The notes under the pieces were generated by a model, which made no database searches, was not told the origin of the DNA, and saw only the letters and a program-made list of their open reading frames with translations. From NCBI RefSeq assembly GCF_900637655.1, contig NZ_LR134384.1, forward strand, positions 1,178,001 to 1,242,000: a stretch of DNA of 64,000 bases, written 5' to 3'. The stretch is from Segatella oris. Lineage in GTDB: Bacteria > Bacteroidota > Bacteroidia > Bacteroidales > Bacteroidaceae. Positions 1 through 64,000 of this stretch are shown here, piece after piece. Position 1 is the first letter of the stretch. Every line of letters begins with the position of its first letter. Made by a program: the position numbers and the translations under genes.

Positions 1-944
1 AAGACAGCCCCCGCATCAGCCAGGAGAAACGCGAGGCTATCAAGGCCTTTGCAGAAGAACATCATTTCTTTCGGAATGTCATTGCAGAGAGTTTGCGCAA
101 CAGTCGCACGAAGCCTGTCAAGGTTATTGGCGTCATTATCCCGCAGTTTACGCATTTCTATTTCTCTTCAATTCTTAGTGGTATTGAGGAAGAAGCATCT
201 GCCCGAGGCTATAGAATCATGGTAGCGCAGAGCAATGAAAAGTATGGTCGCGAGGTAGAAATATGCAAGTCGTTTTATGAAAACAAGGTTTGTGGCATCA
301 TTGTGTCGCAGGCTAAGGACACCATTCAATACGATCATTTCCAGCATTTGATTGACCATGGCGTGCCATTGGTGTTCTATGACCGCATCTGCACAGGTGT
401 CAATTGCAGCCGGGTCGTGGTAGATGATTACATGGGAGCCTATACAGCGGTGAACTATCTCATTGATACGGGATGCCGAAAGATTGCTTTCTATGGATCT
501 TCCATGAAGCTTGAGATTACGAAAAACCGTTATAATGGCTATCATGATGCTATGGTCAATAAGGGATTACAGCCCGATGAACGGTTTGTCAAACTGTGTG
601 ACAACCGCACAGATGCCGAGGTTATCACACCTGACATCTTGGCCAATGCCGACCGTCCTGATGCATTCTTCGCCGTCAACGACGACACTGCAATCGGTAT
701 TCTCTATACCGCTAAGCGCATGGGGCTACGCGTTCCCGACGATATCAGCATCTGCGGGTTCACCAACGGACAGCGAGCTATCGCCTGTGATCCTATGCTT
801 ACGACGGTCGAACAGCGTGGAATGGTGGTGGGAGAAGAGGCCGCCAACATTCTCATTGGCTTGACAGAAGGCTCCATCCCCAAGGGTAAGGTGGAAAAAC
901 GCGTCGTCAGAACACGCCTGATTGTGAGGGGAACAACGCGATAG
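1..944 (+). CDS. LacI/GalR-family transcriptional regulator, 5'-truncated by the window edge
   Basis: The reading frame is open from base 3 to the TAG at 942-944, so the gene begins before the window. The first visible residues (SPRISQEKREAI, then NVIAESLRN) match the end of the LacI helix-turn-helix and hinge, so only about the first 25 residues are missing. The rest is the periplasmic-binding-protein-like effector domain (VIGVIIPQ, then DAFFAVNDDTAIGIL and the DISICGF segment). The family binds palindromic operators and releases or binds on sugar binding. It precedes an MFS sugar permease and alpha-glucan enzymes, and a perfect LacI-type palindrome sits at 3382-3395, so control of maltodextrin use is the likely job. 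A TTG at 93 is an internal codon, not the start. Confidence 0.9.
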   Translation, partial: DSPRISQEKREAIKAFAEEHHFFRNVIAESLRNSRTKPVKVIGVIIPQFTHFYFSSILSGIEEEASARGYRIMVAQSNEKYGREVEICKSFYENKVCGIIVSQAKDTIQYDHFQHLIDHGVPLVFYDRICTGVNCSRVVVDDYMGAYTAVNYLIDTGCRKIAFYGSSMKLEITKNRYNGYHDAMVNKGLQPDERFVKLCDNRTDAEVITPDILANADRPDAFFAVNDDTAIGILYTAKRMGLRVPDDISICGFTNGQRAIACDPMLTTVEQRGMVVGEEAANILIGLTEGSIPKGKVEKRVVRTRLIVRGTTR

Positions 945-1020
945 GTTTTGAGATTTGAACTTTAAACTTTGAACATTGAGGTGTTGGATATTGAGCTTTG
1001 AGCGTTGAACTTTGAATTTT
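945..1020. repeat. Degenerate TTGAACT-type heptamer tandem repeat
   Basis: Directly after the regulator stop codon there are about nine short units of 7-8 bp related to TTGAACT, TTGAACA and TTGAGCT, on one strand. They encode nothing evident. The same words form a long inverted repeat at 54142-54241, so this is a dispersed repeat type and not a local accident. Confidence 0.6.
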
Positions 1021-1108
1021 ATGAGATGATATCAGCCTGTGAATTCCACAGCATGAACGGCCATACCGTAAGCAATAAAGACAGAAAGAACCAAACAAAA
1101 CAATAAAA

Positions 1109-2449
1109 ATGAATAGCGGATTGACACAAAAACCTGACATGAAGTTCTGGGGGTTATGGAACCTCAGCTTCGGTTTCTTCGGCGTACAGATAGCTTACGC
1201 CCTGCAAAGTGCAAACATTTCGAGAATCTTCGCCACGCTCGGCGCTGACCCTCACAACCTTAGTTATTTCTGGATATTGCCCCCGTTGATGGGCATTCTG
1301 GTGCAACCCATCGTCGGAACACTAAGTGATAAGACATGGTGTCGCTTCGGTCGCCGCATACCTTATTTATTTATAGGGGCAGCCATGGCTGTTTTCGTGA
1401 TGTGCATGCTGCCCAATGCAGGGTCGTTAGGGCTCACCTTGGGAGCTGCCATGATATTCGGACTCATTGCATTGATGTTCCTCGACACGAGCATCAACAT
1501 GGCCATGCAACCTTTCAAGATGCTCGTTGGTGACATGGTCAACGGAAAACAGAAAGCCTTAGCCTACAGTATTCAGAGCTTTCTCTGTAATGCCGGCAGT
1601 ATCGTGGGCTTTGTTTTCCCTTTCTTCCTGACGAAAATCGGCATTAGAAATGATGCCCCCAGGGGTGTAATTCCCGACTCTGTCATCTGGGCTTTCTATG
1701 GCGGAGCGGCCATACTGATACTCTGTGTGCTCTATACTACGCTCAAAGTGAAAGAGTGGAACCCGCAGGATTACGCGCGATATAACGGTGAGACCAAGGT
1801 GGCTCAGGACGAAAAGAAAGAGGAAAGCAATTGGCTGACCTTGTTGAAGAAGGCACCTGCCACGTTTTGGCGTGTCGGATTGGTGCAGTTCTTCTGCTGG
1901 GCTGCGTTCATGTACATGTGGGTTTACGCCAATGGCACTATTGCCGACACCTGTTGGGGAGTCGACATGCAGGATGCCCACGCTTCAACTTCCAAGGCTT
2001 ATCAGGAAGCCGGCAACTGGGTTGGCATGCTCTATGCTGTCCAGGCAGTAGGAAGTGTGATCTGGGCCATGGTACTTCCACAGTTCAAGAACCGCAAGTT
2101 GGGCTATATTGTGAGTCTTGTTCTTGGCGCAGTAGGCTTCTCTCTCGTGCCGTTTATCCATCATCCTTACGTTCAGTTCGTTTCATTCCTGCTCATAGGC
2201 TGTGCTTGGGCCGCGATGTTGGCCATGCCGTTCACCTTCGTTACGAATGCTCTTCAGGGCTATGGACATATGGGTGCCTACCTCGGACTGTTCAATGGAA
2301 CTATCTGTGTGCCCCAGATTATAGCCTCACTCTGTGGCGGCGGTCTGCTGCTCTTGGTGGGCTCAAACCAGACCAACATGATGTTTGTGGCCGCAGTCTG
2401 CTTGGTATTGGGTGCGTTGAGCGTACTGACGATAAAGGAAAGCAAATGA
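1109..2449 (+). CDS. MFS sugar transporter (maltose/sucrose-type, SLC45/GPH-like)
   Basis: A 446-residue hydrophobic protein with about twelve membrane segments. The loop after the second segment carries the MFS signature with SDKTWCRFGRRIPY. A charged cytoplasmic loop lies near residues 210-245. Proteins of this type import alpha-glucosides by proton symport across the inner membrane. It follows a LacI-type regulator and precedes 4-alpha-glucanotransferase, GH97 and GH13 genes, so maltose or maltodextrin uptake is the likely role. The ATG at 1109 directly precedes the conserved WGLWNLSFGFFGVQ helix. A hairpin follows at 2504-2531. The substrate is inferred from context. Confidence 0.85.
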   Translation: MNSGLTQKPDMKFWGLWNLSFGFFGVQIAYALQSANISRIFATLGADPHNLSYFWILPPLMGILVQPIVGTLSDKTWCRFGRRIPYLFIGAAMAVFVMCMLPNAGSLGLTLGAAMIFGLIALMFLDTSINMAMQPFKMLVGDMVNGKQKALAYSIQSFLCNAGSIVGFVFPFFLTKIGIRNDAPRGVIPDSVIWAFYGGAAILILCVLYTTLKVKEWNPQDYARYNGETKVAQDEKKEESNWLTLLKKAPATFWRVGLVQFFCWAAFMYMWVYANGTIADTCWGVDMQDAHASTSKAYQEAGNWVGMLYAVQAVGSVIWAMVLPQFKNRKLGYIVSLVLGAVGFSLVPFIHHPYVQFVSFLLIGCAWAAMLAMPFTFVTNALQGYGHMGAYLGLFNGTICVPQIIASLCGGGLLLLVGSNQTNMMFVAAVCLVLGALSVLTIKESK

Positions 2450-2503
2450 TTTTGTTTCATGAATCATAGGTAAGGGGTTACGATTTACAGTATTCTTACA
2501 TGG

Positions 2504-2531
2504 CAGGGAGGGGCAGCGATGCTTCTCCCTG
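2504..2531 (+). terminator. Possible terminator after the MFS transporter
   Basis: CAGGGAG pairs with CTCCCTG, with an inner GCA/TGC extension and a short loop, 55 bases after the transporter stop. The T-run behind it is weak, so termination is only plausible. Confidence 0.4.
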
Positions 2532-2785
2532 TTCTCGTTTGGCGTAGTAGGTTGTATGTGCATGTTGCGTTATCTCTATGTTACGGCACAGGATAGGGTT
2601 GTCTGTGAAGTTCTCTTTACAGTAAGGAGAAGATTGAAAATCATGACAAGCGGGAAATAGGTTAAATCTTTTCAATTAACTTTACAATTGCTTTCATTAA
2701 ACTTGTAAATTCAAATCGAAGGCACACTCTTGTCTCAAATATGCCTCATTTTTATAATTTTGCAATATGTTGACTATCAGGTTGT

Positions 2786-2918
2786 TATGAAATTGCATTC
2801 AAATAACGCCCTGTGTTCACGTTGAAAATCCATGCAATTTGCATCAAATGATTTTCCAAACTGCATCAGATTACCACGCAATTTGGTGCAAATAGCGGTG
2901 TAATCTGCGTCAAAATGC
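2786..2918 (+). repeat. 22-bp-period degenerate tandem repeat, array A
   Basis: Four consecutive 22-bp units begin at 2831, 2853, 2875 and 2897. They share a core close to AATYTGCRTCARAT. One or two weaker units precede them from about 2786. No unit is identical to another, but the period is exact. It is one of five such arrays in the window, all in the same orientation. Confidence 0.75.
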
Positions 2919-3069
2919 AGTGCATGGTGAATGGAGTTGCACAGCAAGAAGATAAAAACGGAGTCATCGAAGCCATAAAATGGCCTCGCACAAACGGAGA
3001 AATGGAGTTTTCATTTCTATTTGGTGGAGCCATGAAGTGTTAAAAATGAGGAAGAAAGTTGACAAAGAC

Positions 3070-3333
3070 AAAGCCTCACCCCCAACCCTAAACAAAAGAA
3101 AGGAGAGAGGGAATAAAGCCTCACCCCCCAACCCTTTGCTTTTCTCGTTGAGTTCACTCAACGAACAGCGACCGTTGGTTCTCCAGGGAGAGGGGAGTGA
3201 TATGTTCTCCAATTATATTCTATTTGTTTTCTATTTCCAAGGCATTTTACTCCCCTCTCCTTGGAGAGGGGTTGGGGGTGAGGCTTTATTCCCTCTCTCT
3301 CTCTTCTTTTGTTTGGGGCCGGGGGAGAGGCTT
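3070..3333. repeat. Large imperfect inverted repeat, MITE-like intergenic element
   Basis: The left arm (about 3070-3136) reads AAGCCTCACCCCCAACCC twice with a purine-rich stretch between. The right arm (about 3269-3333) is its near reverse complement. An inner pair, CTCCAGGGAGAGGGGAGT at 3181-3198 and ACTCCCCTCTCCTTGGAG at 3249-3266, continues the fold, and a small palindrome TCGTTGAGTTCACTCAACGA lies at 3144-3163. The whole could form one long hairpin. No transposase is present. Similar CCCCTCTCC/GGAGAGGGG elements are, from memory, common between Bacteroidota genes. Confidence 0.65.
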
Positions 3334-3381
3334 CCTTTTCCTCGTTCCTCTTTGGAATTGTAGTGTAAACTCCCCTTTATG

Positions 3382-3395
3382 TGCAAACGTTTGCA
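3382..3395. promoter_or_regulatory. Perfect LacI/GalR-type operator palindrome upstream of malQ
   Basis: TGCAAACGTTTGCA is a perfect 14-bp palindrome with the central CG and GCAAACG half-sites typical of LacI/PurR/CcpA-family operators. It lies 55 bases upstream of the malQ -7 box. The obvious candidate binder is the LacI-type regulator at 1-944. Confidence 0.7.
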
Positions 3396-3449
3396 TTATT
3401 ATTTCTTGATTTTGTTTTTTTACAGAGAACCAACTTACGATTAAATTGC

Positions 3450-3457
3450 TATCTTTA
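3450..3457 (+). promoter_or_regulatory. Probable -7 box of the malQ promoter
   Basis: TATCTTTA differs by one base from the Bacteroidota -7 consensus TANNTTTG and lies 22 bases before the malQ ATG at 3479. This position also argues against the upstream TTG at 3446 as a start. No good -33 element is seen. Confidence 0.45.
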
Positions 3458-3478
3458 CAGAAAATTACTAACCTCCGT

Positions 3479-6178
3479 ATGAAACTGACTTTTAATATAA
3501 ACTATGACACCGTATTCGGCGAAGAAGTATTGCTGAATATCGTAGAGACTGACAGTAAAGGAGCAAAGAAAACCTCCCAGTTCAGAATGAATAACCGTGA
3601 TGGAAAGCACTGGTGGTATGAGTTGAACCGCAAAGAGGCGCCCCTCAACACCTCGCTCGACTATTATTACAGCGTCGACTGCGATTGGGCAGACAGCCGT
3701 CACGAGTGGCTTACCGAGACACATCGCTTGGAACTCAGTGCCGTTAAGGGCAGGGAATATACCGTTTACGACCATTGGGCCGACGTTCCCGAGGATTCCT
3801 ATCTCTACAGTTCGGCTTTTACGGAGTGTGTAAATCGCCGTCCTTTGCCTTCCATTCGCCCTTCGGCTTACGACAAGACGGTGCGCCTCATCGTGCGTGC
3901 ACCGCAGCTTCGCACATTCGAACAGCTTGCTGTGGTCGGTAAACCCAAGTCAATGGGTGCATGGGATGTGTTCAAGGCACTGCCCATGTATGAGCATAAT
4001 TACAATGAGTGGATTGTAGATCTCAACGTTGAAACCTTGGATGGCGAGGTTCTTGAATTCAAGTTTGCTGCGCTCAACACGGCAGACACGCAACATCCAC
4101 TGTGGGAAACAGGCATGAACCGAGAGATACATCTGCCCGAAATCAAGAATGGTGAGGTGGTTGTCTACGAACTTTCGCAGGCTTTCTTCGATATCTGCAA
4201 TCGCAAATTGGCCGGAACGTTAGTGCCTGTCTTCTCACTTCGTTCAAAGACAAGCTATGGTATCGGCGACTTTGGCGACCTGAAAAAGATGATAGATTGG
4301 GTGGCTGCGACCCATCAACGCGTGCTCCAGGTGTTGCCTATCAACGATACTACGACCACACATACATGGACAGATTCCTATCCATACAGCTGTATCAGCA
4401 TCTTTGCCCTGCATCCGCAGTATGCTGACCTGAGGCAGCTGCCACCATTGAAAGACGGAAAGAAAAGCAATGATTTCGAGGCTTTACGTCAGGAACTCAA
4501 TGCCTTGAAGCAGATAGATTATGAGCGTGTGAACGATGCCAAACAGAAATATCTGCATGAAATCTATCAGCAGGAGGGTAAAGAGATGCTCAAGAGCAAG
4601 GCTTTCAAGCAGTTCTTTGCCGACAGCGAGCAGTGGCTTGTGCCCTATGCGCAGTATTGTTATTTGCGAGATAAATACGGTAAGGCCGACTTCTCAACGT
4701 GGCCTGACCACCAAGTATGGAACGAAAAAGAACGCAAACAGCTCTCCACGCCGTCGTCAAAAGAATATAAAGAAGTGGAATTCTTCTATTTTGTGCAGTT
4801 TGTTTTGAACCAGCAAATGGAGGCAGTTCATGCCTATGCACGTGAGAAAGGCGTCATTCTGAAAGGCGATATCCCTATTGGCGTCAATCGAAATGGCTGC
4901 GATGTGTGGATGGAACCGAAGTATTTCAACCTCAACGGACAGGCCGGTGCACCGCCTGACGACTTCTCTGTGAACGGACAAAACTGGGGATTTCCCACGT
5001 ATAACTGGGATGAAATGGTGAAAGACGGCTGTAAGTGGTGGGTACGTCGCTTCCAGAACATGAATAAGTACTTTGATGCTTACCGCATAGACCATGTGCT
5101 TGGCTTCTTCCGTATATGGGAAATTCCGTCTGATGCCGTGCATGGTTTGCTCGGACAGTTTGCCCCATCGCTTGGTATGTCGCGTGAAGAAATCGAAGGT
5201 TATGGCCTGCATTTCCTTGAAGATCAGTTCACCAAGCCGTTTATCAGCGATTGGATTATTGACCGTGTATTCCATGAACGCGCTGCAGAAGTGAAGCAGC
5301 GGTTCCTCAACCACACACATGACGACATCTATGAGCTGAAGCCCGAGTTCAGCACCCAACGCAAAGTGGAAGCTGCCTTTGAGGGAAAGACCTCGGATGC
5401 CGATATCTGGTTGCGCGACGGTCTTTATGCCTTGATCAGCAATGTGCTCTTTGTGCGCGACCGTAAAGACCCGAATAAGTTCCACCCACGCATCAGTGCG
5501 CAGTTCGACTTCACGTATGAAGCACTCTATGACAGCGATAAGGCAGTCTTCAACCGCATATATAATGACTATTATTATCGTCGCAATAACCAGTTCTGGT
5601 ATCGTGAGGCCATGAAGAAATTGCCTAAGCTTGTGCAGGCAACGCGCATGCTTGTGTGTGCTGAAGACCTTGGTATGGTGCCCGATTGTGTGCCATGGGT
5701 GATGAACAATCTCAAGATATTGAGTCTCGAACTGCAGAGTATGCCGAAGGATCCTCATGTGAGATTTGGTTACTTGGGCAGCAATCCTTATCGTTCGGTA
5801 TGCACCATTTCAAGCCATGACATGCCTACACTGCGTCAGTGGTGGGACGAGGATTTCGAGCGTACACAGGCTTATTACAACAGCATGCTCTATCGGGGTG
5901 GGGCAGCTCCTCACCCACTTCCAGGTTGGTTGGCACGTGACATTGTCGGCCGTCACCTGATGTCTCCGAGCATGCTTTGCATCCTTTCCGTGCAGGATTG
6001 GTTGGCAATTGACGAGAAACTGCGCCTTGCCGACCAGAATGCGGAGCGCATTAACATCCCTGCAAACCCTAAACATTACTGGCGTTATCGCATGCATGTG
6101 AGCATTGAAGACCTCATGCAGAATACTGATTTTCGCGAGAATGTGACTGAACTCGTATGTCAGTCGGGCAGGGAATGA
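3479..6178 (+). CDS. malQ: 4-alpha-glucanotransferase (amylomaltase, GH77) with N-terminal starch-binding domains
   Basis: It transfers alpha-1,4-glucan segments between maltodextrins and releases glucose, in the cytoplasm (no signal peptide). About 900 residues, the long Bacteroidota form: two CBM20-like domains (about residues 1-100 and 130-235) precede the GH77 barrel. Catalytic motifs are present: nucleophile Asp in YRIDHVLGF (about residue 538), acid/base Glu in CAEDLG (about 729) and Asp in SSHDMPTLR (about 781). I chose the ATG at 3479 because the frame upstream to a TTG at 3446 runs into the promoter. It is the first gene after a LacI-type operator and is probably co-regulated with the GH97 and GH13 genes downstream. 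Confidence 0.93.
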   Translation: MKLTFNINYDTVFGEEVLLNIVETDSKGAKKTSQFRMNNRDGKHWWYELNRKEAPLNTSLDYYYSVDCDWADSRHEWLTETHRLELSAVKGREYTVYDHWADVPEDSYLYSSAFTECVNRRPLPSIRPSAYDKTVRLIVRAPQLRTFEQLAVVGKPKSMGAWDVFKALPMYEHNYNEWIVDLNVETLDGEVLEFKFAALNTADTQHPLWETGMNREIHLPEIKNGEVVVYELSQAFFDICNRKLAGTLVPVFSLRSKTSYGIGDFGDLKKMIDWVAATHQRVLQVLPINDTTTTHTWTDSYPYSCISIFALHPQYADLRQLPPLKDGKKSNDFEALRQELNALKQIDYERVNDAKQKYLHEIYQQEGKEMLKSKAFKQFFADSEQWLVPYAQYCYLRDKYGKADFSTWPDHQVWNEKERKQLSTPSSKEYKEVEFFYFVQFVLNQQMEAVHAYAREKGVILKGDIPIGVNRNGCDVWMEPKYFNLNGQAGAPPDDFSVNGQNWGFPTYNWDEMVKDGCKWWVRRFQNMNKYFDAYRIDHVLGFFRIWEIPSDAVHGLLGQFAPSLGMSREEIEGYGLHFLEDQFTKPFISDWIIDRVFHERAAEVKQRFLNHTHDDIYELKPEFSTQRKVEAAFEGKTSDADIWLRDGLYALISNVLFVRDRKDPNKFHPRISAQFDFTYEALYDSDKAVFNRIYNDYYYRRNNQFWYREAMKKLPKLVQATRMLVCAEDLGMVPDCVPWVMNNLKILSLELQSMPKDPHVRFGYLGSNPYRSVCTISSHDMPTLRQWWDEDFERTQAYYNSMLYRGGAAPHPLPGWLARDIVGRHLMSPSMLCILSVQDWLAIDEKLRLADQNAERINIPANPKHYWRYRMHVSIEDLMQNTDFRENVTELVCQSGRE

Positions 6179-6188
6179 TTGTATTGAA

Positions 6189-6196
6189 TAGCTTTG
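6189..6196 (+). promoter_or_regulatory. Possible -7 box before the CPBP gene
   Basis: TAGCTTTG fits TANNTTTG, 78 bases before the next start codon. No clear -33 element is seen, so this is a weak candidate. Confidence 0.35.
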
Positions 6197-6205
6197 AACA
6201 GTAAA

Positions 6206-6242
6206 GACAGCGAGGACTTTTAATGATATTGTCCTCACTGTC
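6206..6242 (+). other. Hairpin between malQ and the CPBP gene
   Basis: GACAG-C-GAGGAC pairs with GTCCTC-A-CTGTC around a 13-base loop: an 11-bp stem with one mismatch. It has no T-run, so it may be a leader element or mRNA stabiliser and not a terminator. Confidence 0.5.
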
Positions 6243-6273
6243 GCGATAAGAAAAACTGAAAGAAATAAAATAT

Positions 6274-7128
6274 ATGAAGGATGATAAGCAGGAACACATT
6301 ATTCTGAGGTATCGTTATGGTTTGCTTTTCTATATTCTTGCAGCCGTGATACCGTGGGGATTCTGGTTCGTAGCAGGGCATGTCAGCCACCAAAATGAGG
6401 GAAACGAGTTCCTTTCTTCCATGTTGGGATTGGTTGGTTTGTGTTTTCCTTTGTTGCTTGCTTTTACGTTTATTTGTCGAGATTCGGCCTTGAGAAAGGA
6501 TGCTTTTTCGCGTTTCTTCAATTTCAAGGCACGCTATGCAGGATATTATATAGGAGCTTGCACCATACTCCCGATTAGCATTTTGGCAGCAATGGCTATT
6601 TCGTTGTTATTTGGTTATAGTTCTTCACAGTTTGTTATCACCGGACATTACACTTTTACTTCGGGGGTCTTTCCCGTTTGGTTCTTGCTGATTATGGCTC
6701 CTGTTTTAGAAGAATTGGCCTGGCATAGCTATGGAACAGACTGTCTTCGCTCGCGTATGAACCTGCTTTATACTTCACTTGTCTTTGCTGTTTATTGGGC
6801 ATTGTGGCACTTTCCATTAGCAGGTATCAAGGGATATTACCATGCTAATGTCGTTCATGAGGGCGCGTTGTATAGCATTAACTTCATTGTGAGTATCATT
6901 CCGTTTGTAGTTCTGATGAATTGGCTTTATTATAAGACGGGACGTAATATCCTTGTGGCTATTGTTTTCCATATAACAGCGGGCTATTTTAATGAGATAT
7001 TTGCTACACATCCCGACAGTAAGTGCATTCAGACCGTACTGTTGCTGATCTTGGCAGGTGTAGTCGTGGCTCGTAATCGTTCATTCTTTTTCGATAAAAC
7101 CCTTCATGTCGAACTTTCGAAACCTTGA
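6274..7128 (+). CDS. CPBP-family (CAAX protease/Abi) intramembrane protein
   Basis: A 284-residue inner-membrane protein with about eight hydrophobic segments. The CPBP motifs can be traced: EELAWH (near residue 150), then YWALWHFPL with the conserved His, then FHITAGYFNE. The family holds glutamic-type intramembrane proteases, some involved in bacteriocin self-immunity. Here the usual Arg of motif EExxxR is replaced by His, which may alter or abolish protease activity. It lies inside the alpha-glucan block (malQ upstream, GH97 46 bases downstream) with no obvious link to sugar use. Function unknown. Confidence 0.7.
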   Translation: MKDDKQEHIILRYRYGLLFYILAAVIPWGFWFVAGHVSHQNEGNEFLSSMLGLVGLCFPLLLAFTFICRDSALRKDAFSRFFNFKARYAGYYIGACTILPISILAAMAISLLFGYSSSQFVITGHYTFTSGVFPVWFLLIMAPVLEELAWHSYGTDCLRSRMNLLYTSLVFAVYWALWHFPLAGIKGYYHANVVHEGALYSINFIVSIIPFVVLMNWLYYKTGRNILVAIVFHITAGYFNEIFATHPDSKCIQTVLLLILAGVVVARNRSFFFDKTLHVELSKP

Positions 7129-7168
7129 GTTTCAGTAATAACTAATAATAAAAAACCAAAACAAATAA

Positions 7169-9307
<2,139 letters not shown>

Positions 9308-9337
9308 GTAATTTTGATTTAACTGCACACCTAAACA

Positions 9338-11239
9338 ATGAAAATCAGAATGTTCTGTATGACTGCATTAGCAGCCGCTATGATACAAACTGTTCGGGCA
9401 CAGGATGTCTTCAACGAGATGTCTTACAGTCCCAAGCAGACCGTTTTCAAACTGAATGCCCCAACACGCCCTGTCGTTCGGCTGTATAACGACGGCATGA
9501 AAGGTAAGGCTGTGAAGACACTGAAGATGAAACGCGCGGGAAAAGACCTTTGGACATTATATGTAAAAGGTGATTTGCGTGGCAAGTTCTATACATTCGA
9601 CCTCGGAAAGGGCGAGACGCCGGGCGTCTTTGCCAAGGCCGTTGGGGTGAATGGAAATAGAGGTGCTGTCATCAATCTGTGCTCCACAGACCCCGAAGGC
9701 TGGCAGAACGACCATCGACCCGCTTTGCATTCGGCTGCCGATCAAGTGATTTACGAGATGCATGTGCGTGATTTCACGCATTCAGCTCCCGGCATATCTC
9801 ATCCCGATAAGTTCTTGGGCGTGGGTGAACCTGTGTCAACAGACTATTTGAAACGGCTTGGTGTGACCGCTGTCCACTTGCTCCCTTCGTTCGATTATGC
9901 CTCTGTTGACGAAACGATACAGCATAATCCGCCTTATAACTGGGGCTATGACCCGAAAAACTATAACGTGCCTGAAGGCAGCTATTCCACCGATCCTTAC
10001 CGCCCGGACGTGCGCATTCGTGAGTTCAAACAAATGGTCCAAGCACTTCACAAGGCTGGTATACGTGTCATTCTTGACGTGGTTTACAACCATACTTTCG
10101 ACATTCAGCACAGCAATTTCCAGCTGACTTATCCCGATTACTACTATCGCAAGAATGCTGATGGAACTTTTTCCAACGGTTCGGGCTGTGGCAATGAAAC
10201 GGCTTCTGAAAAGCCATTGATGCGCAAGTTCATGCTCGAAAGTGTGAAATATTGGATAAACGAGTATCACATCGACGGCTTTCGCTTCGACTTAATGGGT
10301 ATTCATGACATCGAAACCATGAATGAAATCCGTGCCGAAGTCAACAAAATAGATCCCACCATCTATATCTATGGTGAGGGATGGAGTGCAGGTAGCTGTG
10401 CTTATCCTTTAGAGAAATTGGCTGTCAAGGCGCATACGGCCCAATTACATGGCATTGCAGCTTTCAGTGATGATATGAGAGATGCCCTCCGCGGCCCTTT
10501 CAGCGATGATAGGAAAGGGGCCTTTCTTGCCGGCATCAAGGGCGAAGAAGAGAGCTTGAAGTTTGGCATCGCAGGCGCCATTGCCCATCCCGACGTCGAC
10601 ATGTCAAAGGTAAACTACAGCAAGGAGCCGTGGGCCGTACAGCCTACCCAGCAGATTAGCTATGTCAGCTGTCATGATGATATGTGCCTGACCGACCGCC
10701 TTCGTGCTTCTGTCCCCGGCATCCAAGACGATGAACTCATTCGTCTCGACTTGCTTGCACAGACTGCAGTGTTCACTTCGCAAGGCGTTCCGTTCATTTT
10801 GAGCGGTGAAGAAATGCTGCGTAATAAGCAAGGTGTGCACAACAGCTTTAACTCCCCGATAGACATCAACGCTCTGAATTGGGCACAACTCAAGGAATAT
10901 CCGCAGGTGTTTGCTTATTATCAGAAGCTTATCCAGTTGCGAAAGAATCACCCTGCATTCCGACTTGGCGATGCCGCGCTCGTCAGAAAGCATCTTCGTT
11001 TCCTGCCCGTGAAGCCTTGTCTTGTGGGATTTGTGCTTCAAAATCATGCCGGTGGAGATGCCTGGAACAATATCATAGTCATTCTGAATGGCAGTCGCGA
11101 GACGCAGGAGGTAGACATCCCCGCGGGCAACTACACTGTTGTGCTCTGTGATGATACGATTAATGAACAGGGCTTGGGGCGGATGCAAGACGGCAAGGTG
11201 ACCGTAGATGCCCAACGTGCATTGATTCTTCACGATTAA
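9338..11239 (+). CDS. pulA: GH13 type I pullulanase-like enzyme
   Basis: It cleaves alpha-1,6 branch points of pullulan or limit dextrins. 633 residues with a signal peptide ending at VRAQ (about residue 21). A CBM48-like domain (about 25-110) precedes the GH13 barrel. The type I pullulanase signature YNWGYDP is at about residue 202. The nucleophile Asp is in DGFRFDLMG (about 318), acid/base Glu in IYGEGW (about 347) and the third acid in SCHDDM (about 447), which departs slightly from the usual HDN form. It starts 30 bases after GH97 and ends 13 bases before the next GH13 gene, so it is mid-operon. Confidence 0.9.
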   Translation: MKIRMFCMTALAAAMIQTVRAQDVFNEMSYSPKQTVFKLNAPTRPVVRLYNDGMKGKAVKTLKMKRAGKDLWTLYVKGDLRGKFYTFDLGKGETPGVFAKAVGVNGNRGAVINLCSTDPEGWQNDHRPALHSAADQVIYEMHVRDFTHSAPGISHPDKFLGVGEPVSTDYLKRLGVTAVHLLPSFDYASVDETIQHNPPYNWGYDPKNYNVPEGSYSTDPYRPDVRIREFKQMVQALHKAGIRVILDVVYNHTFDIQHSNFQLTYPDYYYRKNADGTFSNGSGCGNETASEKPLMRKFMLESVKYWINEYHIDGFRFDLMGIHDIETMNEIRAEVNKIDPTIYIYGEGWSAGSCAYPLEKLAVKAHTAQLHGIAAFSDDMRDALRGPFSDDRKGAFLAGIKGEEESLKFGIAGAIAHPDVDMSKVNYSKEPWAVQPTQQISYVSCHDDMCLTDRLRASVPGIQDDELIRLDLLAQTAVFTSQGVPFILSGEEMLRNKQGVHNSFNSPIDINALNWAQLKEYPQVFAYYQKLIQLRKNHPAFRLGDAALVRKHLRFLPVKPCLVGFVLQNHAGGDAWNNIIVILNGSRETQEVDIPAGNYTVVLCDDTINEQGLGRMQDGKVTVDAQRALILHD

Positions 11240-11252
11240 ACAACCATGAAAT

Positions 11253-13124
11253 ATGAAGAAAATAATTTTCAGTTTAGCATTATTTCTGTCGGCGATGACA
11301 TCCTTAGCATCGACAAATATTGACCGCATAGAGCCTGCCAACTGGTTTGTGGGCATGAAAAACAGCTCGCTTCAGCTGATGGTTTATGGCAAGAATATCC
11401 GCAATTCGCGTGTCAGTGTAGACTATCCCGGAGTGAAAATCGACTCTCTTGTGCGCCTTGACTCACCCGACTATCTGCTCGTTTATCTGAATATCGGCGG
11501 AGCAAAGCCCGGAGAAATGATGCTCAACTTCAACGGAAAGAAAGTGAAGTATCCCCTGCAAGCACGCGAAATGAGCGGCGATAAGCGCATGGGTTTCACC
11601 AATGCAGATGTGCTCTATATGCTCATGCCCGACCGTTTTGCCTCGGGGCGTGGCATCACGAAACCTTTGAAGGGCATGAACCCCTATGTCGTAGACCGTT
11701 CAAAGCCGAGTCTTCGTCATGGTGGAGACCTTGAAGGCATTCGCCGCCACTTGGATTATTTCAATCAATTGGGCGTCACAGCCCTGTGGTTTACGCCTAT
11801 TTTGGAAAACGATGCGCCTGATATTAATGATTACAACAACTATCATGGCTATGATACCACAGACTATTATCGTGTTGACCCACGTTTCGGAACCAATGAA
11901 GATTACCGTCGCCTTATTGCCGAAGCACATGCCAAAGGCTTGAAAGTGGTCATGGATATGATTTTCAATCATTGTGGTTTCGATCATCCTTGGGTAAAAA
12001 ACATGCCGTCAAAAGATTGGTTCAATGCCCCCGAGTGGTTGAAAGAGGGTGAGAAAGTTTATCTGCAAACCAGCTATAAGCTTACGCCTGTGCTCGACCC
12101 CTATGCCTCTGAAGTGGATAAAAGAGAGACCGTTGACGGTTGGTTTGTAAAGACCAAACCTGATTTGAACCAGCGAAATCCTCACGTGATGACCTATCTT
12201 GTCCAGAACAGTATATGGTGGATAGAGACCGTTGGCATTGACGGCATCCGCATGGACACATATCCTTATGCTGACAGAAAGGCCATGTCGCAGTGGATGA
12301 AAGCCCTTGATGAGGAATATCCCAACTTCAATACCGTCGGAGAAATATGGGTTACGGAGCCTGCCTACACCGCAGCATGGCAGAAAGACTCGCGACTTTC
12401 AACCGTCAACAGCTATCTTAAGACCGTCATGGACTTCAGCTTTTACGACAAGATCAATCTTGCCAAGAGCGAAGAAACTGATGATTGGTGGAAAGGACTC
12501 AATCGAATATACAACAGTCTGTGTTATGATTACCTCTATGAGAACCCTTCAAGCGTGATGGCTTTCATCGAAAACCACGACACCGACCGTTTCTTGGGCG
12601 AGGGAAAAGACACTCTTGCCTTGAAGCAGGCCCTTGGGTTGTTGCTCACTATCAATCGCATTCCTCAATTGTATTATGGCACAGAAGTGTTGATGAATGG
12701 CACGAAGACCGTCACCGACGGTGATGTGCGCCGCGATTTCCCCGGAGGTTTTGCGGGCGATAAGCACAATGCATTCACTGCCGAGGGGCGAACGAAAGAA
12801 GAAAATGCCATGTTCAACTGGCTCAGTCGCCTTTTACATTGGCGTCAAGGCAATGAAGTTATCTGCAAAGGCAAGCAAATCCAGTTCATTCCCTATAAAG
12901 GTGTCTATGTCGTTGCACGCCAATATCAGGGCAAGACCGTGCTGACCATCCTCAATGGAAAGCGTGCAGCAGTTGAAATGGACCTCTCGCGCTATGCTGA
13001 AGTCATTGGAAATCAAACCGAGGCCCGTGATGTTGTCACGGGCAAGACCGTTAAACTCGGTGACGTGTTGAGGCTGAAACCGCGTGAAACGATGATTGTT
13101 GAAATGTCTTCCAGTGCTTCTTAA
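11253..13124 (+). CDS. susA: GH13 neopullulanase/alpha-amylase, SusA-type
   Basis: It degrades maltooligosaccharides or pullulan in the periplasm. 623 residues with a signal peptide ending near LASTNIDR. An N-terminal Ig-like domain (about 22-110) resembles that of SusA/neopullulanases. The barrel begins at DVLYMLMPDRFASG. The catalytic Asp is in DGIRMDTYPYAD (about 333), the acid/base Glu in VGEIWVTEP (about 364) and the third acid in ENHDTDRF (about 441). GNEVICKGKQ is near the C-terminal sandwich. It is the last gene of the alpha-glucan run and is followed by a strong hairpin at 13175-13217. Confidence 0.92.
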   Translation: MKKIIFSLALFLSAMTSLASTNIDRIEPANWFVGMKNSSLQLMVYGKNIRNSRVSVDYPGVKIDSLVRLDSPDYLLVYLNIGGAKPGEMMLNFNGKKVKYPLQAREMSGDKRMGFTNADVLYMLMPDRFASGRGITKPLKGMNPYVVDRSKPSLRHGGDLEGIRRHLDYFNQLGVTALWFTPILENDAPDINDYNNYHGYDTTDYYRVDPRFGTNEDYRRLIAEAHAKGLKVVMDMIFNHCGFDHPWVKNMPSKDWFNAPEWLKEGEKVYLQTSYKLTPVLDPYASEVDKRETVDGWFVKTKPDLNQRNPHVMTYLVQNSIWWIETVGIDGIRMDTYPYADRKAMSQWMKALDEEYPNFNTVGEIWVTEPAYTAAWQKDSRLSTVNSYLKTVMDFSFYDKINLAKSEETDDWWKGLNRIYNSLCYDYLYENPSSVMAFIENHDTDRFLGEGKDTLALKQALGLLLTINRIPQLYYGTEVLMNGTKTVTDGDVRRDFPGGFAGDKHNAFTAEGRTKEENAMFNWLSRLLHWRQGNEVICKGKQIQFIPYKGVYVVARQYQGKTVLTILNGKRAAVEMDLSRYAEVIGNQTEARDVVTGKTVKLGDVLRLKPRETMIVEMSSSAS

Positions 13125-13825
13125 ACCTACTTGAGCATGCAGTAGCCATGCCAAGAGCATGCTGATGATTTCACAAGCCTGCGCAGCCTTTCCGCTCGTG
13201 GAGGGTGGCGCAGGCTTCATTCGCTTGTGAAAGTGAAAGCTGATGGAGGGGAAAAAGGCGGTTTTCTTGCATTTTGTTTTTTTAACAAAAAACTCAGAAA
13301 ACCTTACAAAAGAAAAGGCGATGCCAAGTTGTTGCTTTTCTCTCAACGGGCAATTTCTATCTTGTTGGGTTGCAGTTTCATTCATTTTGCAATCTGTTTC
13401 CTATCAGATTGGCTTGCAACATGACTTGTTTCATCAGGCGAAATGACGCAGAATACATGATGGAATCAGTTGTTTTGCTCGCTTTCTCCTTATGTTTCCT
13501 CTTCCTTTCAATCTGTGTAAAAGAAAAAGGGAAAGCCTTTTCAGACTTTCCCCTGATGCAAATATACACTTTTAAAAAGGCAAATGCAAATCCGTTGTGA
13601 ATTACTTTTACACAAGAGTTCATTTTCCTTTTGAGTTCATCTCTGTTGTGACAGTCTTTGTCCTGCGGGATGTTTGCAGGGTGGATTTCTCGGATTGCAG
13701 GTTTCAAAGCTTCTTTTAACCGTGAAATTCCCAACGATAAATGGGTTATATCTTGCTGTATGAAACTGCTGTTTCTATTGTTCTGTTCGATTTAACATCT
13801 TTTTTTTTTTTTTTATATAAAATCT
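13125..13825. other. Intergenic region after the alpha-glucan block
   Basis: No convincing gene. It holds a GC-rich hairpin (13175-13217), a weaker inverted repeat GGGAAAG/CTTTCCC near 13529-13552, and a 15-base T homopolymer at 13800-13814 shortly before a good promoter. The open frames in this stretch have biased, unconvincing composition. Confidence 0.5.
13175..13217 (+). terminator. Probable terminator of the alpha-glucan operon
   Basis: AAGCCTGCGC at 13175-13184 pairs exactly with GCGCAGGCTT at 13208-13217. It lies 50 bases after the susA stop. The stem is strong but the following T-content is modest. Confidence 0.5.
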
Positions 13826-13856
13826 TTTGTGATGTCAATAGATGTGAATACCTTTG
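13826..13856 (+). promoter_or_regulatory. Bacteroidota promoter of the surface-protein cassette
   Basis: TTTG at 13826-13829, a 19-base spacer and TACCTTTG at 13849-13856 match the housekeeping consensus fully. A 15-base T tract lies 11 bases upstream of the -33 element. The predicted transcript starts near 13863 and gives a leader of about 145 bases before the 721-aa gene. Confidence 0.75.
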
Positions 13857-13899
13857 CCGCAAAATCATTTGTATTCATAAGGATCTATGTAACAACATA

Positions 13900-13962
13900 A
13901 TGTTGGAGAATAAAACAATTATCAGTGGCAATGATGAGAACGCACCTATGGGTGAACTGTAG
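13900..13962 (+). CDS. Possible 20-residue leader ORF
   Basis: ATG at 13900 to TAG at 13960-13962 encodes MLENKTIISGNDENAPMGEL. It falls wholly inside the predicted leader downstream of the 13826-13856 promoter and 47 bases before the 721-aa gene. There is no homology I can name. It could be a chance frame. Low confidence. Confidence 0.2.
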   Translation: MLENKTIISGNDENAPMGEL

Positions 13963-14009
13963 CATTAAATACCGCACAAATCTAAATAAAAAATAATGTA
14001 ATATAAGAA

Positions 14010-16175
14010 ATGAAACGTAAGTTAATTGTAAAGAGAGTTATTGTGCTTGTCTTTTTCTTGGCTCTGTTTTCCAAAATATATGCACAGGGACAAGATCATA
14101 AACATGAATGGGTTGGTAACAGCATTGAGTCGATAGTCACAGCTACTGATCCCGACATGAAAACTGTTTATCTTTATAATGTTGGTACACATAAGTTTAT
14201 CAATGCCGGAAGTTATTGGGCAACTGTGACCATTGGCTATAATGTTGGTATGGCACTGCATATTAAAAAGTCGGAGAAAGTATCTGGTTGGTATTGTATA
14301 ACGGGGGATACAAAGACAACAGAAGGCTCTACCTTGGCTTGGGGGCGTAAGAAAGATACTCCTGGACAAAGTAACCCTATCAATTATAATCATGTGTATG
14401 TAGACCGGGGAAATAAGGAAGTTGTTAATGGAATTGTTGATTGGTGTTTTACAAAAGTGCCTCGTGAAAGTAAAACCTATACTATACATTGCAACAATGA
14501 TGAACATCTTTTTTGGCCGGATAAAGATATGTATGGTGACATCTATCTACAATTAGAAGCTTCTGTTGCTGACCGTTTAGAGATGAAATATCCTCATTAT
14601 GTTTTACCTTCAGATCGCAATGCACAATGGAAGATTGTTACTTTGAAAGACCTTAAGGAGGCATTTAAGGATAAATTCGCGTCTGATGAAAAACCTGCTG
14701 ATGCCACATTCCTTATTCGTGATCAGAACTTTAGTCGAAGCCATACAGAAATAAAAAAATGGGAAATTAGCGGTGGATTAACTGAAAAATTTAAGTCAAA
14801 AAACAATAGTTTCTTTTCAGAAAGTGGAACCTATTATGTAGGTATCGGTTCACCAAGTAGTGATTATTATCAAGCTAAGTATGCCTCACGTTGGGTGGCT
14901 ACAGTCCGTAATATCGGAGACCATACTCATGCAAATGGCACAGTAACTCAAAAGGTTCAGATCTTGAAGAAAGGTTGGTATATCCTTTCTTGTGATGGCT
15001 TTTATAATGCGACTAACGGTAGTTCAATGAAATCTTTTTTCTTTGCTAAGGTTGAAGGGGATAATAGAGGAAGTAGCAATGTATCTGCAGAACTCAACGT
15101 GTTTAATCGTGATTTTGACTATACAGTGGAAGAACTCAAAAAGACATATGGCTCTGCTGACACTATAATAGAAAGCCCCTATGTAAAGGCCGGCAGGGTT
15201 TTCAATGAGGGAAAGTATCAGAATTCACTCATCGTCTATGTGCCTTACAATAATGCTACGTTAGATATCGGTGTAGAAGTCAAAGGTTCTAATCGAGAAC
15301 TTGACCTCACAGCATTTGATAATTTCCAGTTGCAGTATTGTGGAGACCGAGATATAGTGCTCGATGAAAGCCAGACTGATGTGACTTATATCAACAAGCA
15401 GGTGGAGGCAAACGTAGCAAAGACGCTTATTTTAAAGCGCAAAATGACTCCATATCGGTGGAATTCCATCACGCTTCCGGTTGCACTTACAGCTGCACAA
15501 TTCAAGAGAGCATTTGGTCGTCATGCAGAGCTTTCAGAGTTGAAAGGGCAGGATGAAAATCTTTCCTCACGTATTGTTTTCACACCGGTAAGTCTTGAGA
15601 ACAATGATGCTGTTGTTATCTTGCCTAATAAACTTTATATCATGAAGCCTACACTTAAAGCAAACGTGACCTTTGGAGATTATGAAAAGAATATTGACGG
15701 TTATGGAAAAATCAAGGTTTATGCTCCTTATTATCAGATTAATAACGTTTCATTGACAGCGACAACGACGGGAGAGTTTAAAGAACAACCAAAGTATTCG
15801 ACTACGGTTGACGGCAGATTGGTGTTCTGTGGTACACAGGTGAAACGCGCTTCTGATTATGTCCCAAAGTATTCTTATGTGCTTGGTGCGAATGATGGCA
15901 AGTGGCATTATCTCCTAAAAGACCATCCGATCCTCGGTTTCCGCTGTTGGATTGCCACGGGATCAGCAGGTTTAGCTAAGCAGATGACATTCTCTATCAA
16001 TGGTGTTGTAGACAATACGACGGGGATTAATCAGACTATAGTCGATGATCAACGACCTCAAAATGCCGATATCTATACGGTCAATGGGCAGTTGGTACGT
16101 GCTGGTTCGTCTTCGATAGAAGGCTTGCCAAAGGGCATTTATATTGTGAATGGAAAGAAACTTGTGGTTCGTTAA
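14010..16175 (+). CDS. Secreted protein of unknown function with T9SS type A-like C-terminal tail
   Basis: 721 residues. A signal peptide (hydrophobic LIVKRVIVLVFFLALFSKI, cleavage near IYAQ) marks export. The first 200 residues, with WVGNSIES and VYLYNVGTHKFINAG, hint at a trefoil- or lectin-like fold, which I cannot confirm. The middle is beta-rich and unrecognised. The last 45 residues (DIYTVNGQLVRAG, LPKGIYIVNGKKLVVR) have the form of the Bacteroidota C-terminal sorting domain used by type IX secretion. It heads a run with two small acidic proteins and a fimbrillin-like lipoprotein, so a surface or adhesive role is inferred. Base composition is more AT-rich than the enzyme genes before it. 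Confidence 0.7.
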   Translation: MKRKLIVKRVIVLVFFLALFSKIYAQGQDHKHEWVGNSIESIVTATDPDMKTVYLYNVGTHKFINAGSYWATVTIGYNVGMALHIKKSEKVSGWYCITGDTKTTEGSTLAWGRKKDTPGQSNPINYNHVYVDRGNKEVVNGIVDWCFTKVPRESKTYTIHCNNDEHLFWPDKDMYGDIYLQLEASVADRLEMKYPHYVLPSDRNAQWKIVTLKDLKEAFKDKFASDEKPADATFLIRDQNFSRSHTEIKKWEISGGLTEKFKSKNNSFFSESGTYYVGIGSPSSDYYQAKYASRWVATVRNIGDHTHANGTVTQKVQILKKGWYILSCDGFYNATNGSSMKSFFFAKVEGDNRGSSNVSAELNVFNRDFDYTVEELKKTYGSADTIIESPYVKAGRVFNEGKYQNSLIVYVPYNNATLDIGVEVKGSNRELDLTAFDNFQLQYCGDRDIVLDESQTDVTYINKQVEANVAKTLILKRKMTPYRWNSITLPVALTAAQFKRAFGRHAELSELKGQDENLSSRIVFTPVSLENNDAVVILPNKLYIMKPTLKANVTFGDYEKNIDGYGKIKVYAPYYQINNVSLTATTTGEFKEQPKYSTTVDGRLVFCGTQVKRASDYVPKYSYVLGANDGKWHYLLKDHPILGFRCWIATGSAGLAKQMTFSINGVVDNTTGINQTIVDDQRPQNADIYTVNGQLVRAGSSSIEGLPKGIYIVNGKKLVVR

Positions 16176-16193
16176 ACGGTAAAGGATAGCAAA

Positions 16194-16406
16194 ATGAAGA
16201 AAAAAGAATATATAATCCCTAAGATAGAAGTAACCCATATTGATGCGGAAGAAATGCTCCACCTCCCCGGAGCATCCCGCTTTGATAATAATGGTGACGG
16301 AAAAGACGATACTTTTCCTGTGCTTCCAGGCTTGGATGACGATGATGATGCCATTGGTGCTAAGCCTAACCCATGGGGCACATGGGATCAAAATAATTGG
16401 GAATAG
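16194..16406 (+). CDS. Small acidic protein, paralogue 1 (unknown function)
   Basis: 70 residues: a lysine-rich start (MKKKEYIIPKIEV), a DAEEML segment, then an acidic tail with LDDDDD and tryptophans near the end (WGTWDQNNWE). It has no signal peptide or membrane segment. It aligns with the protein at 16602-16817 (YI.P....V...DA....L then a D-rich tail), so the two are paralogues. AAAGGATAG just upstream may aid ribosome binding. A strong terminator hairpin overlaps its stop codon. I know of no established function; similar small proteins seem common in Prevotella. Confidence 0.7.
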   Translation: MKKKEYIIPKIEVTHIDAEEMLHLPGASRFDNNGDGKDDTFPVLPGLDDDDDAIGAKPNPWGTWDQNNWE

Positions 16407-16433
16407 GCTGTTTGCCTATTCCTTTTGCTTTTT
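16400..16433 (+). terminator. Intrinsic terminator overlapping the end of the first small acidic gene
   Basis: GGAATAGGC at 16400-16408 pairs perfectly with GCCTATTCC at 16414-16422 around a 5-base loop, followed by a T-rich TTTTGCTTTTT. The stop codon TAG (16404-16406) is inside the stem. Confidence 0.75.
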
Positions 16434-16601
16434 AATAGTCTAATCTCCCCATACGTTTTTTTGCGTTTATCGAAAGTCCTTTGTAAATAGTTTCTTTTAA
16501 GATAAGGTATAATAAAAGTTCTTTTATTGCGTTTTTGCGCATATAAGGTGAGGAAAAAGAATAATGAATACAGTCCTTTGTGACTGAAGAAAATAGCGAA
16601 C
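16407..16601. other. AT-rich spacer before the second small acidic gene
   Basis: About 195 bases with the terminator above and a short inverted repeat CAGTC/GACTG at 16570-16585 just before the next start. No consensus promoter is obvious, although transcription must restart here or read through. Confidence 0.4.
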
Positions 16602-16817
16602 ATGGAAAAGAAAGAAAAATTAGAGAAGGCGGTTAAACTTTATATTACGCCTGTTTCGGTTGTAATGAATGTTGATGCGGGGTGTCAACTGTTGAGTGGA
16701 AGTGTCCATGGTGACCATCAGTCAGCCGATGATGACGATGCTTATGCAAAGCAATATGACTGGGGATTGCAGGATAATGATGAGAATGATTGGGACAAAG
16801 AAGATGAATCGTATTAA
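16602..16817 (+). CDS. Small acidic protein, paralogue 2 (unknown function)
   Basis: 71 residues beginning MEKKEKLEKAVKLYITP, then VVMNVDAGCQLLSGS and a very acidic tail (SADDDDAYAKQ, WDKEDESY). It shares the arrangement of the protein at 16194-16406: a basic start, Y-I-x-P, a valine-rich strand, a DA motif, a leucine and a D/W-rich tail. The LLSGS segment loosely recalls a leader-peptide cleavage region, but no processing enzyme is adjacent. Its stop lies 22 bases before the start chosen for the lipoprotein gene, so the two are probably co-transcribed. Function unknown. Confidence 0.7.
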   Translation: MEKKEKLEKAVKLYITPVSVVMNVDAGCQLLSGSVHGDHQSADDDDAYAKQYDWGLQDNDENDWDKEDESY

Positions 16818-16839
16818 AGAAAGAAGCGAACTTAAGATC

Positions 16840-18471
16840 ATGATGAATAAGAATTTGTTTTTTACAGCTTGCCTGTTTGCCTCCGGTTTACTTGTCGGTT
16901 GCTCTTCAGAAAGTACAGGCAGTGAGAAAGGTGGTAGTGAAAAGGAGACAGAACACTTGGCTGTTTTCTCGACTGAAGATGCCGTTGTATCGGCAAAGCC
17001 CACTATAACGCGTACTACAGGGGTGTATAATGGCCATGCGATAGATTTCTCTTGGACGCCAAGTGATAAGTTGTGGATTCATGACGGTATGAGCTTGATT
17101 AAGAATACCAGCGATAATATTACTGGTGTTCAAGCCTCAGCGAAGTTCTATTATGACCGTGCTTTTAATAAACCTTCTTATCCCGTACGCTTCACGGGTA
17201 CGGATGCTTCAGCGGGAGATAAGGTGACTATCGCTGCAAATCAGACACAGGCACAGCCAAACAACGCTGCCCATATCGGAAAGGATGGCGATTGTGGTAC
17301 GGCAACGGCTACACCTGTAGGCGGTATCTATAAGTTTCGGTTGATGCATAAGGCAGCTTATGTCACTTTTACTCCTTGGTATGGAAAGGAAGAATTGGCT
17401 TCGACGGTCTCTGTAACGGCAATCAAACTGACCATTGATGCAGCCTCAAATGCCGGTAAGAACATTGCCGGTACTTTTAATTTCGATGATAGTGGTTTAG
17501 GTACATTGCACTCCAATGGTACTAACAGTATTACACTTGAGCTTACGAATGGCTTTCCTGTGCCCAAGGCTGCAGACTATACAAAGAATGCAGCCACAAT
17601 GGTTGTGTGTCCGGGAACTTATAATAAGGTGACGATAGCATATACTTTGAAAGATACAAAGACAGGGGTGACGGGTATAGTGAGCCAAACTTTTCCAACA
17701 ATGACATTCAATGCCGGTAAGAACCGCCCTATAGGTAAAAATGAATTAGGCATGAATAACTATAAGCCTAACTATTATCAGTGGGATGCAGGAAAGCCTT
17801 ATTGGGATGGATATACAGGAACTATCCCTGTAGTTAATGGCGAAGGAGGATATTATACGCCAGGTTCTGGTAATGATAGGTATATGAACAGTAACCCAAA
17901 TGCATTTGAGGGCAATAACAGTTGTGCATCAGTTCCGAATGTAAACGAGGCTCTCCTCTATAGCTTCTGTGGCGAAACCTGCTGGGATGGAAACCTTGTT
18001 TGGACGATGAATAAGCATTTATACAAGGGTGGTATGTGGTTTCAGAAGTTAAATAAAATATCATCAGGGGGACACACTGGATTTACACATCCTGTAACTA
18101 ATATCTATCAATGGAGTAACAACTACATTCCGAGTAGTAGTAATACCTATTGGAATAGCTGGTCTGAAGGTGATGAAGGTAATGTAAGTGCAGGTGCTTG
18201 GACGAAAGATGTTACAAAACAAGGAAAGCCCACTAATATAGAGAACTATTTCTTCCTTCCAGCAATGGGATATCTTAACAAGAATGGAATGTTGGTATTG
18301 GGTGATAACGATAAGTATGGATATTATGGTTCATATTGGACTTCCAATGGTGTGAATTTAGGTTATCAAGCACTTTCATTACATTTTAATGACAAGAAGG
18401 TTGGTGTAAATGTTGATGTTCGTCTTTGGGCTTACCCTATATTCGATGCTGTTACCTATCAATTGAAATAA
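16840..18471 (+). CDS. Fimbrillin-like surface lipoprotein
   Basis: About 543 residues from the start MMNKNLFF at 16840. A lipoprotein signal ends LLVGC, followed by a Ser/Gly/Glu-rich linker. The N-terminal half (TRTTGVYNGHAIDFSWTPSDK onward, SYPVRFTGTDA, YKFRLMHKAAYVTF) follows the Bacteroidales fimbrillin-like (FimA/Mfa-type) beta-sandwich pattern. The C-terminal half (VNEALLYSFCGETCW, FFLPAMGYLNKNG, GSYWTSN) resembles the FISUMP-type repeat region of surface proteins. The open frame continues upstream into the small acidic gene, but a signal peptide exists only from 16840 (or 16804). It is followed by a strong terminator at 18510. Likely a cell-surface adhesin or fimbrial tip-like protein. 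Confidence 0.7.
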   Translation: MMNKNLFFTACLFASGLLVGCSSESTGSEKGGSEKETEHLAVFSTEDAVVSAKPTITRTTGVYNGHAIDFSWTPSDKLWIHDGMSLIKNTSDNITGVQASAKFYYDRAFNKPSYPVRFTGTDASAGDKVTIAANQTQAQPNNAAHIGKDGDCGTATATPVGGIYKFRLMHKAAYVTFTPWYGKEELASTVSVTAIKLTIDAASNAGKNIAGTFNFDDSGLGTLHSNGTNSITLELTNGFPVPKAADYTKNAATMVVCPGTYNKVTIAYTLKDTKTGVTGIVSQTFPTMTFNAGKNRPIGKNELGMNNYKPNYYQWDAGKPYWDGYTGTIPVVNGEGGYYTPGSGNDRYMNSNPNAFEGNNSCASVPNVNEALLYSFCGETCWDGNLVWTMNKHLYKGGMWFQKLNKISSGGHTGFTHPVTNIYQWSNNYIPSSSNTYWNSWSEGDEGNVSAGAWTKDVTKQGKPTNIENYFFLPAMGYLNKNGMLVLGDNDKYGYYGSYWTSNGVNLGYQALSLHFNDKKVGVNVDVRLWAYPIFDAVTYQLK

Positions 18472-18509
18472 AATAATTTTCATTCCATGCGGGATGAAGA
18501 ACTTTATAC

Positions 18510-18550
18510 ATCGGGCATTGTTAGTAATTATGGCAATGCCCGATTTTTAT
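18510..18550 (+). terminator. Intrinsic terminator after the fimbrillin-like gene
   Basis: ATCGGGCATTG (18510-18520) pairs perfectly with CAATGCCCGAT (18534-18544), followed by TTTTTATTT. It separates the surface cassette from the arabinan-locus regulator. Confidence 0.85.
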
Positions 18551-18623
18551 TTGCATAGCTGTTTTGGTCAAACCATATTCTTATGTTATGCAAGAAAATC
18601 GCTGATGTCTCATTGTTTTTTGC

Positions 18624-18631
18624 TATCTTTG
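18624..18631 (+). promoter_or_regulatory. -7 box of the propeller/AraC regulator promoter
   Basis: TATCTTTG is a perfect TANNTTTG, 50 bases before the regulator ATG. No well-spaced TTTG is seen upstream. Confidence 0.55.
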
Positions 18632-18680
18632 CATGACTGAATAGTTTAATTAACCAATATCGGGGAAAGAGAATACCTGC

Positions 18681-21600
18681 ATGCGACATCTCATTTTATT
18701 GCTTTTTCTTTGTTTTGTCCGCTTCTCGGCATGGGCACAACCTGCTTATGTCATGAAGAGTAATGCGTCTTATCTGAACATGACGGGTGGACTTCCCAGT
18801 AATTTCGTCGATGATATCTATGCAGACAGCTATGGTTTTATGTGGATAGCCACGCATGGTGGCGGCCTTGTTCGCTATGATGGCTATGCCTATCGCTACT
18901 TTGGTGTGGGCAATGATGGCATGTCTTTGCGCAGTAACACCTGTCATAACATGGTGGAGGATAAGTTTCATCGGCTGTGGATAAGCTTTGATGAGTACAC
19001 CGAAGTGCTTGATCTGAAGACCATGAAGACGGTGGTTCCTGATAGCAGGAATGATGCCTTGCGCGGCATTCTCAACCAACTCTCCGTGAAAGTTTACCGC
19101 GACAGCAAGGAGGCTTTGTGGATTGTGAACCGTTCGTTCATCTATCATGTCACGTTAGATCATGAGGGGAAAGCTGTCCGTATATTGCAGATTGGTTATC
19201 ATGGCAATACTCCCGACATAGCTTTGGCCGATGTAGAGCGTAACGGTTCGGTGTGGGCGGCTATTGACGGTGGGCTGTATAAACTCGCCATAGAACGCGG
19301 AAGGCTCGTTAAGCACGTGATAAATCCTGCGTTTTCTCACATGAAAGAAAACTTTATCACCTCTTTGAAAGTGGTTCGGGGAGACGTTTGGATTGGCAGT
19401 TCGCAGGGGCTTCTGCGTTACAATCTTACTCAAAAGACATTGAGGAAATATCATCATAGCATGGCTGTTGGCTCTCTTTCGCACGACTATGTGTCGTCAC
19501 TTGCCGTGTCAGCCGAGGGGCAGTTGCTTGTCGGAACATTAGGGGGCGTGGACTTCTATCAGCCTACTACTGATGATTTCCTACATTGGAATGCAGGCAG
19601 CAAGACTAATCCTTTGAGCAGTAACTTCGTGAATTGCCTTTTTGTATATCATGGGTTCACATGGGTGGGAACGGAAACGGGAGGCATTACCAAATTAAAT
19701 CCGCGCCCTTTGCAATTGGAAAACTTCTCCCATACCGATGCACTTACCAGTCTTTCTCCGAATGCTGTGAATGCAATGTATGCTGAAACAGACGGTACAT
19801 TGTGGGTAGGTACCGTGGAAGGAGGGCTGAACCGCAAGGCAAAGGGCAGTAATGTTTTCACTCATTTCACGACAACCAACTCGGCATTGACACATAATGC
19901 CGTGTCAACTTTGGCTGCTGATGGGGATAAACGCTTGTGGATTGGTACGTGGGGAGGCGGACTTCACTTGATAGATATGCGCTCGCATGCCACCATTCAG
20001 AGGCTTTCCTTACCCGAAAACTATGCCCGATTAACGCAGTTTGTGGGTGCCTTGTGCTATGATCAGCGCAATCAACTGATGTGGATTGGCAGCAACGACG
20101 GCATCTATGCCTATGATCTTCGGCGCAAAGAGATATTCGAACCCTTCAAAGGTTGTGGAAACATCCGCGGAGCTATCGGCAGTATCATTGACAATACAGG
20201 TTGTCTTTGGATGGGCTGTGTGTCGGGTGTCGTGAAAATCGATCTGAAATCCAACCGAAAGTCCCCGCATCTTTTCTCCTATACTCATTTTTCAACGAAG
20301 CTGGATAACCCGAAAAGCGGTATTATCGACAAGCTTTGTGCTTTCTGTCAGAGCCACGATGGGACATTATGGTTAGGCAGTAACGGTTATGGTCTGTATA
20401 AAAGAATGACGGATAGAAACGGGAAGACCGTCTTCAAAGCCTATACCCAGCGAGACGGCTTGGCAAATAATGCGGTGAAAGGGATTGTGGAAGACCATAA
20501 CGGAATGCTGTGGATAACCACAGATAATGGGCTTTCTCAGTTCAATCCTCACACGGAAGCATTTACTAATTACACGGTCAGCGACGGTCTGCTTTCATCA
20601 CAGTTTTATTGGAATTCGGCTGTCAGTGGGGCTGACGGAACTTTATATTTGGGAAGTGATAAAGGCGTAACGGTGCTTCATGGCGATAATTCTGCTTCGC
20701 TTTATCATGGCAGACTTCGTTTCACACGCCTTATAGTGAATAATGAAGATGCTGTTGTGGGAACGTCTGTTCTTGATAACGACATTTCACAGGCCAAGAG
20801 AATACGCGTCAGTGAAGCTGATAAATCCATTATGTTTGAGTTTTCCTCGCTCAGTTACAGCAATGAAACGCAAGGCGTTTACAGTTGTCGAATGAAAGGA
20901 TTTGAGGATGATTGGATACAGTTGAAGCCCGGAGAGCACAGTATGCGCTATACCCATCTTCCCCCAGGTGACTATGAATTCCAGGTGAAGTATGTCTCTG
21001 CATTGAGTAAAGGGAATGATATGATGGCTTCAGTAGCCGTCAGTGTGGCCCCATATTTCTGGAAAAGCTGGTGGTTTGAACTGTTGTTGCTCGTCATAGT
21101 GAGCTTTATGGCGCGGTATTTCTATAAGCGTCGCGTGAGAGAACTGCGCAGAAAAGAGGCTGAACGACTGATGCAACCCATTGAAGATGCCTTGCGTGAG
21201 AGCGAAGAACCCTCGGAATTGCAGCATCGTATAGAGGAGATTCTCCATGTACAGCAAAAGGTAAGGCAGAGCAAACAGCGCAGTTTCCTGACTGATCAGA
21301 CTGAAATGGACGATAAGGAAAAGCCTTTCATGGATCAGGTAATGGCTGTTGTGGAGCAGAAATACATGGATTCAGAATTTGGAGTGGCAGAGTTGGCGGA
21401 AGCCTTAGGCATGAACCGCAGTATGCTGAGCCGCAGGTTGAATGTGGAAACAGGTTTTTCTACGAGTCAATTCCTACGCAACTATCGTTTAGATGTGGCG
21501 AAAAAGATACTCGTCAACAATCCACACGACCGCAACATCACCGAGATTGCCTACAAAGTAGGTTTCAATGATCCCAAATATTTCACGAGATGCTACAGCA

Positions 21601-21701
21601 AGAGATTTGGAGAAGCTCCTAAAAGAAGCCTCTCCAATGATGCTTCCTCAAAGGGAAAAGAAAGTGAACCGGCTTGCGAACAGCAGCAATCAACGCATTG
21701 A
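18681..21701 (+). CDS. Membrane-spanning propeller/Y_Y_Y sensor fused to an AraC DNA-binding domain, no kinase
   Basis: 1006 residues. A signal peptide ends at SAWAQ. About residues 25-690 form a two-component-regulator propeller pair with recurring blade motifs (LWIGTWGGGL, LWLGSNGYGL, LWITTDNGLSQ). A Y_Y_Y domain follows (about 720-785), then one membrane helix (about 796-818, WWFELLLLVIVSF), a charged cytoplasmic linker and an AraC-type helix-turn-helix (about 880-985, with AELAEALGMNRSMLSRRL and ITEIAYKVGFNDPKYFTRCY). The histidine-kinase, ATPase and receiver domains of a true hybrid two-component system are absent. It should therefore couple periplasmic oligosaccharide sensing directly to DNA, as SusR does. 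It probably activates the SusC/SusD/GH43 operon downstream. Confidence 0.88.
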   Translation: MRHLILLLFLCFVRFSAWAQPAYVMKSNASYLNMTGGLPSNFVDDIYADSYGFMWIATHGGGLVRYDGYAYRYFGVGNDGMSLRSNTCHNMVEDKFHRLWISFDEYTEVLDLKTMKTVVPDSRNDALRGILNQLSVKVYRDSKEALWIVNRSFIYHVTLDHEGKAVRILQIGYHGNTPDIALADVERNGSVWAAIDGGLYKLAIERGRLVKHVINPAFSHMKENFITSLKVVRGDVWIGSSQGLLRYNLTQKTLRKYHHSMAVGSLSHDYVSSLAVSAEGQLLVGTLGGVDFYQPTTDDFLHWNAGSKTNPLSSNFVNCLFVYHGFTWVGTETGGITKLNPRPLQLENFSHTDALTSLSPNAVNAMYAETDGTLWVGTVEGGLNRKAKGSNVFTHFTTTNSALTHNAVSTLAADGDKRLWIGTWGGGLHLIDMRSHATIQRLSLPENYARLTQFVGALCYDQRNQLMWIGSNDGIYAYDLRRKEIFEPFKGCGNIRGAIGSIIDNTGCLWMGCVSGVVKIDLKSNRKSPHLFSYTHFSTKLDNPKSGIIDKLCAFCQSHDGTLWLGSNGYGLYKRMTDRNGKTVFKAYTQRDGLANNAVKGIVEDHNGMLWITTDNGLSQFNPHTEAFTNYTVSDGLLSSQFYWNSAVSGADGTLYLGSDKGVTVLHGDNSASLYHGRLRFTRLIVNNEDAVVGTSVLDNDISQAKRIRVSEADKSIMFEFSSLSYSNETQGVYSCRMKGFEDDWIQLKPGEHSMRYTHLPPGDYEFQVKYVSALSKGNDMMASVAVSVAPYFWKSWWFELLLLVIVSFMARYFYKRRVRELRRKEAERLMQPIEDALRESEEPSELQHRIEEILHVQQKVRQSKQRSFLTDQTEMDDKEKPFMDQVMAVVEQKYMDSEFGVAELAEALGMNRSMLSRRLNVETGFSTSQFLRNYRLDVAKKILVNNPHDRNITEIAYKVGFNDPKYFTRCYSKRFGEAPKRSLSNDASSKGKESEPACEQQQSTH

Positions 21702-21858
21702 CAGCCGCTGTTCCATGATATGCTGTTTGAAATCAGGCAACTTGTTTAAAGTGAACTTTGTAAATATTTGAACCTTGTTTTTAACTTTTCAGCGCATGGG
21801 CAAATAGAAAAGATAAAGCAGGAAAATAGACTTTGCTTCACCATATTTCAGACCTTGG

Positions 21859-21968
21859 CCTGCAATTTGAGCTGTGAGGCGTTGCGGTTTGACGCAAAAC
21901 AGCGCGCTGTTTGGGTCAGAATACCGCGTGATATGATGCAGATTGCAGTGTAATTCGATACAAAACAT
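21859..21968 (+). repeat. 22-bp-period degenerate tandem repeat, array B
   Basis: Five consecutive 22-bp units begin at 21859, 21881, 21903, 21925 and 21947. The best one (21925) contains TGATGCAGATTGC. They have the same period, core and orientation as the arrays at 2786, 34224, 49050 and 61074. Confidence 0.75.
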
Positions 21969-22304
21969 GTCGCTTTTTAATGTGATTTCAGCTTGTTTCT
22001 TGTGCTGAAATTCATAACAACTTGATTATCAATAGATTGTAACCTTCAAGAAAACGGGCCTTATTTGGAGCGAGGACAGCTCTTATTTTAAATACGCGAG
22101 TATTCTGAAAGCAATTGTAAAGGTTTTTTAGAAAAGTCGTTTTTTACTTCATTATTTGTAATTATACGGCCAGAGTTCAATCTATTTTGTTAATGACGTT
22201 CCGTTGAAAGGTTGAGCAGTATGATTGCTCTTGTTATGCCATTCTAATGGACTTGTCAGAAAACTAAATGTGAAGCTGTTCTCAATCCATATTATATTTT
22301 AATC

Positions 22305-22339
22305 TTTTGTCCACCTTTTTGTGTCGTTTTGTCCACCTT
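22305..22339 (+). promoter_or_regulatory. Direct-repeat operator candidate for the arabinan locus
   Basis: TTTTGTCCACCTT occurs exactly twice, at 22305-22317 and 22327-22339, start to start 22 bp (two helix turns). A weaker TTTTTCCACTTT follows at 22342. The pair lies 19-53 bases upstream of the -7 box, where a -33 element would be expected and is missing. This is the geometry of an AraC-type activator site. The binder is probably the regulator at 18681-21701. Confidence 0.6.
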
Positions 22340-22357
22340 CCGTTTTTCCACTTTCCC

Positions 22358-22365
22358 TATCTTTG
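22358..22365 (+). promoter_or_regulatory. -7 box of the arabinan SusC operon
   Basis: TATCTTTG fits TANNTTTG and lies just after the 13-bp direct repeats. There is no TTTG at the normal 19-21 base spacing, so the promoter looks activator-dependent. Confidence 0.55.
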
Positions 22366-22595
22366 TCGGCGTAAACCTAATGAGTACAGCTATTAACCCC
22401 TATATATAGAGGAGAATTTTCATGAATAGGAAAATGCGGCAGACATGCGATTGCCGTTTTAACAAACTACTGTTTGCAGTCTGTATTTCAAGAAACAATG
22501 TTGTGAAGTAGTCTATGTCATGAAGTGGCTTGGCTTGAAGTTTGTCGATAAGAAAAGCTGAAGATTTATCAATAACAACCTAAAAATAACTAAAA

Positions 22596-25500
22596 ATGAG
22601 GAAACAACTAATCTCTGTGATGCTTTGTCTGGCAGCATTGGGCAGTCTGATGACCAGTCCGATGCCTGTGAGTGCTTCGGTATTGCAGTCACAAACCATC
22701 AAAACACAAGGTCAGGTGGTTGACGAACAGGGTGAACCTCTCATCGGTGTGAATGTGATGGTGAAAGGTTCAAGAACAGGTGCGGTGACCGATCTTGACG
22801 GTAAATTCCAGTTGGAAGTGCCCGCCAATGCAACGCTTGTCATCAGCTATGTGGGTTATAAAAGTCGCGAGGTTGCCGTTCGTAGCAGGGCAATCCTTGA
22901 TGCCGTACAGCTGTCTCCGGATAACCATGTGCTTGATCAAGTGGTTGTAGTGGGCTATGGAACGCAGAAGAAAGCCGACCTTACGGGTTCTGTATCTATC
23001 GTGAATGCCGAGGATTTGAAAAAGGTTTCAAACTCCAATATATCGACAATGCTTGAGGGAAAGGTGCCAGGTGTGCAAATCACTACAGACGGACAACCGG
23101 GTGCCGACCCTATGGTTAGAATTCGAGGCATCGGTTCTTTCGGCAGTACTGCACCTCTATATGTGGTCGATGGTGTGCCCGTTGGTACGACCATTCGCGA
23201 TTTTTCACCTAATGATATAGCCTCCATTCAAGTGTTGAAAGATGCTGCAGCCGGTGCAATCTATGGCTCGCGAGCTGCCAACGGCGTGATTATCATCACG
23301 ACAAAGAACGGTCAGAAAGACCAACCTTTGAAAGTTGATTACTCTGGTTACGTGGGAGTTGACAAGATTTCGAGTGGTGTTTACGATGTGATGAATGCCG
23401 ACCAATACAGCCAGTATATAGGTCAGGCATGTACAAACTCGGGTACTCCTATTCCCGGAGGCTATAAGTTGAACCCTGAAACGGGGCGTTATCAGTTTAT
23501 GGATAACACCGATACCGATTGGTTTAACGAGGTGTTTAAGACAGGAGTCAGGCAGAATCACAATGTAAACCTCAGCGGTGGCGGTGCACACAACACCTAT
23601 AATATCGCGCTTGACTACTTCCAACAGAAGGGAACTCTTGAGGGGGCAGGCCCCAACTACAAGCGTTATACGGCTCGTGTGAACAACACTATGGAAACGA
23701 AGTTCATTAAGTTCCGCACGAGTTTCGTCTATTCGCACTCCAATCAGGATAATATGGGACTCTCTAATGCCTCAGAATACGTGCAAGGTCTTTATGGAGA
23801 CGTGAGCAATGTGTTGCGTGGAACGCTGTTGATGCAGCCTACAATCAAGGCATACGACCCTTCTACGTGGGTGCTTGACGACAAGGTGGGTTTGGCAAAT
23901 GGCTATAAATACGATGCATACGGGTATGGAGTGTACTATGATAACATTCATGGTGACATCTCGGCTTCCAATCCTTTGCTCGTAAATCACCTCTTGCAGC
24001 GCAACACTTTGGTAGACCGTTTCGTGGGGAATGGCTCTGCTGACGTTGATTTGTTCAAGATGTTGGGCCTTAACAACAAGAACCACAGCTTGCATTACAA
24101 TCTGAACCTCTCTTACAGTAAGACGCATGCGAAGGACTTTACGTGGATTTCGGCATGGGCACAAAGCAACCGTGTGTACTTAGATAAGAGTAATGAGCGA
24201 CTCACGAAAGGCAGCCGTGACTATACAGATGCCTTGATTGAGAACACACTGACTTATGATGGGCATGTCGGTAAGCACAACATCAACCTCGTGTTGGGTC
24301 AGACCTACGAGGAAGAGCATACCGATTTGTTGACAGGGCAGGGCATTAATATGAACGAACCCTATTTCCTACAGCTGCAAAACAGTAAGAAACAATATGC
24401 CGAATCCTTTGAATTTACCCATGCGTTGAGTTCTTTCATTGGTCGCTTGAACTACAACTACGATGAGAAATATCTGCTTTCATTGGTCGTTCGACGTGAC
24501 GGAAGCTCCCGTTTGACGCGAGCCATCCGTTGGGGAACGTTTCCTTCGGTGTCATTAGGTTGGCGTTTCGACAAAGAAAAGTTCTTTCCTATCAGTCGAG
24601 ATGTGGTCAATATGTTCAAGGTTCGTGCCAGTTATGGTGTGCTTGGCAATGAGAATATCGGCGAATATCAATACATGGCAACCATGGCACGCAACAATAT
24701 GACCTACAGTTTCAATAATAAACCGGTGTCGGGTTCGGCAGTTTCGACCTTTGTCAATCAGAACATAGCTTGGGAAAAGAAGAAAACGACGAACGTTGGA
24801 ATTGATGTTGCCATGTTCAACAACCGCTTGGAGTTCACTGCCGAATGGTATAAGAACCGCTCGGAAGACTTGCTCTATGGTGTTCCTGTGCCCGAACAGG
24901 CTGGCGTTTCCAACACATCGGTGACGATGAATGCGGCTTCTATGGATAACAGTGGCTTTGAATTCTCGGCTACTTACCGCAATCGCGACCACGTGCTGAA
25001 GTATGAAATCGGTGCCAATTTGAGCACATTGAAGAATAAGGTCACTTCTTTGGGATTTGGAGACAAATATATCACGGGCGCATATGCTACATATGTGGGG
25101 CGCGAAATCGGCAAATTCTATGGCTGGGTGTATGAAGGCATTGCCCGTACACAGGCAGATTTAGACAATCATGCTACGCAGCAAGGAGCCAATATCGGTG
25201 ATTGCCTGTATAAAGATGTAAGTGGGCCGAACGGAGTTCCTGACGGCAAGATTGATGAAAACGACCAAGTGGTTTTGGGAAGCGGACTTCCCAAGGTGAA
25301 CTTTGGAGTGAATGTCCGGTTGGAATACAAGAACTTTGACTTGAATATCTCTACCTATGGTGCGCTCAACTATCATGTGTCTGATGATATCTACAATAGT
25401 CTGAACTCATGCTATGGCTGGGGAAACAAATCGGTGGACATGCTTGATGCCAACCGTTATTCGGAAGATGGGGCAACCTATCTGTCGGATGTGCCCCGCA

Positions 25501-25799
25501 CCTATGTGACTAATAATGCAACTTTAGGTTGGAACGACCTCTTCAGTTCGCGCAAAATACAGAATGCAGCCTATTGGAAGATTGCTAATGTAGAGTTGGG
25601 TTACAATTTCCCTAATAAGTGGTTTGGTGGTCTTGTCAGTGGTGTGCGTGCCTATATCTCGGCACAGAACCTCTATACTTTCACCAAATACCATGGTTAT
25701 AACGTTGACTATGCAGGTGGAACCTTTACTCCAGGCTATAATTTCTGTTCTTTCCCGAGTGCACGCAGTGTGATGTTTGGCCTTCACTTTACATTCTAA
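22596..25799 (+). CDS. SusC/RagA-family TonB-dependent outer-membrane transporter (arabinan locus)
   Basis: 1067 residues. A signal peptide ends near PVSAS. A carboxypeptidase-D-like regulatory domain (about 37-115, GQVVDEQGEPLIGVNVMV) is followed by the plug (VVVGYGTQKKADLTGSV, LYVVDGVPVG, AAGAIYGSRAANGVI) and a 22-strand-type beta-barrel ending in MFGLHFTF. The family imports oligosaccharides into the periplasm using TonB energy, with the SusD partner acting as lid. It is the first gene of an operon with SusD, a surface lipoprotein and two GH43 enzymes, so arabino-oligosaccharides are the inferred cargo. Confidence 0.95.
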   Translation: MRKQLISVMLCLAALGSLMTSPMPVSASVLQSQTIKTQGQVVDEQGEPLIGVNVMVKGSRTGAVTDLDGKFQLEVPANATLVISYVGYKSREVAVRSRAILDAVQLSPDNHVLDQVVVVGYGTQKKADLTGSVSIVNAEDLKKVSNSNISTMLEGKVPGVQITTDGQPGADPMVRIRGIGSFGSTAPLYVVDGVPVGTTIRDFSPNDIASIQVLKDAAAGAIYGSRAANGVIIITTKNGQKDQPLKVDYSGYVGVDKISSGVYDVMNADQYSQYIGQACTNSGTPIPGGYKLNPETGRYQFMDNTDTDWFNEVFKTGVRQNHNVNLSGGGAHNTYNIALDYFQQKGTLEGAGPNYKRYTARVNNTMETKFIKFRTSFVYSHSNQDNMGLSNASEYVQGLYGDVSNVLRGTLLMQPTIKAYDPSTWVLDDKVGLANGYKYDAYGYGVYYDNIHGDISASNPLLVNHLLQRNTLVDRFVGNGSADVDLFKMLGLNNKNHSLHYNLNLSYSKTHAKDFTWISAWAQSNRVYLDKSNERLTKGSRDYTDALIENTLTYDGHVGKHNINLVLGQTYEEEHTDLLTGQGINMNEPYFLQLQNSKKQYAESFEFTHALSSFIGRLNYNYDEKYLLSLVVRRDGSSRLTRAIRWGTFPSVSLGWRFDKEKFFPISRDVVNMFKVRASYGVLGNENIGEYQYMATMARNNMTYSFNNKPVSGSAVSTFVNQNIAWEKKKTTNVGIDVAMFNNRLEFTAEWYKNRSEDLLYGVPVPEQAGVSNTSVTMNAASMDNSGFEFSATYRNRDHVLKYEIGANLSTLKNKVTSLGFGDKYITGAYATYVGREIGKFYGWVYEGIARTQADLDNHATQQGANIGDCLYKDVSGPNGVPDGKIDENDQVVLGSGLPKVNFGVNVRLEYKNFDLNISTYGALNYHVSDDIYNSLNSCYGWGNKSVDMLDANRYSEDGATYLSDVPRTYVTNNATLGWNDLFSSRKIQNAAYWKIANVELGYNFPNKWFGGLVSGVRAYISAQNLYTFTKYHGYNVDYAGGTFTPGYNFCSFPSARSVMFGLHFTF

Positions 25800-25852
25800 T
25801 GGCTTGCAGATATATCCAATTCATCATGTAAAACATTAATAGATTATACAAA

Positions 25853-27604
25853 ATGAAACTATATAAACTATCTCTTGCCCTTGTGTTGGGGCTTGGCATG
25901 CTTGCTTCTTGTGGCGATAAATTAGAGTTGGTGAACCCCAATCAGCAGACAACGGGAACCTTTGGTTTTAATGCTGACGACTTGGAAGAGAGCGTTATAG
26001 CAGCTTATAACCATATCCGTATGGAGGGTTCTTATGCTCGTGTGGGATATATGATTGATGTATGCCGGGGTGATGAGGCTTGGAACTCATCACAGGTTTG
26101 GTATCTTCCATTCGACGATTTGAATGCACCAGTGACGCATGACATTTCGTTTTGGCCTTGGCGTGAATGGTATTACACCATTAATGTGTGTAATTTCGGT
26201 ATCTCGCGTTGTGGAGATAATGATGCGGTTTTAAGTGAGAGAATGCGCCGTATCAAGGGGCAGATGCTTTTCCTTCGTGCATTGTCTTATTATAACCTTG
26301 CCGGATATTATCAGAATCCACCGTTGATTACCGACTATGCCGGCTATTCTACGTTGGATGGTCTTTATGGAAAGAACAGTTCGTATGACGAGGTTTTGGA
26401 CCAAGTGGAAAAGGATTTCCAAGAGGCTATGACTTTACTTCCGTCACGTGATGCCGGTGGAGAGTGGGCCGGTGGACGTGCTACGAGTGGTGCAGCAGCT
26501 GGGTATTACGCCCGCACATTGATGCAACGCCATAAGTATAGCGAGGCTCTTGCGGTGCTGAAAGATATCATTGGTAGGAAATATGGCACTTATAAGCTGA
26601 TGCCCAACTATGGAGATAACTTCCGGGAAGGCTCGAAATATGAGAATAATGCCGAGAGTCTGTTTGAAGTTCAGTTCTTGGATAAAGAATCACAGGGAAC
26701 AGATGATGAGTGGACTCCTGTTAATACGAGTGTCAATGCCACACAAGGCTCAGCGATAGAAAGCAACTTTGCTCCTGGTGTTTATGGTGGTTGGGCTGAT
26801 GTTTCGGCCTCTCCTTGGCTCTATCAGCTGTTTAAGCAGGAGCGAACAATCAAGGGTAAGCTTGATCCTCGCCTTTATTGGACTATCGGAACGTATGAAA
26901 CTGATTGGGAAGGATTTGAGAATGGCAATGTAGGGTATACCAAACCAATGACTGCAACAGATACAGTGGTGACCAATAATAATAATGGTGGACTGCCAAT
27001 TGCAAAGAATACCAATATGCGTACAGGGCTTTACGACAAGGTTGTGACTGGCTTGCACGATGGTATTAACTTACGTCTGATGCGCTATTCTGATGTGCTC
27101 TTGCGTGCTGCCGAATGTGAGAACGAGGTGAATGGGCCTACGCAACAGGCGATTGATTGGATTAATCAAGTACGTCAACGTGCGGGATTAGTAGGTCTGA
27201 AATTAGCTGATTTCCCCACAGCGGATAAGTTGTTTGAGCAGATTGCCAACGTAGAACGCCCGAAAGAATTCGGCTGTGAGTTCGGTCGTGGCTTTGATTT
27301 GATACGCTGGGGCTTCTTCTATAGCGCTGACAGATTACAGCAATTGAAAGAACACGGCACGTTCCGTCGCTCGGTTCATCATGCCAAAGATGCTGTCAGT
27401 TATACACAAGTGGGCATTGATCCAGAACTGAAAAGTTCTTACGATACCTATGCTCAAGGGCATGAGTTCTTGCCAATTGTACAGGAATTAACAAATAAGA
27501 ATCCTAATCTTGAAGGTAATTCAGCCAATTATGGCAGTAATAATGCCACTTATTTCTTGGGAAAGGGCTGGACAGTTCGCCCTGTTGTAAGTCTTAGCCA
27601 TTAA
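25853..27604 (+). CDS. SusD/RagB-family glycan-binding lipoprotein (arabinan locus)
   Basis: 583 residues. A lipoprotein signal ends at MLASCGDK. The SusD fold shows in the TPR-like N-terminal helices (EESVIAAYNHIR, RRIKGQMLFLRALSYYNL) and the C-terminal RLMRYSDVLLRAAECENE, INQVRQRAGL and FGCEFGRGFDLIRWG motifs. It is the cell-surface lid and binding partner of the SusC encoded 53 bases upstream. The next gene follows at once, so the mRNA is shared. Confidence 0.95.
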   Translation: MKLYKLSLALVLGLGMLASCGDKLELVNPNQQTTGTFGFNADDLEESVIAAYNHIRMEGSYARVGYMIDVCRGDEAWNSSQVWYLPFDDLNAPVTHDISFWPWREWYYTINVCNFGISRCGDNDAVLSERMRRIKGQMLFLRALSYYNLAGYYQNPPLITDYAGYSTLDGLYGKNSSYDEVLDQVEKDFQEAMTLLPSRDAGGEWAGGRATSGAAAGYYARTLMQRHKYSEALAVLKDIIGRKYGTYKLMPNYGDNFREGSKYENNAESLFEVQFLDKESQGTDDEWTPVNTSVNATQGSAIESNFAPGVYGGWADVSASPWLYQLFKQERTIKGKLDPRLYWTIGTYETDWEGFENGNVGYTKPMTATDTVVTNNNNGGLPIAKNTNMRTGLYDKVVTGLHDGINLRLMRYSDVLLRAAECENEVNGPTQQAIDWINQVRQRAGLVGLKLADFPTADKLFEQIANVERPKEFGCEFGRGFDLIRWGFFYSADRLQQLKEHGTFRRSVHHAKDAVSYTQVGIDPELKSSYDTYAQGHEFLPIVQELTNKNPNLEGNSANYGSNNATYFLGKGWTVRPVVSLSH

Positions 27605-27641
27605 GTTGTTAGCTATTCATTCACTTCAAAAAACCAAACGT

Positions 27642-29414
27642 ATGAAATATATTCATCAAATAAAGTCAGTCATATTTCTGGCTGTTATGGGCTTGCTGAC
27701 ATTGACAGGTTGCGAGGGTGGCGACCTTTATAATGTTGATGCGCCCGATTGGATTTCTCAGAAAATAGATTCTATCAATAAGTCTAAACAAGACACGGGA
27801 GAGGAAGTACTCGTTGGAATGCAGGAGGATGTGTATTCTATTGGGGAAAAAGACTTCACCTCGGGCTTTTGGCAACAGTTCTCAAAGTATTATGTTGTAC
27901 CAGAAAATACGAAATGGAACGCTGTGTTCAATTTGAACATAAACCCTAATGACAATACTTATTATAAGAACTTTGCTTTGATAATAACGAATGATGTAGA
28001 CCGAGGCGGGGAAGGTTATGCGGAGTATGGCGCCATCCGTTTTGATGCAACGGGCGACTCTGCAAAGTTCAATTCACAATGGGGTGGGCTTTATTTCAAG
28101 TATACTAAAAGCACTTTATTGCTTTCACCAGTTGATAATAAGGATGAAAAAGTGCAGCAGTTGGGTGGAAAGATTACGCTGACAGTAGACCGTTCGCGTC
28201 CGGATACATTCTTGGTGAAGATGACCAATGGCGCTGTTACCAAGACTTTCACGCAGCCTTACAAGTTAGCTAATCGCAATGCTGATGCCTCTAATCATAA
28301 CATACGGTGCTTCTTGTGTCCAGAAGGCTCTTATATCGACTTCTTACAAACGAATATCGTTCCTGTCGGTGGCTTGACTTCTGCCAAGGACAAGGCTCCG
28401 CTTTCGATGAAGTTACAGAATGTTCCCGATGAAATAGGACAAGGAGTAACCCTCGAAGAAGCCATGGCCAACGTTTCGGCAGAGGTGACTTATGAGGAAG
28501 GAGTAACCAAAATTGTGCCTGCATCTGAACTCTATTTCTCCGCAATTCCAGACATCAACGAGGTTGGAGAGAAGCAGCTTGTCGTCATTTATAATAAGAC
28601 TTTCAAGGGCGAAAATGCTGCAAAGCCGATCGTTGCCAATGCCAAATTCAATGTTGTAGCAAAGATTAATGCTATCAAAGTGACGAAACAACCGACGCGT
28701 ACACATTATTATTTCTGTAATGCTGAGGGTATTCATGGCATTACTGACCGCACTTTGGCGTTCGATAAGACAGGATTGGAGGTAACAGCCACCTATGGTA
28801 ATGGCAAAGTTGCTGTGATAGATAATTCCAAGCTCTCGTTCTCTGCGATACCGGCAAAGGCTGGAAATCATACTGTAACCATTAAGACTGAAAACGGGAA
28901 AGTTGCTACTGTAACGGTGAATGTTTCAGCTTCTAAGGTTACTTCTGCCACTGTCACACCTTCTCTCTTGGGTGCTACGGATAATTCAAGCGCATGGTGG
29001 TCGTTGCATACCGACAATATCAAGGTTCCGGTGGGTGAAACTCGCATGGTGAAATTCACGAACTATAGCAGCAAGGCAAATAACTGGAACAACTTTGTCA
29101 TTGTGCTTCGGGCAAGTGATAATTCAGAATATGGTGTATTCCGTTCTGACAACTATGGTTGGGGAAATGGTTATGCGGCATGTTCTCATGAGGGAACTCA
29201 AGGCGATTGGGCTACATGGCTTGCTGCCATGAATGGTGCCAAGGTCACAGTTTATGTCACCAATGTCAATAATGGAACTGCAGATGTACAGGCGGTGATG
29301 AAAGGAACCGACGGGAAAACCTATACACAATATTATATCGGTGTGAATACTGTGAACCCAGCTGACTTGAATTTCGGCTTCACGATTGACAGTTGCCACT
29401 TAGTGTTTAATTAA
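27642..29414 (+). CDS. Surface glycan-binding lipoprotein candidate (arabinan locus)
   Basis: About 590 residues from the ATG at 27642, chosen because the lipoprotein signal (KYIHQIKSVIFLAVMGLLTL, then TGC) begins there; a frame back to 27606 adds only a few residues. No enzyme motif is visible. Two bacterial-Ig-like modules (about 280-445, with NKTFKGENAAKP and AGNHTVTIKTENGK) precede a C-terminal beta-sandwich rich in tryptophan and tyrosine (SSAWWSLHTDN, FKYTKS earlier). The position after SusC/SusD and before GH43 genes is that of SusE/F-type or SGBP proteins, which hold polysaccharide at the cell surface. The ligand is probably arabinan, by context only. Confidence 0.7.
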   Translation: MKYIHQIKSVIFLAVMGLLTLTGCEGGDLYNVDAPDWISQKIDSINKSKQDTGEEVLVGMQEDVYSIGEKDFTSGFWQQFSKYYVVPENTKWNAVFNLNINPNDNTYYKNFALIITNDVDRGGEGYAEYGAIRFDATGDSAKFNSQWGGLYFKYTKSTLLLSPVDNKDEKVQQLGGKITLTVDRSRPDTFLVKMTNGAVTKTFTQPYKLANRNADASNHNIRCFLCPEGSYIDFLQTNIVPVGGLTSAKDKAPLSMKLQNVPDEIGQGVTLEEAMANVSAEVTYEEGVTKIVPASELYFSAIPDINEVGEKQLVVIYNKTFKGENAAKPIVANAKFNVVAKINAIKVTKQPTRTHYYFCNAEGIHGITDRTLAFDKTGLEVTATYGNGKVAVIDNSKLSFSAIPAKAGNHTVTIKTENGKVATVTVNVSASKVTSATVTPSLLGATDNSSAWWSLHTDNIKVPVGETRMVKFTNYSSKANNWNNFVIVLRASDNSEYGVFRSDNYGWGNGYAACSHEGTQGDWATWLAAMNGAKVTVYVTNVNNGTADVQAVMKGTDGKTYTQYYIGVNTVNPADLNFGFTIDSCHLVFN

Positions 29415-29444
29415 ATCAAATCGTTTTATTCCTAAAACAAGTCT

Positions 29445-31076
29445 ATGAAAACAAATAAGATGCTATTGATTTCATTCCTTACAGCCCTCTCTTTTGCGGG
29501 ATGTTCGGAAGATGACAATATAGAGTATGTCAATCCGGGAAGTAAGGTGAAGACCGATGTTGTCATTACTGATGATCAAAATCTCAATGATGATTACACG
29601 AATATTGCCGATTGGAGCAATCGTTTCAAGTGGAACCTTGCCAATGTTCACGACCCCAGTGTGGTATTAGCTGACGATGGTTATTACTATATGTACCAGA
29701 CAGATGCCAGTTATGGCAATGCTCATGTGGGCGAAGGTCAGGCTCGTGGACATTTCTACTGCCGCAGATCAAAAGACCTTGTCAATTGGGAATTCATGGG
29801 GCCGACGATGCATGGTGTGCCTACATGGATGAAGGCAAAGTTGAATGAGATACGAAAAGCTATGGGACTTGGCACCTCTACGACTGATTTCCGAAATCAA
29901 AATCAGTTTGGTTACTGGGCACCTTGTGTGCGTCGCATCAGCAAAGACCTTTATCGGATGTACTATGTCGTGACGCTTCCCGGTACAATCAATGGTGCTG
30001 GAACATGGAGCGAACGTTGTTTCATCGGTTTAATGGAAACCAAAAATCCGGCAGATATCGACTCATGGGTAGACAAAGGATATGTTGTTACGAACTATTC
30101 CGATCTTGAACTCAATTATAAAGTCAGTGCAACGGATTACGCTCATTGCTATTTCAAGTATAATGCTATCGACCCGTCTCTGATTATCAATGAGAAAGGA
30201 GAGCACTGGTTGGTTTACGGTTCATGGCACAGTGGCTTTGCTGCCATGCAACTTGACCCTTCAACAGGCAAGCCCTTGCACGCTTTAGGCAATCCATGGG
30301 GCAAGGAGAATGAAGCTTCTTACGGTAAGTTTATCTATACTCGTCAACTTGGAAACCGTTGGCAGGCAAGCGAAGCGCCTGAAGTTGTCTATCATGACGG
30401 CTATTACTATCTCTTTATTGCCTATGACGAACTCTCGGTTGCCTATAATACCCGCGTGGTACGTTCCAAGAATATTGACGGCCCTTACTATGACATTACG
30501 GGCAAGGATGTTACTAATCATGGCGGAGATGCTTATCCTATCCTGACTCATCCCTATAAATTCGGCAATCATCATGGTTGGGTTGGCATCAGCCACTGTG
30601 CTGTTTTCAATGATGGAAAGGGCAACTGGTATTATGCTTCACAACAACGTTTTCCCGAAAACTATAAGGGTAATGCCAACAGTAACGCCTTAATGTTGGG
30701 TGGTGTGCGTTCTATCATTTGGACATCTGACGGTTGGCCGCTTGTTCTTCCAGAGCGTTATGCAGGCATAACACAAAAGGCAATCACCGAAACTGAATTG
30801 CTTGGCGACTGGCAGCATATCAATTTAGCTTATCACTATAAGAAACAGGATGCGTCAGTAGCCATGACATTGGGCAGCGACCATAAGGTAAAGTCTGGTT
30901 GGAAGGCCGGTAAAGCATGGACGTTTGATGCTTCCAAGAATGTGTTGACCATTGATAATGAACGGTTCTACCTGAGACGTGAACTTGATTGGGAGGCAAA
31001 TCCCCGTAAGGAGACCATTGTTTATGTAGGTCTCAGCAAGGATGGTAAGACCACATATTGGGGAAAGAAAGTCTGA
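29445..31076 (+). CDS. GH43 arabinan endo-1,5-alpha-L-arabinosidase-like lipoprotein
   Basis: 543 residues. A lipoprotein signal ends at SFAGC, so a surface location is likely. The five-bladed GH43 propeller carries the three acids: general base Asp in NVHDPSVV (about residue 69), pKa-modulating Asp in NAIDPSLII (about 242) and acid Glu in ASEAPEVVYHDGYYYLF (about 310). A C-terminal beta-barrel (about 445-543, ITETELLGDWQHINLAYH) is the lipocalin-like extension of some GH43 arabinanases. It should cut arabinan outside the cell before SusC import. The subfamily is not certain; other alpha-L-arabinoside activity is possible. Confidence 0.85.
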   Translation: MKTNKMLLISFLTALSFAGCSEDDNIEYVNPGSKVKTDVVITDDQNLNDDYTNIADWSNRFKWNLANVHDPSVVLADDGYYYMYQTDASYGNAHVGEGQARGHFYCRRSKDLVNWEFMGPTMHGVPTWMKAKLNEIRKAMGLGTSTTDFRNQNQFGYWAPCVRRISKDLYRMYYVVTLPGTINGAGTWSERCFIGLMETKNPADIDSWVDKGYVVTNYSDLELNYKVSATDYAHCYFKYNAIDPSLIINEKGEHWLVYGSWHSGFAAMQLDPSTGKPLHALGNPWGKENEASYGKFIYTRQLGNRWQASEAPEVVYHDGYYYLFIAYDELSVAYNTRVVRSKNIDGPYYDITGKDVTNHGGDAYPILTHPYKFGNHHGWVGISHCAVFNDGKGNWYYASQQRFPENYKGNANSNALMLGGVRSIIWTSDGWPLVLPERYAGITQKAITETELLGDWQHINLAYHYKKQDASVAMTLGSDHKVKSGWKAGKAWTFDASKNVLTIDNERFYLRRELDWEANPRKETIVYVGLSKDGKTTYWGKKV

Positions 31077-31082
31077 TTTGGA

Positions 31083-32132
31083 ATGAAGTTTCAACTCCGA
31101 TGCGGTCTTCATAGCATAGCCACAGGGTTCAGGACGTTGTCCTGGACTTGTGGCTTGCTGTGTGCGGTGGCTGCTTACGGGCAGGAATCAATGAGGAGTT
31201 TCGCTGTAGATACACCCTCCGTTCACGATCCCGTCATGGCTTTTGAAAACGGAACCTACCACCTTTACTCCACAGGAAATGGCCTCAGCCACTACACATC
31301 CCATGATATGAAGCATTGGACAGGCTGTCGTCAAGGCGTCATTACAGACATTCCACAATGGACTCGCGACTCTGTTCCCGGGTTTACACAGCATGTCTGG
31401 GCGCCCGACATCATTCAGTTCAACGGTCGTTGGTATCTTTCTTATGCCTGTTCTTCCTTTGGCAAGAACACGTCGGCTATCGGATTGCTCTCCAAGTCTT
31501 CGCTCAACAGCGATGAGCCGTGGCATGATGAGGGTTGTATTCTTGCTTCCCGAGGCGGCAGAGACAATTGGAATGCCATCGATCCCAATGTTATCGTTGC
31601 CCAAGATGGTACACCTTGGCTCGCATTCGGTTCCTTTTGGGACGGAATTCAACTTGTGCGTCTTGACAGTTCATTGCATGTTGCTCCAGGAGAGCGGCCC
31701 TTTACGATAGCCCGCCGCTATGCACCGACCCATCCAAACGTGGCAGATAATCCCACTTCAGATGAGGCCGGACCGAATGCAATAGAAGCCCCTTTCATCT
31801 ATTTTCATCGAGGTTGGTATTATCTTTTTGTGAGTTGGGACTATTGTTGCCAAGGTATGAAAAGCACATATCGCATTGCTGTGGGACGGAGTCGGCAGAT
31901 TATGGGGCCTTATCTCGACAGTCACGGGCGCGATATGCTGAAAGGTGGCGGTGATATTCTGTTTGAAGGAGACAAAAACGAATTTGAAGCCGTGGGCCAT
32001 TGTGCCGTCTATACAGTGAAAGGCAAGCCCATGTTGATTTGTCATGGATATAGCATTGCCAGAGGAGGCACACCTGTTCTTGTGAAAAGAAACCTCAAGT
32101 TTAATGCTCATGGCCTTTCTCTCGCAAAATAA
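31083..32132 (+). CDS. GH43 arabinanase (endo-1,5-alpha-L-arabinosidase)
   Basis: 349 residues, a single GH43 propeller of normal length for arabinanases. The N-terminus has a signal-like segment ending at AAYGQ. The catalytic acids are visible: HDPVMAFENG (base), NAIDPNVIV (modulator) and NAIEAPFIYFH (acid). SWDYCCQGMKSTYRIAVGRS and a GGGDILFEG stretch are typical of endo-arabinanases of the AbnA kind. It starts 6 bases after the other GH43 gene and has no accessory domain, so the two probably act in sequence (surface cut, then periplasmic trimming). It is last in the operon and convergent with the Nim-like gene 23 bases away. Confidence 0.88.
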   Translation: MKFQLRCGLHSIATGFRTLSWTCGLLCAVAAYGQESMRSFAVDTPSVHDPVMAFENGTYHLYSTGNGLSHYTSHDMKHWTGCRQGVITDIPQWTRDSVPGFTQHVWAPDIIQFNGRWYLSYACSSFGKNTSAIGLLSKSSLNSDEPWHDEGCILASRGGRDNWNAIDPNVIVAQDGTPWLAFGSFWDGIQLVRLDSSLHVAPGERPFTIARRYAPTHPNVADNPTSDEAGPNAIEAPFIYFHRGWYYLFVSWDYCCQGMKSTYRIAVGRSRQIMGPYLDSHGRDMLKGGGDILFEGDKNEFEAVGHCAVYTVKGKPMLICHGYSIARGGTPVLVKRNLKFNAHGLSLAK

Positions 32133-32155
32133 GAGCTTGGTCTGTATCTCCCTTT

Positions 32156-32650
32156 TCAGTCTGCGGTATGCACATGTTTGCATTTGCCGCTGTACTCACT
32201 GAAATCAATGCGGATGATATTCACACGGTGGAAAGATTTCTGGGAATATTTGGCACCAAGTGCTTTGAAGTCGGGTGAAAGTTTATCTACTAATTTCAAA
32301 AGGGCTGCCATGCGTTCTTCGGGGGTGAGATGAATATGAGCTACTCCCTTCAGTACCACGCTTTCATATTCCGTGGTGAACTTACCGGGCAGGAGATTTA
32401 CGTTGCCAATGATGCAGAAACTCACGTTGGGGTTCTTCTCCAAGGCCTCTAATTTGCGACCTCCAGGTGCACAATGCATATAAATGGAACTCTCACCGTC
32501 CCACACAAAGTTTAGAGGAACGCCATAAGCTGTTCCTTCTTGGTCGACCATACTTAGTACACCATATTCTGAAGTGCTGAGCAATTCAATGGCACGTGCC
32601 TCGTCCATCAGTCTGTCTTGACGGCGGACAGTTTCATTAACATATTTCAT
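32156..32650 (-). CDS. NimABC/pyridoxamine-phosphate-oxidase-like flavoprotein
   Basis: 164 residues with the split-barrel FMN-binding fold. MKYVNETVRRQDRLMD is followed by the ARAIELLSTSEYGVLSMVD strand, YGVPLNFVWDG and the YMHCAPGGRKLEALEKNPNVSF motif that characterises the NimA-like family. Such proteins reduce nitro groups or act on unknown substrates; some give nitroimidazole resistance, but most chromosomal copies are not resistance genes. It stands alone, convergent with the arabinan operon. Confidence 0.82.
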   Translation of the reverse strand: MKYVNETVRRQDRLMDEARAIELLSTSEYGVLSMVDQEGTAYGVPLNFVWDGESSIYMHCAPGGRKLEALEKNPNVSFCIIGNVNLLPGKFTTEYESVVLKGVAHIHLTPEERMAALLKLVDKLSPDFKALGAKYSQKSFHRVNIIRIDFSEYSGKCKHVHTAD

Positions 32651-32665
32651 TTGATGATCTTAAAA

Positions 32666-32699
32666 GGCGTCTTGTCTGCCCATTCGCAGATAAGACGCC
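32666..32699 (-). terminator. Terminator after the small lipoprotein gene (- strand)
   Basis: GGCGTCTTGTCTGC and GCAGATAAGACGCC form a 14-bp stem with one mismatch and a short loop. On the - strand it is followed by TTTT. It closes the lipoprotein gene at 32734-33132. Confidence 0.75.
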
Positions 32700-32733
32700 G
32701 TTGTTTTCAGCGGTCTGACCCTCTGTTTCTGAT

Positions 32734-33132
32734 TTATTTCTCTTTCTTTTTAACTGCTTTTCTGAACGTTTCATTGTCAACAACAATGGAATGTTCATGG
32801 GTATCCATGAATACGCTGACGGAGATTGGACGGTCAATACCCTTGCGGCTGAGTCGGCAGGAAGCCTGACTTTCGTTCTTTTCCATTACTCCCCATGAAT
32901 CATAGTCATATTTCGTGTTCTTGCATTCCACCGTTCCGTCGGCTTTCAAAGTGATTGACTTTCCACCGTCATAGCTTTTGTATTCGCCGGCATTCGCCTG
33001 CATGAAAGCTGTGTCTACCGGTTCTTCCTGCATTTCGGCAGTAGGCATTTCTGCCTTTACTTTCTTTTGTTGATTGCAGGCGGTGAGTCCAAACGAAAGG
33101 GCGATTGCTGCGAGGATAATACTCTTCTTCAT
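32734..33132 (-). CDS. Small lipoprotein, unknown function
   Basis: 132 residues. The signal ALSFGLTAC is a clear lipobox. The mature part begins NQQKKVKAEMP, then a small beta-rich domain (AGEYKSYDGGKSITLKADGT, SVSVFMDTHEHSIVVDNETF) that recalls the NlpE N-terminal or DUF4988-like folds without firm identity. It has its own -7 box (33159-33166) and terminator, so it is monocistronic. Role unknown; an envelope location is supported. Confidence 0.7.
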   Translation of the reverse strand: MKKSIILAAIALSFGLTACNQQKKVKAEMPTAEMQEEPVDTAFMQANAGEYKSYDGGKSITLKADGTVECKNTKYDYDSWGVMEKNESQASCRLSRKGIDRPISVSVFMDTHEHSIVVDNETFRKAVKKKEK

Positions 33133-33158
33133 ATGTTATCTTTTTAATGTTTATTTGA

Positions 33159-33166
33159 CAAAAGTA
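33159..33166 (-). promoter_or_regulatory. -7 box of the small lipoprotein gene
   Basis: On the - strand TACTTTTG fits TANNTTTG, 27 bases before the start codon. Confidence 0.5.
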
Positions 33167-33193
33167 GAAAATCCCCTTGATGTTTCCAAGCAT

Positions 33194-34012
33194 TTAAGCC
33201 TTTTTTGCATCTCCTTTGATAATGCCATGGGCGATAAGGGCATTGCGTATGCCGTCATCATCAACAGAAGTGGTTACGTCATCAGCCACGTTTTTCACGC
33301 TTTCCCGGGCGTTTCCCATGGCTACGCCAATGCCGGCTTGTCGGATAATACTGATGTCGTTGCCTCCGTCACCAAAGGCCATGGTCTCGCTGATAGCCAA
33401 TCCTTCATGGGCTGCTATGGCCAAAAGACCTTGTCCTTTGTCGGCTTTCACGTGTGTGATATCAGTGAAATCATCACACCACCGCCCTGAAATGCAGTGC
33501 TTTACCTTCGGCATAAGTTCTGCTTCCTGTGCTTCAGAGATGAAAGGAGTAAGCTGAAGTATGGGGTTCGCGAGTAACTCTTCTGCGGGTTTGTCGTAGT
33601 CAATGGTGTTGACTCCAAGCCCCTTTCGAAACACTTTGTCTACGATATCCTTGTAGTTGTAGATAGCAATGTCGTCAATTCCTACGACAACCACCGGCCG
33701 TTCCCAACGTAAGGCTGCATCAAGAATCTGTCGGACTTCGGGCATAGGGATATCATGACAGCAGACAACCTTGCGTTCTCCGTCGCGGTTGATGAAGCAA
33801 AAGGCGCCGTTGGCCGTGATATATCCGTCGATGAGATGGCTGATAGCACCGATGTTTGTGATAATCGAGACAGGGCGTCCTGTAGAGATATAGATGTTGA
33901 TGCCCCTGGCTTTTGCCTCCGTGAGCGCATCAATGGTCGATTGGGGTATCGTGTGTGTGCGAAACGAAACCAATGTTCCGTCAACATCAAAGAATAGAGC
34001 TTTTATCATCAT
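33194..34012 (-). CDS. HAD-superfamily phosphatase, Cof type
   Basis: About 272 residues in the cytoplasm. HAD motif I is DVDGTLV at the N-terminus, motif II is ISTGRP and motif IV is AFGDGGNDISI; the cap between is type IIB, as in Cof/YbiV sugar-phosphate phosphatases. I chose the ATG at 34012 (MMIKALFFD) because a GTG six codons upstream lies at about the expected transcription start, just after a perfect -7 box at 34033-34040. The substrate is probably a sugar phosphate or a similar small phosphoester, but it cannot be read from sequence. Confidence 0.88.
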   Translation of the reverse strand: MMIKALFFDVDGTLVSFRTHTIPQSTIDALTEAKARGINIYISTGRPVSIITNIGAISHLIDGYITANGAFCFINRDGERKVVCCHDIPMPEVRQILDAALRWERPVVVVGIDDIAIYNYKDIVDKVFRKGLGVNTIDYDKPAEELLANPILQLTPFISEAQEAELMPKVKHCISGRWCDDFTDITHVKADKGQGLLAIAAHEGLAISETMAFGDGGNDISIIRQAGIGVAMGNARESVKNVADDVTTSVDDDGIRNALIAHGIIKGDAKKA

Positions 34013-34032
34013 CAGTGCTTGAATGTTCACTG

Positions 34033-34040
34033 CAAAGATA
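34033..34040 (-). promoter_or_regulatory. -7 box of the HAD phosphatase gene
   Basis: On the - strand TATCTTTG fits TANNTTTG and lies 20 bases before the ATG at 34012. It decides that start against the upstream GTG. Confidence 0.6.
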
Positions 34041-34491
34041 GTGAAAGTTTCCTAAACCCATGATGATTGCCCTGTGAAATTATCCCTTAGGCGCATCAGT
34101 TTCTTTCTTTCAATCTCCCCATTCGACTCTTCTTTCGCGAAATCCCATGGCCCGGCACCACTGACAGTGTCTCTTTATGCCATGTAAATCCTAACGTGTT
34201 GAAAATCAACAGTATAGTACTTGTGTTCTCATTTGGGTCATTTCATCGTGCAATCTCAGTCACTTTGCCTTGTAATCTCAGTCAGATTACCGTGTAATAT
34301 GAGGCATATTGCAAACCGTTCTCATAGCACTTTCATGGCTTTCTCAAAAAGACTGTTCATCATGAGGCTTGAAAGCATGAGAAAAGGAAACGTTTAATAG
34401 GATTTTCCTGCATACAGAAATAATCATTTTCCGTAGCTGATATGGATTTAATACAGGATATATTGCCAGACAGAGAGTTGCTGGAGAGTGG
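34041..34491. other. Intergenic region upstream of the HAD gene
   Basis: About 450 bases with repeat array C (34224-34311) and no gene. No remnant of a DUF3990 partner for the DUF3791-like pair was found here. Confidence 0.5.
34224..34311 (+). repeat. 22-bp-period degenerate tandem repeat, array C
   Basis: Four consecutive 22-bp units begin at 34224, 34246, 34268 and 34290. The second and third share GTAATCTCAGTCAGATTAC or close forms. Same family and orientation as the other four arrays. Confidence 0.7.
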
Positions 34492-34725
34492 TTAACGGCG
34501 GTAGTCTCCGGTTGTCAATTCCTGCTGGAGATAGGAGTACACGTAGCCTGCACTCTGATAGAATAAGCCTGTTTGTTCGTCTTGAAGCCTGTTGAACGTG
34601 TCAGAGTTGTACAGTATGTCCACGGCTTCTTGTTGTGAAAAGTGCCAGTTTTGCATCAACAGACAGATGAGTTTGGCGCTTATGTCTTCTTTCATTATCT
34701 CTATTTGTCCTTCAGTCAGTGTCAT
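34492..34725 (-). CDS. DUF3791-like small protein (second of pair)
   Basis: 77 residues, helical, with no signal: TEGQIEIMKEDISAKLICLLMQ, then FSQQEAVDILYNSDTFNRL and YVYSYLQQEL. It resembles the small helical partner proteins found beside DUF3791/DUF3990 genes in Bacteroidota. It starts 9 bases after the DUF3791-like gene at 34735-34998, so the two form a unit. In other genomes such pairs, as I recall, often accompany a DUF3990 protein; none is present here. Confidence 0.55.
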   Translation of the reverse strand: MTLTEGQIEIMKEDISAKLICLLMQNWHFSQQEAVDILYNSDTFNRLQDEQTGLFYQSAGYVYSYLQQELTTGDYRR

Positions 34726-34734
34726 GATAGAGTA

Positions 34735-34998
34735 TCATTGTCTGTAGTTTTGCAGTCTTCCACCATTGCGCAGGCAGATAATGGATATATCGTGAATGGC
34801 GTCTTCGAATGATTGCGTGTGCAAGACATCATAGAATGAATAGAGATAATCCAGTCCTTTAAAGCGTTTCAGATAGTTGAAAGCCTGCTTTTGTCCAAGA
34901 TTAAACTTCCTGGCAAACTCGCTAATGAAGGCTATGACGTATCTAATCTGATTTAATTCTTCCCTTGATATGGTTGCTTCTTTGTGTACTATTGGCAA
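34735..34998 (-). CDS. DUF3791-like small protein (first of pair)
   Basis: About 87 residues. The C-terminal half (LKRFKGLDYLYSFYDVLHTQSFEDAI then CLRNGG) is the DUF3791 pattern, with the YD-x-LHTQ motif. No ATG is in frame; the only candidate is a TTG at 34998, which overlaps a TATATTTG that could be a -7 box, so the true N-terminus is uncertain and the gene may be 5'-damaged. Function is unknown; the family occurs next to DUF3990 genes and has been suspected of a toxin-antitoxin-like role. Confidence 0.6.
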   Translation of the reverse strand: MPIVHKEATISREELNQIRYVIAFISEFARKFNLGQKQAFNYLKRFKGLDYLYSFYDVLHTQSFEDAIHDISIICLRNGGRLQNYRQ

Positions 34999-35161
34999 AT
35001 ATAATGCTTTATTTTTTATGTAGCAAGCATTTGTATATTAAACTTTTGAAACCCGAATTTAGGAGTTACTGATTACTACAAGCTACTGTTTTAGTTATAG
35101 AAGTTCCTTGCATTTCAACTTATTTAAATTAACGTTAAAACATCTTTTTTTAACAAAAAAG

Positions 35162-35193
35162 TTTGCTTTAATCGTTTTTTTTGTATAATTTTG
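35162..35193 (+). promoter_or_regulatory. Promoter of the astacin-like gene
   Basis: TTTG at 35162-35165, a 20-base spacer and TAATTTTG at 35186-35193 match the Bacteroidota consensus. It lies 30 bases before the ATG at 35223 in very AT-rich DNA. Confidence 0.7.
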
Positions 35194-35222
35194 TATTGTT
35201 AATAATCTAAAATGAAAATAAT

Positions 35223-36404
35223 ATGAAGAAGCTGTTGATTTTATTCTTAGGAATAGTGATGTTCTGTTCTTGTAATAATGAGCAAGATTTTGCCACTCCT
35301 ACAGTAGAGAAAACAAATTTCTACTCAGAGGGATATGTTCCAAAAGGAACTGTTTCCACCATTACGCTTAATAATGGGTTAAAGGTTTTTATGGATCAAG
35401 ATAGTACATTTTTTGTAAATGATATCGTATTCCCAAGGAATTTAATAGACTCCCTCATGAACCATAAGGGAACAAGATCTTCTGTCATAGGCGACTATTT
35501 ACATTTCTGGCCATATAATAAAGTCCCTTATGAAATTGAAGGTAACCTTGATAATTTAGATTTATCTATGATAAATGATGCTATGCAAACTATATCAGAA
35601 AACTGCTATATAACTTTTGTGAGAGCCTCTTCAAAAGATAGGCACAAAATAGTTATTAGAGTTGATAATGCTGCTGGCCTATATTCAGACTATATAGGAA
35701 TGAACCCTAATGGATTTAATAGAATTCATTTAGAAAAATATAGATATATTAAAGGTAATGTAATTCATGAATTAATGCATTGTTTGGGTTTTTATCACGA
35801 GCAATGTAGAATGGATAGGGATGACTATATAACTATCCTTTGGGAAAATATGATTCCTACTTCGAATATTAGATACCAATACAAAAAGCGTGATAAAAAT
35901 GGGTATGATTTGGGGACTTTGGATACGGAATCAATTATGATGTATGATAGTAAAGATGGAAGTAAAGATGGTAGTGATGTTATGTTATTAAAAAATGGGA
36001 AGTATATTGAAAAGCAAAGAGACCATCTTTCTGCAGGTGATATAGCAGGATTAAACTTTTTATATGGTCCTATAATAAATCTATCTGTGAAAATATCAAA
36101 TGCAGATGATCCAAATAATGAAAGTCCTACTGATCATTATTATTGCTATACAAATACAATTTCATTTACATCAAAAGACGGTTTGACTCTAAAATTGAAA
36201 TATCCGCGTCTCGTAGTTGCGAGATTTAATACAGAGAATCAAACAACAACGTCTGGTCCATTAAATACTGGGAGTGAACTTAAATATATCATAATTCCTG
36301 CAGATATAGATTATTATAAATTAGAAGACACATTTGAATCTATATCTTCAAGCCAAGCAGGAATAGAGCGACTTGAGCGTACGTGGTATTCAATTCTAAA
36401 TTAA
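35223..36404 (+). CDS. Astacin-family (M12A) zinc metalloprotease lipoprotein
   Basis: 393 residues. A lipoprotein signal ends at MFCSC, so an envelope or surface location is likely. The catalytic domain (about 90-285) carries the astacin zinc motif HELMHCLGFYHEQ, extended by CRMDRDDYI, and the Met-turn ESIMMYDSKDG. KVPYEIEG at its start is the usual astacin N-terminus. Unlike many astacins it has no obvious pro-domain. A C-terminal domain (about 290-393) is unrecognised. The gene is visibly more AT-rich than its surroundings, with a codon use to match, suggesting transfer. The next gene, a small lipoprotein, follows 6 bases later. Confidence 0.85.
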   Translation: MKKLLILFLGIVMFCSCNNEQDFATPTVEKTNFYSEGYVPKGTVSTITLNNGLKVFMDQDSTFFVNDIVFPRNLIDSLMNHKGTRSSVIGDYLHFWPYNKVPYEIEGNLDNLDLSMINDAMQTISENCYITFVRASSKDRHKIVIRVDNAAGLYSDYIGMNPNGFNRIHLEKYRYIKGNVIHELMHCLGFYHEQCRMDRDDYITILWENMIPTSNIRYQYKKRDKNGYDLGTLDTESIMMYDSKDGSKDGSDVMLLKNGKYIEKQRDHLSAGDIAGLNFLYGPIINLSVKISNADDPNNESPTDHYYCYTNTISFTSKDGLTLKLKYPRLVVARFNTENQTTTSGPLNTGSELKYIIIPADIDYYKLEDTFESISSSQAGIERLERTWYSILN

Positions 36405-36410
36405 AAAAGT

Positions 36411-36767
36411 ATGAAAAAATATTATTCCTTAGTATTGCTTTCGGTGATGATAGCTTTATTGTCAAGTGCATGTTCGTCTGATGACGAAGAAAAACAAGTT
36501 TTTACTGTGGCATCAAAGACTGTAGTTCTGCCCTATGGCGAGGGACAACCAACAAGGTTGTACTATGTAAAAACACCTTCAGGCAGCACTTGGAGTCCCA
36601 CTTTCATTGAAAATCTGGACTATGAACCAGGTTATGAGTATGTTATTGAGGTGAAGGAAACTGGTTTCCGCACAGACTATATGGGCTATATCTGCCTGCG
36701 TGTGCTGTCGAAAACCAAGAAAGAATCAGAAGGATTGCCCAATATAATGCCGAAGAAGACCAACTGA
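36411..36767 (+). CDS. Small lipoprotein, DUF4377-like
   Basis: 118 residues. The signal ends at LLSSAC with an SSDDEEK linker. The mature domain (PTRLYYVKTPSGSTW, FIENLDYEPGYEYVIEVKE) fits the DUF4377 pattern, a small beta domain of unknown function in Bacteroidota lipoproteins. It is translated from the same mRNA as the astacin-like protease. A role as partner or inhibitor of the protease is possible but only inferred from adjacency. Confidence 0.6.
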   Translation: MKKYYSLVLLSVMIALLSSACSSDDEEKQVFTVASKTVVLPYGEGQPTRLYYVKTPSGSTWSPTFIENLDYEPGYEYVIEVKETGFRTDYMGYICLRVLSKTKKESEGLPNIMPKKTN

Positions 36768-36893
36768 GGAAACCATGATGTTAAGAAGGGAGATTGCAAA
36801 AGAGGCAGCTATTTCCCAGTCTTTGCACTTCGGTTGATATGAAAAGAGACTGGCTGATGACGGTTACCGTATGACCATTCTTTATAAACCAAA

Positions 36894-36925
36894 GGCAGGG
36901 TTGGCGTGGATGCGCCGACCCTGCC
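36894..36925. terminator. Bidirectional terminator between the protease pair and the GH35 gene
   Basis: GGCAGGGTTGGCG pairs with CGCCGACCCTGCC (one mismatch) around a short loop, with A-rich and T-containing flanks. It separates convergent genes. Confidence 0.65.
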
Positions 36926-36974
36926 TTATCTGTAGGAAATCCTATAAGGGGCATATTACAGCCCAACTTGCTTG

Positions 36975-39329
36975 CTAATATACATAAATCTTATATCCTT
37001 TCATTGCTCCCGGAGTTTCTTTTTCGGTGCGAGAGAGGATTTGTAGCCCCGTGAGCGTTTGCACTTCACCAAGATCTATGACGAGCAAATGGGGGAAAGA
37101 GCTGCCTTCTTGTGTCTTCCAATACGTTGTTTCCTGTTGGTCAAAAGCCTTATCTCCCGTGTGATTACCGTCTTCTTCTTCACTGTCTGCATATTTTACA
37201 GACCACGAATCGCGTGAGATGCGGTAGTCTTCAGCATTGAGGGCGTAGAGTTCGGCTATGGCGACATAGTCTTTGTTGCCATGAACGTTCTGACATTCTA
37301 TGGCGATGTAGCGGCCTTTGGCAGGGCAATCGAATTGTACGGTCTGGCAGAGGTCAGTAGCAACGAGTTCTCCTTGTGCCACAGGTTGGGCCGAGTTGAG
37401 GTCTGGGCGGTCACCTTGATTATTGTGTTTGTTGGTCTTTTCCAACTGCAGTTTATTCAGTTCAGGTTGGTCTTGTCCCCAAACAACGGGCGCTTTCGGG
37501 CCGACAATATCCATGACGATGATTTCATTGCGTCCTTTCTTCAGCCAGCAACCTGGAAGGTAGAGTGTCTGTTGAGGCCCGATACGCCAGAAGCGACCGA
37601 GCGCATGACCATTGACATAGACCTGACCTTTGCCCCATTGTTCAAGATTTAGGAACGTGTCGCCCACCTTTTTCAGGTCGAAGTAACCGCGATAATAGCC
37701 GATAGACTGCGAGGAAAAGTTGATAGGACTGAAGCAACGATAGGTTTCATTCAGTTTATCGAATGCATGTTGTGCGTTTTGATAGCTGTCGGGAATAGGT
37801 GCAATAACCCAGTTTTTGAGATTATAGGTTAGTTCGTGCCCATTCATTTCAGTGTGGATAGTCACACTTTCAGTGATACCCTTAAAGTCTTTTACGGCCC
37901 GTCCGAAGTTGATGCGCCCCATAGCTTCGATAAGAATGGTTAGTTTTGTCCCCTTTTTTACGGGTGGAAGCATGATGCTTTTCTCATTCTTGGTGCGGTC
38001 TATGGTACCGATGAGTTTGTTATCAATAAAGATTTGTGTATAATCGTGTGCTTCGTTGAGAGACAACCGACTTGACTTTTCAATTTGAGGAAGTTTGGTT
38101 TCGTAGAACATTGCCCCCCAACCAAGATTCATTTCCTCAAAACTCTTGATGTCATGGCTCATTGTTGGCATACTCATCCCTAAGTCAAGCGGGCAGAATT
38201 CGGTCAGTGTCATCTTCGGAATCGTGATGATTAGTGCTGCCGGTTTAGGCACCTTGGGAAGCGGTTTGCCTCCGTTGTACTTCTGCATTGTCTTGCGTAG
38301 TTCCCAAAACTTAGGCGTAGCATGGCCATATTCGTTGATAGGGGCATCGTAATCATAGGACGTAACGTCGGGTGCAAAGCCCGGACTGTTGGCTCCTGCC
38401 CAATGACCGAAGGAGGTTCCTCCGTGAGTCATGTAGAGCGAAAAGGAGATATTCTTGCTCAACATCTCGTCAATGCCTTCTACCATTGCCTTTGCCGGGC
38501 GCGTTTCATGACGTGCTCCCCACTTGTCAAACCAGCCACTCCAGAATTCAGAACACATCAGTGGGGCATCGGGGCGTAGCTCTTTGAGGCGCTTAAACTG
38601 TGCATCAATGTTTGAACCTGTGCCGAAATTCATCGTCCAGACCAAGTTGTCGAGTCCGTTGTTCTCGAAGTTGCTGGCCCAATCGCATTGAAACAGCGTT
38701 ACTTTGTCGAAGCCCGAAGCCTTCACGATGTCGCGAATTTGGCTCACATATTTCTTGTTTACGCCGTAGGAACCATATTCATTCTCTACTTGCACCATGA
38801 TGATTGGTCCACCATTTTGTATGGTCAGCGGGGCCAACTGGCGCCCCACTTCTGCCTCGAAAGCCTTTACACGTGCCATGAAATAAGGGTCGTCTTCGCG
38901 CAGTCGGATGTCTTTTTTCTTCAAGAGCCACCAGGGAAGTCCTCCCATTTCCCATTCAGCACACACGTAAGGACCAGGGCGCACGATGACATACATGCCG
39001 TTTTTCTGAGCTATACGACAGAAAGCAGCCACGTCATTGTTGCCCGTGAAGTCGAATTGTCCCTCTTGTTGTTCGTGGATATTCCAGAAGACATAGAGGC
39101 AAACGGTGTTCATGCCGAGCGATTTGCACATTTTAATGCGCTGTTCCCAGTAGGGACGCGAGATGCGGGGATAGTGAAGCTCGGCTGCTTTGACCACAAA
39201 AGGCTGCCCATTAAGCAGGAATGTGTTCTTGCCGACCGTGAAATCGCCACCGCGAGCCTGTGCCGTTAGCGTGGCAAGGCTTAGAACCAATGTGGCAATG
39301 ATAGTTTTGATGTGAAACTTTCTGTTCAT
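36975..39329 (-). CDS. GH35 beta-galactosidase with C-terminal F5/8C domain
   Basis: 784 residues from the ATG at 39329; the frame extends upstream but without a signal peptide, and 39329 gives one (TIIATLVLSLATLTAQA). GH35 barrel motifs: LNGQPFVVKAAELHYPRI, the RPGPYVCAEWEMGGLP signature, acid/base Glu in VQVENEYGSYG and nucleophile Glu in MCSEFWSGWFD. Jelly-roll domains follow, and the last 140 residues are a discoidin-like (F5/8C) carbohydrate-binding domain (ETTYWKTQE, LGEVQTLTGLQIL). It releases terminal beta-galactose, probably in the periplasm. It is the last gene of the galactan-type locus and starts 2 bases after the upstream GH30 stop, so translation is coupled. Confidence 0.92.
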   Translation of the reverse strand: MNRKFHIKTIIATLVLSLATLTAQARGGDFTVGKNTFLLNGQPFVVKAAELHYPRISRPYWEQRIKMCKSLGMNTVCLYVFWNIHEQQEGQFDFTGNNDVAAFCRIAQKNGMYVIVRPGPYVCAEWEMGGLPWWLLKKKDIRLREDDPYFMARVKAFEAEVGRQLAPLTIQNGGPIIMVQVENEYGSYGVNKKYVSQIRDIVKASGFDKVTLFQCDWASNFENNGLDNLVWTMNFGTGSNIDAQFKRLKELRPDAPLMCSEFWSGWFDKWGARHETRPAKAMVEGIDEMLSKNISFSLYMTHGGTSFGHWAGANSPGFAPDVTSYDYDAPINEYGHATPKFWELRKTMQKYNGGKPLPKVPKPAALIITIPKMTLTEFCPLDLGMSMPTMSHDIKSFEEMNLGWGAMFYETKLPQIEKSSRLSLNEAHDYTQIFIDNKLIGTIDRTKNEKSIMLPPVKKGTKLTILIEAMGRINFGRAVKDFKGITESVTIHTEMNGHELTYNLKNWVIAPIPDSYQNAQHAFDKLNETYRCFSPINFSSQSIGYYRGYFDLKKVGDTFLNLEQWGKGQVYVNGHALGRFWRIGPQQTLYLPGCWLKKGRNEIIVMDIVGPKAPVVWGQDQPELNKLQLEKTNKHNNQGDRPDLNSAQPVAQGELVATDLCQTVQFDCPAKGRYIAIECQNVHGNKDYVAIAELYALNAEDYRISRDSWSVKYADSEEEDGNHTGDKAFDQQETTYWKTQEGSSFPHLLVIDLGEVQTLTGLQILSRTEKETPGAMKGYKIYVY

Positions 39330-39331
39330 GT

Positions 39332-40891
39332 CTATGGTGTGATGAATGTCGTTATGGATTGCGGTTCGAGGGTGATATGGCCATTGGTGACACCTACAGG
39401 ACGAAGATTTTCGCCTGTTACGTCTGATGTGCGATATTGTTTCCACGCAGGTTTTCTTTCGGGTAAGGGTAGGTTTATCGTGCGAGTGCCTTCTGAATAG
39501 TTGATAGCTACAACGACCCAACTGCCGTCTTGGTTCTTGTAGGCCGACAGCATAAGTCCGTAAGGTTCGGTGTCACCGTCCTTGATGAGGCTACCTTGTG
39601 TATCGAAAACCTGCATGTCGTAGCGTCTGGCACTAGGTCTGATGAAGCGGCTGTAGTTTCCCAAGGCCCAAAGAAGTTTGGAGTCAATGGCTTTTCCACT
39701 TTTCCAGCCGTCGTTGCTCAATACCCGAATGAGTCCGTCGCGATAGTCGCCACCGAGTGCTCTCCACCAAGACCAGCTCTCGGCATTGCCATAAACGAGG
39801 TCGTGATGAATGACACGAGCCACATAGAGCGCTGTGCGCATGGAATAATCAAAGTAATGTCCGCCACCTATTTCTTCGTCATTGTTCATGATACAAAGTT
39901 CTGTTTGCCAGTAGCGTAGTCCATAATGACGCAGTGTGTCACGTAATTCTTCACGAATACGGCGCATCTCTTTGACAGGTGTATTGGTCCAATAGCTGTG
40001 TGCCATGATAACATTTGGAATGCCATAGCAATCTCCGAGATAGGTTCGTGTACTGTCTTTTGAGAAGAAAGTGCGGATTTGATAGCCACGTTGCCAATCT
40101 GTTTCGTGCGTTCTCAAAAGGCATAAGAGGTTACTGCTTTCGTTGACCATAATCTTTGTTTGCAGGCGTTGACGTTTGAATTCCTTGCTGATTGCTTTGG
40201 CTAAACGTGCTACTTCGGCATTCGTGGCAGGTGAGCCTTCTTGCTTAGGTCCTATCCAATTCCAGTGTCCATCGGGTTCGTTGACAGGGCAAAGGTAGTC
40301 AAAATGGATGCTGTCATGCTGTTCAATACCTCGCATGACGTTAGCCGTGAAGCGTGCAACCTTGTTATATGCATCATCACGCAGATTGATAGTGCCCCCT
40401 CGCCCTGTGTTTGTGGCCCAACCGTTTTTCGTGAAATAAACAGGAACAGAGTTCATGAAAGCCAAGAAATGGGGTACACCACGCTCCTTGGCTAACTTGA
40501 GGAAGTTGCGTTGTCCCTGTTGTTTGGTCCAGTCATAAGTACCGTCAGGGCGTAGGAAACACTCCGTCCGTGTCGGTAGATTGATGTGTGAACTGTCACC
40601 TTGTTCCTCACTTCCTGCGCCAAGATTGAAGCGCCAGACTGACAATCCAATGCCACGTGGCTGACCGTTGGCATCATTTTGGGTACTGAAAAGCCAGTCG
40701 GCAATCTGTTCCTGCTGCTGTTTGGGCCACAATCCTACGTATTTCATGCTCCATGCGTCAGATGCTCCGAAGTGCATAATGGTCTGTTCGGGCCTGTCGG
40801 TCATGATACGATAGGTGGAAGTTTGCGCTGAAACTGCTTCATAAATACACAGGCTCAAAGTCCCTGCAAATATAAGTTTATGGATTTTCAT
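39332..40891 (-). CDS. GH30-family glycosidase (second of tandem pair)
   Basis: 519 residues with a signal peptide ending at AVSAQ. The barrel opens IMHFGASDAWSMKYVG and GIGLSVWRFNLGAGSEEQGD. Acid/base Glu is in CPVNEPDGHWNW and nucleophile Glu in RYWQTELCIM; the C-terminal beta-sandwich ends at QSITTFITP. The order of motifs matches GH30 enzymes such as endo-beta-1,6-galactanases, which suits the GH35 and SusC/SusD neighbours, but beta-xylosidase-type GH30 activity cannot be excluded. It overlaps the upstream GH30 gene by four bases (ATGA). Unlike its paralogue it has no sorting tail, so the two may act in different compartments. Confidence 0.82.
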   Translation of the reverse strand: MKIHKLIFAGTLSLCIYEAVSAQTSTYRIMTDRPEQTIMHFGASDAWSMKYVGLWPKQQQEQIADWLFSTQNDANGQPRGIGLSVWRFNLGAGSEEQGDSSHINLPTRTECFLRPDGTYDWTKQQGQRNFLKLAKERGVPHFLAFMNSVPVYFTKNGWATNTGRGGTINLRDDAYNKVARFTANVMRGIEQHDSIHFDYLCPVNEPDGHWNWIGPKQEGSPATNAEVARLAKAISKEFKRQRLQTKIMVNESSNLLCLLRTHETDWQRGYQIRTFFSKDSTRTYLGDCYGIPNVIMAHSYWTNTPVKEMRRIREELRDTLRHYGLRYWQTELCIMNNDEEIGGGHYFDYSMRTALYVARVIHHDLVYGNAESWSWWRALGGDYRDGLIRVLSNDGWKSGKAIDSKLLWALGNYSRFIRPSARRYDMQVFDTQGSLIKDGDTEPYGLMLSAYKNQDGSWVVVAINYSEGTRTINLPLPERKPAWKQYRTSDVTGENLRPVGVTNGHITLEPQSITTFITP

Positions 40892-42633
40892 TTGGAGATT
40901 TTTGTGCCGTTAATGATATATATGCCTTCGGGAAGTTTGTCAATATCGGCTGAAGAGTTTGCCGCCTTCTGACCACAGAGATTAAAAATGCCTTCCTGTT
41001 GAGCGGACTTGTCAGCTTGGATAGCTTTGACATTCATAGGAACTGACAGGTTGAATACTAATGTTACAACACTTCGAGGTTTGATAATATTGCGTGTCGT
41101 CAGATTGGTAAACGACAGGTCGGGCGTCAGGTTGTTGTCTTTGTCGGTGATGTATGCCTTGACAGAGCTGACATTCTGCACGAAGCTGTCGTTGTTCATC
41201 TTGATACCTTTGGCCACATTCTTCATGTTGACAAACACTGCAATTACTTCTTTGCCATTGGGAGAAAGGTAAGCACTGCCCATCAGGGAATTGATATCAT
41301 CGGCTCCTGCAAGTGAGATACGGCGGTAACCTGGGCGGATGAAACGGCTGAAGTTGCCTAAAACCCACAGGTTAGGGGTTGCGGTGACAGTGCCACCATT
41401 CTTGATGTCACCGTAGCTTTCATATCCGTTATCGCCTGTAGCGTTGAGGCGAAGCAGTTCAAAACGGTTTTTCTGTGAGTAGCGTGATTGTGCCATGGCG
41501 GTCCAGTATGACCATGAAATCATGTTACCTTGTGTGAGTCCGATGTGTATCAGTTTACCCATAAAGAGGGCAATATCCATGTCTGAGGCAGCATCATATG
41601 ACGAAGGGAAGCCTGTTTCTGTAGAAGGTTCGCGATCAAGCATACTCCATTCGGTCTGCATCAGCTGTAAACCATATTTTTGTGCAGCGGTCAAAGCCTT
41701 GGTTCGTGTCGTTATTAAAGCGTTGTTACTCCCAAAAGTCCAGTAGTCATGACCTGCAACAATTTTGGCAACATGGCTGAGATTGCCGATATAAGTATCG
41801 GCGTTGGCAGGATTCCAAAAGGCTTCTATCTGATTGGAAGCACGTCCGCCATAGTCGTTGGCGTGTTGATAAGTGCGGTTCCAAGAACTTGCTTCTGGAG
41901 TCATGATTAGTGTAGAGAGGTTGTGGTTTGAGAGTGATTTGTCGAGTTCACGTACCAACTTGCTGATTTCTTTGTTCTGCCAGGGCGAACCTTCCTGGCC
42001 ATCTGTCCAGTTGAAAGCCGGCTCATTGACGGGTGAAATGTAAGTAATGGGATAACCTTTTGCGGTGAAATGCTCAGCACAAGTGGCCAGGAACTCGGCG
42101 AATTTATTATAGGCATCATCCTTCAGATTGGCGTTGGAAGCATTGTTCTTGTTGTTGGCGAGTCCATTCTTTGTCATGTATACGGGAGCGGAATTGGAGA
42201 AAAGTACGAAATGCTCGACATCATATTGCTTGGCCTGTTGCATGAAAAACTGCTGCCCTTGGGCCTTATTCCAATTGTAAGTACCATCGCTGTTGAGGTA
42301 ACATTCAACACGTCTGCTCTCATCGGCAATATTACTTGCTACACCTTGTTCGGCACTTCCTGCACCAAGATTTATACGCCAGGCTGATAAGCCGATGCCT
42401 TTGGGTTTACCATCACTTTCAATATCTTTGCTGAAAAGCCATTCGGCAGCTTGTTTTTTCTGGATATCATTGAAATAACGTCCTACATATTCAGCAGTCC
42501 AACAATCGGATGCACCGAAGTCCGCAATAGTTTGATACTTTGTATTAGGGTTGATAGCAATGTTAAAAGTGGATTGAGCGTAGGATGATGTGATACAAGC
42601 CAGCGTTAAGGCATATAGATAGCATCTTCTCAT
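40888..42633 (-). CDS. GH30-family glycosidase with T9SS-like C-terminal tail (first of tandem pair)
   Basis: 581 residues. A signal peptide ends at SSYAQ. The barrel opens TIADFGASDCWTAEYVG and GIGLSAWRINLGAGSAEQG, with acid/base Glu in SPVNEPAFNW and nucleophile Glu in LMQTEWSML. It is paralogous to the next gene along its length. An extra C-terminal segment (about 535-581, GIFNLCGQKAANSS then LPEGIYIINGTKISK) has the form of a type IX secretion sorting domain, so this copy is probably displayed outside. Likely substrate is a beta-galactan backbone or side chain, inferred from context. Confidence 0.85.
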   Translation of the reverse strand: MRRCYLYALTLACITSSYAQSTFNIAINPNTKYQTIADFGASDCWTAEYVGRYFNDIQKKQAAEWLFSKDIESDGKPKGIGLSAWRINLGAGSAEQGVASNIADESRRVECYLNSDGTYNWNKAQGQQFFMQQAKQYDVEHFVLFSNSAPVYMTKNGLANNKNNASNANLKDDAYNKFAEFLATCAEHFTAKGYPITYISPVNEPAFNWTDGQEGSPWQNKEISKLVRELDKSLSNHNLSTLIMTPEASSWNRTYQHANDYGGRASNQIEAFWNPANADTYIGNLSHVAKIVAGHDYWTFGSNNALITTRTKALTAAQKYGLQLMQTEWSMLDREPSTETGFPSSYDAASDMDIALFMGKLIHIGLTQGNMISWSYWTAMAQSRYSQKNRFELLRLNATGDNGYESYGDIKNGGTVTATPNLWVLGNFSRFIRPGYRRISLAGADDINSLMGSAYLSPNGKEVIAVFVNMKNVAKGIKMNNDSFVQNVSSVKAYITDKDNNLTPDLSFTNLTTRNIIKPRSVVTLVFNLSVPMNVKAIQADKSAQQEGIFNLCGQKAANSSADIDKLPEGIYIINGTKISK

Positions 42634-42657
42634 ATCTGTATTGTTTGGGTCTTAAAG

Positions 42658-42719
42658 ACCTCTTCCAGCCCCTTGAAAGAGTTGTAATCATTATCTCTTT
42701 TTAAAAGGTAGGAAGAGGT
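42658..42719 (-). promoter_or_regulatory. Hairpin between SusD and the GH30 genes
   Basis: In the 109-base gap, ACCTCTTCC (42658-42666) and GGAAGAGGT (42711-42719) are perfect reverse complements, 44 bases apart. It may tune enzyme expression relative to SusC/SusD by termination or mRNA stability. No strong T-run. Confidence 0.4.
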
Positions 42720-42742
42720 ATTTGGGATGAATTCGTTTATTC

Positions 42743-44338
42743 TTAGTTATATCCTGGGTTCTGCTTGATACTTCCTCCAGAAAGGATTATCTCTGAGTTT
42801 GGAATAGGGAAGAGTTCATCGCGCCCCTCTGTGAAGGCAGAACCTTCGCTGCTTGACTCATTCTGATTACTCTTTTCGTATTGATCGGTGCTGGTTTTCG
42901 TGTTGTAGATAACCCATGATCCGTTAGGTCCCATGACATTACAAATAGCTGCTTTACCATTATCATCTTTCCAGCGGCGCAGGTCGTAGAGTCGGTTGTT
43001 TTCGAAAGCTAATTCTAATCGGCGTTCTTTCCGAATAGCATCACGCAACAGTTTGCCTGTGGTAGTGACGTTAGCGAGGTTCACACGCTTGCGCACTTGG
43101 TTGAGTGCTTGCTGCGCTTCTGTGTCTTTGCCTAACTGATTCTCTACTTCTGCATACATCAACAGAATGTCGGCATAGCGTAACAGACGGTAGTTGAGGG
43201 CGACATGTGGTGCATCATAAGGTTTCACACGCTTTGCCATTGGAATGTAAAGCTTCATATTACAACGTGCACTCTTATGCTTTGAAGGTGTTATAATGTA
43301 GGGATTTGTAGCACTCCAAGTATTGTCATTGGGGACGTAAGTCTGATTATGATGCAGAATAGTCCACAGCAGACGGATATCGTCACCCTCATCTTTGAAA
43401 GCTTTTTCAAGATAACTTGAAGGCAATCCCCATGACCATCCTGAGTCATCACGTGAGCCTACAACAACTGAATAGCGTTGACCGAGATTGTAAGATATTT
43501 CGCCAGAGGTCTGGATTTCAAACAAAGACTCCTCGCTATTGTTATGATCCATGCTCCAAACATCACCGAAGTTAGGCAGCAACTTATATTCATTGCTGTT
43601 GATAACTGCCTGTAATTGGGCTTCCGCTTCCTTATACTTTTCCTGATAGAGATAGACTTTTGCTAATAAACCCTGGGCTGCTCCTTTGGTGGCACGCCCT
43701 ATATCAGCACTGCTTTGAGCAGACCGTAGAGGTAGAACTGCTATGGCATCAAGCAGATCCTGCTCAATCATGGCATAGCTATCCGCTACAGATGCACGGG
43801 TAATTCCCTTGATTTCATTTGGCATCTTGAGTTCTTTTATCAATGGAACACCACCGAAATTGCGCACCAATTCAAAATATTGATAGGCACGGAGGAACTT
43901 GGCTTCGCCGAGGAGACGTTGTTTATAAGTCTCGTTGTTAAAGGTGAGTCCCGGTATCTTCTGAATGGCAATATTACATTGCAGGATGCCCTTATAACGG
44001 TATTGCCAGAAGTTTTGGCAGGCATTTCCTGCCTCAATGGTGTTGCCAGTGTACATGGTAAGGTGACGATAGTCGCCTGCATCTTGAGTTGTATTGCCCA
44101 TCCATGCATCATCGGTACACATTTCAGAAGCATTGTAGAACTTGTAGATTTGCCACCAGTCGTCACAAGCGATACCCTGATAGCAGCCAATAACCTGCTT
44201 GGCACATTCTTCTTCAGTAGTGAAGTAATTGTCCATACCCTGCTGACCAAGGATCGGTTCTTCTAAAAAATCAGAGCAACTGGAAAGTGAAAAGGCACAG
44301 GCTGTTGCAAAAGTCAGCTCTAATATATATCTTTTCAT
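42743..44338 (-). CDS. SusD/RagB-family lipoprotein (galactan-type locus)
   Basis: 531 residues. A lipoprotein signal ends at FSLSSCSDF. SusD motifs: FLEEPILGQQGMDNYFTTEEEC, RLLGEAKFLRAYQYFELVRNF, the TPR-like GLLAKVYLYQEKYKEAEAQL, YRLLRYADILLMYAEVENQ and LAFENNRLYDLRRW, ending KQNPGYN. It forms the surface lid of the SusC encoded 24 bases upstream. It binds the polysaccharide handled by the GH30/GH35 enzymes. Confidence 0.95.
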   Translation of the reverse strand: MKRYILELTFATACAFSLSSCSDFLEEPILGQQGMDNYFTTEEECAKQVIGCYQGIACDDWWQIYKFYNASEMCTDDAWMGNTTQDAGDYRHLTMYTGNTIEAGNACQNFWQYRYKGILQCNIAIQKIPGLTFNNETYKQRLLGEAKFLRAYQYFELVRNFGGVPLIKELKMPNEIKGITRASVADSYAMIEQDLLDAIAVLPLRSAQSSADIGRATKGAAQGLLAKVYLYQEKYKEAEAQLQAVINSNEYKLLPNFGDVWSMDHNNSEESLFEIQTSGEISYNLGQRYSVVVGSRDDSGWSWGLPSSYLEKAFKDEGDDIRLLWTILHHNQTYVPNDNTWSATNPYIITPSKHKSARCNMKLYIPMAKRVKPYDAPHVALNYRLLRYADILLMYAEVENQLGKDTEAQQALNQVRKRVNLANVTTTGKLLRDAIRKERRLELAFENNRLYDLRRWKDDNGKAAICNVMGPNGSWVIYNTKTSTDQYEKSNQNESSSEGSAFTEGRDELFPIPNSEIILSGGSIKQNPGYN

Positions 44339-44362
44339 ATTGATTTCAATTTGTGTTAAAGG

Positions 44363-47300
44363 TTAGAAGTTCATGTTAATACCAATGAGGAAGGTACGCG
44401 GGTTGGGATAACCGGTCCAGTCTATACCTGCTTCGGTTACGCCACCCATAGAGGCTGTCTCTGGATCTGCACCTGTATACTTTGTCAATGTGAAGAGGTT
44501 CTGTGCACTTAATGTAACGCGCATTGTTACGTTCTTTATCACATTCTTGGGCAGTGTGTAGCCAATTTGTAGGAGTTTGCAGCGGAAATAAGAACCGTTT
44601 TCTACGAAGAAAGTTGATGGTTTGGTAAAGTTACCGTTGCTATCGTTGACACTTAGACGTGGAAACTCCGTGCTTGTGCCCTCACCATGCCATGCTTTGT
44701 CGAGTGTTCCGGCATAAACATTGGTGCCGTTTGTGCCGAAATAGCGCTCACGGTTGAGGTTATAGATGTCGTTTCCTAAGGTTCCATAGAATTGAGCGAG
44801 GATGTCGAAGCCCTTATATGCAGCATTGAGATTAAGACCAATCATTAAATCAGGGAATGGATTACCGATATATTGCTTGTCTTTCTCATTAATCTTGCCA
44901 TCGTGGTTGATGTCTTTATAGCGAAAATCTCCAGGCTGTGCATTGGGTTGCATCGGTGTTCCGTGCTCGTCAGTGTAGGAAGTTACCTCGGTTTTGTTTT
45001 GGAAAATGCCATCAACGATATAGCCATAGAACTGTGAAATCAATTTCCCCTCTTCATTACGAATAACGAAGTCTCCATTTCTTCCACCTGTATAGATGTA
45101 GTTCCCATTCAAGTTAATGGCCTTGTTGCGCGTAGAACTGAGGTTCAAACCGACACCATAGTTGAGATCAGCCACCTGGTCTTGCCAGTTGATACCAAGT
45201 TCCCAACCCGTTGCTTTCATTGAACCGATATTCTCCCACATTTGCCCATTCCACATAGGATAGCCCAGAATAAGCAAGTTGTCTTTTTTCATGAGCATGT
45301 CATGACTCTTCTTGGTAAACCAGTCGGCAGTCACTTTAAGTCGGTTGTTGAGTAAAGACATGTCGAGACCGATGTTGTAATCTTCAACAGTTTCCCATTT
45401 CACATTGGCATTGCCGATAGAACCGATAGTAGAACCTATGGCGGTTGCTGCGTCACGTCCAAAGACATAGCGCGTCGTAGCAATGGAACTTGTATAGGCA
45501 GAATTGGATATATTCTGATTTCCAACCTTACCCCAACCGAGACGAAGCTTTAGGTCATCGAAGATATGCTGTTGTTTCATGAACTCCTCACCTGTTATGC
45601 GCCATGCTACGCTGACAGCTGGGAAGGTGGCATATTTGTTGCCAGTGGGAAATTTAGATGAACCATCACGACGCAGGGAAGCTGTCAGATAGTAGCGCTC
45701 ATCGTAGTTATACATCACACGGCCAAGATATGAAATGAGTGAAGAATAAGCGTTGTTACCACTCACTTGCATATTGCTTGTACCTGCACTAACATAGCGC
45801 ATGGTGGCTGTATTGGATGGAATTTCATCACGACTACCATCAAGATAGTAGTCTTGGAAACGTTCCATCGTGTAGCCCACCATGACATTGAGGTTGTGAA
45901 CCTTGTTGAATGTCTTCATGTAAGTGAGCGTGTTGGTCCAGTTCCAATCTACCCAATTTTCCATTTTACGGCTTGCTTTGCTCTTTTCGGCTTGCTCAAG
46001 GTTGTCTATGAAGAAGTTCGGGGTATAGTTGTCGCTAAGACGAAAACGTGCATTTACACCGAACTGTGTCCGATAAGTAAGCCCTTCAATAGGACAGATT
46101 TGAAGATATGGTGTTGCTAATAGACCGTATTCATCAGAGTGAGCATCGAGTCTGTTCATCGAAGCTACAGGATTCCATTCCTGATTGTTGTTCGAACGGG
46201 CGTAGTTGCTATAGGGATTTGAGGTCCATGTGCTTTGCTCTCGCATGACAGGAGTAGTTGGATCCATGGCCATGATAGCTCCCATTAGATTTGGTGTGTC
46301 TATCCAATTCTCGTATTTTGGAGTGAAGTCTACGCCTGCTCTTACAATGTTATTAAACTTGTATTCCATAGAGAAGCGGGCAGTAAGTTTCTGCCATTCC
46401 CCCACTTTATACTGTGAGTTCTGACGGAAATAGCCGATACTTGCAGAATAAAGCAGTTTGTCATTACCACCTGTAAAGTCGACATTATAGTTCTGTTGAA
46501 GGGCTACATTGCGCAGTGTCTCATCCCACCAATCAGTACCTTGAGCGTCGGTGATATTTTCAATGCCATGATAATTTGCCGTTTGACCATCGTTGGTATA
46601 GCGGGTTTTGAATACCTTTTCAAATTCTGAGGCTTTTGCAATATCAGGCTTGCTCAGTGTCTGAAAACCTATTGTTGCAGATGCCGTGAACTTGGTTTCG
46701 CCCTTTGCTCCCTTCTTGGTGGTAATCAAAACGACACCGTTACTGGCACGTGTTCCATAGATAGCTGCCGCAGAAGCATCTTTCAATACCTGCATACTCT
46801 CAATGTCATTTTGGTTAAGAAAGTTGATATTCGTACCTACAGGCATGCCGTCAACAACGTAAAGAGGATCAGAACCATTAATCGTGCTGACACCACGAAT
46901 AATAACACGAGGTGAAGCTCCAGGCGCTCCGGAGTTGCTAATCTGCACACCGTTGACCTGACCTTGCAGGGCATTCATCACATTACCTGTGCTCAGCTTC
47001 TCTAATTTGTCACCTTTTATAGCAGAAATACTGCTGGTGAGGTCGCCTTTTTTCACTGCACCGTAACCGATAACGACCACTTCGTTCAGGTCAGAGACAG
47101 CGTCTTTTAGCGTAATGTTCAGCGATGTGCGGCCGCCGAGAGCAATCTTTTGAGTGTTATACCCCACCATAGTAACTTCAATGGTGGCATTCTTATCGGC
47201 TGTTATAGCAAAGTTTCCGTCAATATCGGTAACTGCTCCGATAGATGTACCAGGTACTTTGACATAAGCACCAATCAGTGGTTCGTTGTCAGCAGAGGAC

Positions 47301-47386
47301 ATTACCTTGCCCGTAATCTTTACACTTTGAGCATGAAGGCTAAGTGCAAAGAGACTAACCAATAATATAAAGAAAGATCTTTTCAT
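44363..47386 (-). CDS. SusC/RagA-family TonB-dependent transporter (galactan-type locus)
   Basis: 1007 residues. A signal peptide ends at LSLHAQ. The order is a carboxypeptidase-D-like domain (ITGKVMSSADNEPLIGAYV), a plug (VVVIGYGAVKKGDLTSS, LYVVDGMPVG, AAAIYGTRASNGVVLI) and a barrel ending FLIGINMNF. It imports oligosaccharides released at the surface by the locus enzymes. It lies between a SusE/F-like lipoprotein (32 bases upstream) and SusD, an order unlike the classical susCDEF. Confidence 0.95.
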   Translation of the reverse strand: MKRSFFILLVSLFALSLHAQSVKITGKVMSSADNEPLIGAYVKVPGTSIGAVTDIDGNFAITADKNATIEVTMVGYNTQKIALGGRTSLNITLKDAVSDLNEVVVIGYGAVKKGDLTSSISAIKGDKLEKLSTGNVMNALQGQVNGVQISNSGAPGASPRVIIRGVSTINGSDPLYVVDGMPVGTNINFLNQNDIESMQVLKDASAAAIYGTRASNGVVLITTKKGAKGETKFTASATIGFQTLSKPDIAKASEFEKVFKTRYTNDGQTANYHGIENITDAQGTDWWDETLRNVALQQNYNVDFTGGNDKLLYSASIGYFRQNSQYKVGEWQKLTARFSMEYKFNNIVRAGVDFTPKYENWIDTPNLMGAIMAMDPTTPVMREQSTWTSNPYSNYARSNNNQEWNPVASMNRLDAHSDEYGLLATPYLQICPIEGLTYRTQFGVNARFRLSDNYTPNFFIDNLEQAEKSKASRKMENWVDWNWTNTLTYMKTFNKVHNLNVMVGYTMERFQDYYLDGSRDEIPSNTATMRYVSAGTSNMQVSGNNAYSSLISYLGRVMYNYDERYYLTASLRRDGSSKFPTGNKYATFPAVSVAWRITGEEFMKQQHIFDDLKLRLGWGKVGNQNISNSAYTSSIATTRYVFGRDAATAIGSTIGSIGNANVKWETVEDYNIGLDMSLLNNRLKVTADWFTKKSHDMLMKKDNLLILGYPMWNGQMWENIGSMKATGWELGINWQDQVADLNYGVGLNLSSTRNKAINLNGNYIYTGGRNGDFVIRNEEGKLISQFYGYIVDGIFQNKTEVTSYTDEHGTPMQPNAQPGDFRYKDINHDGKINEKDKQYIGNPFPDLMIGLNLNAAYKGFDILAQFYGTLGNDIYNLNRERYFGTNGTNVYAGTLDKAWHGEGTSTEFPRLSVNDSNGNFTKPSTFFVENGSYFRCKLLQIGYTLPKNVIKNVTMRVTLSAQNLFTLTKYTGADPETASMGGVTEAGIDWTGYPNPRTFLIGINMNF

Positions 47387-47418
47387 AAATTATAAACTGT
47401 GTTATTAGGTGTTTCGTT

Positions 47419-48876
47419 TTATTTCACGAGTGTGATACGGCTGCGCAGCAGGGCATAGTCGAACTCGAAGAGATAGGTTCCATCTTGTTTTGCAATAACG
47501 GCTTTCATGTTGTCACCGCCGTTCAGGACGTTTTTCTCATTCATTCCAGAGTTGTCAAAACGCCAGTATGGTTCGGGCCACCAGCCCCACCAGTGTGTCT
47601 GGGTAATGGTGAAGGCTATCTTTGTGCCTTTCTTGAGCTTCATTTCTGCATAGAGACGATAAGGATTGCCCTTGTCCTGCTTCAGTAAGAAGACGCCTGT
47701 GTTAGGATTAGTCACCCAATTCCCTACACCTGGAAGCCCTTCTCCTGCTAAACAAATCTGTGCCGGTTGTTCACCGGAACCGTCACCAAAGTCAACTTTC
47801 TTGCTGCCATCAAGCACCATGCTCGCTGTTGTTGGTGTCCAAGAATGGATGTCATAGTCTCCCGTAACGGTGTTGAAAGTAATCTCAATATAGCCCGTCT
47901 TGTCGAGAATGATAGGTTTTGCTACTGAAGGATTACTGGTCAGCAGTCCTGTTGCCGGGTCTTCACCGAAGCAGATAGGTTGGAAATCAGTCTTTTGTGG
48001 AATGAAACGGATAGGTGTTCCGACCTTACTATTATAATAATGTGCTTTATACTGATACTTTCCTGTGTGCTCAATGAGCATGGGAACACCATAGAGTGCA
48101 GTGCTGAGGTCGGCTGCATCATTCACATCGGCAAGGTAGAGTTTCTCGAAATCGGGTAGGTCACTCACCTTGATTTTGCTTGTTGTCGTAGTGGTATTAC
48201 CCTCAGCATCTCCCACGGTAAGCGTCATGTCATAGCTTGCTTCATTTGCAGGAATATTGTATTCCTTCTGCAACTGATAGCTTTTTCCACTTATAGGAAT
48301 GCTGTCATGAATGCTGAGTCCGGGAATAGAAACAAGGATGTAGCCCAAGTTCTTGTTGTCACTGACAGTGGTGTTTAACGACAACTTAGGATTTTGCAGC
48401 AGTACGGTCAGTTCTGAAGAAGGTACCGAAGTGAAGACCGGATTACTGAAGTCGCCGTTTGTGGTGACAGTCACGGTCTGCGTGGTAGTTCTTCCTCCCA
48501 CGTCTTCTACGGTGATTTCAATGGGGAACGTGTCGTTTTCGCTCCATGCTTCATTGCCTGGATAGGCATAGCTGAGCTGGTATTCATGGAGCAAGGTGTC
48601 GGGATAGTAGGTCAGAAAGTCAATCGTCTTGTCGAGATAAAGGCTTTTGTTGACCAATCTGATAGATTTCAATCCGTCGGCATCATTAGCCACTCCCTTG
48701 ATTGTGAAGCTGCGTCCGGGTTCGGTTTTAATACTTGTGGGATTTAATGTTAATGTTGGTGCTTTGCCGTCAACAGTAGGATAGTCGTCATCACTGCTGC
48801 AAGAGGTGAGACAAAGACCGGCAAATACCGTCAACATTGTTAGCAAAAGCCAACGTACACGAAATTTTGTTGTCAT
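47419..48876 (-). CDS. SusE/SusF-like surface glycan-binding lipoprotein, first gene of the galactan-type locus
   Basis: 485 residues. A lipoprotein signal ends at LTSC, followed by SSDDDYP. Two Ig/PKD-like modules come first (about 35-215: SFTIKGVANDADGLKSIRL, VEDVGGRTTTQTVTV, SDNKNLGYILVSI). The C-terminal 230 residues resemble the SusE/SusF outer-membrane starch-binding-type domains (GYIEITFNTVTGDYDIHSW, WWGWWPEPYWRFDNSG, DGTYLFEFDYALLRSRITLVK). Such proteins hold polysaccharide on the surface. It precedes SusC, unlike SusE/F in the classical operon. Its promoter (48916-48923) is divergent from the hybrid sensor gene. Confidence 0.75.
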   Translation of the reverse strand: MTTKFRVRWLLLTMLTVFAGLCLTSCSSDDDYPTVDGKAPTLTLNPTSIKTEPGRSFTIKGVANDADGLKSIRLVNKSLYLDKTIDFLTYYPDTLLHEYQLSYAYPGNEAWSENDTFPIEITVEDVGGRTTTQTVTVTTNGDFSNPVFTSVPSSELTVLLQNPKLSLNTTVSDNKNLGYILVSIPGLSIHDSIPISGKSYQLQKEYNIPANEASYDMTLTVGDAEGNTTTTTSKIKVSDLPDFEKLYLADVNDAADLSTALYGVPMLIEHTGKYQYKAHYYNSKVGTPIRFIPQKTDFQPICFGEDPATGLLTSNPSVAKPIILDKTGYIEITFNTVTGDYDIHSWTPTTASMVLDGSKKVDFGDGSGEQPAQICLAGEGLPGVGNWVTNPNTGVFLLKQDKGNPYRLYAEMKLKKGTKIAFTITQTHWWGWWPEPYWRFDNSGMNEKNVLNGGDNMKAVIAKQDGTYLFEFDYALLRSRITLVK

Positions 48877-48915
48877 AGATAATAGGTTTGTTTTGATGGT
48901 TTATGTTATTATCTG

Positions 48916-48923
48916 CAAATTTA
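48916..48923 (-). promoter_or_regulatory. -7 box of the galactan-type operon
   Basis: On the - strand TAAATTTG fits TANNTTTG, 40 bases before the lipoprotein start. No TTTG at normal -33 spacing; the direct repeats take its place. Confidence 0.5.
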
Positions 48924-48951
48924 ATCTTTTGTAACATATTTGCTATTCTCT

Positions 48952-48982
48952 AATCGTTCAAAATGATGTTCAAATCGTTCAA
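48952..48982 (-). promoter_or_regulatory. Direct-repeat operator candidate for the galactan-type locus
   Basis: AATCGTTCAA occurs exactly at 48952-48961 and 48973-48982, 21 bp apart, with a GTTCAA copy at 48968-48973 between and an inverted TTGAACG at 49003-49009. The block lies 29-59 bases upstream of the -7 box on the - strand. The spacing suits an AraC-type dimer such as the hybrid sensor encoded next door. Confidence 0.6.
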
Positions 48983-49049
48983 TGGTGTATTTGAGTATCT
49001 TTTTGAACGTTTTCTTCTGTTCCAAGTGTAAAATAGATTATGTTGAACT

Positions 49050-49159
49050 TTTGTAGTTTGTGTCATTTTACCTCGTGATTTGACTCAGATTGCGTTATAA
49101 CTTGACGCAGATTACGTCGTCATTTGACTCAGATTACAGCGTGATATGACGCAAATGAG
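49050..49159 (+). repeat. 22-bp-period degenerate tandem repeat, array D
   Basis: Five consecutive 22-bp units begin at 49050, 49072, 49094, 49116 and 49138. Units 2-4 carry TTGACTCAGATTGC, TTGACGCAGATTAC and TTGACTCAGATTAC. Same orientation as the other arrays. Confidence 0.8.
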
Positions 49160-49269
49160 AAACAAGAGTGAATGCCGTGGTGTTTCACTCTTTCTTTAGA
49201 GCAGGATTGAGGACAGGCTTTTTGCATGTATATCTGTTTTATTCTATGCTTGTTTTCATAAAAAAGTCA

Positions 49270-49277
49270 TACCTTTG
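49270..49277 (+). promoter_or_regulatory. -7 box of the hybrid sensor gene
   Basis: TACCTTTG fits TANNTTTG and lies 19 bases before the ATG at 49297. It decides that start against a frame open back to 49168. Confidence 0.6.
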
Positions 49278-49296
49278 TTGCGCAATCCAATCTTCT

Positions 49297-52200
49297 ATGA
49301 TGAAAAGAACAATCTTATTTACCCTGTTGGTTTCATGCTTTTGGACTCACGCTTTGGCCCAGCGTTTCATGGTGAAATCACTTGATGTGACCAACGGACT
49401 CTCAAGCGACTACGTGATGCAGATGGCCATGGACAAGTATGGTTTCATCTGGGTTGCCACAGAAGAGGGGTTGAACCGCTTTGACGGATCGCGCTTTTTC
49501 AGTTATTATCATGTGAAAGATCGCAACAGCATCACGGCAAACGAATTGAACTGTCTGCTTGATGACCCACAGGAAAACAAGATGTGGATAGGGACTCAGC
49601 GTGAAGGACTTAATGTCTTCGACTACGACCGCGATGAGTTTTCATGCTATCAGCATCGTGCCAACGATCCTCATAGCCTTATCACAAACGACATTACTTC
49701 GCTATCGTTGGCCAAAGATAATAACCTTTGGCTCACAACTTATTGGGCAGGACTCGAATATTTCGACCGAAAAAGAGAGCGTTTCCACCATTTCAATCAG
49801 AAAACCGTACGAGGACTGGTTTCCAATCAGATGTGGACAGCTTTCGATGCAGGTAACGGAATGGTCTATGTGGGGCATGTGTATGATGGCCTTTCTGTCA
49901 TTGATGTGAAGAGCCGTGCAGCCTATAATTATCGGCATGATGACCGAAATCCGCAGAGCATATCGGGCAATGAGGTGCATTGTGTCTTTCGGAGTGCAAA
50001 CGGATTGATATGGGTGGGCACCAATAAGGGACTCGATCTTTTCGATCCGCTGCAGGGAAAATTCCACCATGTTGCCGATCCTCGTGGCACCACACGTCCC
50101 GTTTTCCAGATAAAGCAGATGTCGGACGGACGACTTTGGTTGGCTACCGAGTTGGGTGGTGTGGTCATTGTAGACATTCGCCAGTCGCTCGGTCAGTCGT
50201 TTGGAAACTTCAAGTTTGACTATATTTCAGAAGGAGAGGGTAACGGACATCTTGGTGGAAGCAGTGTGCGCTGCATGCTTGAAGACAGTTATCACAATGT
50301 GTGGTTAGGTCTTTATGGGGCCGGTATCGACTTCATCAGCCGAGAACAGCCTTTGTTTAAATTGGTCACTTACGGTCAGGTAGACCCTGTTTATCATCTT
50401 TCTACAAAGTCGGTAATGGGGCTGGCGGTTGATCATCACGGCTTGTTATGGGCAGGAACGGATGGTGACGGCCTGAACTTGTTTGATAAAGACATGGCGC
50501 GTGTGGCTGCTCCGATAGAACTTCCCGGTCGTTCGATACAGACAATCCATTGCGACAGCAGAGGAAATATATGGATAGGAGCCTTTTCTGACAATGCCTA
50601 TGTCAAGAGTTCAGGTGGCAGTATGCGGAAAGTCTTTGATGAAATGCAGGATGTCCGCTGTTTCTTTGAAGACGGAATGCATATGTGGATAGGCACAAGC
50701 AAGGGACTTTATGTTGTTGATATCAACACGCAGAAAGTGATAAAGCATTATAATCTGAAGAATAATTTAGTTCGTTCTGTAGTCAAGGATCGTCTGGGAC
50801 GTATGTGGATAGGTACTTTTGGCAGTGGACTGTTGGTCTATGACAGTCGGATGAGGCTCATCAGACAGCTGACGAAACCCAAGGGCTTCCCATCGAACAC
50901 AGTGAATGCCGTTATTGCTGACCGACGCGGATGCATTTGGTGTGCTACGGGTGAGGGGCTTGTTTCCTTTCCTAAAGGTGATGTTCGTGCTTTCACTACC
51001 TATGCTGCGGCAAGCCGTTTGAACAATCTTCATATTCGGGCTGTTGCAGAAGATGAGCAGGGAAACCTTTGGGTGAGCACGAATAAGGGTATCAGTTGCA
51101 TGAAACGGGGCAAGGATTATTTCGTCAACTATGACTACCGCGACAATGTAGCCATGGGAAACTACAATCCGGGGAGCGTAGCTGTCAGTGCTTCGGGCAT
51201 GCTCTATTTCGGCAGTACGAAGGGACTCACCTGCTTTAATCCGCGGAATGTACTGGTCAGGCGACAGGCCCCGGAGGTGTTTGTGACTGCTGTGGATATC
51301 CCGTATGATGCAACTTTCATGAAAGACAGTACGCTGAACCTCATTGGAAAGCAGGAGGTAAGTCTGCAAAGTGACGAAAACACATTTACCGTACATTTCA
51401 ATGTGCGCAACTATGCCTTGCTCGGGCGCATTGAATATGGCTATCGGCTCGTAGGATTGCAGAGCGAATGGCAGATTACGGAAGATAATAATATCACGTT
51501 CAGCGACCTTCCATATGGCAGCTATCGCCTTGAGGTGAAATGCCGATTGCACAATCAGGAGTGGGGACAGCAGTTGACTTCGTTAGAATTGACCGTCAAT
51601 CCACCGCTTTGGCTCACATGGTGGGCAAAGCTCGTTTATGCGATGTTGGCGCTTATTCTTCTGTTCTTGGGCTTTCGTTTCTATATGCGGAAAATGCGAC
51701 TCGAATATCTGCTTGCAGCCGAAAAGAAGAAACATGAGCATGAACAGGAACTCAATGATGAGCGTCTGCGCTTCTTTACGAACATCACACATGAACTCCG
51801 AACGCCGCTGACTCTGATTATCGGCCCTCTCGAAGACTTTGCCCGAAACAGCGAACTTAGCGATGGAATGCGGCATAAACTGCAAGTGATTGGCAACAGT
51901 GCACATCGATTACAGAAACTCATTGGTCAGATCCTGGAATTCAGGAAAACAGAGACTGACAACCGAAGGCTCTGTGTTGTCAGAGATGATATCGTCAGAA
52001 CGGTGCATGAAGTGGAACTGAAATACGAGGAGTTGAATAGAAAGAATGCTGTGAAAATCCGTTTTGAAGCTCATGATAATTCCATTCTTGTTTATCATGA
52101 TAAGGAGGTTGTAAACATCATTGTAGACAACTTGGTGTCGAATGCCATAAAATATACCGATCAAGGACGTATCACAGTGTCAGTAGATCGCGTGGAAACA

Positions 52201-53319
52201 GAGGGGAAGAAATATGTAGAAATTGGGGTTCATGACACTGGACACGGTATTTCGAAAGCTGCCTTGCCCCGCATCTTTGACCGTTTCTATCAGGAGAACG
52301 GTGCTCATCAAGCTTCAGGAACGGGCATAGGATTGGCTTTGGTGAAGAACCTTGTGGCCTTGCATGAAGCAGAGATCCTTGTGGATAGTGAAGTTGATAA
52401 AGGTTCTTCGTTTATCGTGCGTCTTCAGGAAGATGAAGTTTATCCGAATGCTTTGCATGGTGAAGTGCAGAAAGCGCCTCTTTCGGATGTTGAACCGAAA
52501 GAGGTTGCACAGCATGACGGGCGCGAAATCCTGCTTGTCGTTGAGGATAATCCTGACATCAGAACTTATATTGCCGATGTGTTTGCCAATGATTTCGATG
52601 TAAGGCAAGCTGCTGATGGGCAAGAGGGATTGCAGATGGCGTTGGAGATTATCCCTGATATGATTATTTCTGACGTCATGATGCCGAATATGGATGGTAA
52701 CGAACTCTGTCGAAAAGTAAAGGAAAACGTGCGTACAAGTCATGTGCCAATCATCCTGCTTACGGCAAAAGACGGCAATGAGGCAAAGGAAGAAGGCTAT
52801 GAGTCGGGGGCCGATTCTTACTTGACGAAGCCTTTCAGCAGTTCTTTATTAAGGACTCGTGTGCATAATTTGGTTGAGCAGCGGCAACGGCTGTTGGCTG
52901 TTTTCCGTGCTAAACCTGTAGCCGGGACTGACAGCCTGCAACAGAAACATGAACTTCTGATGCAGGCGATGGGAGAGAAAGACCGCGCTTTCCTTGACCG
53001 ATTGAACCGACTGCTCGATGAGCACATCGGCGATGACCTTGATATCAGTCTTCTGACAGATGCTCTTAACATGAGCACTTCAACGCTTTATCGCAAGATG
53101 AAAGGTCTCACGGGAATTGGTACAAACGAGTATATCCGTCATTACCGAATGGAATATGCCGAACGTTTACTGCTCAATGAGAACTGTTCGGTAAGCGATG
53201 CAGCTTTCCGCGTTGGCATGAACAGTGTGAGTTATTTCCGAAAGAGTTTCAAGGAAGTGTTTGGAGACTACCCGACAGCGTATCTGAAGAAAATTAAAAA
53301 AGCCCCTCCGTTGAGTTGA
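49297..53319 (+). CDS. Hybrid two-component system sensor/regulator (HTCS)
   Basis: About 1340 residues from the ATG at 49297, chosen for the signal peptide (RTILFTLLVSCFWTHALAQ). The periplasmic sensor is a propeller pair (about 25-690, blades such as KYGFIWVATEEGLNRFDG) plus a Y_Y_Y domain. One membrane helix (about 775-795) follows. Cytoplasmic domains: HisKA with phospho-His in THELRTP (about 832), HATPase (VDNLVSNAIKYT, about 943; GTGIGLALVKN), receiver with phospho-Asp in IISDVMMPNMDG (about 1125) and a C-terminal AraC-type helix-turn-helix (about 1240-1335). It senses oligosaccharide in the periplasm and should activate the divergent GH30/GH35 locus through the repeats at 48952-48982. 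Confidence 0.95.
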   Translation: MMKRTILFTLLVSCFWTHALAQRFMVKSLDVTNGLSSDYVMQMAMDKYGFIWVATEEGLNRFDGSRFFSYYHVKDRNSITANELNCLLDDPQENKMWIGTQREGLNVFDYDRDEFSCYQHRANDPHSLITNDITSLSLAKDNNLWLTTYWAGLEYFDRKRERFHHFNQKTVRGLVSNQMWTAFDAGNGMVYVGHVYDGLSVIDVKSRAAYNYRHDDRNPQSISGNEVHCVFRSANGLIWVGTNKGLDLFDPLQGKFHHVADPRGTTRPVFQIKQMSDGRLWLATELGGVVIVDIRQSLGQSFGNFKFDYISEGEGNGHLGGSSVRCMLEDSYHNVWLGLYGAGIDFISREQPLFKLVTYGQVDPVYHLSTKSVMGLAVDHHGLLWAGTDGDGLNLFDKDMARVAAPIELPGRSIQTIHCDSRGNIWIGAFSDNAYVKSSGGSMRKVFDEMQDVRCFFEDGMHMWIGTSKGLYVVDINTQKVIKHYNLKNNLVRSVVKDRLGRMWIGTFGSGLLVYDSRMRLIRQLTKPKGFPSNTVNAVIADRRGCIWCATGEGLVSFPKGDVRAFTTYAAASRLNNLHIRAVAEDEQGNLWVSTNKGISCMKRGKDYFVNYDYRDNVAMGNYNPGSVAVSASGMLYFGSTKGLTCFNPRNVLVRRQAPEVFVTAVDIPYDATFMKDSTLNLIGKQEVSLQSDENTFTVHFNVRNYALLGRIEYGYRLVGLQSEWQITEDNNITFSDLPYGSYRLEVKCRLHNQEWGQQLTSLELTVNPPLWLTWWAKLVYAMLALILLFLGFRFYMRKMRLEYLLAAEKKKHEHEQELNDERLRFFTNITHELRTPLTLIIGPLEDFARNSELSDGMRHKLQVIGNSAHRLQKLIGQILEFRKTETDNRRLCVVRDDIVRTVHEVELKYEELNRKNAVKIRFEAHDNSILVYHDKEVVNIIVDNLVSNAIKYTDQGRITVSVDRVETEGKKYVEIGVHDTGHGISKAALPRIFDRFYQENGAHQASGTGIGLALVKNLVALHEAEILVDSEVDKGSSFIVRLQEDEVYPNALHGEVQKAPLSDVEPKEVAQHDGREILLVVEDNPDIRTYIADVFANDFDVRQAADGQEGLQMALEIIPDMIISDVMMPNMDGNELCRKVKENVRTSHVPIILLTAKDGNEAKEEGYESGADSYLTKPFSSSLLRTRVHNLVEQRQRLLAVFRAKPVAGTDSLQQKHELLMQAMGEKDRAFLDRLNRLLDEHIGDDLDISLLTDALNMSTSTLYRKMKGLTGIGTNEYIRHYRMEYAERLLLNENCSVSDAAFRVGMNSVSYFRKSFKEVFGDYPTAYLKKIKKAPPLS

Positions 53320-53352
53320 AAACAAAAAGGAGAGACTGGAGTAAAGGGGCGT

Positions 53353-54054
53353 TTAGTCCTTCAGCGAATAGGTCACGGTGGTCACCACTCTCACTTTCTT
53401 GATATAAGGAGTGTTTGAATCGCGGTCTTCAATACTGAATTGGCCTTGGTCTGCACTCACGATTTTATCGAGTTTTGAATGGCTGTTCTTGGCAAATTGC
53501 TGCGCTGTAGTCTCTGCATTGGCGATAGCTTCCTGCATCATGCGGGGCTTCATGGCTTTGAACGAAACATATTCGTAGCTGATGTTGGTGTCGTAGTCGC
53601 CTGCAACAATGGCGATGCCCTGCTTCAACAGTTCGCCTTGACGCGCAATAATACCTCTTACGAGGTTCACATTGCGCGATGTAACCGTGATGACCAATGT
53701 TACATTATAGCGGTAGGGACGGTCGTTACTCGAATACTGTTCGGCGCTGAGGTCTATTACTTTTGGGGCATTGACCGTGATTTCTTCAGACCGTATACCA
53801 TGACCGATGAGGAATTTCTTGATTTTCTGCTGTTTCATGGCTATGCGGTTATACAGTTCCGGCAGATCATCGCCAAGTTCTTTCGACACGATAGGCCATG
53901 TCACTTTATCTGCTGCAACTTCGCGTTCGGCCAATCCTTTCACACTCACCTTGCGGTCTTTATTAGCATAGTTGTCGATACCGCCTTTGATGAAAAGCCC
54001 CAATGCCATGATGCCCAAGGCAAGAATGGCTGCTGAAATAATTTTTGTTTTCAT
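53353..54054 (-). CDS. SIMPL-domain (DUF541) protein
   Basis: 233 residues. An N-terminal hydrophobic segment (ILALGIMALGLFIKGGI) acts as signal anchor or signal peptide. The rest is a SIMPL domain: RKVSVKGLAEREVAADKVTWPI, YRYNVTLVITVTSRNVNLVRG and VRVVTTVTYSL. The family is periplasmic or surface, oligomerises, and has no settled function (stress protection and signalling have been proposed). It lies convergent with the HTCS gene and downstream of the seven-gene operon, with 195 bases of repeat-bearing spacer before it. Confidence 0.85.
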   Translation of the reverse strand: MKTKIISAAILALGIMALGLFIKGGIDNYANKDRKVSVKGLAEREVAADKVTWPIVSKELGDDLPELYNRIAMKQQKIKKFLIGHGIRSEEITVNAPKVIDLSAEQYSSNDRPYRYNVTLVITVTSRNVNLVRGIIARQGELLKQGIAIVAGDYDTNISYEYVSFKAMKPRMMQEAIANAETTAQQFAKNSHSKLDKIVSADQGQFSIEDRDSNTPYIKKVRVVTTVTYSLKD

Positions 54055-54141
54055 GTGATTGTAATCTTTAAAGATTGAGTTCTGAACTTTAATGTCTATG
54101 GTTAGTATGCTATTAAAACGTTGAGGAAGGAGCTTTTAGTA

Positions 54142-54241
54142 TTTGAAGATTGAGATTTGAATATTGATTTTTATAATATGTGTTATTGCAGTGGAAGGAT
54201 AGTAATCACCAAACTTCAATATTCAAACCTCAAAGTTCAAA
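54142..54241. repeat. Inverted repeat built of TTGAA-type heptamers
   Basis: A 26-base arm at 54142-54167 (TTTGAAGATTGAGATTTGAA and six more bases) is matched, with three mismatches, by the reverse complement of 54216-54241. The loop is 48 bases. The element lies between the EamA stop and the SIMPL gene and uses the same words as the tandem heptamers at 945-1020. Confidence 0.6.
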
Positions 54242-54249
54242 GGAAAACA

Positions 54250-55137
54250 TCAGATTCCTTTTGCTTGGTTGGATACATATACGCCCACAAGAATGAGCGC
54301 ACTGCCCACGTAGGCCATGATTGTCATCGGCTCATCGAGGAATATTGCGCTGGCAATGACTGTCGTTATTGGGTTGAGATAGATGTAGTTGGAGGCTTTC
54401 ATGGCTCCGATTTTGCGGATAACCCAGCTCCAAAGTGCAAAGCAGACGAATGATGCCACAAAGCCCAAGAAAAGCAGATTGAGCCAGATGGTGGGCTTAA
54501 GGAAATCGTGGAAAGGGAATGTCCATGGCTCTATGGCAAACATGGGAAGTATTGTTATGAGTCCATAGAAGAAAACTTTCCGCGTGATGAATACGGCACC
54601 ATAGCGTGAGGAAGCCCGCTTCATCAGCAGACTATAGACCGCCCAGGCTATAGCAGACAACAAGGCAAGCAGGTCGCCAAGTGGATTGAGGTGGAGAACA
54701 AACTGGCCATTGAAGATAACTATGCCCACTCCGGCAAGTGCAATCAATGAACCCAGAACGAGCCGAGTGTCAGCTTTGACGCTTTTCACCATTGCGATAG
54801 CCATGCAGGTGGTGATAAGTGGTGCCGTGCAGCCAATGAATGACACGTTCGTTGTATAGCTCAGGGCCACAGCCATGTTTTCGGCTTGGAAGAAAAGTGA
54901 ACCTCCTGTGATGCCGATAAGCACCATGAGGGCCTCGTCTTTCCAATGATTGCAGAACAAACGACGGGGAGAAATAAACCAAATACAGATGTAGGCAATA
55001 AGGAAACGCAAAAAGAATATCTCATGAGGTTTCAGACCTCCCATGATAAGATATTTCGTATTGATGAATGTGCCGCCCCAGCATAGTACGGTGATGATGC
55101 CGACAATATGTCCCCAAATCATTTTCTTGTCATTCAT
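54250..55137 (-). CDS. EamA/DMT-family transporter
   Basis: 295 residues with ten hydrophobic segments in the two five-helix EamA repeats (WGGTFINTKYLIMGG near the start, AIAWAVYSLLMKRAS beginning the second half). It is an inner-membrane exporter of small metabolites of unknown identity. It starts 24 bases after the FtsX-like permease and is the last gene of the operon running from 60868. Confidence 0.88.
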   Translation of the reverse strand: MNDKKMIWGHIVGIITVLCWGGTFINTKYLIMGGLKPHEIFFLRFLIAYICIWFISPRRLFCNHWKDEALMVLIGITGGSLFFQAENMAVALSYTTNVSFIGCTAPLITTCMAIAMVKSVKADTRLVLGSLIALAGVGIVIFNGQFVLHLNPLGDLLALLSAIAWAVYSLLMKRASSRYGAVFITRKVFFYGLITILPMFAIEPWTFPFHDFLKPTIWLNLLFLGFVASFVCFALWSWVIRKIGAMKASNYIYLNPITTVIASAIFLDEPMTIMAYVGSALILVGVYVSNQAKGI

Positions 55138-55161
55138 TTCTTTGTTGTTTAGATGATAGGT

Positions 55162-56364
55162 TTATTCTTTACGTTTCCAGATTTTCACAATTTTGTTGCG
55201 TATGACCACGAGGTTGCACAGACTTACAAGAACAAGAAGTGCAACGCCCAAGCCGAAAGCCGGGAGCATAGAGCCGTCTTCAATGTCGGGGAAGAGGGTT
55301 TCGATGATATCCATATAATAGTTGCGGACAAAGAAAAGCACGAGAAGCGCAATGAGCAGCACGGCAATGTTCAGGATGACAGTCAGCAGCTGATAGGGAC
55401 GGGCCACCTGCGTGGGCTTATAACCAATGAGCAAGAGATTTTCAAGTTTGCTCGAGTTTTTCTGCACAAGCAGATAGATGCTAAGCATGAGAATATAGAA
55501 ACTCAAGACAGAGATAATCAGTCCGACAATCATCACCATGGTTACCATCATACGAAGAAAGTAGGTTGTCTTCTCGGTATTCAGCTTGTCGTTCTCGATT
55601 TCATAGCCCTTACGGTCGAGATATTTCATAAACTGCCGGTCACCGGGATTGCTCATGTCTATGATCAGGCGTGTGGGGGCATGGACATCTCCTGGTGCAT
55701 AGACCTCATTACTCCAGTCCATGAACGCTTGGGGGACAAGAATTGAACTCAATCGGTTGGAAAAACCGATGACTTTTCCTTTGAACTGCCCTTCCTTGTT
55801 GTGCCCATGAATGAATATCCGGAAGTCAATCATGCCCACAAGTCCCTCGCTGATTTTGGGCAGTGAATGGCTCTGGGCGAACCCAAAGTTATACATGGTC
55901 AAGTAAATGCGTGGCAGAATAATCGGCACAGTCCTGTCACCGGGGTTGTATTGCCAGTTGCTCAGTTTCGTGTCTACAAAAGCATTGGGAATGCTTTCGA
56001 AGCTGATTTCGCCGTTGTTGAGCACCGAAGTGCCGTTCACGCTCATGTTAGCATCAACCTTGTAGGCTGTTCCCGTGAACTTTCCCACACTGCTGACAAA
56101 CGGTTGTTGGCTCAAATCATCAATCTCTTCATCCGTGAATGTGTTGCTGCGACCGCTGATAGTACTCGCTGTGCCTATCTTCTTGTTGACAATCAGAAAG
56201 TCGCTCTTCATGAAACTGTCTTCAGCGGTGAACACAGGAGCCACATCATTGTAGAACTGATAGCCTAACAGAACAATCAACATGCCGAAAAGATTGGCAA
56301 AGAAGAAGCCTGCAAACTGTGGAATGCTGATATGCTGACGCAGTAATTTCCAAACTAAAATCAT
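55162..56364 (-). CDS. FtsX/MacB-like ABC transporter permease
   Basis: 400 residues. One membrane helix near the N-terminus (FFFANLFGMLIVLLGYQFY), a periplasmic MacB-core-like domain of about 230 residues, and three C-terminal helices (VTMVMIVGLIISVLSFYILML and others). This is the FtsX/MacB fold used in lipoprotein release, cell-division signalling and export. Its start overlaps the ATPase stop by four bases (ATGA), so the two form one transporter. The substrate is unknown; the following operon gene is a DMT exporter and the preceding one a DUF4836 lipoprotein. Confidence 0.82.
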   Translation of the reverse strand: MILVWKLLRQHISIPQFAGFFFANLFGMLIVLLGYQFYNDVAPVFTAEDSFMKSDFLIVNKKIGTASTISGRSNTFTDEEIDDLSQQPFVSSVGKFTGTAYKVDANMSVNGTSVLNNGEISFESIPNAFVDTKLSNWQYNPGDRTVPIILPRIYLTMYNFGFAQSHSLPKISEGLVGMIDFRIFIHGHNKEGQFKGKVIGFSNRLSSILVPQAFMDWSNEVYAPGDVHAPTRLIIDMSNPGDRQFMKYLDRKGYEIENDKLNTEKTTYFLRMMVTMVMIVGLIISVLSFYILMLSIYLLVQKNSSKLENLLLIGYKPTQVARPYQLLTVILNIAVLLIALLVLFFVRNYYMDIIETLFPDIEDGSMLPAFGLGVALLVLVSLCNLVVIRNKIVKIWKRKE

Positions 56365-57008
56365 AGCTTAAACGTCTTTTCGTATTCAAGGTTCATGTGT
56401 TTGCCGATGCTGGTCACAATCACTCCGGCTCCTTGCGCCTTGGCTTCGCGCATCATGATGTCGGCCATGATGCCGGCATTGGTGTCGTCAAGGTGGCTGA
56501 TAGGCTCGTCGACAAGAATGAAATCAAAGGGTTGCACGAGTGCACGAAGCATGGCCACACGTTGCTGTTGACCAAACGACATGTGACCAATTTGGGCATT
56601 CAGCTTGTCGCCAATGCCCAACATGTCGAACCATTCCACAATCTGTTCTCGACTCTTGAAGCCTGTTATCTTGTTCTTAATCTCCACATTCTCCAATGCT
56701 GTGAGTTCAGGGAAGAGGCGAAGTTCCTGAAAGAGGTGGCTGATGTGGCGCTGGCGCAGCTCTACCCAGTCTCTCACTTTGAAGTTCATCGTGTCGTTTT
56801 CATCAAATATCACACGTCCGCTGTAGTCACGGCGATAGCCAATAACATAGCTGCAAAAGGTACTCTTGCCTTTTCCGGAGTCTGCTTCAACGAGGTAAAG
56901 ATGTCCTTTTTTGAAGATAGCTTCCGTATTCCAGATCTCTGAATTCAGTTGATTGGCAAGCGAAGCAAATACCTTTGGAACAACAGAATTAAATCTTATG
57001 GTTTCCAA
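56361..57008 (-). CDS. ABC transporter ATP-binding protein, atypical motifs
   Basis: 215 residues. Walker A reads ADSGKGKST (the usual first Gly is Ala), the signature is MSFGQQQR in place of LSGGQ, and Walker B is FDFILVDEP. At the switch region VIVTSIGKH the usual His directly after Thr is Ser, with a His three residues later. The protein is short, as in LolD/FtsE types. It partners with the FtsX-like permease overlapping downstream. The changed residues leave it unclear whether ATP hydrolysis is normal; such drift is sometimes seen in FtsE-like regulatory ATPases. Confidence 0.82.
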   Translation of the reverse strand: METIRFNSVVPKVFASLANQLNSEIWNTEAIFKKGHLYLVEADSGKGKSTFCSYVIGYRRDYSGRVIFDENDTMNFKVRDWVELRQRHISHLFQELRLFPELTALENVEIKNKITGFKSREQIVEWFDMLGIGDKLNAQIGHMSFGQQQRVAMLRALVQPFDFILVDEPISHLDDTNAGIMADIMMREAKAQGAGVIVTSIGKHMNLEYEKTFKL

Positions 57009-57013
57009 TTTCT

Positions 57014-58357
57014 CTATTTTAAGGTATAAACAATCGTATTGATATTGCCGAAGACTGGCTTCAGCATTGTAGTTACGGCGCCTGCCTTGCCCTCTGACAT
57101 GGCAGCCATGTTGATAATCATCACAAGTTTTTGACCTTTCACTTCTTTCTGAATGGCAGCATCAAGTTGCTCTTTGGCGGGGTAAATGGATCTCTCTGCC
57201 TCTTCCTTATCACTCCCGCTGAAGAACTGTTTGTCATTGCTGACGCCGAAGAAGAAAGTGGTTTTGTCGCTCGTATAATACCAGGCATTGGGTTTCCAAT
57301 CAAGGATTCTCCCACCGGCAGGGCAACTTTGTTTCCAATAGTCAATGTCCTTGGTCCAGTTGGTGTCGGCCAATTGTGCCGTCATACTCATGGAAAGCCT
57401 GTCCGAACTATACGTAGGCGTGATGATTGCCATTTCACCGTTGATGCTTCGAATAATATTATCCATGTCAATGGCCGTGTTTATGCCTGTCAACAGTGCC
57501 TGAATGCCTTTGTTGGACTGCATGAGAGGCAGGAATTTCTGACCGTCGACATTGAGAAACATGCCCATCATGGCATCGCGAGGCATGGCTGAAATGTATT
57601 TGCCTTGAATGGGACGGTAAATCTTATGGGCAGCTTTCAAGGCTTCGTTCACACGGGAATTAAACGAGAAAGTCTCGCCATTGATGTGCATCACCTGTGC
57701 TTTGATATTCATTTCTGCAGCAATCAGCACCTGCGAAGCATCTGCTCCTTTGGGTGCTCCGAGTGTGAAAGGGGCAACAAACTGCTCGGGAAGTGCTGCA
57801 GCCTGGGCCACCATGCTCATCGGCGCATCAATAGAATCGAGCTTGGCATATAGTCTGCTGCTCATGATTCCTTCATTTTCGTCTTGTTTCAGATATTGAG
57901 ATATCTGCTGTTGCAGGGCAGCCTGTGCGTCAGCTGTGGCAGGTCCCATTACGAGGAAAGCCTGGTCGCTCCAGCCTGCCACCCATGTGTCTTTCAAAAC
58001 CGTGAAATGAAAGCCTCTTCTTTTCACCGGATTAGGACACAAGTCCTTAGCGGCGAGGCCTTTGAATGTCTCATCCAGTTCGTCAGCATCCTTTACTTTG
58101 GCACAGAGACCAAGGTTCCCGTCGGGCGATTCGAAAAGAAAAATCCTGTGACTGACATCAATACCGCTCTTGTTGGTATTCGTCATGTAGAGTAAAGTCT
58201 TGAGCACGGCCACATTGTTTACGCTACTCATTCGGGCAGGATCCATCGAAATAAGGGCTGTACTCTCGCCGGGAATGGCGTTCAGATAGCTGTTGTCGGT
58301 GCAGGCTGACAAGCAAATCAGCAACAGACCGACAAGCATATAACTTAGTTTCTTCAT
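57014..58357 (-). CDS. DUF4836-family lipoprotein
   Basis: 447 residues. A lipoprotein signal ends at LLLICLSAC. The mature protein matches the Bacteroidota DUF4836 pattern: IPGESTALISMDPARM near the start, repeated LMGMFLNVDGQ-like strands, and a C-terminal YTSDKTTFFFGVSNDKQFF section. Function unknown; envelope location supported. It overlaps rsmE by four bases upstream and precedes the ABC ATPase by 5 bases, so it may be the substrate-side partner of that ABC system, which is only a contextual guess. Confidence 0.75.
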   Translation of the reverse strand: MKKLSYMLVGLLLICLSACTDNSYLNAIPGESTALISMDPARMSSVNNVAVLKTLLYMTNTNKSGIDVSHRIFLFESPDGNLGLCAKVKDADELDETFKGLAAKDLCPNPVKRRGFHFTVLKDTWVAGWSDQAFLVMGPATADAQAALQQQISQYLKQDENEGIMSSRLYAKLDSIDAPMSMVAQAAALPEQFVAPFTLGAPKGADASQVLIAAEMNIKAQVMHINGETFSFNSRVNEALKAAHKIYRPIQGKYISAMPRDAMMGMFLNVDGQKFLPLMQSNKGIQALLTGINTAIDMDNIIRSINGEMAIITPTYSSDRLSMSMTAQLADTNWTKDIDYWKQSCPAGGRILDWKPNAWYYTSDKTTFFFGVSNDKQFFSGSDKEEAERSIYPAKEQLDAAIQKEVKGQKLVMIINMAAMSEGKAGAVTTMLKPVFGNINTIVYTLK

Positions 58358-59076
58358 AATCTTAAAGAGATTTGTGCCATGGTGACGGCCATGAGTCCTG
58401 CCGTTTCAGTGCGCAGTCGGCTTTCTCCAAGCGAAATGCTTTCGTAGCCTTGCGCCATGGCTAATCGCACTTCGTCAATCGAAAAGTCACCTTCCGGCCC
58501 AACAAGCACTGTTATCTGCTCGTTCTTTTGGTCGTCTATGATTTCGTTGAAGAAGTCTTTCTTCTCTATTTCTTCATAGCAGTGGGCAATGAACTTGCGT
58601 CCTTCGCGTGGTCTTGTTATAAAATCCTTGAAGCTCTCAAGTGCATTCACCTGTGGCATCCACGGCTTGCGACTCTGCTTAGCCGCTGAAACGACAATCT
58701 TTTCGATGCGGTCAGCATGCAGCACTTTACGTTCAGAAAAGGCGCAATGCAGGAAACTCAACTCGTCAAAGCCTATTTCCGTGGCCTTTTCTGCAAGCCA
58801 TTCCATGCGGTCTATGTTTTTGGTTGGGGCAATGGCCAAGTGGATATGTCCGCGCCAAGTCTTCTGTTGAGGCAGGTTCTCTTTGATAGTGTAGAGGCAT
58901 TTCTTGTGGGTAGCCAGGCTCACTTCAGCATGATAGAAGTTTCCCTGGCCGTCCATCAGATACATGTCATCGCCATTTTGCAGTCTAAGCACGCGCAGAG
59001 CGTGGGTTGCCTCCTCTGCAGGAAGTTCATTTGTTGAGGCTGCATCGGGCACATAAAAATATCTTTCCTCTTTCAT
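58354..59076 (-). CDS. rsmE: 16S rRNA m3U1498 methyltransferase
   Basis: 240 residues. It methylates N3 of U1498 in 16S rRNA using S-adenosylmethionine. SPOUT-fold motifs are present: HALRVLRLQNGDD in the N-terminal PUA-like domain, WLAEKATEIGFDE, VLVGPEGDFSIDEV and the knot SLGESRLRTETAGL. It overlaps its neighbours on both sides by four bases (BFN nuclease and DUF4836), so translation is coupled. Confidence 0.95.
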   Translation of the reverse strand: MKEERYFYVPDAASTNELPAEEATHALRVLRLQNGDDMYLMDGQGNFYHAEVSLATHKKCLYTIKENLPQQKTWRGHIHLAIAPTKNIDRMEWLAEKATEIGFDELSFLHCAFSERKVLHADRIEKIVVSAAKQSRKPWMPQVNALESFKDFITRPREGRKFIAHCYEEIEKKDFFNEIIDDQKNEQITVLVGPEGDFSIDEVRLAMAQGYESISLGESRLRTETAGLMAVTMAQISLRL

Positions 59077-59624
59077 GCTTCCTTACTTTTGCGGCGTTTC
59101 AGCTCCTCGTTCAGGTATTCGGCCATTTTATAGTCCTCGTCTTTGATGCTCTTGTCGAGTGCCATTTGCAGCATCTCATCGGTCAGGGCATTGATAGGCA
59201 GTGACATTCGGTTGGTCTTTGCCGTGTCAAAGGGGGTAGACTGACTATTCATCAAGGCTTCGTCGATATAGATAGGCAGGTCGTTGGCCAATGCCATGAG
59301 CACGCCGTCACTGGCTCTGACGTTTGTCACGGCCTTGGTTTCATTGTCTATCAGCAATGTACGATATTGCCCATCAGTCAGGTTGAAGATATATACTTCA
59401 AGCATGTGTCCGGTCTCTTTCAGCAGTTTTCCCGTTGCTTCGGCAAGTAGTTTGTCTACTCCCGGGGCGTGGGCCATGCGAAGACCGAACGCTCTTATCA
59501 TGTCTTCATCGCATGTGATGGAGATTTGGCGCGTCAAAGCCTCGTCGGTCAGCACGATAACCCCAATGCCCATCGTGCCGACTATTTCGGAAATATTGTT
59601 GAATTTCAGTCTGATTTTCCCCAT
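59073..59624 (-). CDS. Bifunctional nuclease (BFN/DUF151) family protein with UVR motif
   Basis: 183 residues. Residues 1-135 form the DUF151 domain seen in plant and bacterial bifunctional nucleases (IGVIVLTDEALTRQISI, RMAHAPGVDKL, DGQYRTLLID, VRASDGVLMALA). The C-terminal helix pair (ALDKSIKDEDYKMAEYLNEE) is a UVR/UvrB-C-like motif. Its start shares one base with the transporter stop (TAATG) and its stop overlaps rsmE. The nuclease activity of bacterial members is not well established. Confidence 0.88.
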   Translation of the reverse strand: MGKIRLKFNNISEIVGTMGIGVIVLTDEALTRQISITCDEDMIRAFGLRMAHAPGVDKLLAEATGKLLKETGHMLEVYIFNLTDGQYRTLLIDNETKAVTNVRASDGVLMALANDLPIYIDEALMNSQSTPFDTAKTNRMSLPINALTDEMLQMALDKSIKDEDYKMAEYLNEELKRRKSKEA

Positions 59625-60868
59625 TATTCTTTTGATTTAGTGCCCGGACGGAACATCAGTGCGAAGCTGACGCATACCAGAAGGGCATAGCTGGCAAAGG
59701 TGAACCAGCAGCTGGGCCACGTGGTTATGCCGGCAGTGGTGTGGCTATCGACGACCGCCTGTGCAGCAAATGAACCTACAGTTGCACCGATACCATTCGT
59801 CATGAGCATGAAAAGTCCTTGTGCACTGGAACGTATTGACGGGTCGGTAGCCTTGTCAACGAAGAGCGAACCAGAGATGTTGAAGAAGTCGAATGCCACG
59901 CCATAGATAATCATTGAAGTGATGAACATCCATACTCCACCGCCGGGATTGCCTAATCCGAGCAGTCCGAAACGCAGCACCCAAGCAAACATGGCGATGA
60001 GCATGACGTTCTTGATGCCATAACGCTTCATGAAGAACGGAATCATCAGAATGCAGAGGGTTTCGCTGATCTGTGAGATAGAGTAGAGGATGACGGGATA
60101 TTTCACGCCGAACGTACCTGCATATTCAGGTATGCTCTTGAAACTTTCAATGAATGGAGTGGCAAAGCCATTGGTAATCTGCAGACTGACACCGAGCAAC
60201 ATGGAGAAGATGAAGAAGATAGCCATCTTCTTTTGCTTGAAAAGTGCAAAGGCCTTGAGGCCGAAAGCATCGACAAGACTCTTCTTCTGTCCTGTCTTGC
60301 AGACAGCGCATTTGGGCAGCGTGAAAGAGTAGAGAAACAACAGTATGCTCAGCACACCGCTCACAACGAATTGCATCTGCGTGCTCTTATAGCCCATGAT
60401 GTCAACGAACCACATCGTGCAGATGAAGCCGATGGTTCCGAAAACGCGTATCGGAGGAAAGGCTTTCACGGTGTCGAGGCCTGCTTGGGTAAGTGCAGAG
60501 TAAGCCACAGAATTGGTCAATGCCAATGTAGGCATATAGAAAGCGACGCTCAAGGAATAGAGCAGGAACAGCGTGGTGAAGTTGGCATTGTGGCCGGCTT
60601 GATAGCCATACCAGGCTGTGCCAAACATGAATAGGCCGGCAAGCAGGTGGCAGAAGCCCATCAAGCGTTGTGCCTGTATCCATCGGTCGGCTATAATTCC
60701 CATAACAGCAGGCATAAATATAGAGACGATGCCTTGCACGGCATAGAATGTTCCGATATGCGTACCCATGCCAATGTTGCCCAAATAAATTCCCATGCAG
60801 GTAAGATAGGCTCCCCAGACGGCAAATTCCAGGAAGTTCATCACGGTTAGTCTGATTTTAAGATTCAT
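59624..60868 (-). CDS. NupG-type MFS nucleoside transporter
   Basis: 414 residues from the ATG at 60868; the frame runs further upstream, but the promoter at 60893-60923 rules that out. Twelve membrane segments; the N-terminus KIRLTVMNFLEFAVWGAYLT is characteristic of the nucleoside:H+ symporter (NHS) family, which includes NupG and XapB. It imports nucleosides across the inner membrane. It heads a tightly packed seven-gene operon with translation and envelope genes. Confidence 0.88.
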   Translation of the reverse strand: MNLKIRLTVMNFLEFAVWGAYLTCMGIYLGNIGMGTHIGTFYAVQGIVSIFMPAVMGIIADRWIQAQRLMGFCHLLAGLFMFGTAWYGYQAGHNANFTTLFLLYSLSVAFYMPTLALTNSVAYSALTQAGLDTVKAFPPIRVFGTIGFICTMWFVDIMGYKSTQMQFVVSGVLSILLFLYSFTLPKCAVCKTGQKKSLVDAFGLKAFALFKQKKMAIFFIFSMLLGVSLQITNGFATPFIESFKSIPEYAGTFGVKYPVILYSISQISETLCILMIPFFMKRYGIKNVMLIAMFAWVLRFGLLGLGNPGGGVWMFITSMIIYGVAFDFFNISGSLFVDKATDPSIRSSAQGLFMLMTNGIGATVGSFAAQAVVDSHTTAGITTWPSCWFTFASYALLVCVSFALMFRPGTKSKE

Positions 60869-60892
60869 CTTTTTCGGTTTTATTTTTGATTG

Positions 60893-60923
60893 CAAAGATA
60901 AGGTAAACGCGTGGAATAGCAAA
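60893..60923 (-). promoter_or_regulatory. Promoter of the seven-gene operon
   Basis: On the - strand TTTG (60920-60923), a 19-base spacer and TATCTTTG (60893-60900) match the consensus perfectly, 24 bases before the ATG at 60868. Confidence 0.8.
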
Positions 60924-61690
60924 ACAAAAGGCTATTTTTCTTTGGTGTTCTCATTTGTCCGTCTTTCGCCTTTGATATCTTGCTGATGCTTCACGGCTTA
61001 TGTTTGGAATTCCCGTCAGAGGTCTTCCCTGTTTGATGTCATTGCGGGTGGTTGTGTCTCCCGCTACTCCTTGGTTTTTAATCAGTTGCAGATTACATTG
61101 TAACTTGATGCAGATTGCGTTGTAACTTGATGCAGATTATCACGCAATCTGACGCAGATGACACGATAACTTGATGCAGATGACACGCTGTTTTGACGCA
61201 GGTTGCAATGCCCCTGCAGGTCAGTGGTGCTGGCAGTCCTTTTACTCTTATCGATTGTCGTGTGCCGTTTTCTGGATATGGGTAATCTTGTTATCGGCGA
61301 ACTCCCTCCTTCAGGGGTATGATCTCAAAGTGTGTTTTTCATCAATGGACGATTGCAAGGCTATACCCCACTCTGTCCGCTTCCAATCATTATAGTCCTG
61401 TCTTTTCAGTTTGATAGCACAGAAGCTGTCTGTTCAGAAAGTACGTCTGTACATAACTATATTAAAGGATGATACGGTGAAAGAAGAAAATGTACTTTAG
61501 TTAATAAGAGGAAATTCCTGCTACTACTTAAAAACTACATATTACTTCTTTTTATAATCTTTCAATAAAAGCATACTATTTGTTATTATATTCGTATCTT
61601 TGTAAGGTGATTTTTAAAGTAGCGTAATGTGTCTGCATGTTTCTTCTTAAAGTTACTAAAGGTTAAAATAGAGAAAACCAATAAAAATAA
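60924..61690. other. Divergent intergenic region, nupG operon to sigma/barrel gene
   Basis: About 770 bases with no gene. It holds repeat array E (61074-61205) and then an AT-rich stretch leading to the 14-bp box at 61691. Confidence 0.5.
61074..61205 (+). repeat. 22-bp-period degenerate tandem repeat, array E
   Basis: Six consecutive 22-bp units begin at 61074, 61096, 61118, 61140, 61162 and 61184. Units at 61096 and 61118 share 17 bases around GTAACTTGATGCAGATT. This is the cleanest array and gives the family core GTAAYTTGAYGCAGATTRC. Confidence 0.85.
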
Positions 61691-61734
61691 GTGCAGTCTT
61701 TTAGAGTAAACAGACTCCTTTTAATAAAAAGGAG
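61691..61734 (+). promoter_or_regulatory. Candidate alternative-sigma promoter box and leader hairpin of the sigma/barrel gene
   Basis: GTGCAGTCTTTTAG (61691-61704) is repeated exactly 59 bases before the radical SAM start (63488-63501). Nine bases on, both copies have ACTC, and then AATAAAA. CTCCTTTT/AAAAGGAG at 61715-61734 forms a perfect 8-bp hairpin. No TANNTTTG at a normal position. Confidence 0.5.
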
Positions 61735-61756
61735 ATGTTCCTTTGCTTAAAATAAT

Positions 61757-63451
61757 ATGATACAGATTGACGCTTGTAAAAATGGGGATAAGGAAGCCCT
61801 GGGAGAACTCTATACGACATACGCTAATAGACTTTTAGGCGTATGTCGGCATTATGTAAAAGATGATAATTCGGCTCACGATATTTTGCATGATGCATTT
61901 ATTATAATCTTCATGTCTATCCAAGATTTGAAAGATGAATCAAAATTGGAAGGTTGGATGATAACAATCGTAAGAAATCTATCCTTAAAATATCTCCAAA
62001 ACACAGAAAAAGAAGCCATACCCTTATCTTGCTTGAATATAGAAATTCAGGAAGCAGCATGTGAGGAACAGAAAAAGATAGAGTTGGAGCTATTGTTGTC
62101 AGCGATAGAGTCCTTACCAGAAGGGAATCGTGAAGTTTTCAAGCTCTCAGTCTTGGAAGGTCTTTCCCACAAGGAGATAGGAGAACAGCTCGGCATCAAT
62201 CCGCACAGTTCTTCTTCCCAGTTGTTCAGGGCAAAGAAAACATTGCGTGCAATGTTGATTAACTATTGGATGCTCTTCTTGCTTCCAATTCTTATACCAG
62301 TTTATATATATATCGCTACGAGAGATAAAACTGTTGAGACTTCCGATAACGAACCTACTGCTACAAACACTCATAAGAATCAATCAAAATATGTTCAAAA
62401 AGGATTAGGAACTCTGAAGAAAGAAGAGTCAAGATATTCTACCTCGCCAAGTACCGCCAATAATGCAGGAAGAGGTTCTGCCAGTGAGATTGTCCCTGAA
62501 GGAAATATTGCTTGGCAAGTATCAACAGACAGTGCTATAACGGAACAACGAGCATTACCTTTTAATGTGGATTCCCTGCAAAAACATTTGGCTATAGGTA
62601 TCGGAACAAACGATTCTTTATACTGCATTCCACAGATACCACAAGATAAGATGATAGCATCGAATGAAAGAATGAACTTCAACGTCTGCAATAAGAAGAA
62701 ATATCCGTGGACATTCAATTTGGGTTATTCATCCAATGCAGGTGCAAATAGAGCCGTGTCGAATTTGGATTATCTGTCACTTGTAGATTACGCCAACGGT
62801 GGTGCGACAGCCAAACTTTACACTTGGGCTGATTTAGAGGATTATTATGCCCGGAATAATGCTTTGATGGATTCTGTCGAGAGAGCGAGAATGTCCTTGA
62901 TACTGCGTGAACATCCAACAGATGACAACGGTTCATTGGGAGAGGTCGCACATCATTGTCGCCCTAAGACCTTTGGTCTTTCCATTAATAAGCAATTAAG
63001 TCCAAAATGGACTTTCGGGACAGGCATAACTTACACCAGACTAAAATCTGAATTTGAAAGTGAGTATAACAAGGCAAGACTGGTGAAAACCCAGAAAATA
63101 GATTATGTTGGCATACCATTGAAACTGACCTATCAAGTATGGTCAAAAGGACGGTTCAATGCATATATGACAGGTGGTATGGCATTTGAAATGCCTGTCC
63201 ACAGTTCGCTTGAAAAGAAGTACATCATAACAGCCGACTCGTCGTACACGTTGAAGAGGGACATCAAGCCACGTTATCAGTGGTCTGTAAACTTAGGTGT
63301 CGGTGTGCAGTACAAGCTATTTAAGCCTTTCAGTCTATATCTGGAACCAAACATGTTCTACTATTTCAGAAATAGCAGTAACCTTGAGACTTACCGCACA
63401 GAGCATCCGTTCATCATAACGGTACCATTCGGATTGCGGCTTACTTGGTAA
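61757..63451 (+). CDS. ECF-type sigma factor fused to a transmembrane helix and an outer-membrane beta-barrel
   Basis: 564 residues in one frame. Residues 1-85 are sigma region 2 (LGELYTTYANRLLGVC, SAHDILHDAFIIIF, KLEGWMITIVRNLSLKYL) and 105-166 region 4 (LPEGNREVFKLSVLEGLSHKEIGEQLGI). At once follows one membrane helix (about 171-187, WMLFLLPILIPVYIYIA), a polar Ser/Thr/Asn-rich linker (about 190-315) and a C-terminal beta-barrel (about 316-564: WTFNLGYSSNAGA, WTFGTGITYTRLKSEF, WSVNLGVGVQYKLF) ending in Trp. The architecture recalls dual-membrane-spanning anti-sigma factors of Bacteroides, but here the cytoplasmic head is the sigma factor itself, with no anti-sigma segment visible. Activity would need release or a conformational signal across the envelope. 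A sequencing error joining two genes cannot be excluded. Confidence 0.8.
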   Translation: MIQIDACKNGDKEALGELYTTYANRLLGVCRHYVKDDNSAHDILHDAFIIIFMSIQDLKDESKLEGWMITIVRNLSLKYLQNTEKEAIPLSCLNIEIQEAACEEQKKIELELLLSAIESLPEGNREVFKLSVLEGLSHKEIGEQLGINPHSSSSQLFRAKKTLRAMLINYWMLFLLPILIPVYIYIATRDKTVETSDNEPTATNTHKNQSKYVQKGLGTLKKEESRYSTSPSTANNAGRGSASEIVPEGNIAWQVSTDSAITEQRALPFNVDSLQKHLAIGIGTNDSLYCIPQIPQDKMIASNERMNFNVCNKKKYPWTFNLGYSSNAGANRAVSNLDYLSLVDYANGGATAKLYTWADLEDYYARNNALMDSVERARMSLILREHPTDDNGSLGEVAHHCRPKTFGLSINKQLSPKWTFGTGITYTRLKSEFESEYNKARLVKTQKIDYVGIPLKLTYQVWSKGRFNAYMTGGMAFEMPVHSSLEKKYIITADSSYTLKRDIKPRYQWSVNLGVGVQYKLFKPFSLYLEPNMFYYFRNSSNLETYRTEHPFIITVPFGLRLTW

Positions 63452-63546
63452 ATGGAGATAATGAGTAAATAAAAAGTCATGAATACAGTGCAGTCTTTTA
63501 GTAGTTTTCTACTCTTAACAATAAAAGACAAAACTCAAAAGAAAGA
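63452..63546 (+). promoter_or_regulatory. Leader with GTGCAGTCTTTTAG box before the radical SAM gene
   Basis: The 14-bp box lies at 63488-63501. It is followed by AGTAG/CTACT (63500-63513), a short hairpin, and AATAAAA. The layout matches the 61691 region. Confidence 0.5.
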
Positions 63547-64000
63547 ATGTACAGTATTTATGACTACATCCACAATGGAATTGTATTTGTCAATAATGTA
63601 GTACGCAGACAGCACAAGGAACTCACATCCCTGATGATATATTCCACAACAAACTGTCAGTCTCGTTGCAAGCACTGTTCCATTTGGAAGAAACCTATAG
63701 AAAATCTCAGCTTAGATGACATCATCAAAATAATGAACAGCAAATGTGTAACAAAACGCACGATGGTCGGCTTGGAAGGGGGTGAGTTTATCCTCCATCC
63801 CGAAGCAGACAAGATATTAGGATGGTTTGATACTAACCACCCTAACTATACATTGCTGTCCAATTGCCTTGCAGTAGACAAGGTAATTTCTTCCGTAAAG
63901 AATCATCATCCCAAACATCTATACATATCACTTGACGGCAATAGAGAAACCTATCGCTATATGCGTGGGAGAGATGGATATGACAAGGTGATTAAGGTTA
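63547..64000 (+). CDS. Radical SAM protein, 3'-truncated by the window edge
   Basis: 151 residues are visible from the ATG at 63547. The cluster motif is NCQSRCKHCSIW (C-x3-C-x2-C), which binds the 4Fe-4S cluster that cleaves S-adenosylmethionine. GLEGGEFILHPE is the GGE motif region and LYISLDGNRETYRYMRG the next core strand. This is the MoaA/SPASM type of core, used for peptide or cofactor modification and many other reactions. The C-terminal part that would tell is missing. It shares a 14-bp upstream box with the sigma/barrel gene and starts 96 bases after it. Confidence 0.85.
   Translation, partial: MYSIYDYIHNGIVFVNNVVRRQHKELTSLMIYSTTNCQSRCKHCSIWKKPIENLSLDDIIKIMNSKCVTKRTMVGLEGGEFILHPEADKILGWFDTNHPNYTLLSNCLAVDKVISSVKNHHPKHLYISLDGNRETYRYMRGRDGYDKVIKV

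Follow-up and report, generated by a model that had tools for sequence, protein, structure and literature searches.

A Dma3-type gene joining an ECF sigma factor, a membrane helix and a predicted outer-membrane barrel, with its candidate promoter and regulon

We found that one gene in the window (the whole stretch of 64,000 nucleotides from Segatella oris analysed here) codes for a single chain in which ECF sigma regions 2 and 4 are followed by a transmembrane helix, then by a polar linker and finally by a predicted outer-membrane barrel. The fusion is confirmed and is no artefact. The initial annotation, which had the sigma factor replace the anti-sigma head, described the layout correctly, but the layout is not new: the architecture is already in print as Dma3, in the parts of PMC13088901 that deal with that protein. 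We propose that the protein is a Dma3-type envelope sensor made of one chain: the membrane tether would inhibit the sigma factor until proteolysis, triggered by a signal at the barrel, releases it. We give this reading, drawn from sequence, a probability of about 0.6. The candidate promoter and regulon and the missing anti-sigma head are described here for the window fusion, and may have been published earlier.

Parts of the fusion protein and the missing anti-sigma head

The 564-codon frame starts with ATG and is free of stops (Table 1). All three Pfam matches of its product (Sigma70_r2, Sigma70_r4_2 and OMP_b-brl_2) scored above the cut-off, as did TIGR02937 in the sigma part, whose solved relatives include SigE, SigW and RpoE. 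By its regions 2 and 4, this part is an ECF sigma factor. Region 4 terminates in the segment SSSSQLFRAKKTLR, which is strongly conserved across 43 fusions and which we take to be the helix that reads the -35 element. A hydropathy peak was present at the helix position in 28/28 fusions checked. The linker that follows comprises about 130 residues in the window protein, mostly polar, and its sequence is poorly conserved across the 43 fusions.

The C-terminal domain is predicted to be an outer-membrane barrel from its Pfam match (OMP_b-brl_2, PF13568; residues 405-529, E 4.6e-9), from its homology to the barrels of unfused Dma-like proteins and from its strand pattern, with 9 amphipathic strand-like segments seen against 4.2 expected and a count as high in 4 of 500 shuffles. 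The chain ends in FGLRLTW, with Trp as the final residue. Searching the PDB with a profile built from 27 barrel sequences brought up no solved relative of this domain at E up to 5. No periplasmic anti-sigma domain was seen after the helix, where the chain consists of linker and barrel domain. The initial annotation had thus read most of the chain correctly from the letters: the stop-free frame and the Pfam matches bear out one 564-codon frame with sigma regions 2 and 4, the hydrophobic helix does lie directly behind the sigma part at about residues 171-187, and of the polar stretch and the barrel ending in Trp, the former is seen and the latter is predicted.

Table 1. Features of the fusion locus, in window positions
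Feature	Position	Strand	Basis
Sigma-helix-linker-barrel fusion gene, 564 aa, Dma3-type layout	61757..63451	+	open frame, Pfam domains, relatives
ECF sigma region 2, residues 18-82	61808..62002	+	Pfam PF04542 Sigma70_r2, E 2.3e-10
ECF sigma region 4, residues 111-163	62087..62245	+	Pfam PF08281 Sigma70_r4_2, E 2e-15
Transmembrane helix, about residues 171-187, with Pro177 and Pro181	62267..62317	+	hydropathy
Polar, sequence-variable linker, about residues 191-317	62327..62707	+	94-129 residues in 43 fusions
Predicted C-terminal outer-membrane barrel domain, residues 318-564	62708..63448	+	PF13568 OMP_b-brl_2, strand pattern
P1, TGCAGTCTTT-N12-ACTC, 40-65 bp before the fusion gene	61692..61717	+	perfect match
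P2, 38-63 bp after the fusion gene, ahead of the radical SAM gene	63489..63514	+	perfect match
Radical SAM/SPASM protein, runs past the window end (355 aa in L015)	63547..64000	+	synteny

The distance between sigma factor and membrane is short and nearly constant. From Lys160 to Trp171 there are 12 residues in 41/43 fusions and 13 in the other two, so that no room for an anti-sigma head between region 4 and the helix is left in any of the 43 aligned fusions. The earlier statement that no separate anti-sigma segment is visible there, made for the window protein, therefore holds across the 43. In 24 unfused Dma-like proteins (the split L169 left out, the three near-copies L165, L167 and L168 included), 44-70 residues precede the helix.

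The helix itself often carries proline. Of the 43 fusions, 32 have a proline at the position equivalent to Pro181 and 37 have one somewhere in segment 170-190, with none in the remaining six; by a different measure, a 19-residue hydropathy window, 2/24 unfused helices contain one. Helix-breaking residues favour site-2 proteases, and the frequent proline is thus compatible with intramembrane cleavage.

Integrity of the frame and breadth of the family

Among the best 120 of 1057 protein matches, the relatives are 563 or 564 aa long and 96-100% identical to the window protein; some that are 97% identical carry the label Prevotella intermedia. A search of one genome per species (84,980 species) gave 26 related loci, with an uninterrupted frame in 23 and, for loci with the whole frame, identities of 56-92%. 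The named relatives belong mostly to Prevotellaceae. Alignment A1, made of the window protein and 23 relatives (57-92% identity) without the interrupted L032 and L036 and the partial L039, is gap-free at the sigma-helix junction. The frame of L039 is cut by a contig end. In L032 an in-frame TGA replaces Trp171; in L036 the frame shifts by one base behind codon 182, and the promoter spacer, too, is one base short. Both breaks thus affect the helix or its junction with the sigma part. The two loci may be genes in decay or sequencing errors, or may encode sigma factors that are naturally free of the tether.

These two interruptions would also be expected if an assembly error, a frameshift or an internal start concealed two separate proteins, as would L169, which has its halves in two overlapping frames, and L145, the one of 40 fetched divergent regions without a whole frame. 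Against this stand the stop-free frame in 23/26 orthologous loci and the single stop-free frame in 39/40 divergent regions, which had been preselected for both halves in one frame. Moreover, the internal Met166 and Met172, possible starts of a separate barrel protein, are not conserved among relatives. We therefore regard two separate proteins as barely conceivable: conservation of the whole frame across relatives rules out an artefact or a split gene. The frameshift or assembly error between about 62240 and 62300 that, by the initial annotation, would have overturned its reading is thereby rejected. Its suggestion to look for homologues of the same order in other Bacteroidales was productive as well, with fusions recovered from, among others, four genomes in three further families (see below).

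Selection acts on most of the chain. Where dN/dS was computable between the window gene and close relatives, it stayed at 0.07-0.17 in the sigma part, 0.04-0.17 in the helix and 0.05-0.22 in the barrel but came to 0.27-0.98 in the linker, with many dS values saturated. By these ratios, sigma part, helix and barrel are under purifying selection, which is weaker on the linker. Comparison with L017 of P. multiformis pointed to a mosaic gene, with a dS of 0.09 for the sigma part, 0.05 for the linker and 1.03 for the barrel. A much older barrel beside a sigma part and linker that barely differ at silent sites suggests that barrel alleles are exchanged by recombination among Prevotellaceae.

Divergent relatives (25-36% identity) keep the same domain order, and both halves were covered in 28/28 fusions of the first checked set. 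Fusions were counted from extracted frames without a stop. Open-frame length as proof of fusion was rejected, since in L171, L193 and L218 the length runs through stops between separate genes. Among 301 genomes of the same family, 89 gave matches at E up to 1e-30, unfused relatives included, and at least 52 have stop-free fusion frames: the window's, the 28 of that first set, 22 extracted subsequently and one more. Of 393 genomes across the order, 10 had a match with E up to 1e-80, and 7 of these yielded stop-free fusions; four of the 7 belong to the three further families. In 80 genomes of one other genus, 3 matched with E up to 1e-70, and in two of these the match spanned the whole model. 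Across the phylum (395 genomes, three candidates scored per genome), whole-model matches were found in 2 genomes among the matches listed, both of the window's genus, and unfused sigma-Dma pairs were also extracted from class-mates and other families.

Alignment A2 leaves out L137, L145, L146, L153, L157 and L162 (uncertain start, no frame, or near-copies). In a sigma-domain tree of 47 fusions, 24 unfused proteins and one split relative, a single branch divides fused from unfused with an SH-aLRT of 100, and the barrel tree gives the same split with 98; both trees were computed by a quick method without bootstraps. A single origin of the fusions is the simplest reading of these trees.

Promoter-like motifs and the candidate regulon

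The motifs P1 and P2, which flank the gene, are the only two perfect matches to TGCAGTCTTT-N12-[AG]CTC in the one-contig genome of 3.17 Mb. With up to two mismatches, this genome holds 70 matches against 33 for the reversed pattern. TGCAGTCTTT was found in 25/25 orthologous upstream regions, with the same 12-base spacer in 24. Across 18 relatives, 32 of 34 perfect matches lie at the fusion gene or its operon (17 before the gene, 14 after it and one ahead of a radical SAM operon that sits on a different contig), and the remaining two lie elsewhere, without an ORF of 90 aa starting nearby. Allowing one mismatch raised the count in these relatives to 70, against 24 for the reversed pattern.

The core of the motif extends to distant relatives. 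Among 39 divergent loci, 31 carry TGCAGTC in the 160 bp upstream of the gene and 31 in the 160 bp downstream of it, against a background of 33 in 1837 other sequence windows of these loci. It is missing before the gene in 8 loci, after it in 8, and on both sides in four (L127, L137, L161 and L162). None of 24 unfused sigma genes has it upstream. The motif is built of TGCAGTC as a -35-like element, about 15 nt, and then a -10-like element that varies by clade (ACTC or GCTC; GGAC; TATC), while the -35-like element is constant; this spacing resembles that of classical ECF promoters. In some loci, for example L136 and L158, the -10 types are mixed. Over 49 loci carrying both motifs, the -10-like elements on the two sides of the gene nevertheless agreed at a mean of 6.12 of 8 positions, compared with 4.72 when shuffled (0/1000 as high). 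Spacer agreement, by which relatedness was controlled in this comparison and in no other way, was 1.92 against a shuffled 2.16. Agreement of the -10 within a locus is expected if each locus's sigma factor reads both promoters. The motif evidence thus supports the view that a two-element promoter would be recognized by the sigma part, which would in this way drive its own gene and one operon. Another copy of TGCAGTC is present 160-1500 bp downstream of the gene in 11/39 divergent loci; the two-promoter picture therefore holds for the window's clade, and other clades may have more promoters.

Other signals were sought at the locus. An Rfam search gave no match there, and a sigma-70 promoter scan performed no better than on shuffles. 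An inverted repeat, CTCCTTTT-AATA-AAAAGGAG, at 61715-61734 overlaps the -10-like element of P1, and parts of it recur in relatives. Upstream of P1, at about 61597-61604, lies TATCTTTG, which we take to resemble the Bacteroidetes housekeeping -7 element and which may give basal expression of the fusion gene.

Behind P2, the radical SAM gene is followed, beyond the window, by a Gfo/Idh/MocA oxidoreductase gene and then a lipoprotein gene. In the 26 close loci, the radical SAM/SPASM gene was found in 23, the Gfo/Idh oxidoreductase in 22 and a related lipoprotein in 20, with contig ends explaining some of the gaps. Two lipoprotein-like genes follow in H. loescheii, behind a motif with one mismatch. 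Among the 39 divergent loci, the oxidoreductase occurs in 20 and the radical SAM gene alone in one more, a count in which the choice of ORFs may hide some radical SAM genes; a class I methyltransferase stands there instead in 12. The lipoprotein that closes the target operon (L015:5734-6264) had no family above the cut-off. Lipoproteins recur among the predicted targets and might serve the barrel as ligands or as partners in feedback, and the candidate regulon looks like one of envelope modification. The draft genome of Prevotella illustrans places the operon on a separate contig, where it retains its motif. That the sigma factor acts strictly locally had been considered, as both perfect sites flank the gene; this is weakened by P. 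illustrans, where an operon away from the gene keeps the motif, so that action confined to the gene's surroundings need not be assumed.

Proposed mechanism, alternatives and comparison with known systems

According to our proposal, the tether, which leaves no more than about 12 residues between the end of region 4 and the membrane, would keep the sigma factor inactive. At the membrane face, region 4 should be blocked from joining polymerase at a promoter, and an inhibitor domain would then not be needed. A change sensed by the barrel would expose the chain to a periplasmic protease that shortens the linker, an RseP-type intramembrane protease would then cut the helix, and the freed sigma factor would switch on the operon and its own gene. 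The window genome encodes one RseP homologue and three Prc homologues above the cut-off, which, together with the often proline-bearing helix, fit the regulated proteolysis that the initial annotation had suggested alongside tension. More broadly, the fusions could form a class of one-component trans-envelope switches of Bacteroidales in which the tether alone inhibits and which have a promoter code of their own in each clade (a shared -35 and a clade-specific -10), acting on their own gene and an envelope-modifying operon; we would put this generalization slightly short of even odds.

A sigma factor that works while anchored would account for two features of the family, the fixed distance between region 4 and helix and a linker length held at 94-129 residues despite sequence drift. 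Here a pull or conformational change passed along the linker would free the sigma factor at the membrane, without cleavage. We consider this unlikely, because so few residues separate the end of region 4 from the membrane that promoter binding should be blocked, because the P. illustrans target operon is not beside the fusion gene, and because the experimentally worked one-chain sigma sensor named in the relevant part of PMC8999054 uses proteolysis. Alternatively, an anti-sigma factor might act in trans, for example the head of either unfused Dma-like protein of the same cell. The window genome does have two unfused sigma-Dma pairs, and in B. thetaiotaomicron the dma3 locus is described as upregulated on deletion of dma1 or dma2 (PMC13088901, parts on Dma3). 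However, TGCAGTC is absent before 24/24 unfused sigma genes and the fused and unfused sigma domains form two groups, so that the two kinds of system look separate and inhibition in trans appears improbable.

The fusions without the motif leave a place for another regulator that reads it, with the sigma part inactive or in a different role. This is highly improbable, given that the motif tracks the fusion family (31/39 before the gene, 31/39 after it, 0/24 in unfused systems), that the -10 elements tend to match within loci and that the sigma part is under purifying selection. Release of a tethered sigma factor by proteolysis thus remains the reading we prefer. With a promoter motif and a small predicted regulon in hand, the Dma3-type layout becomes a testable switch, and if the tether alone inhibits, it would be a simpler design for an envelope sensor than a sigma/anti-sigma pair.

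Sigma factors with membrane-spanning regulatory parts are known from other bacteria. IutY of Pseudomonas putida is described as a sigma/anti-sigma chain in which Prc and then RseP free the sigma domain (PMC5411451 and PMC8999054, parts on IutY). Like the fusion, it unites a sigma factor and a membrane-spanning regulatory part in one chain; it differs in that it includes an anti-sigma domain in the periplasm and has its outer-membrane receptor as a separate protein, whereas the fusion has its predicted barrel in the chain and no anti-sigma domain was seen in it. ECF48, ECF52 and ECF53 of Actinobacteria likewise carry a C-terminal transmembrane extension on the sigma factor but, as described in the part of PMC8999054 on these groups, have a zinc-finger anti-sigma portion and no outer-membrane barrel.

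The closest systems are those of the Dma proteins. In the window genome, the sigma and barrel domains of the unfused pairs are homologous to those of the fusion. These pairs, L013 and L014, have overlapping frames, a head before the helix and no TGCAGTC in the 200 bp upstream. Like the unfused Dma systems as presented in the parts of PMC13088901 that describe them, the fusion has a transmembrane helix, a tether and a predicted C-terminal barrel domain; unlike it, they have a separate sigma gene and an anti-sigma head, and TGCAGTC is absent before the 24 unfused sigma genes compared here. The Das sigma factors are assigned to ECF21 in the same source. Literature searches for a sigma-barrel fusion found no paper titled on one; the statement on Dma3 sits inside PMC13088901, whose parts on Dma3 give no promoter or regulon for it. 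They do report that in B. thetaiotaomicron the hypervesiculation of dma1 or dma2 mutants persists after deletion of dma3. In Dma3 of this species (bt_2778-2779), the sigma factor is described there as the N-terminal domain of the same chain, and by this published description the window fusion is likened to Dma3: its sigma factor, too, is the N-terminal domain and not the product of an adjacent gene.
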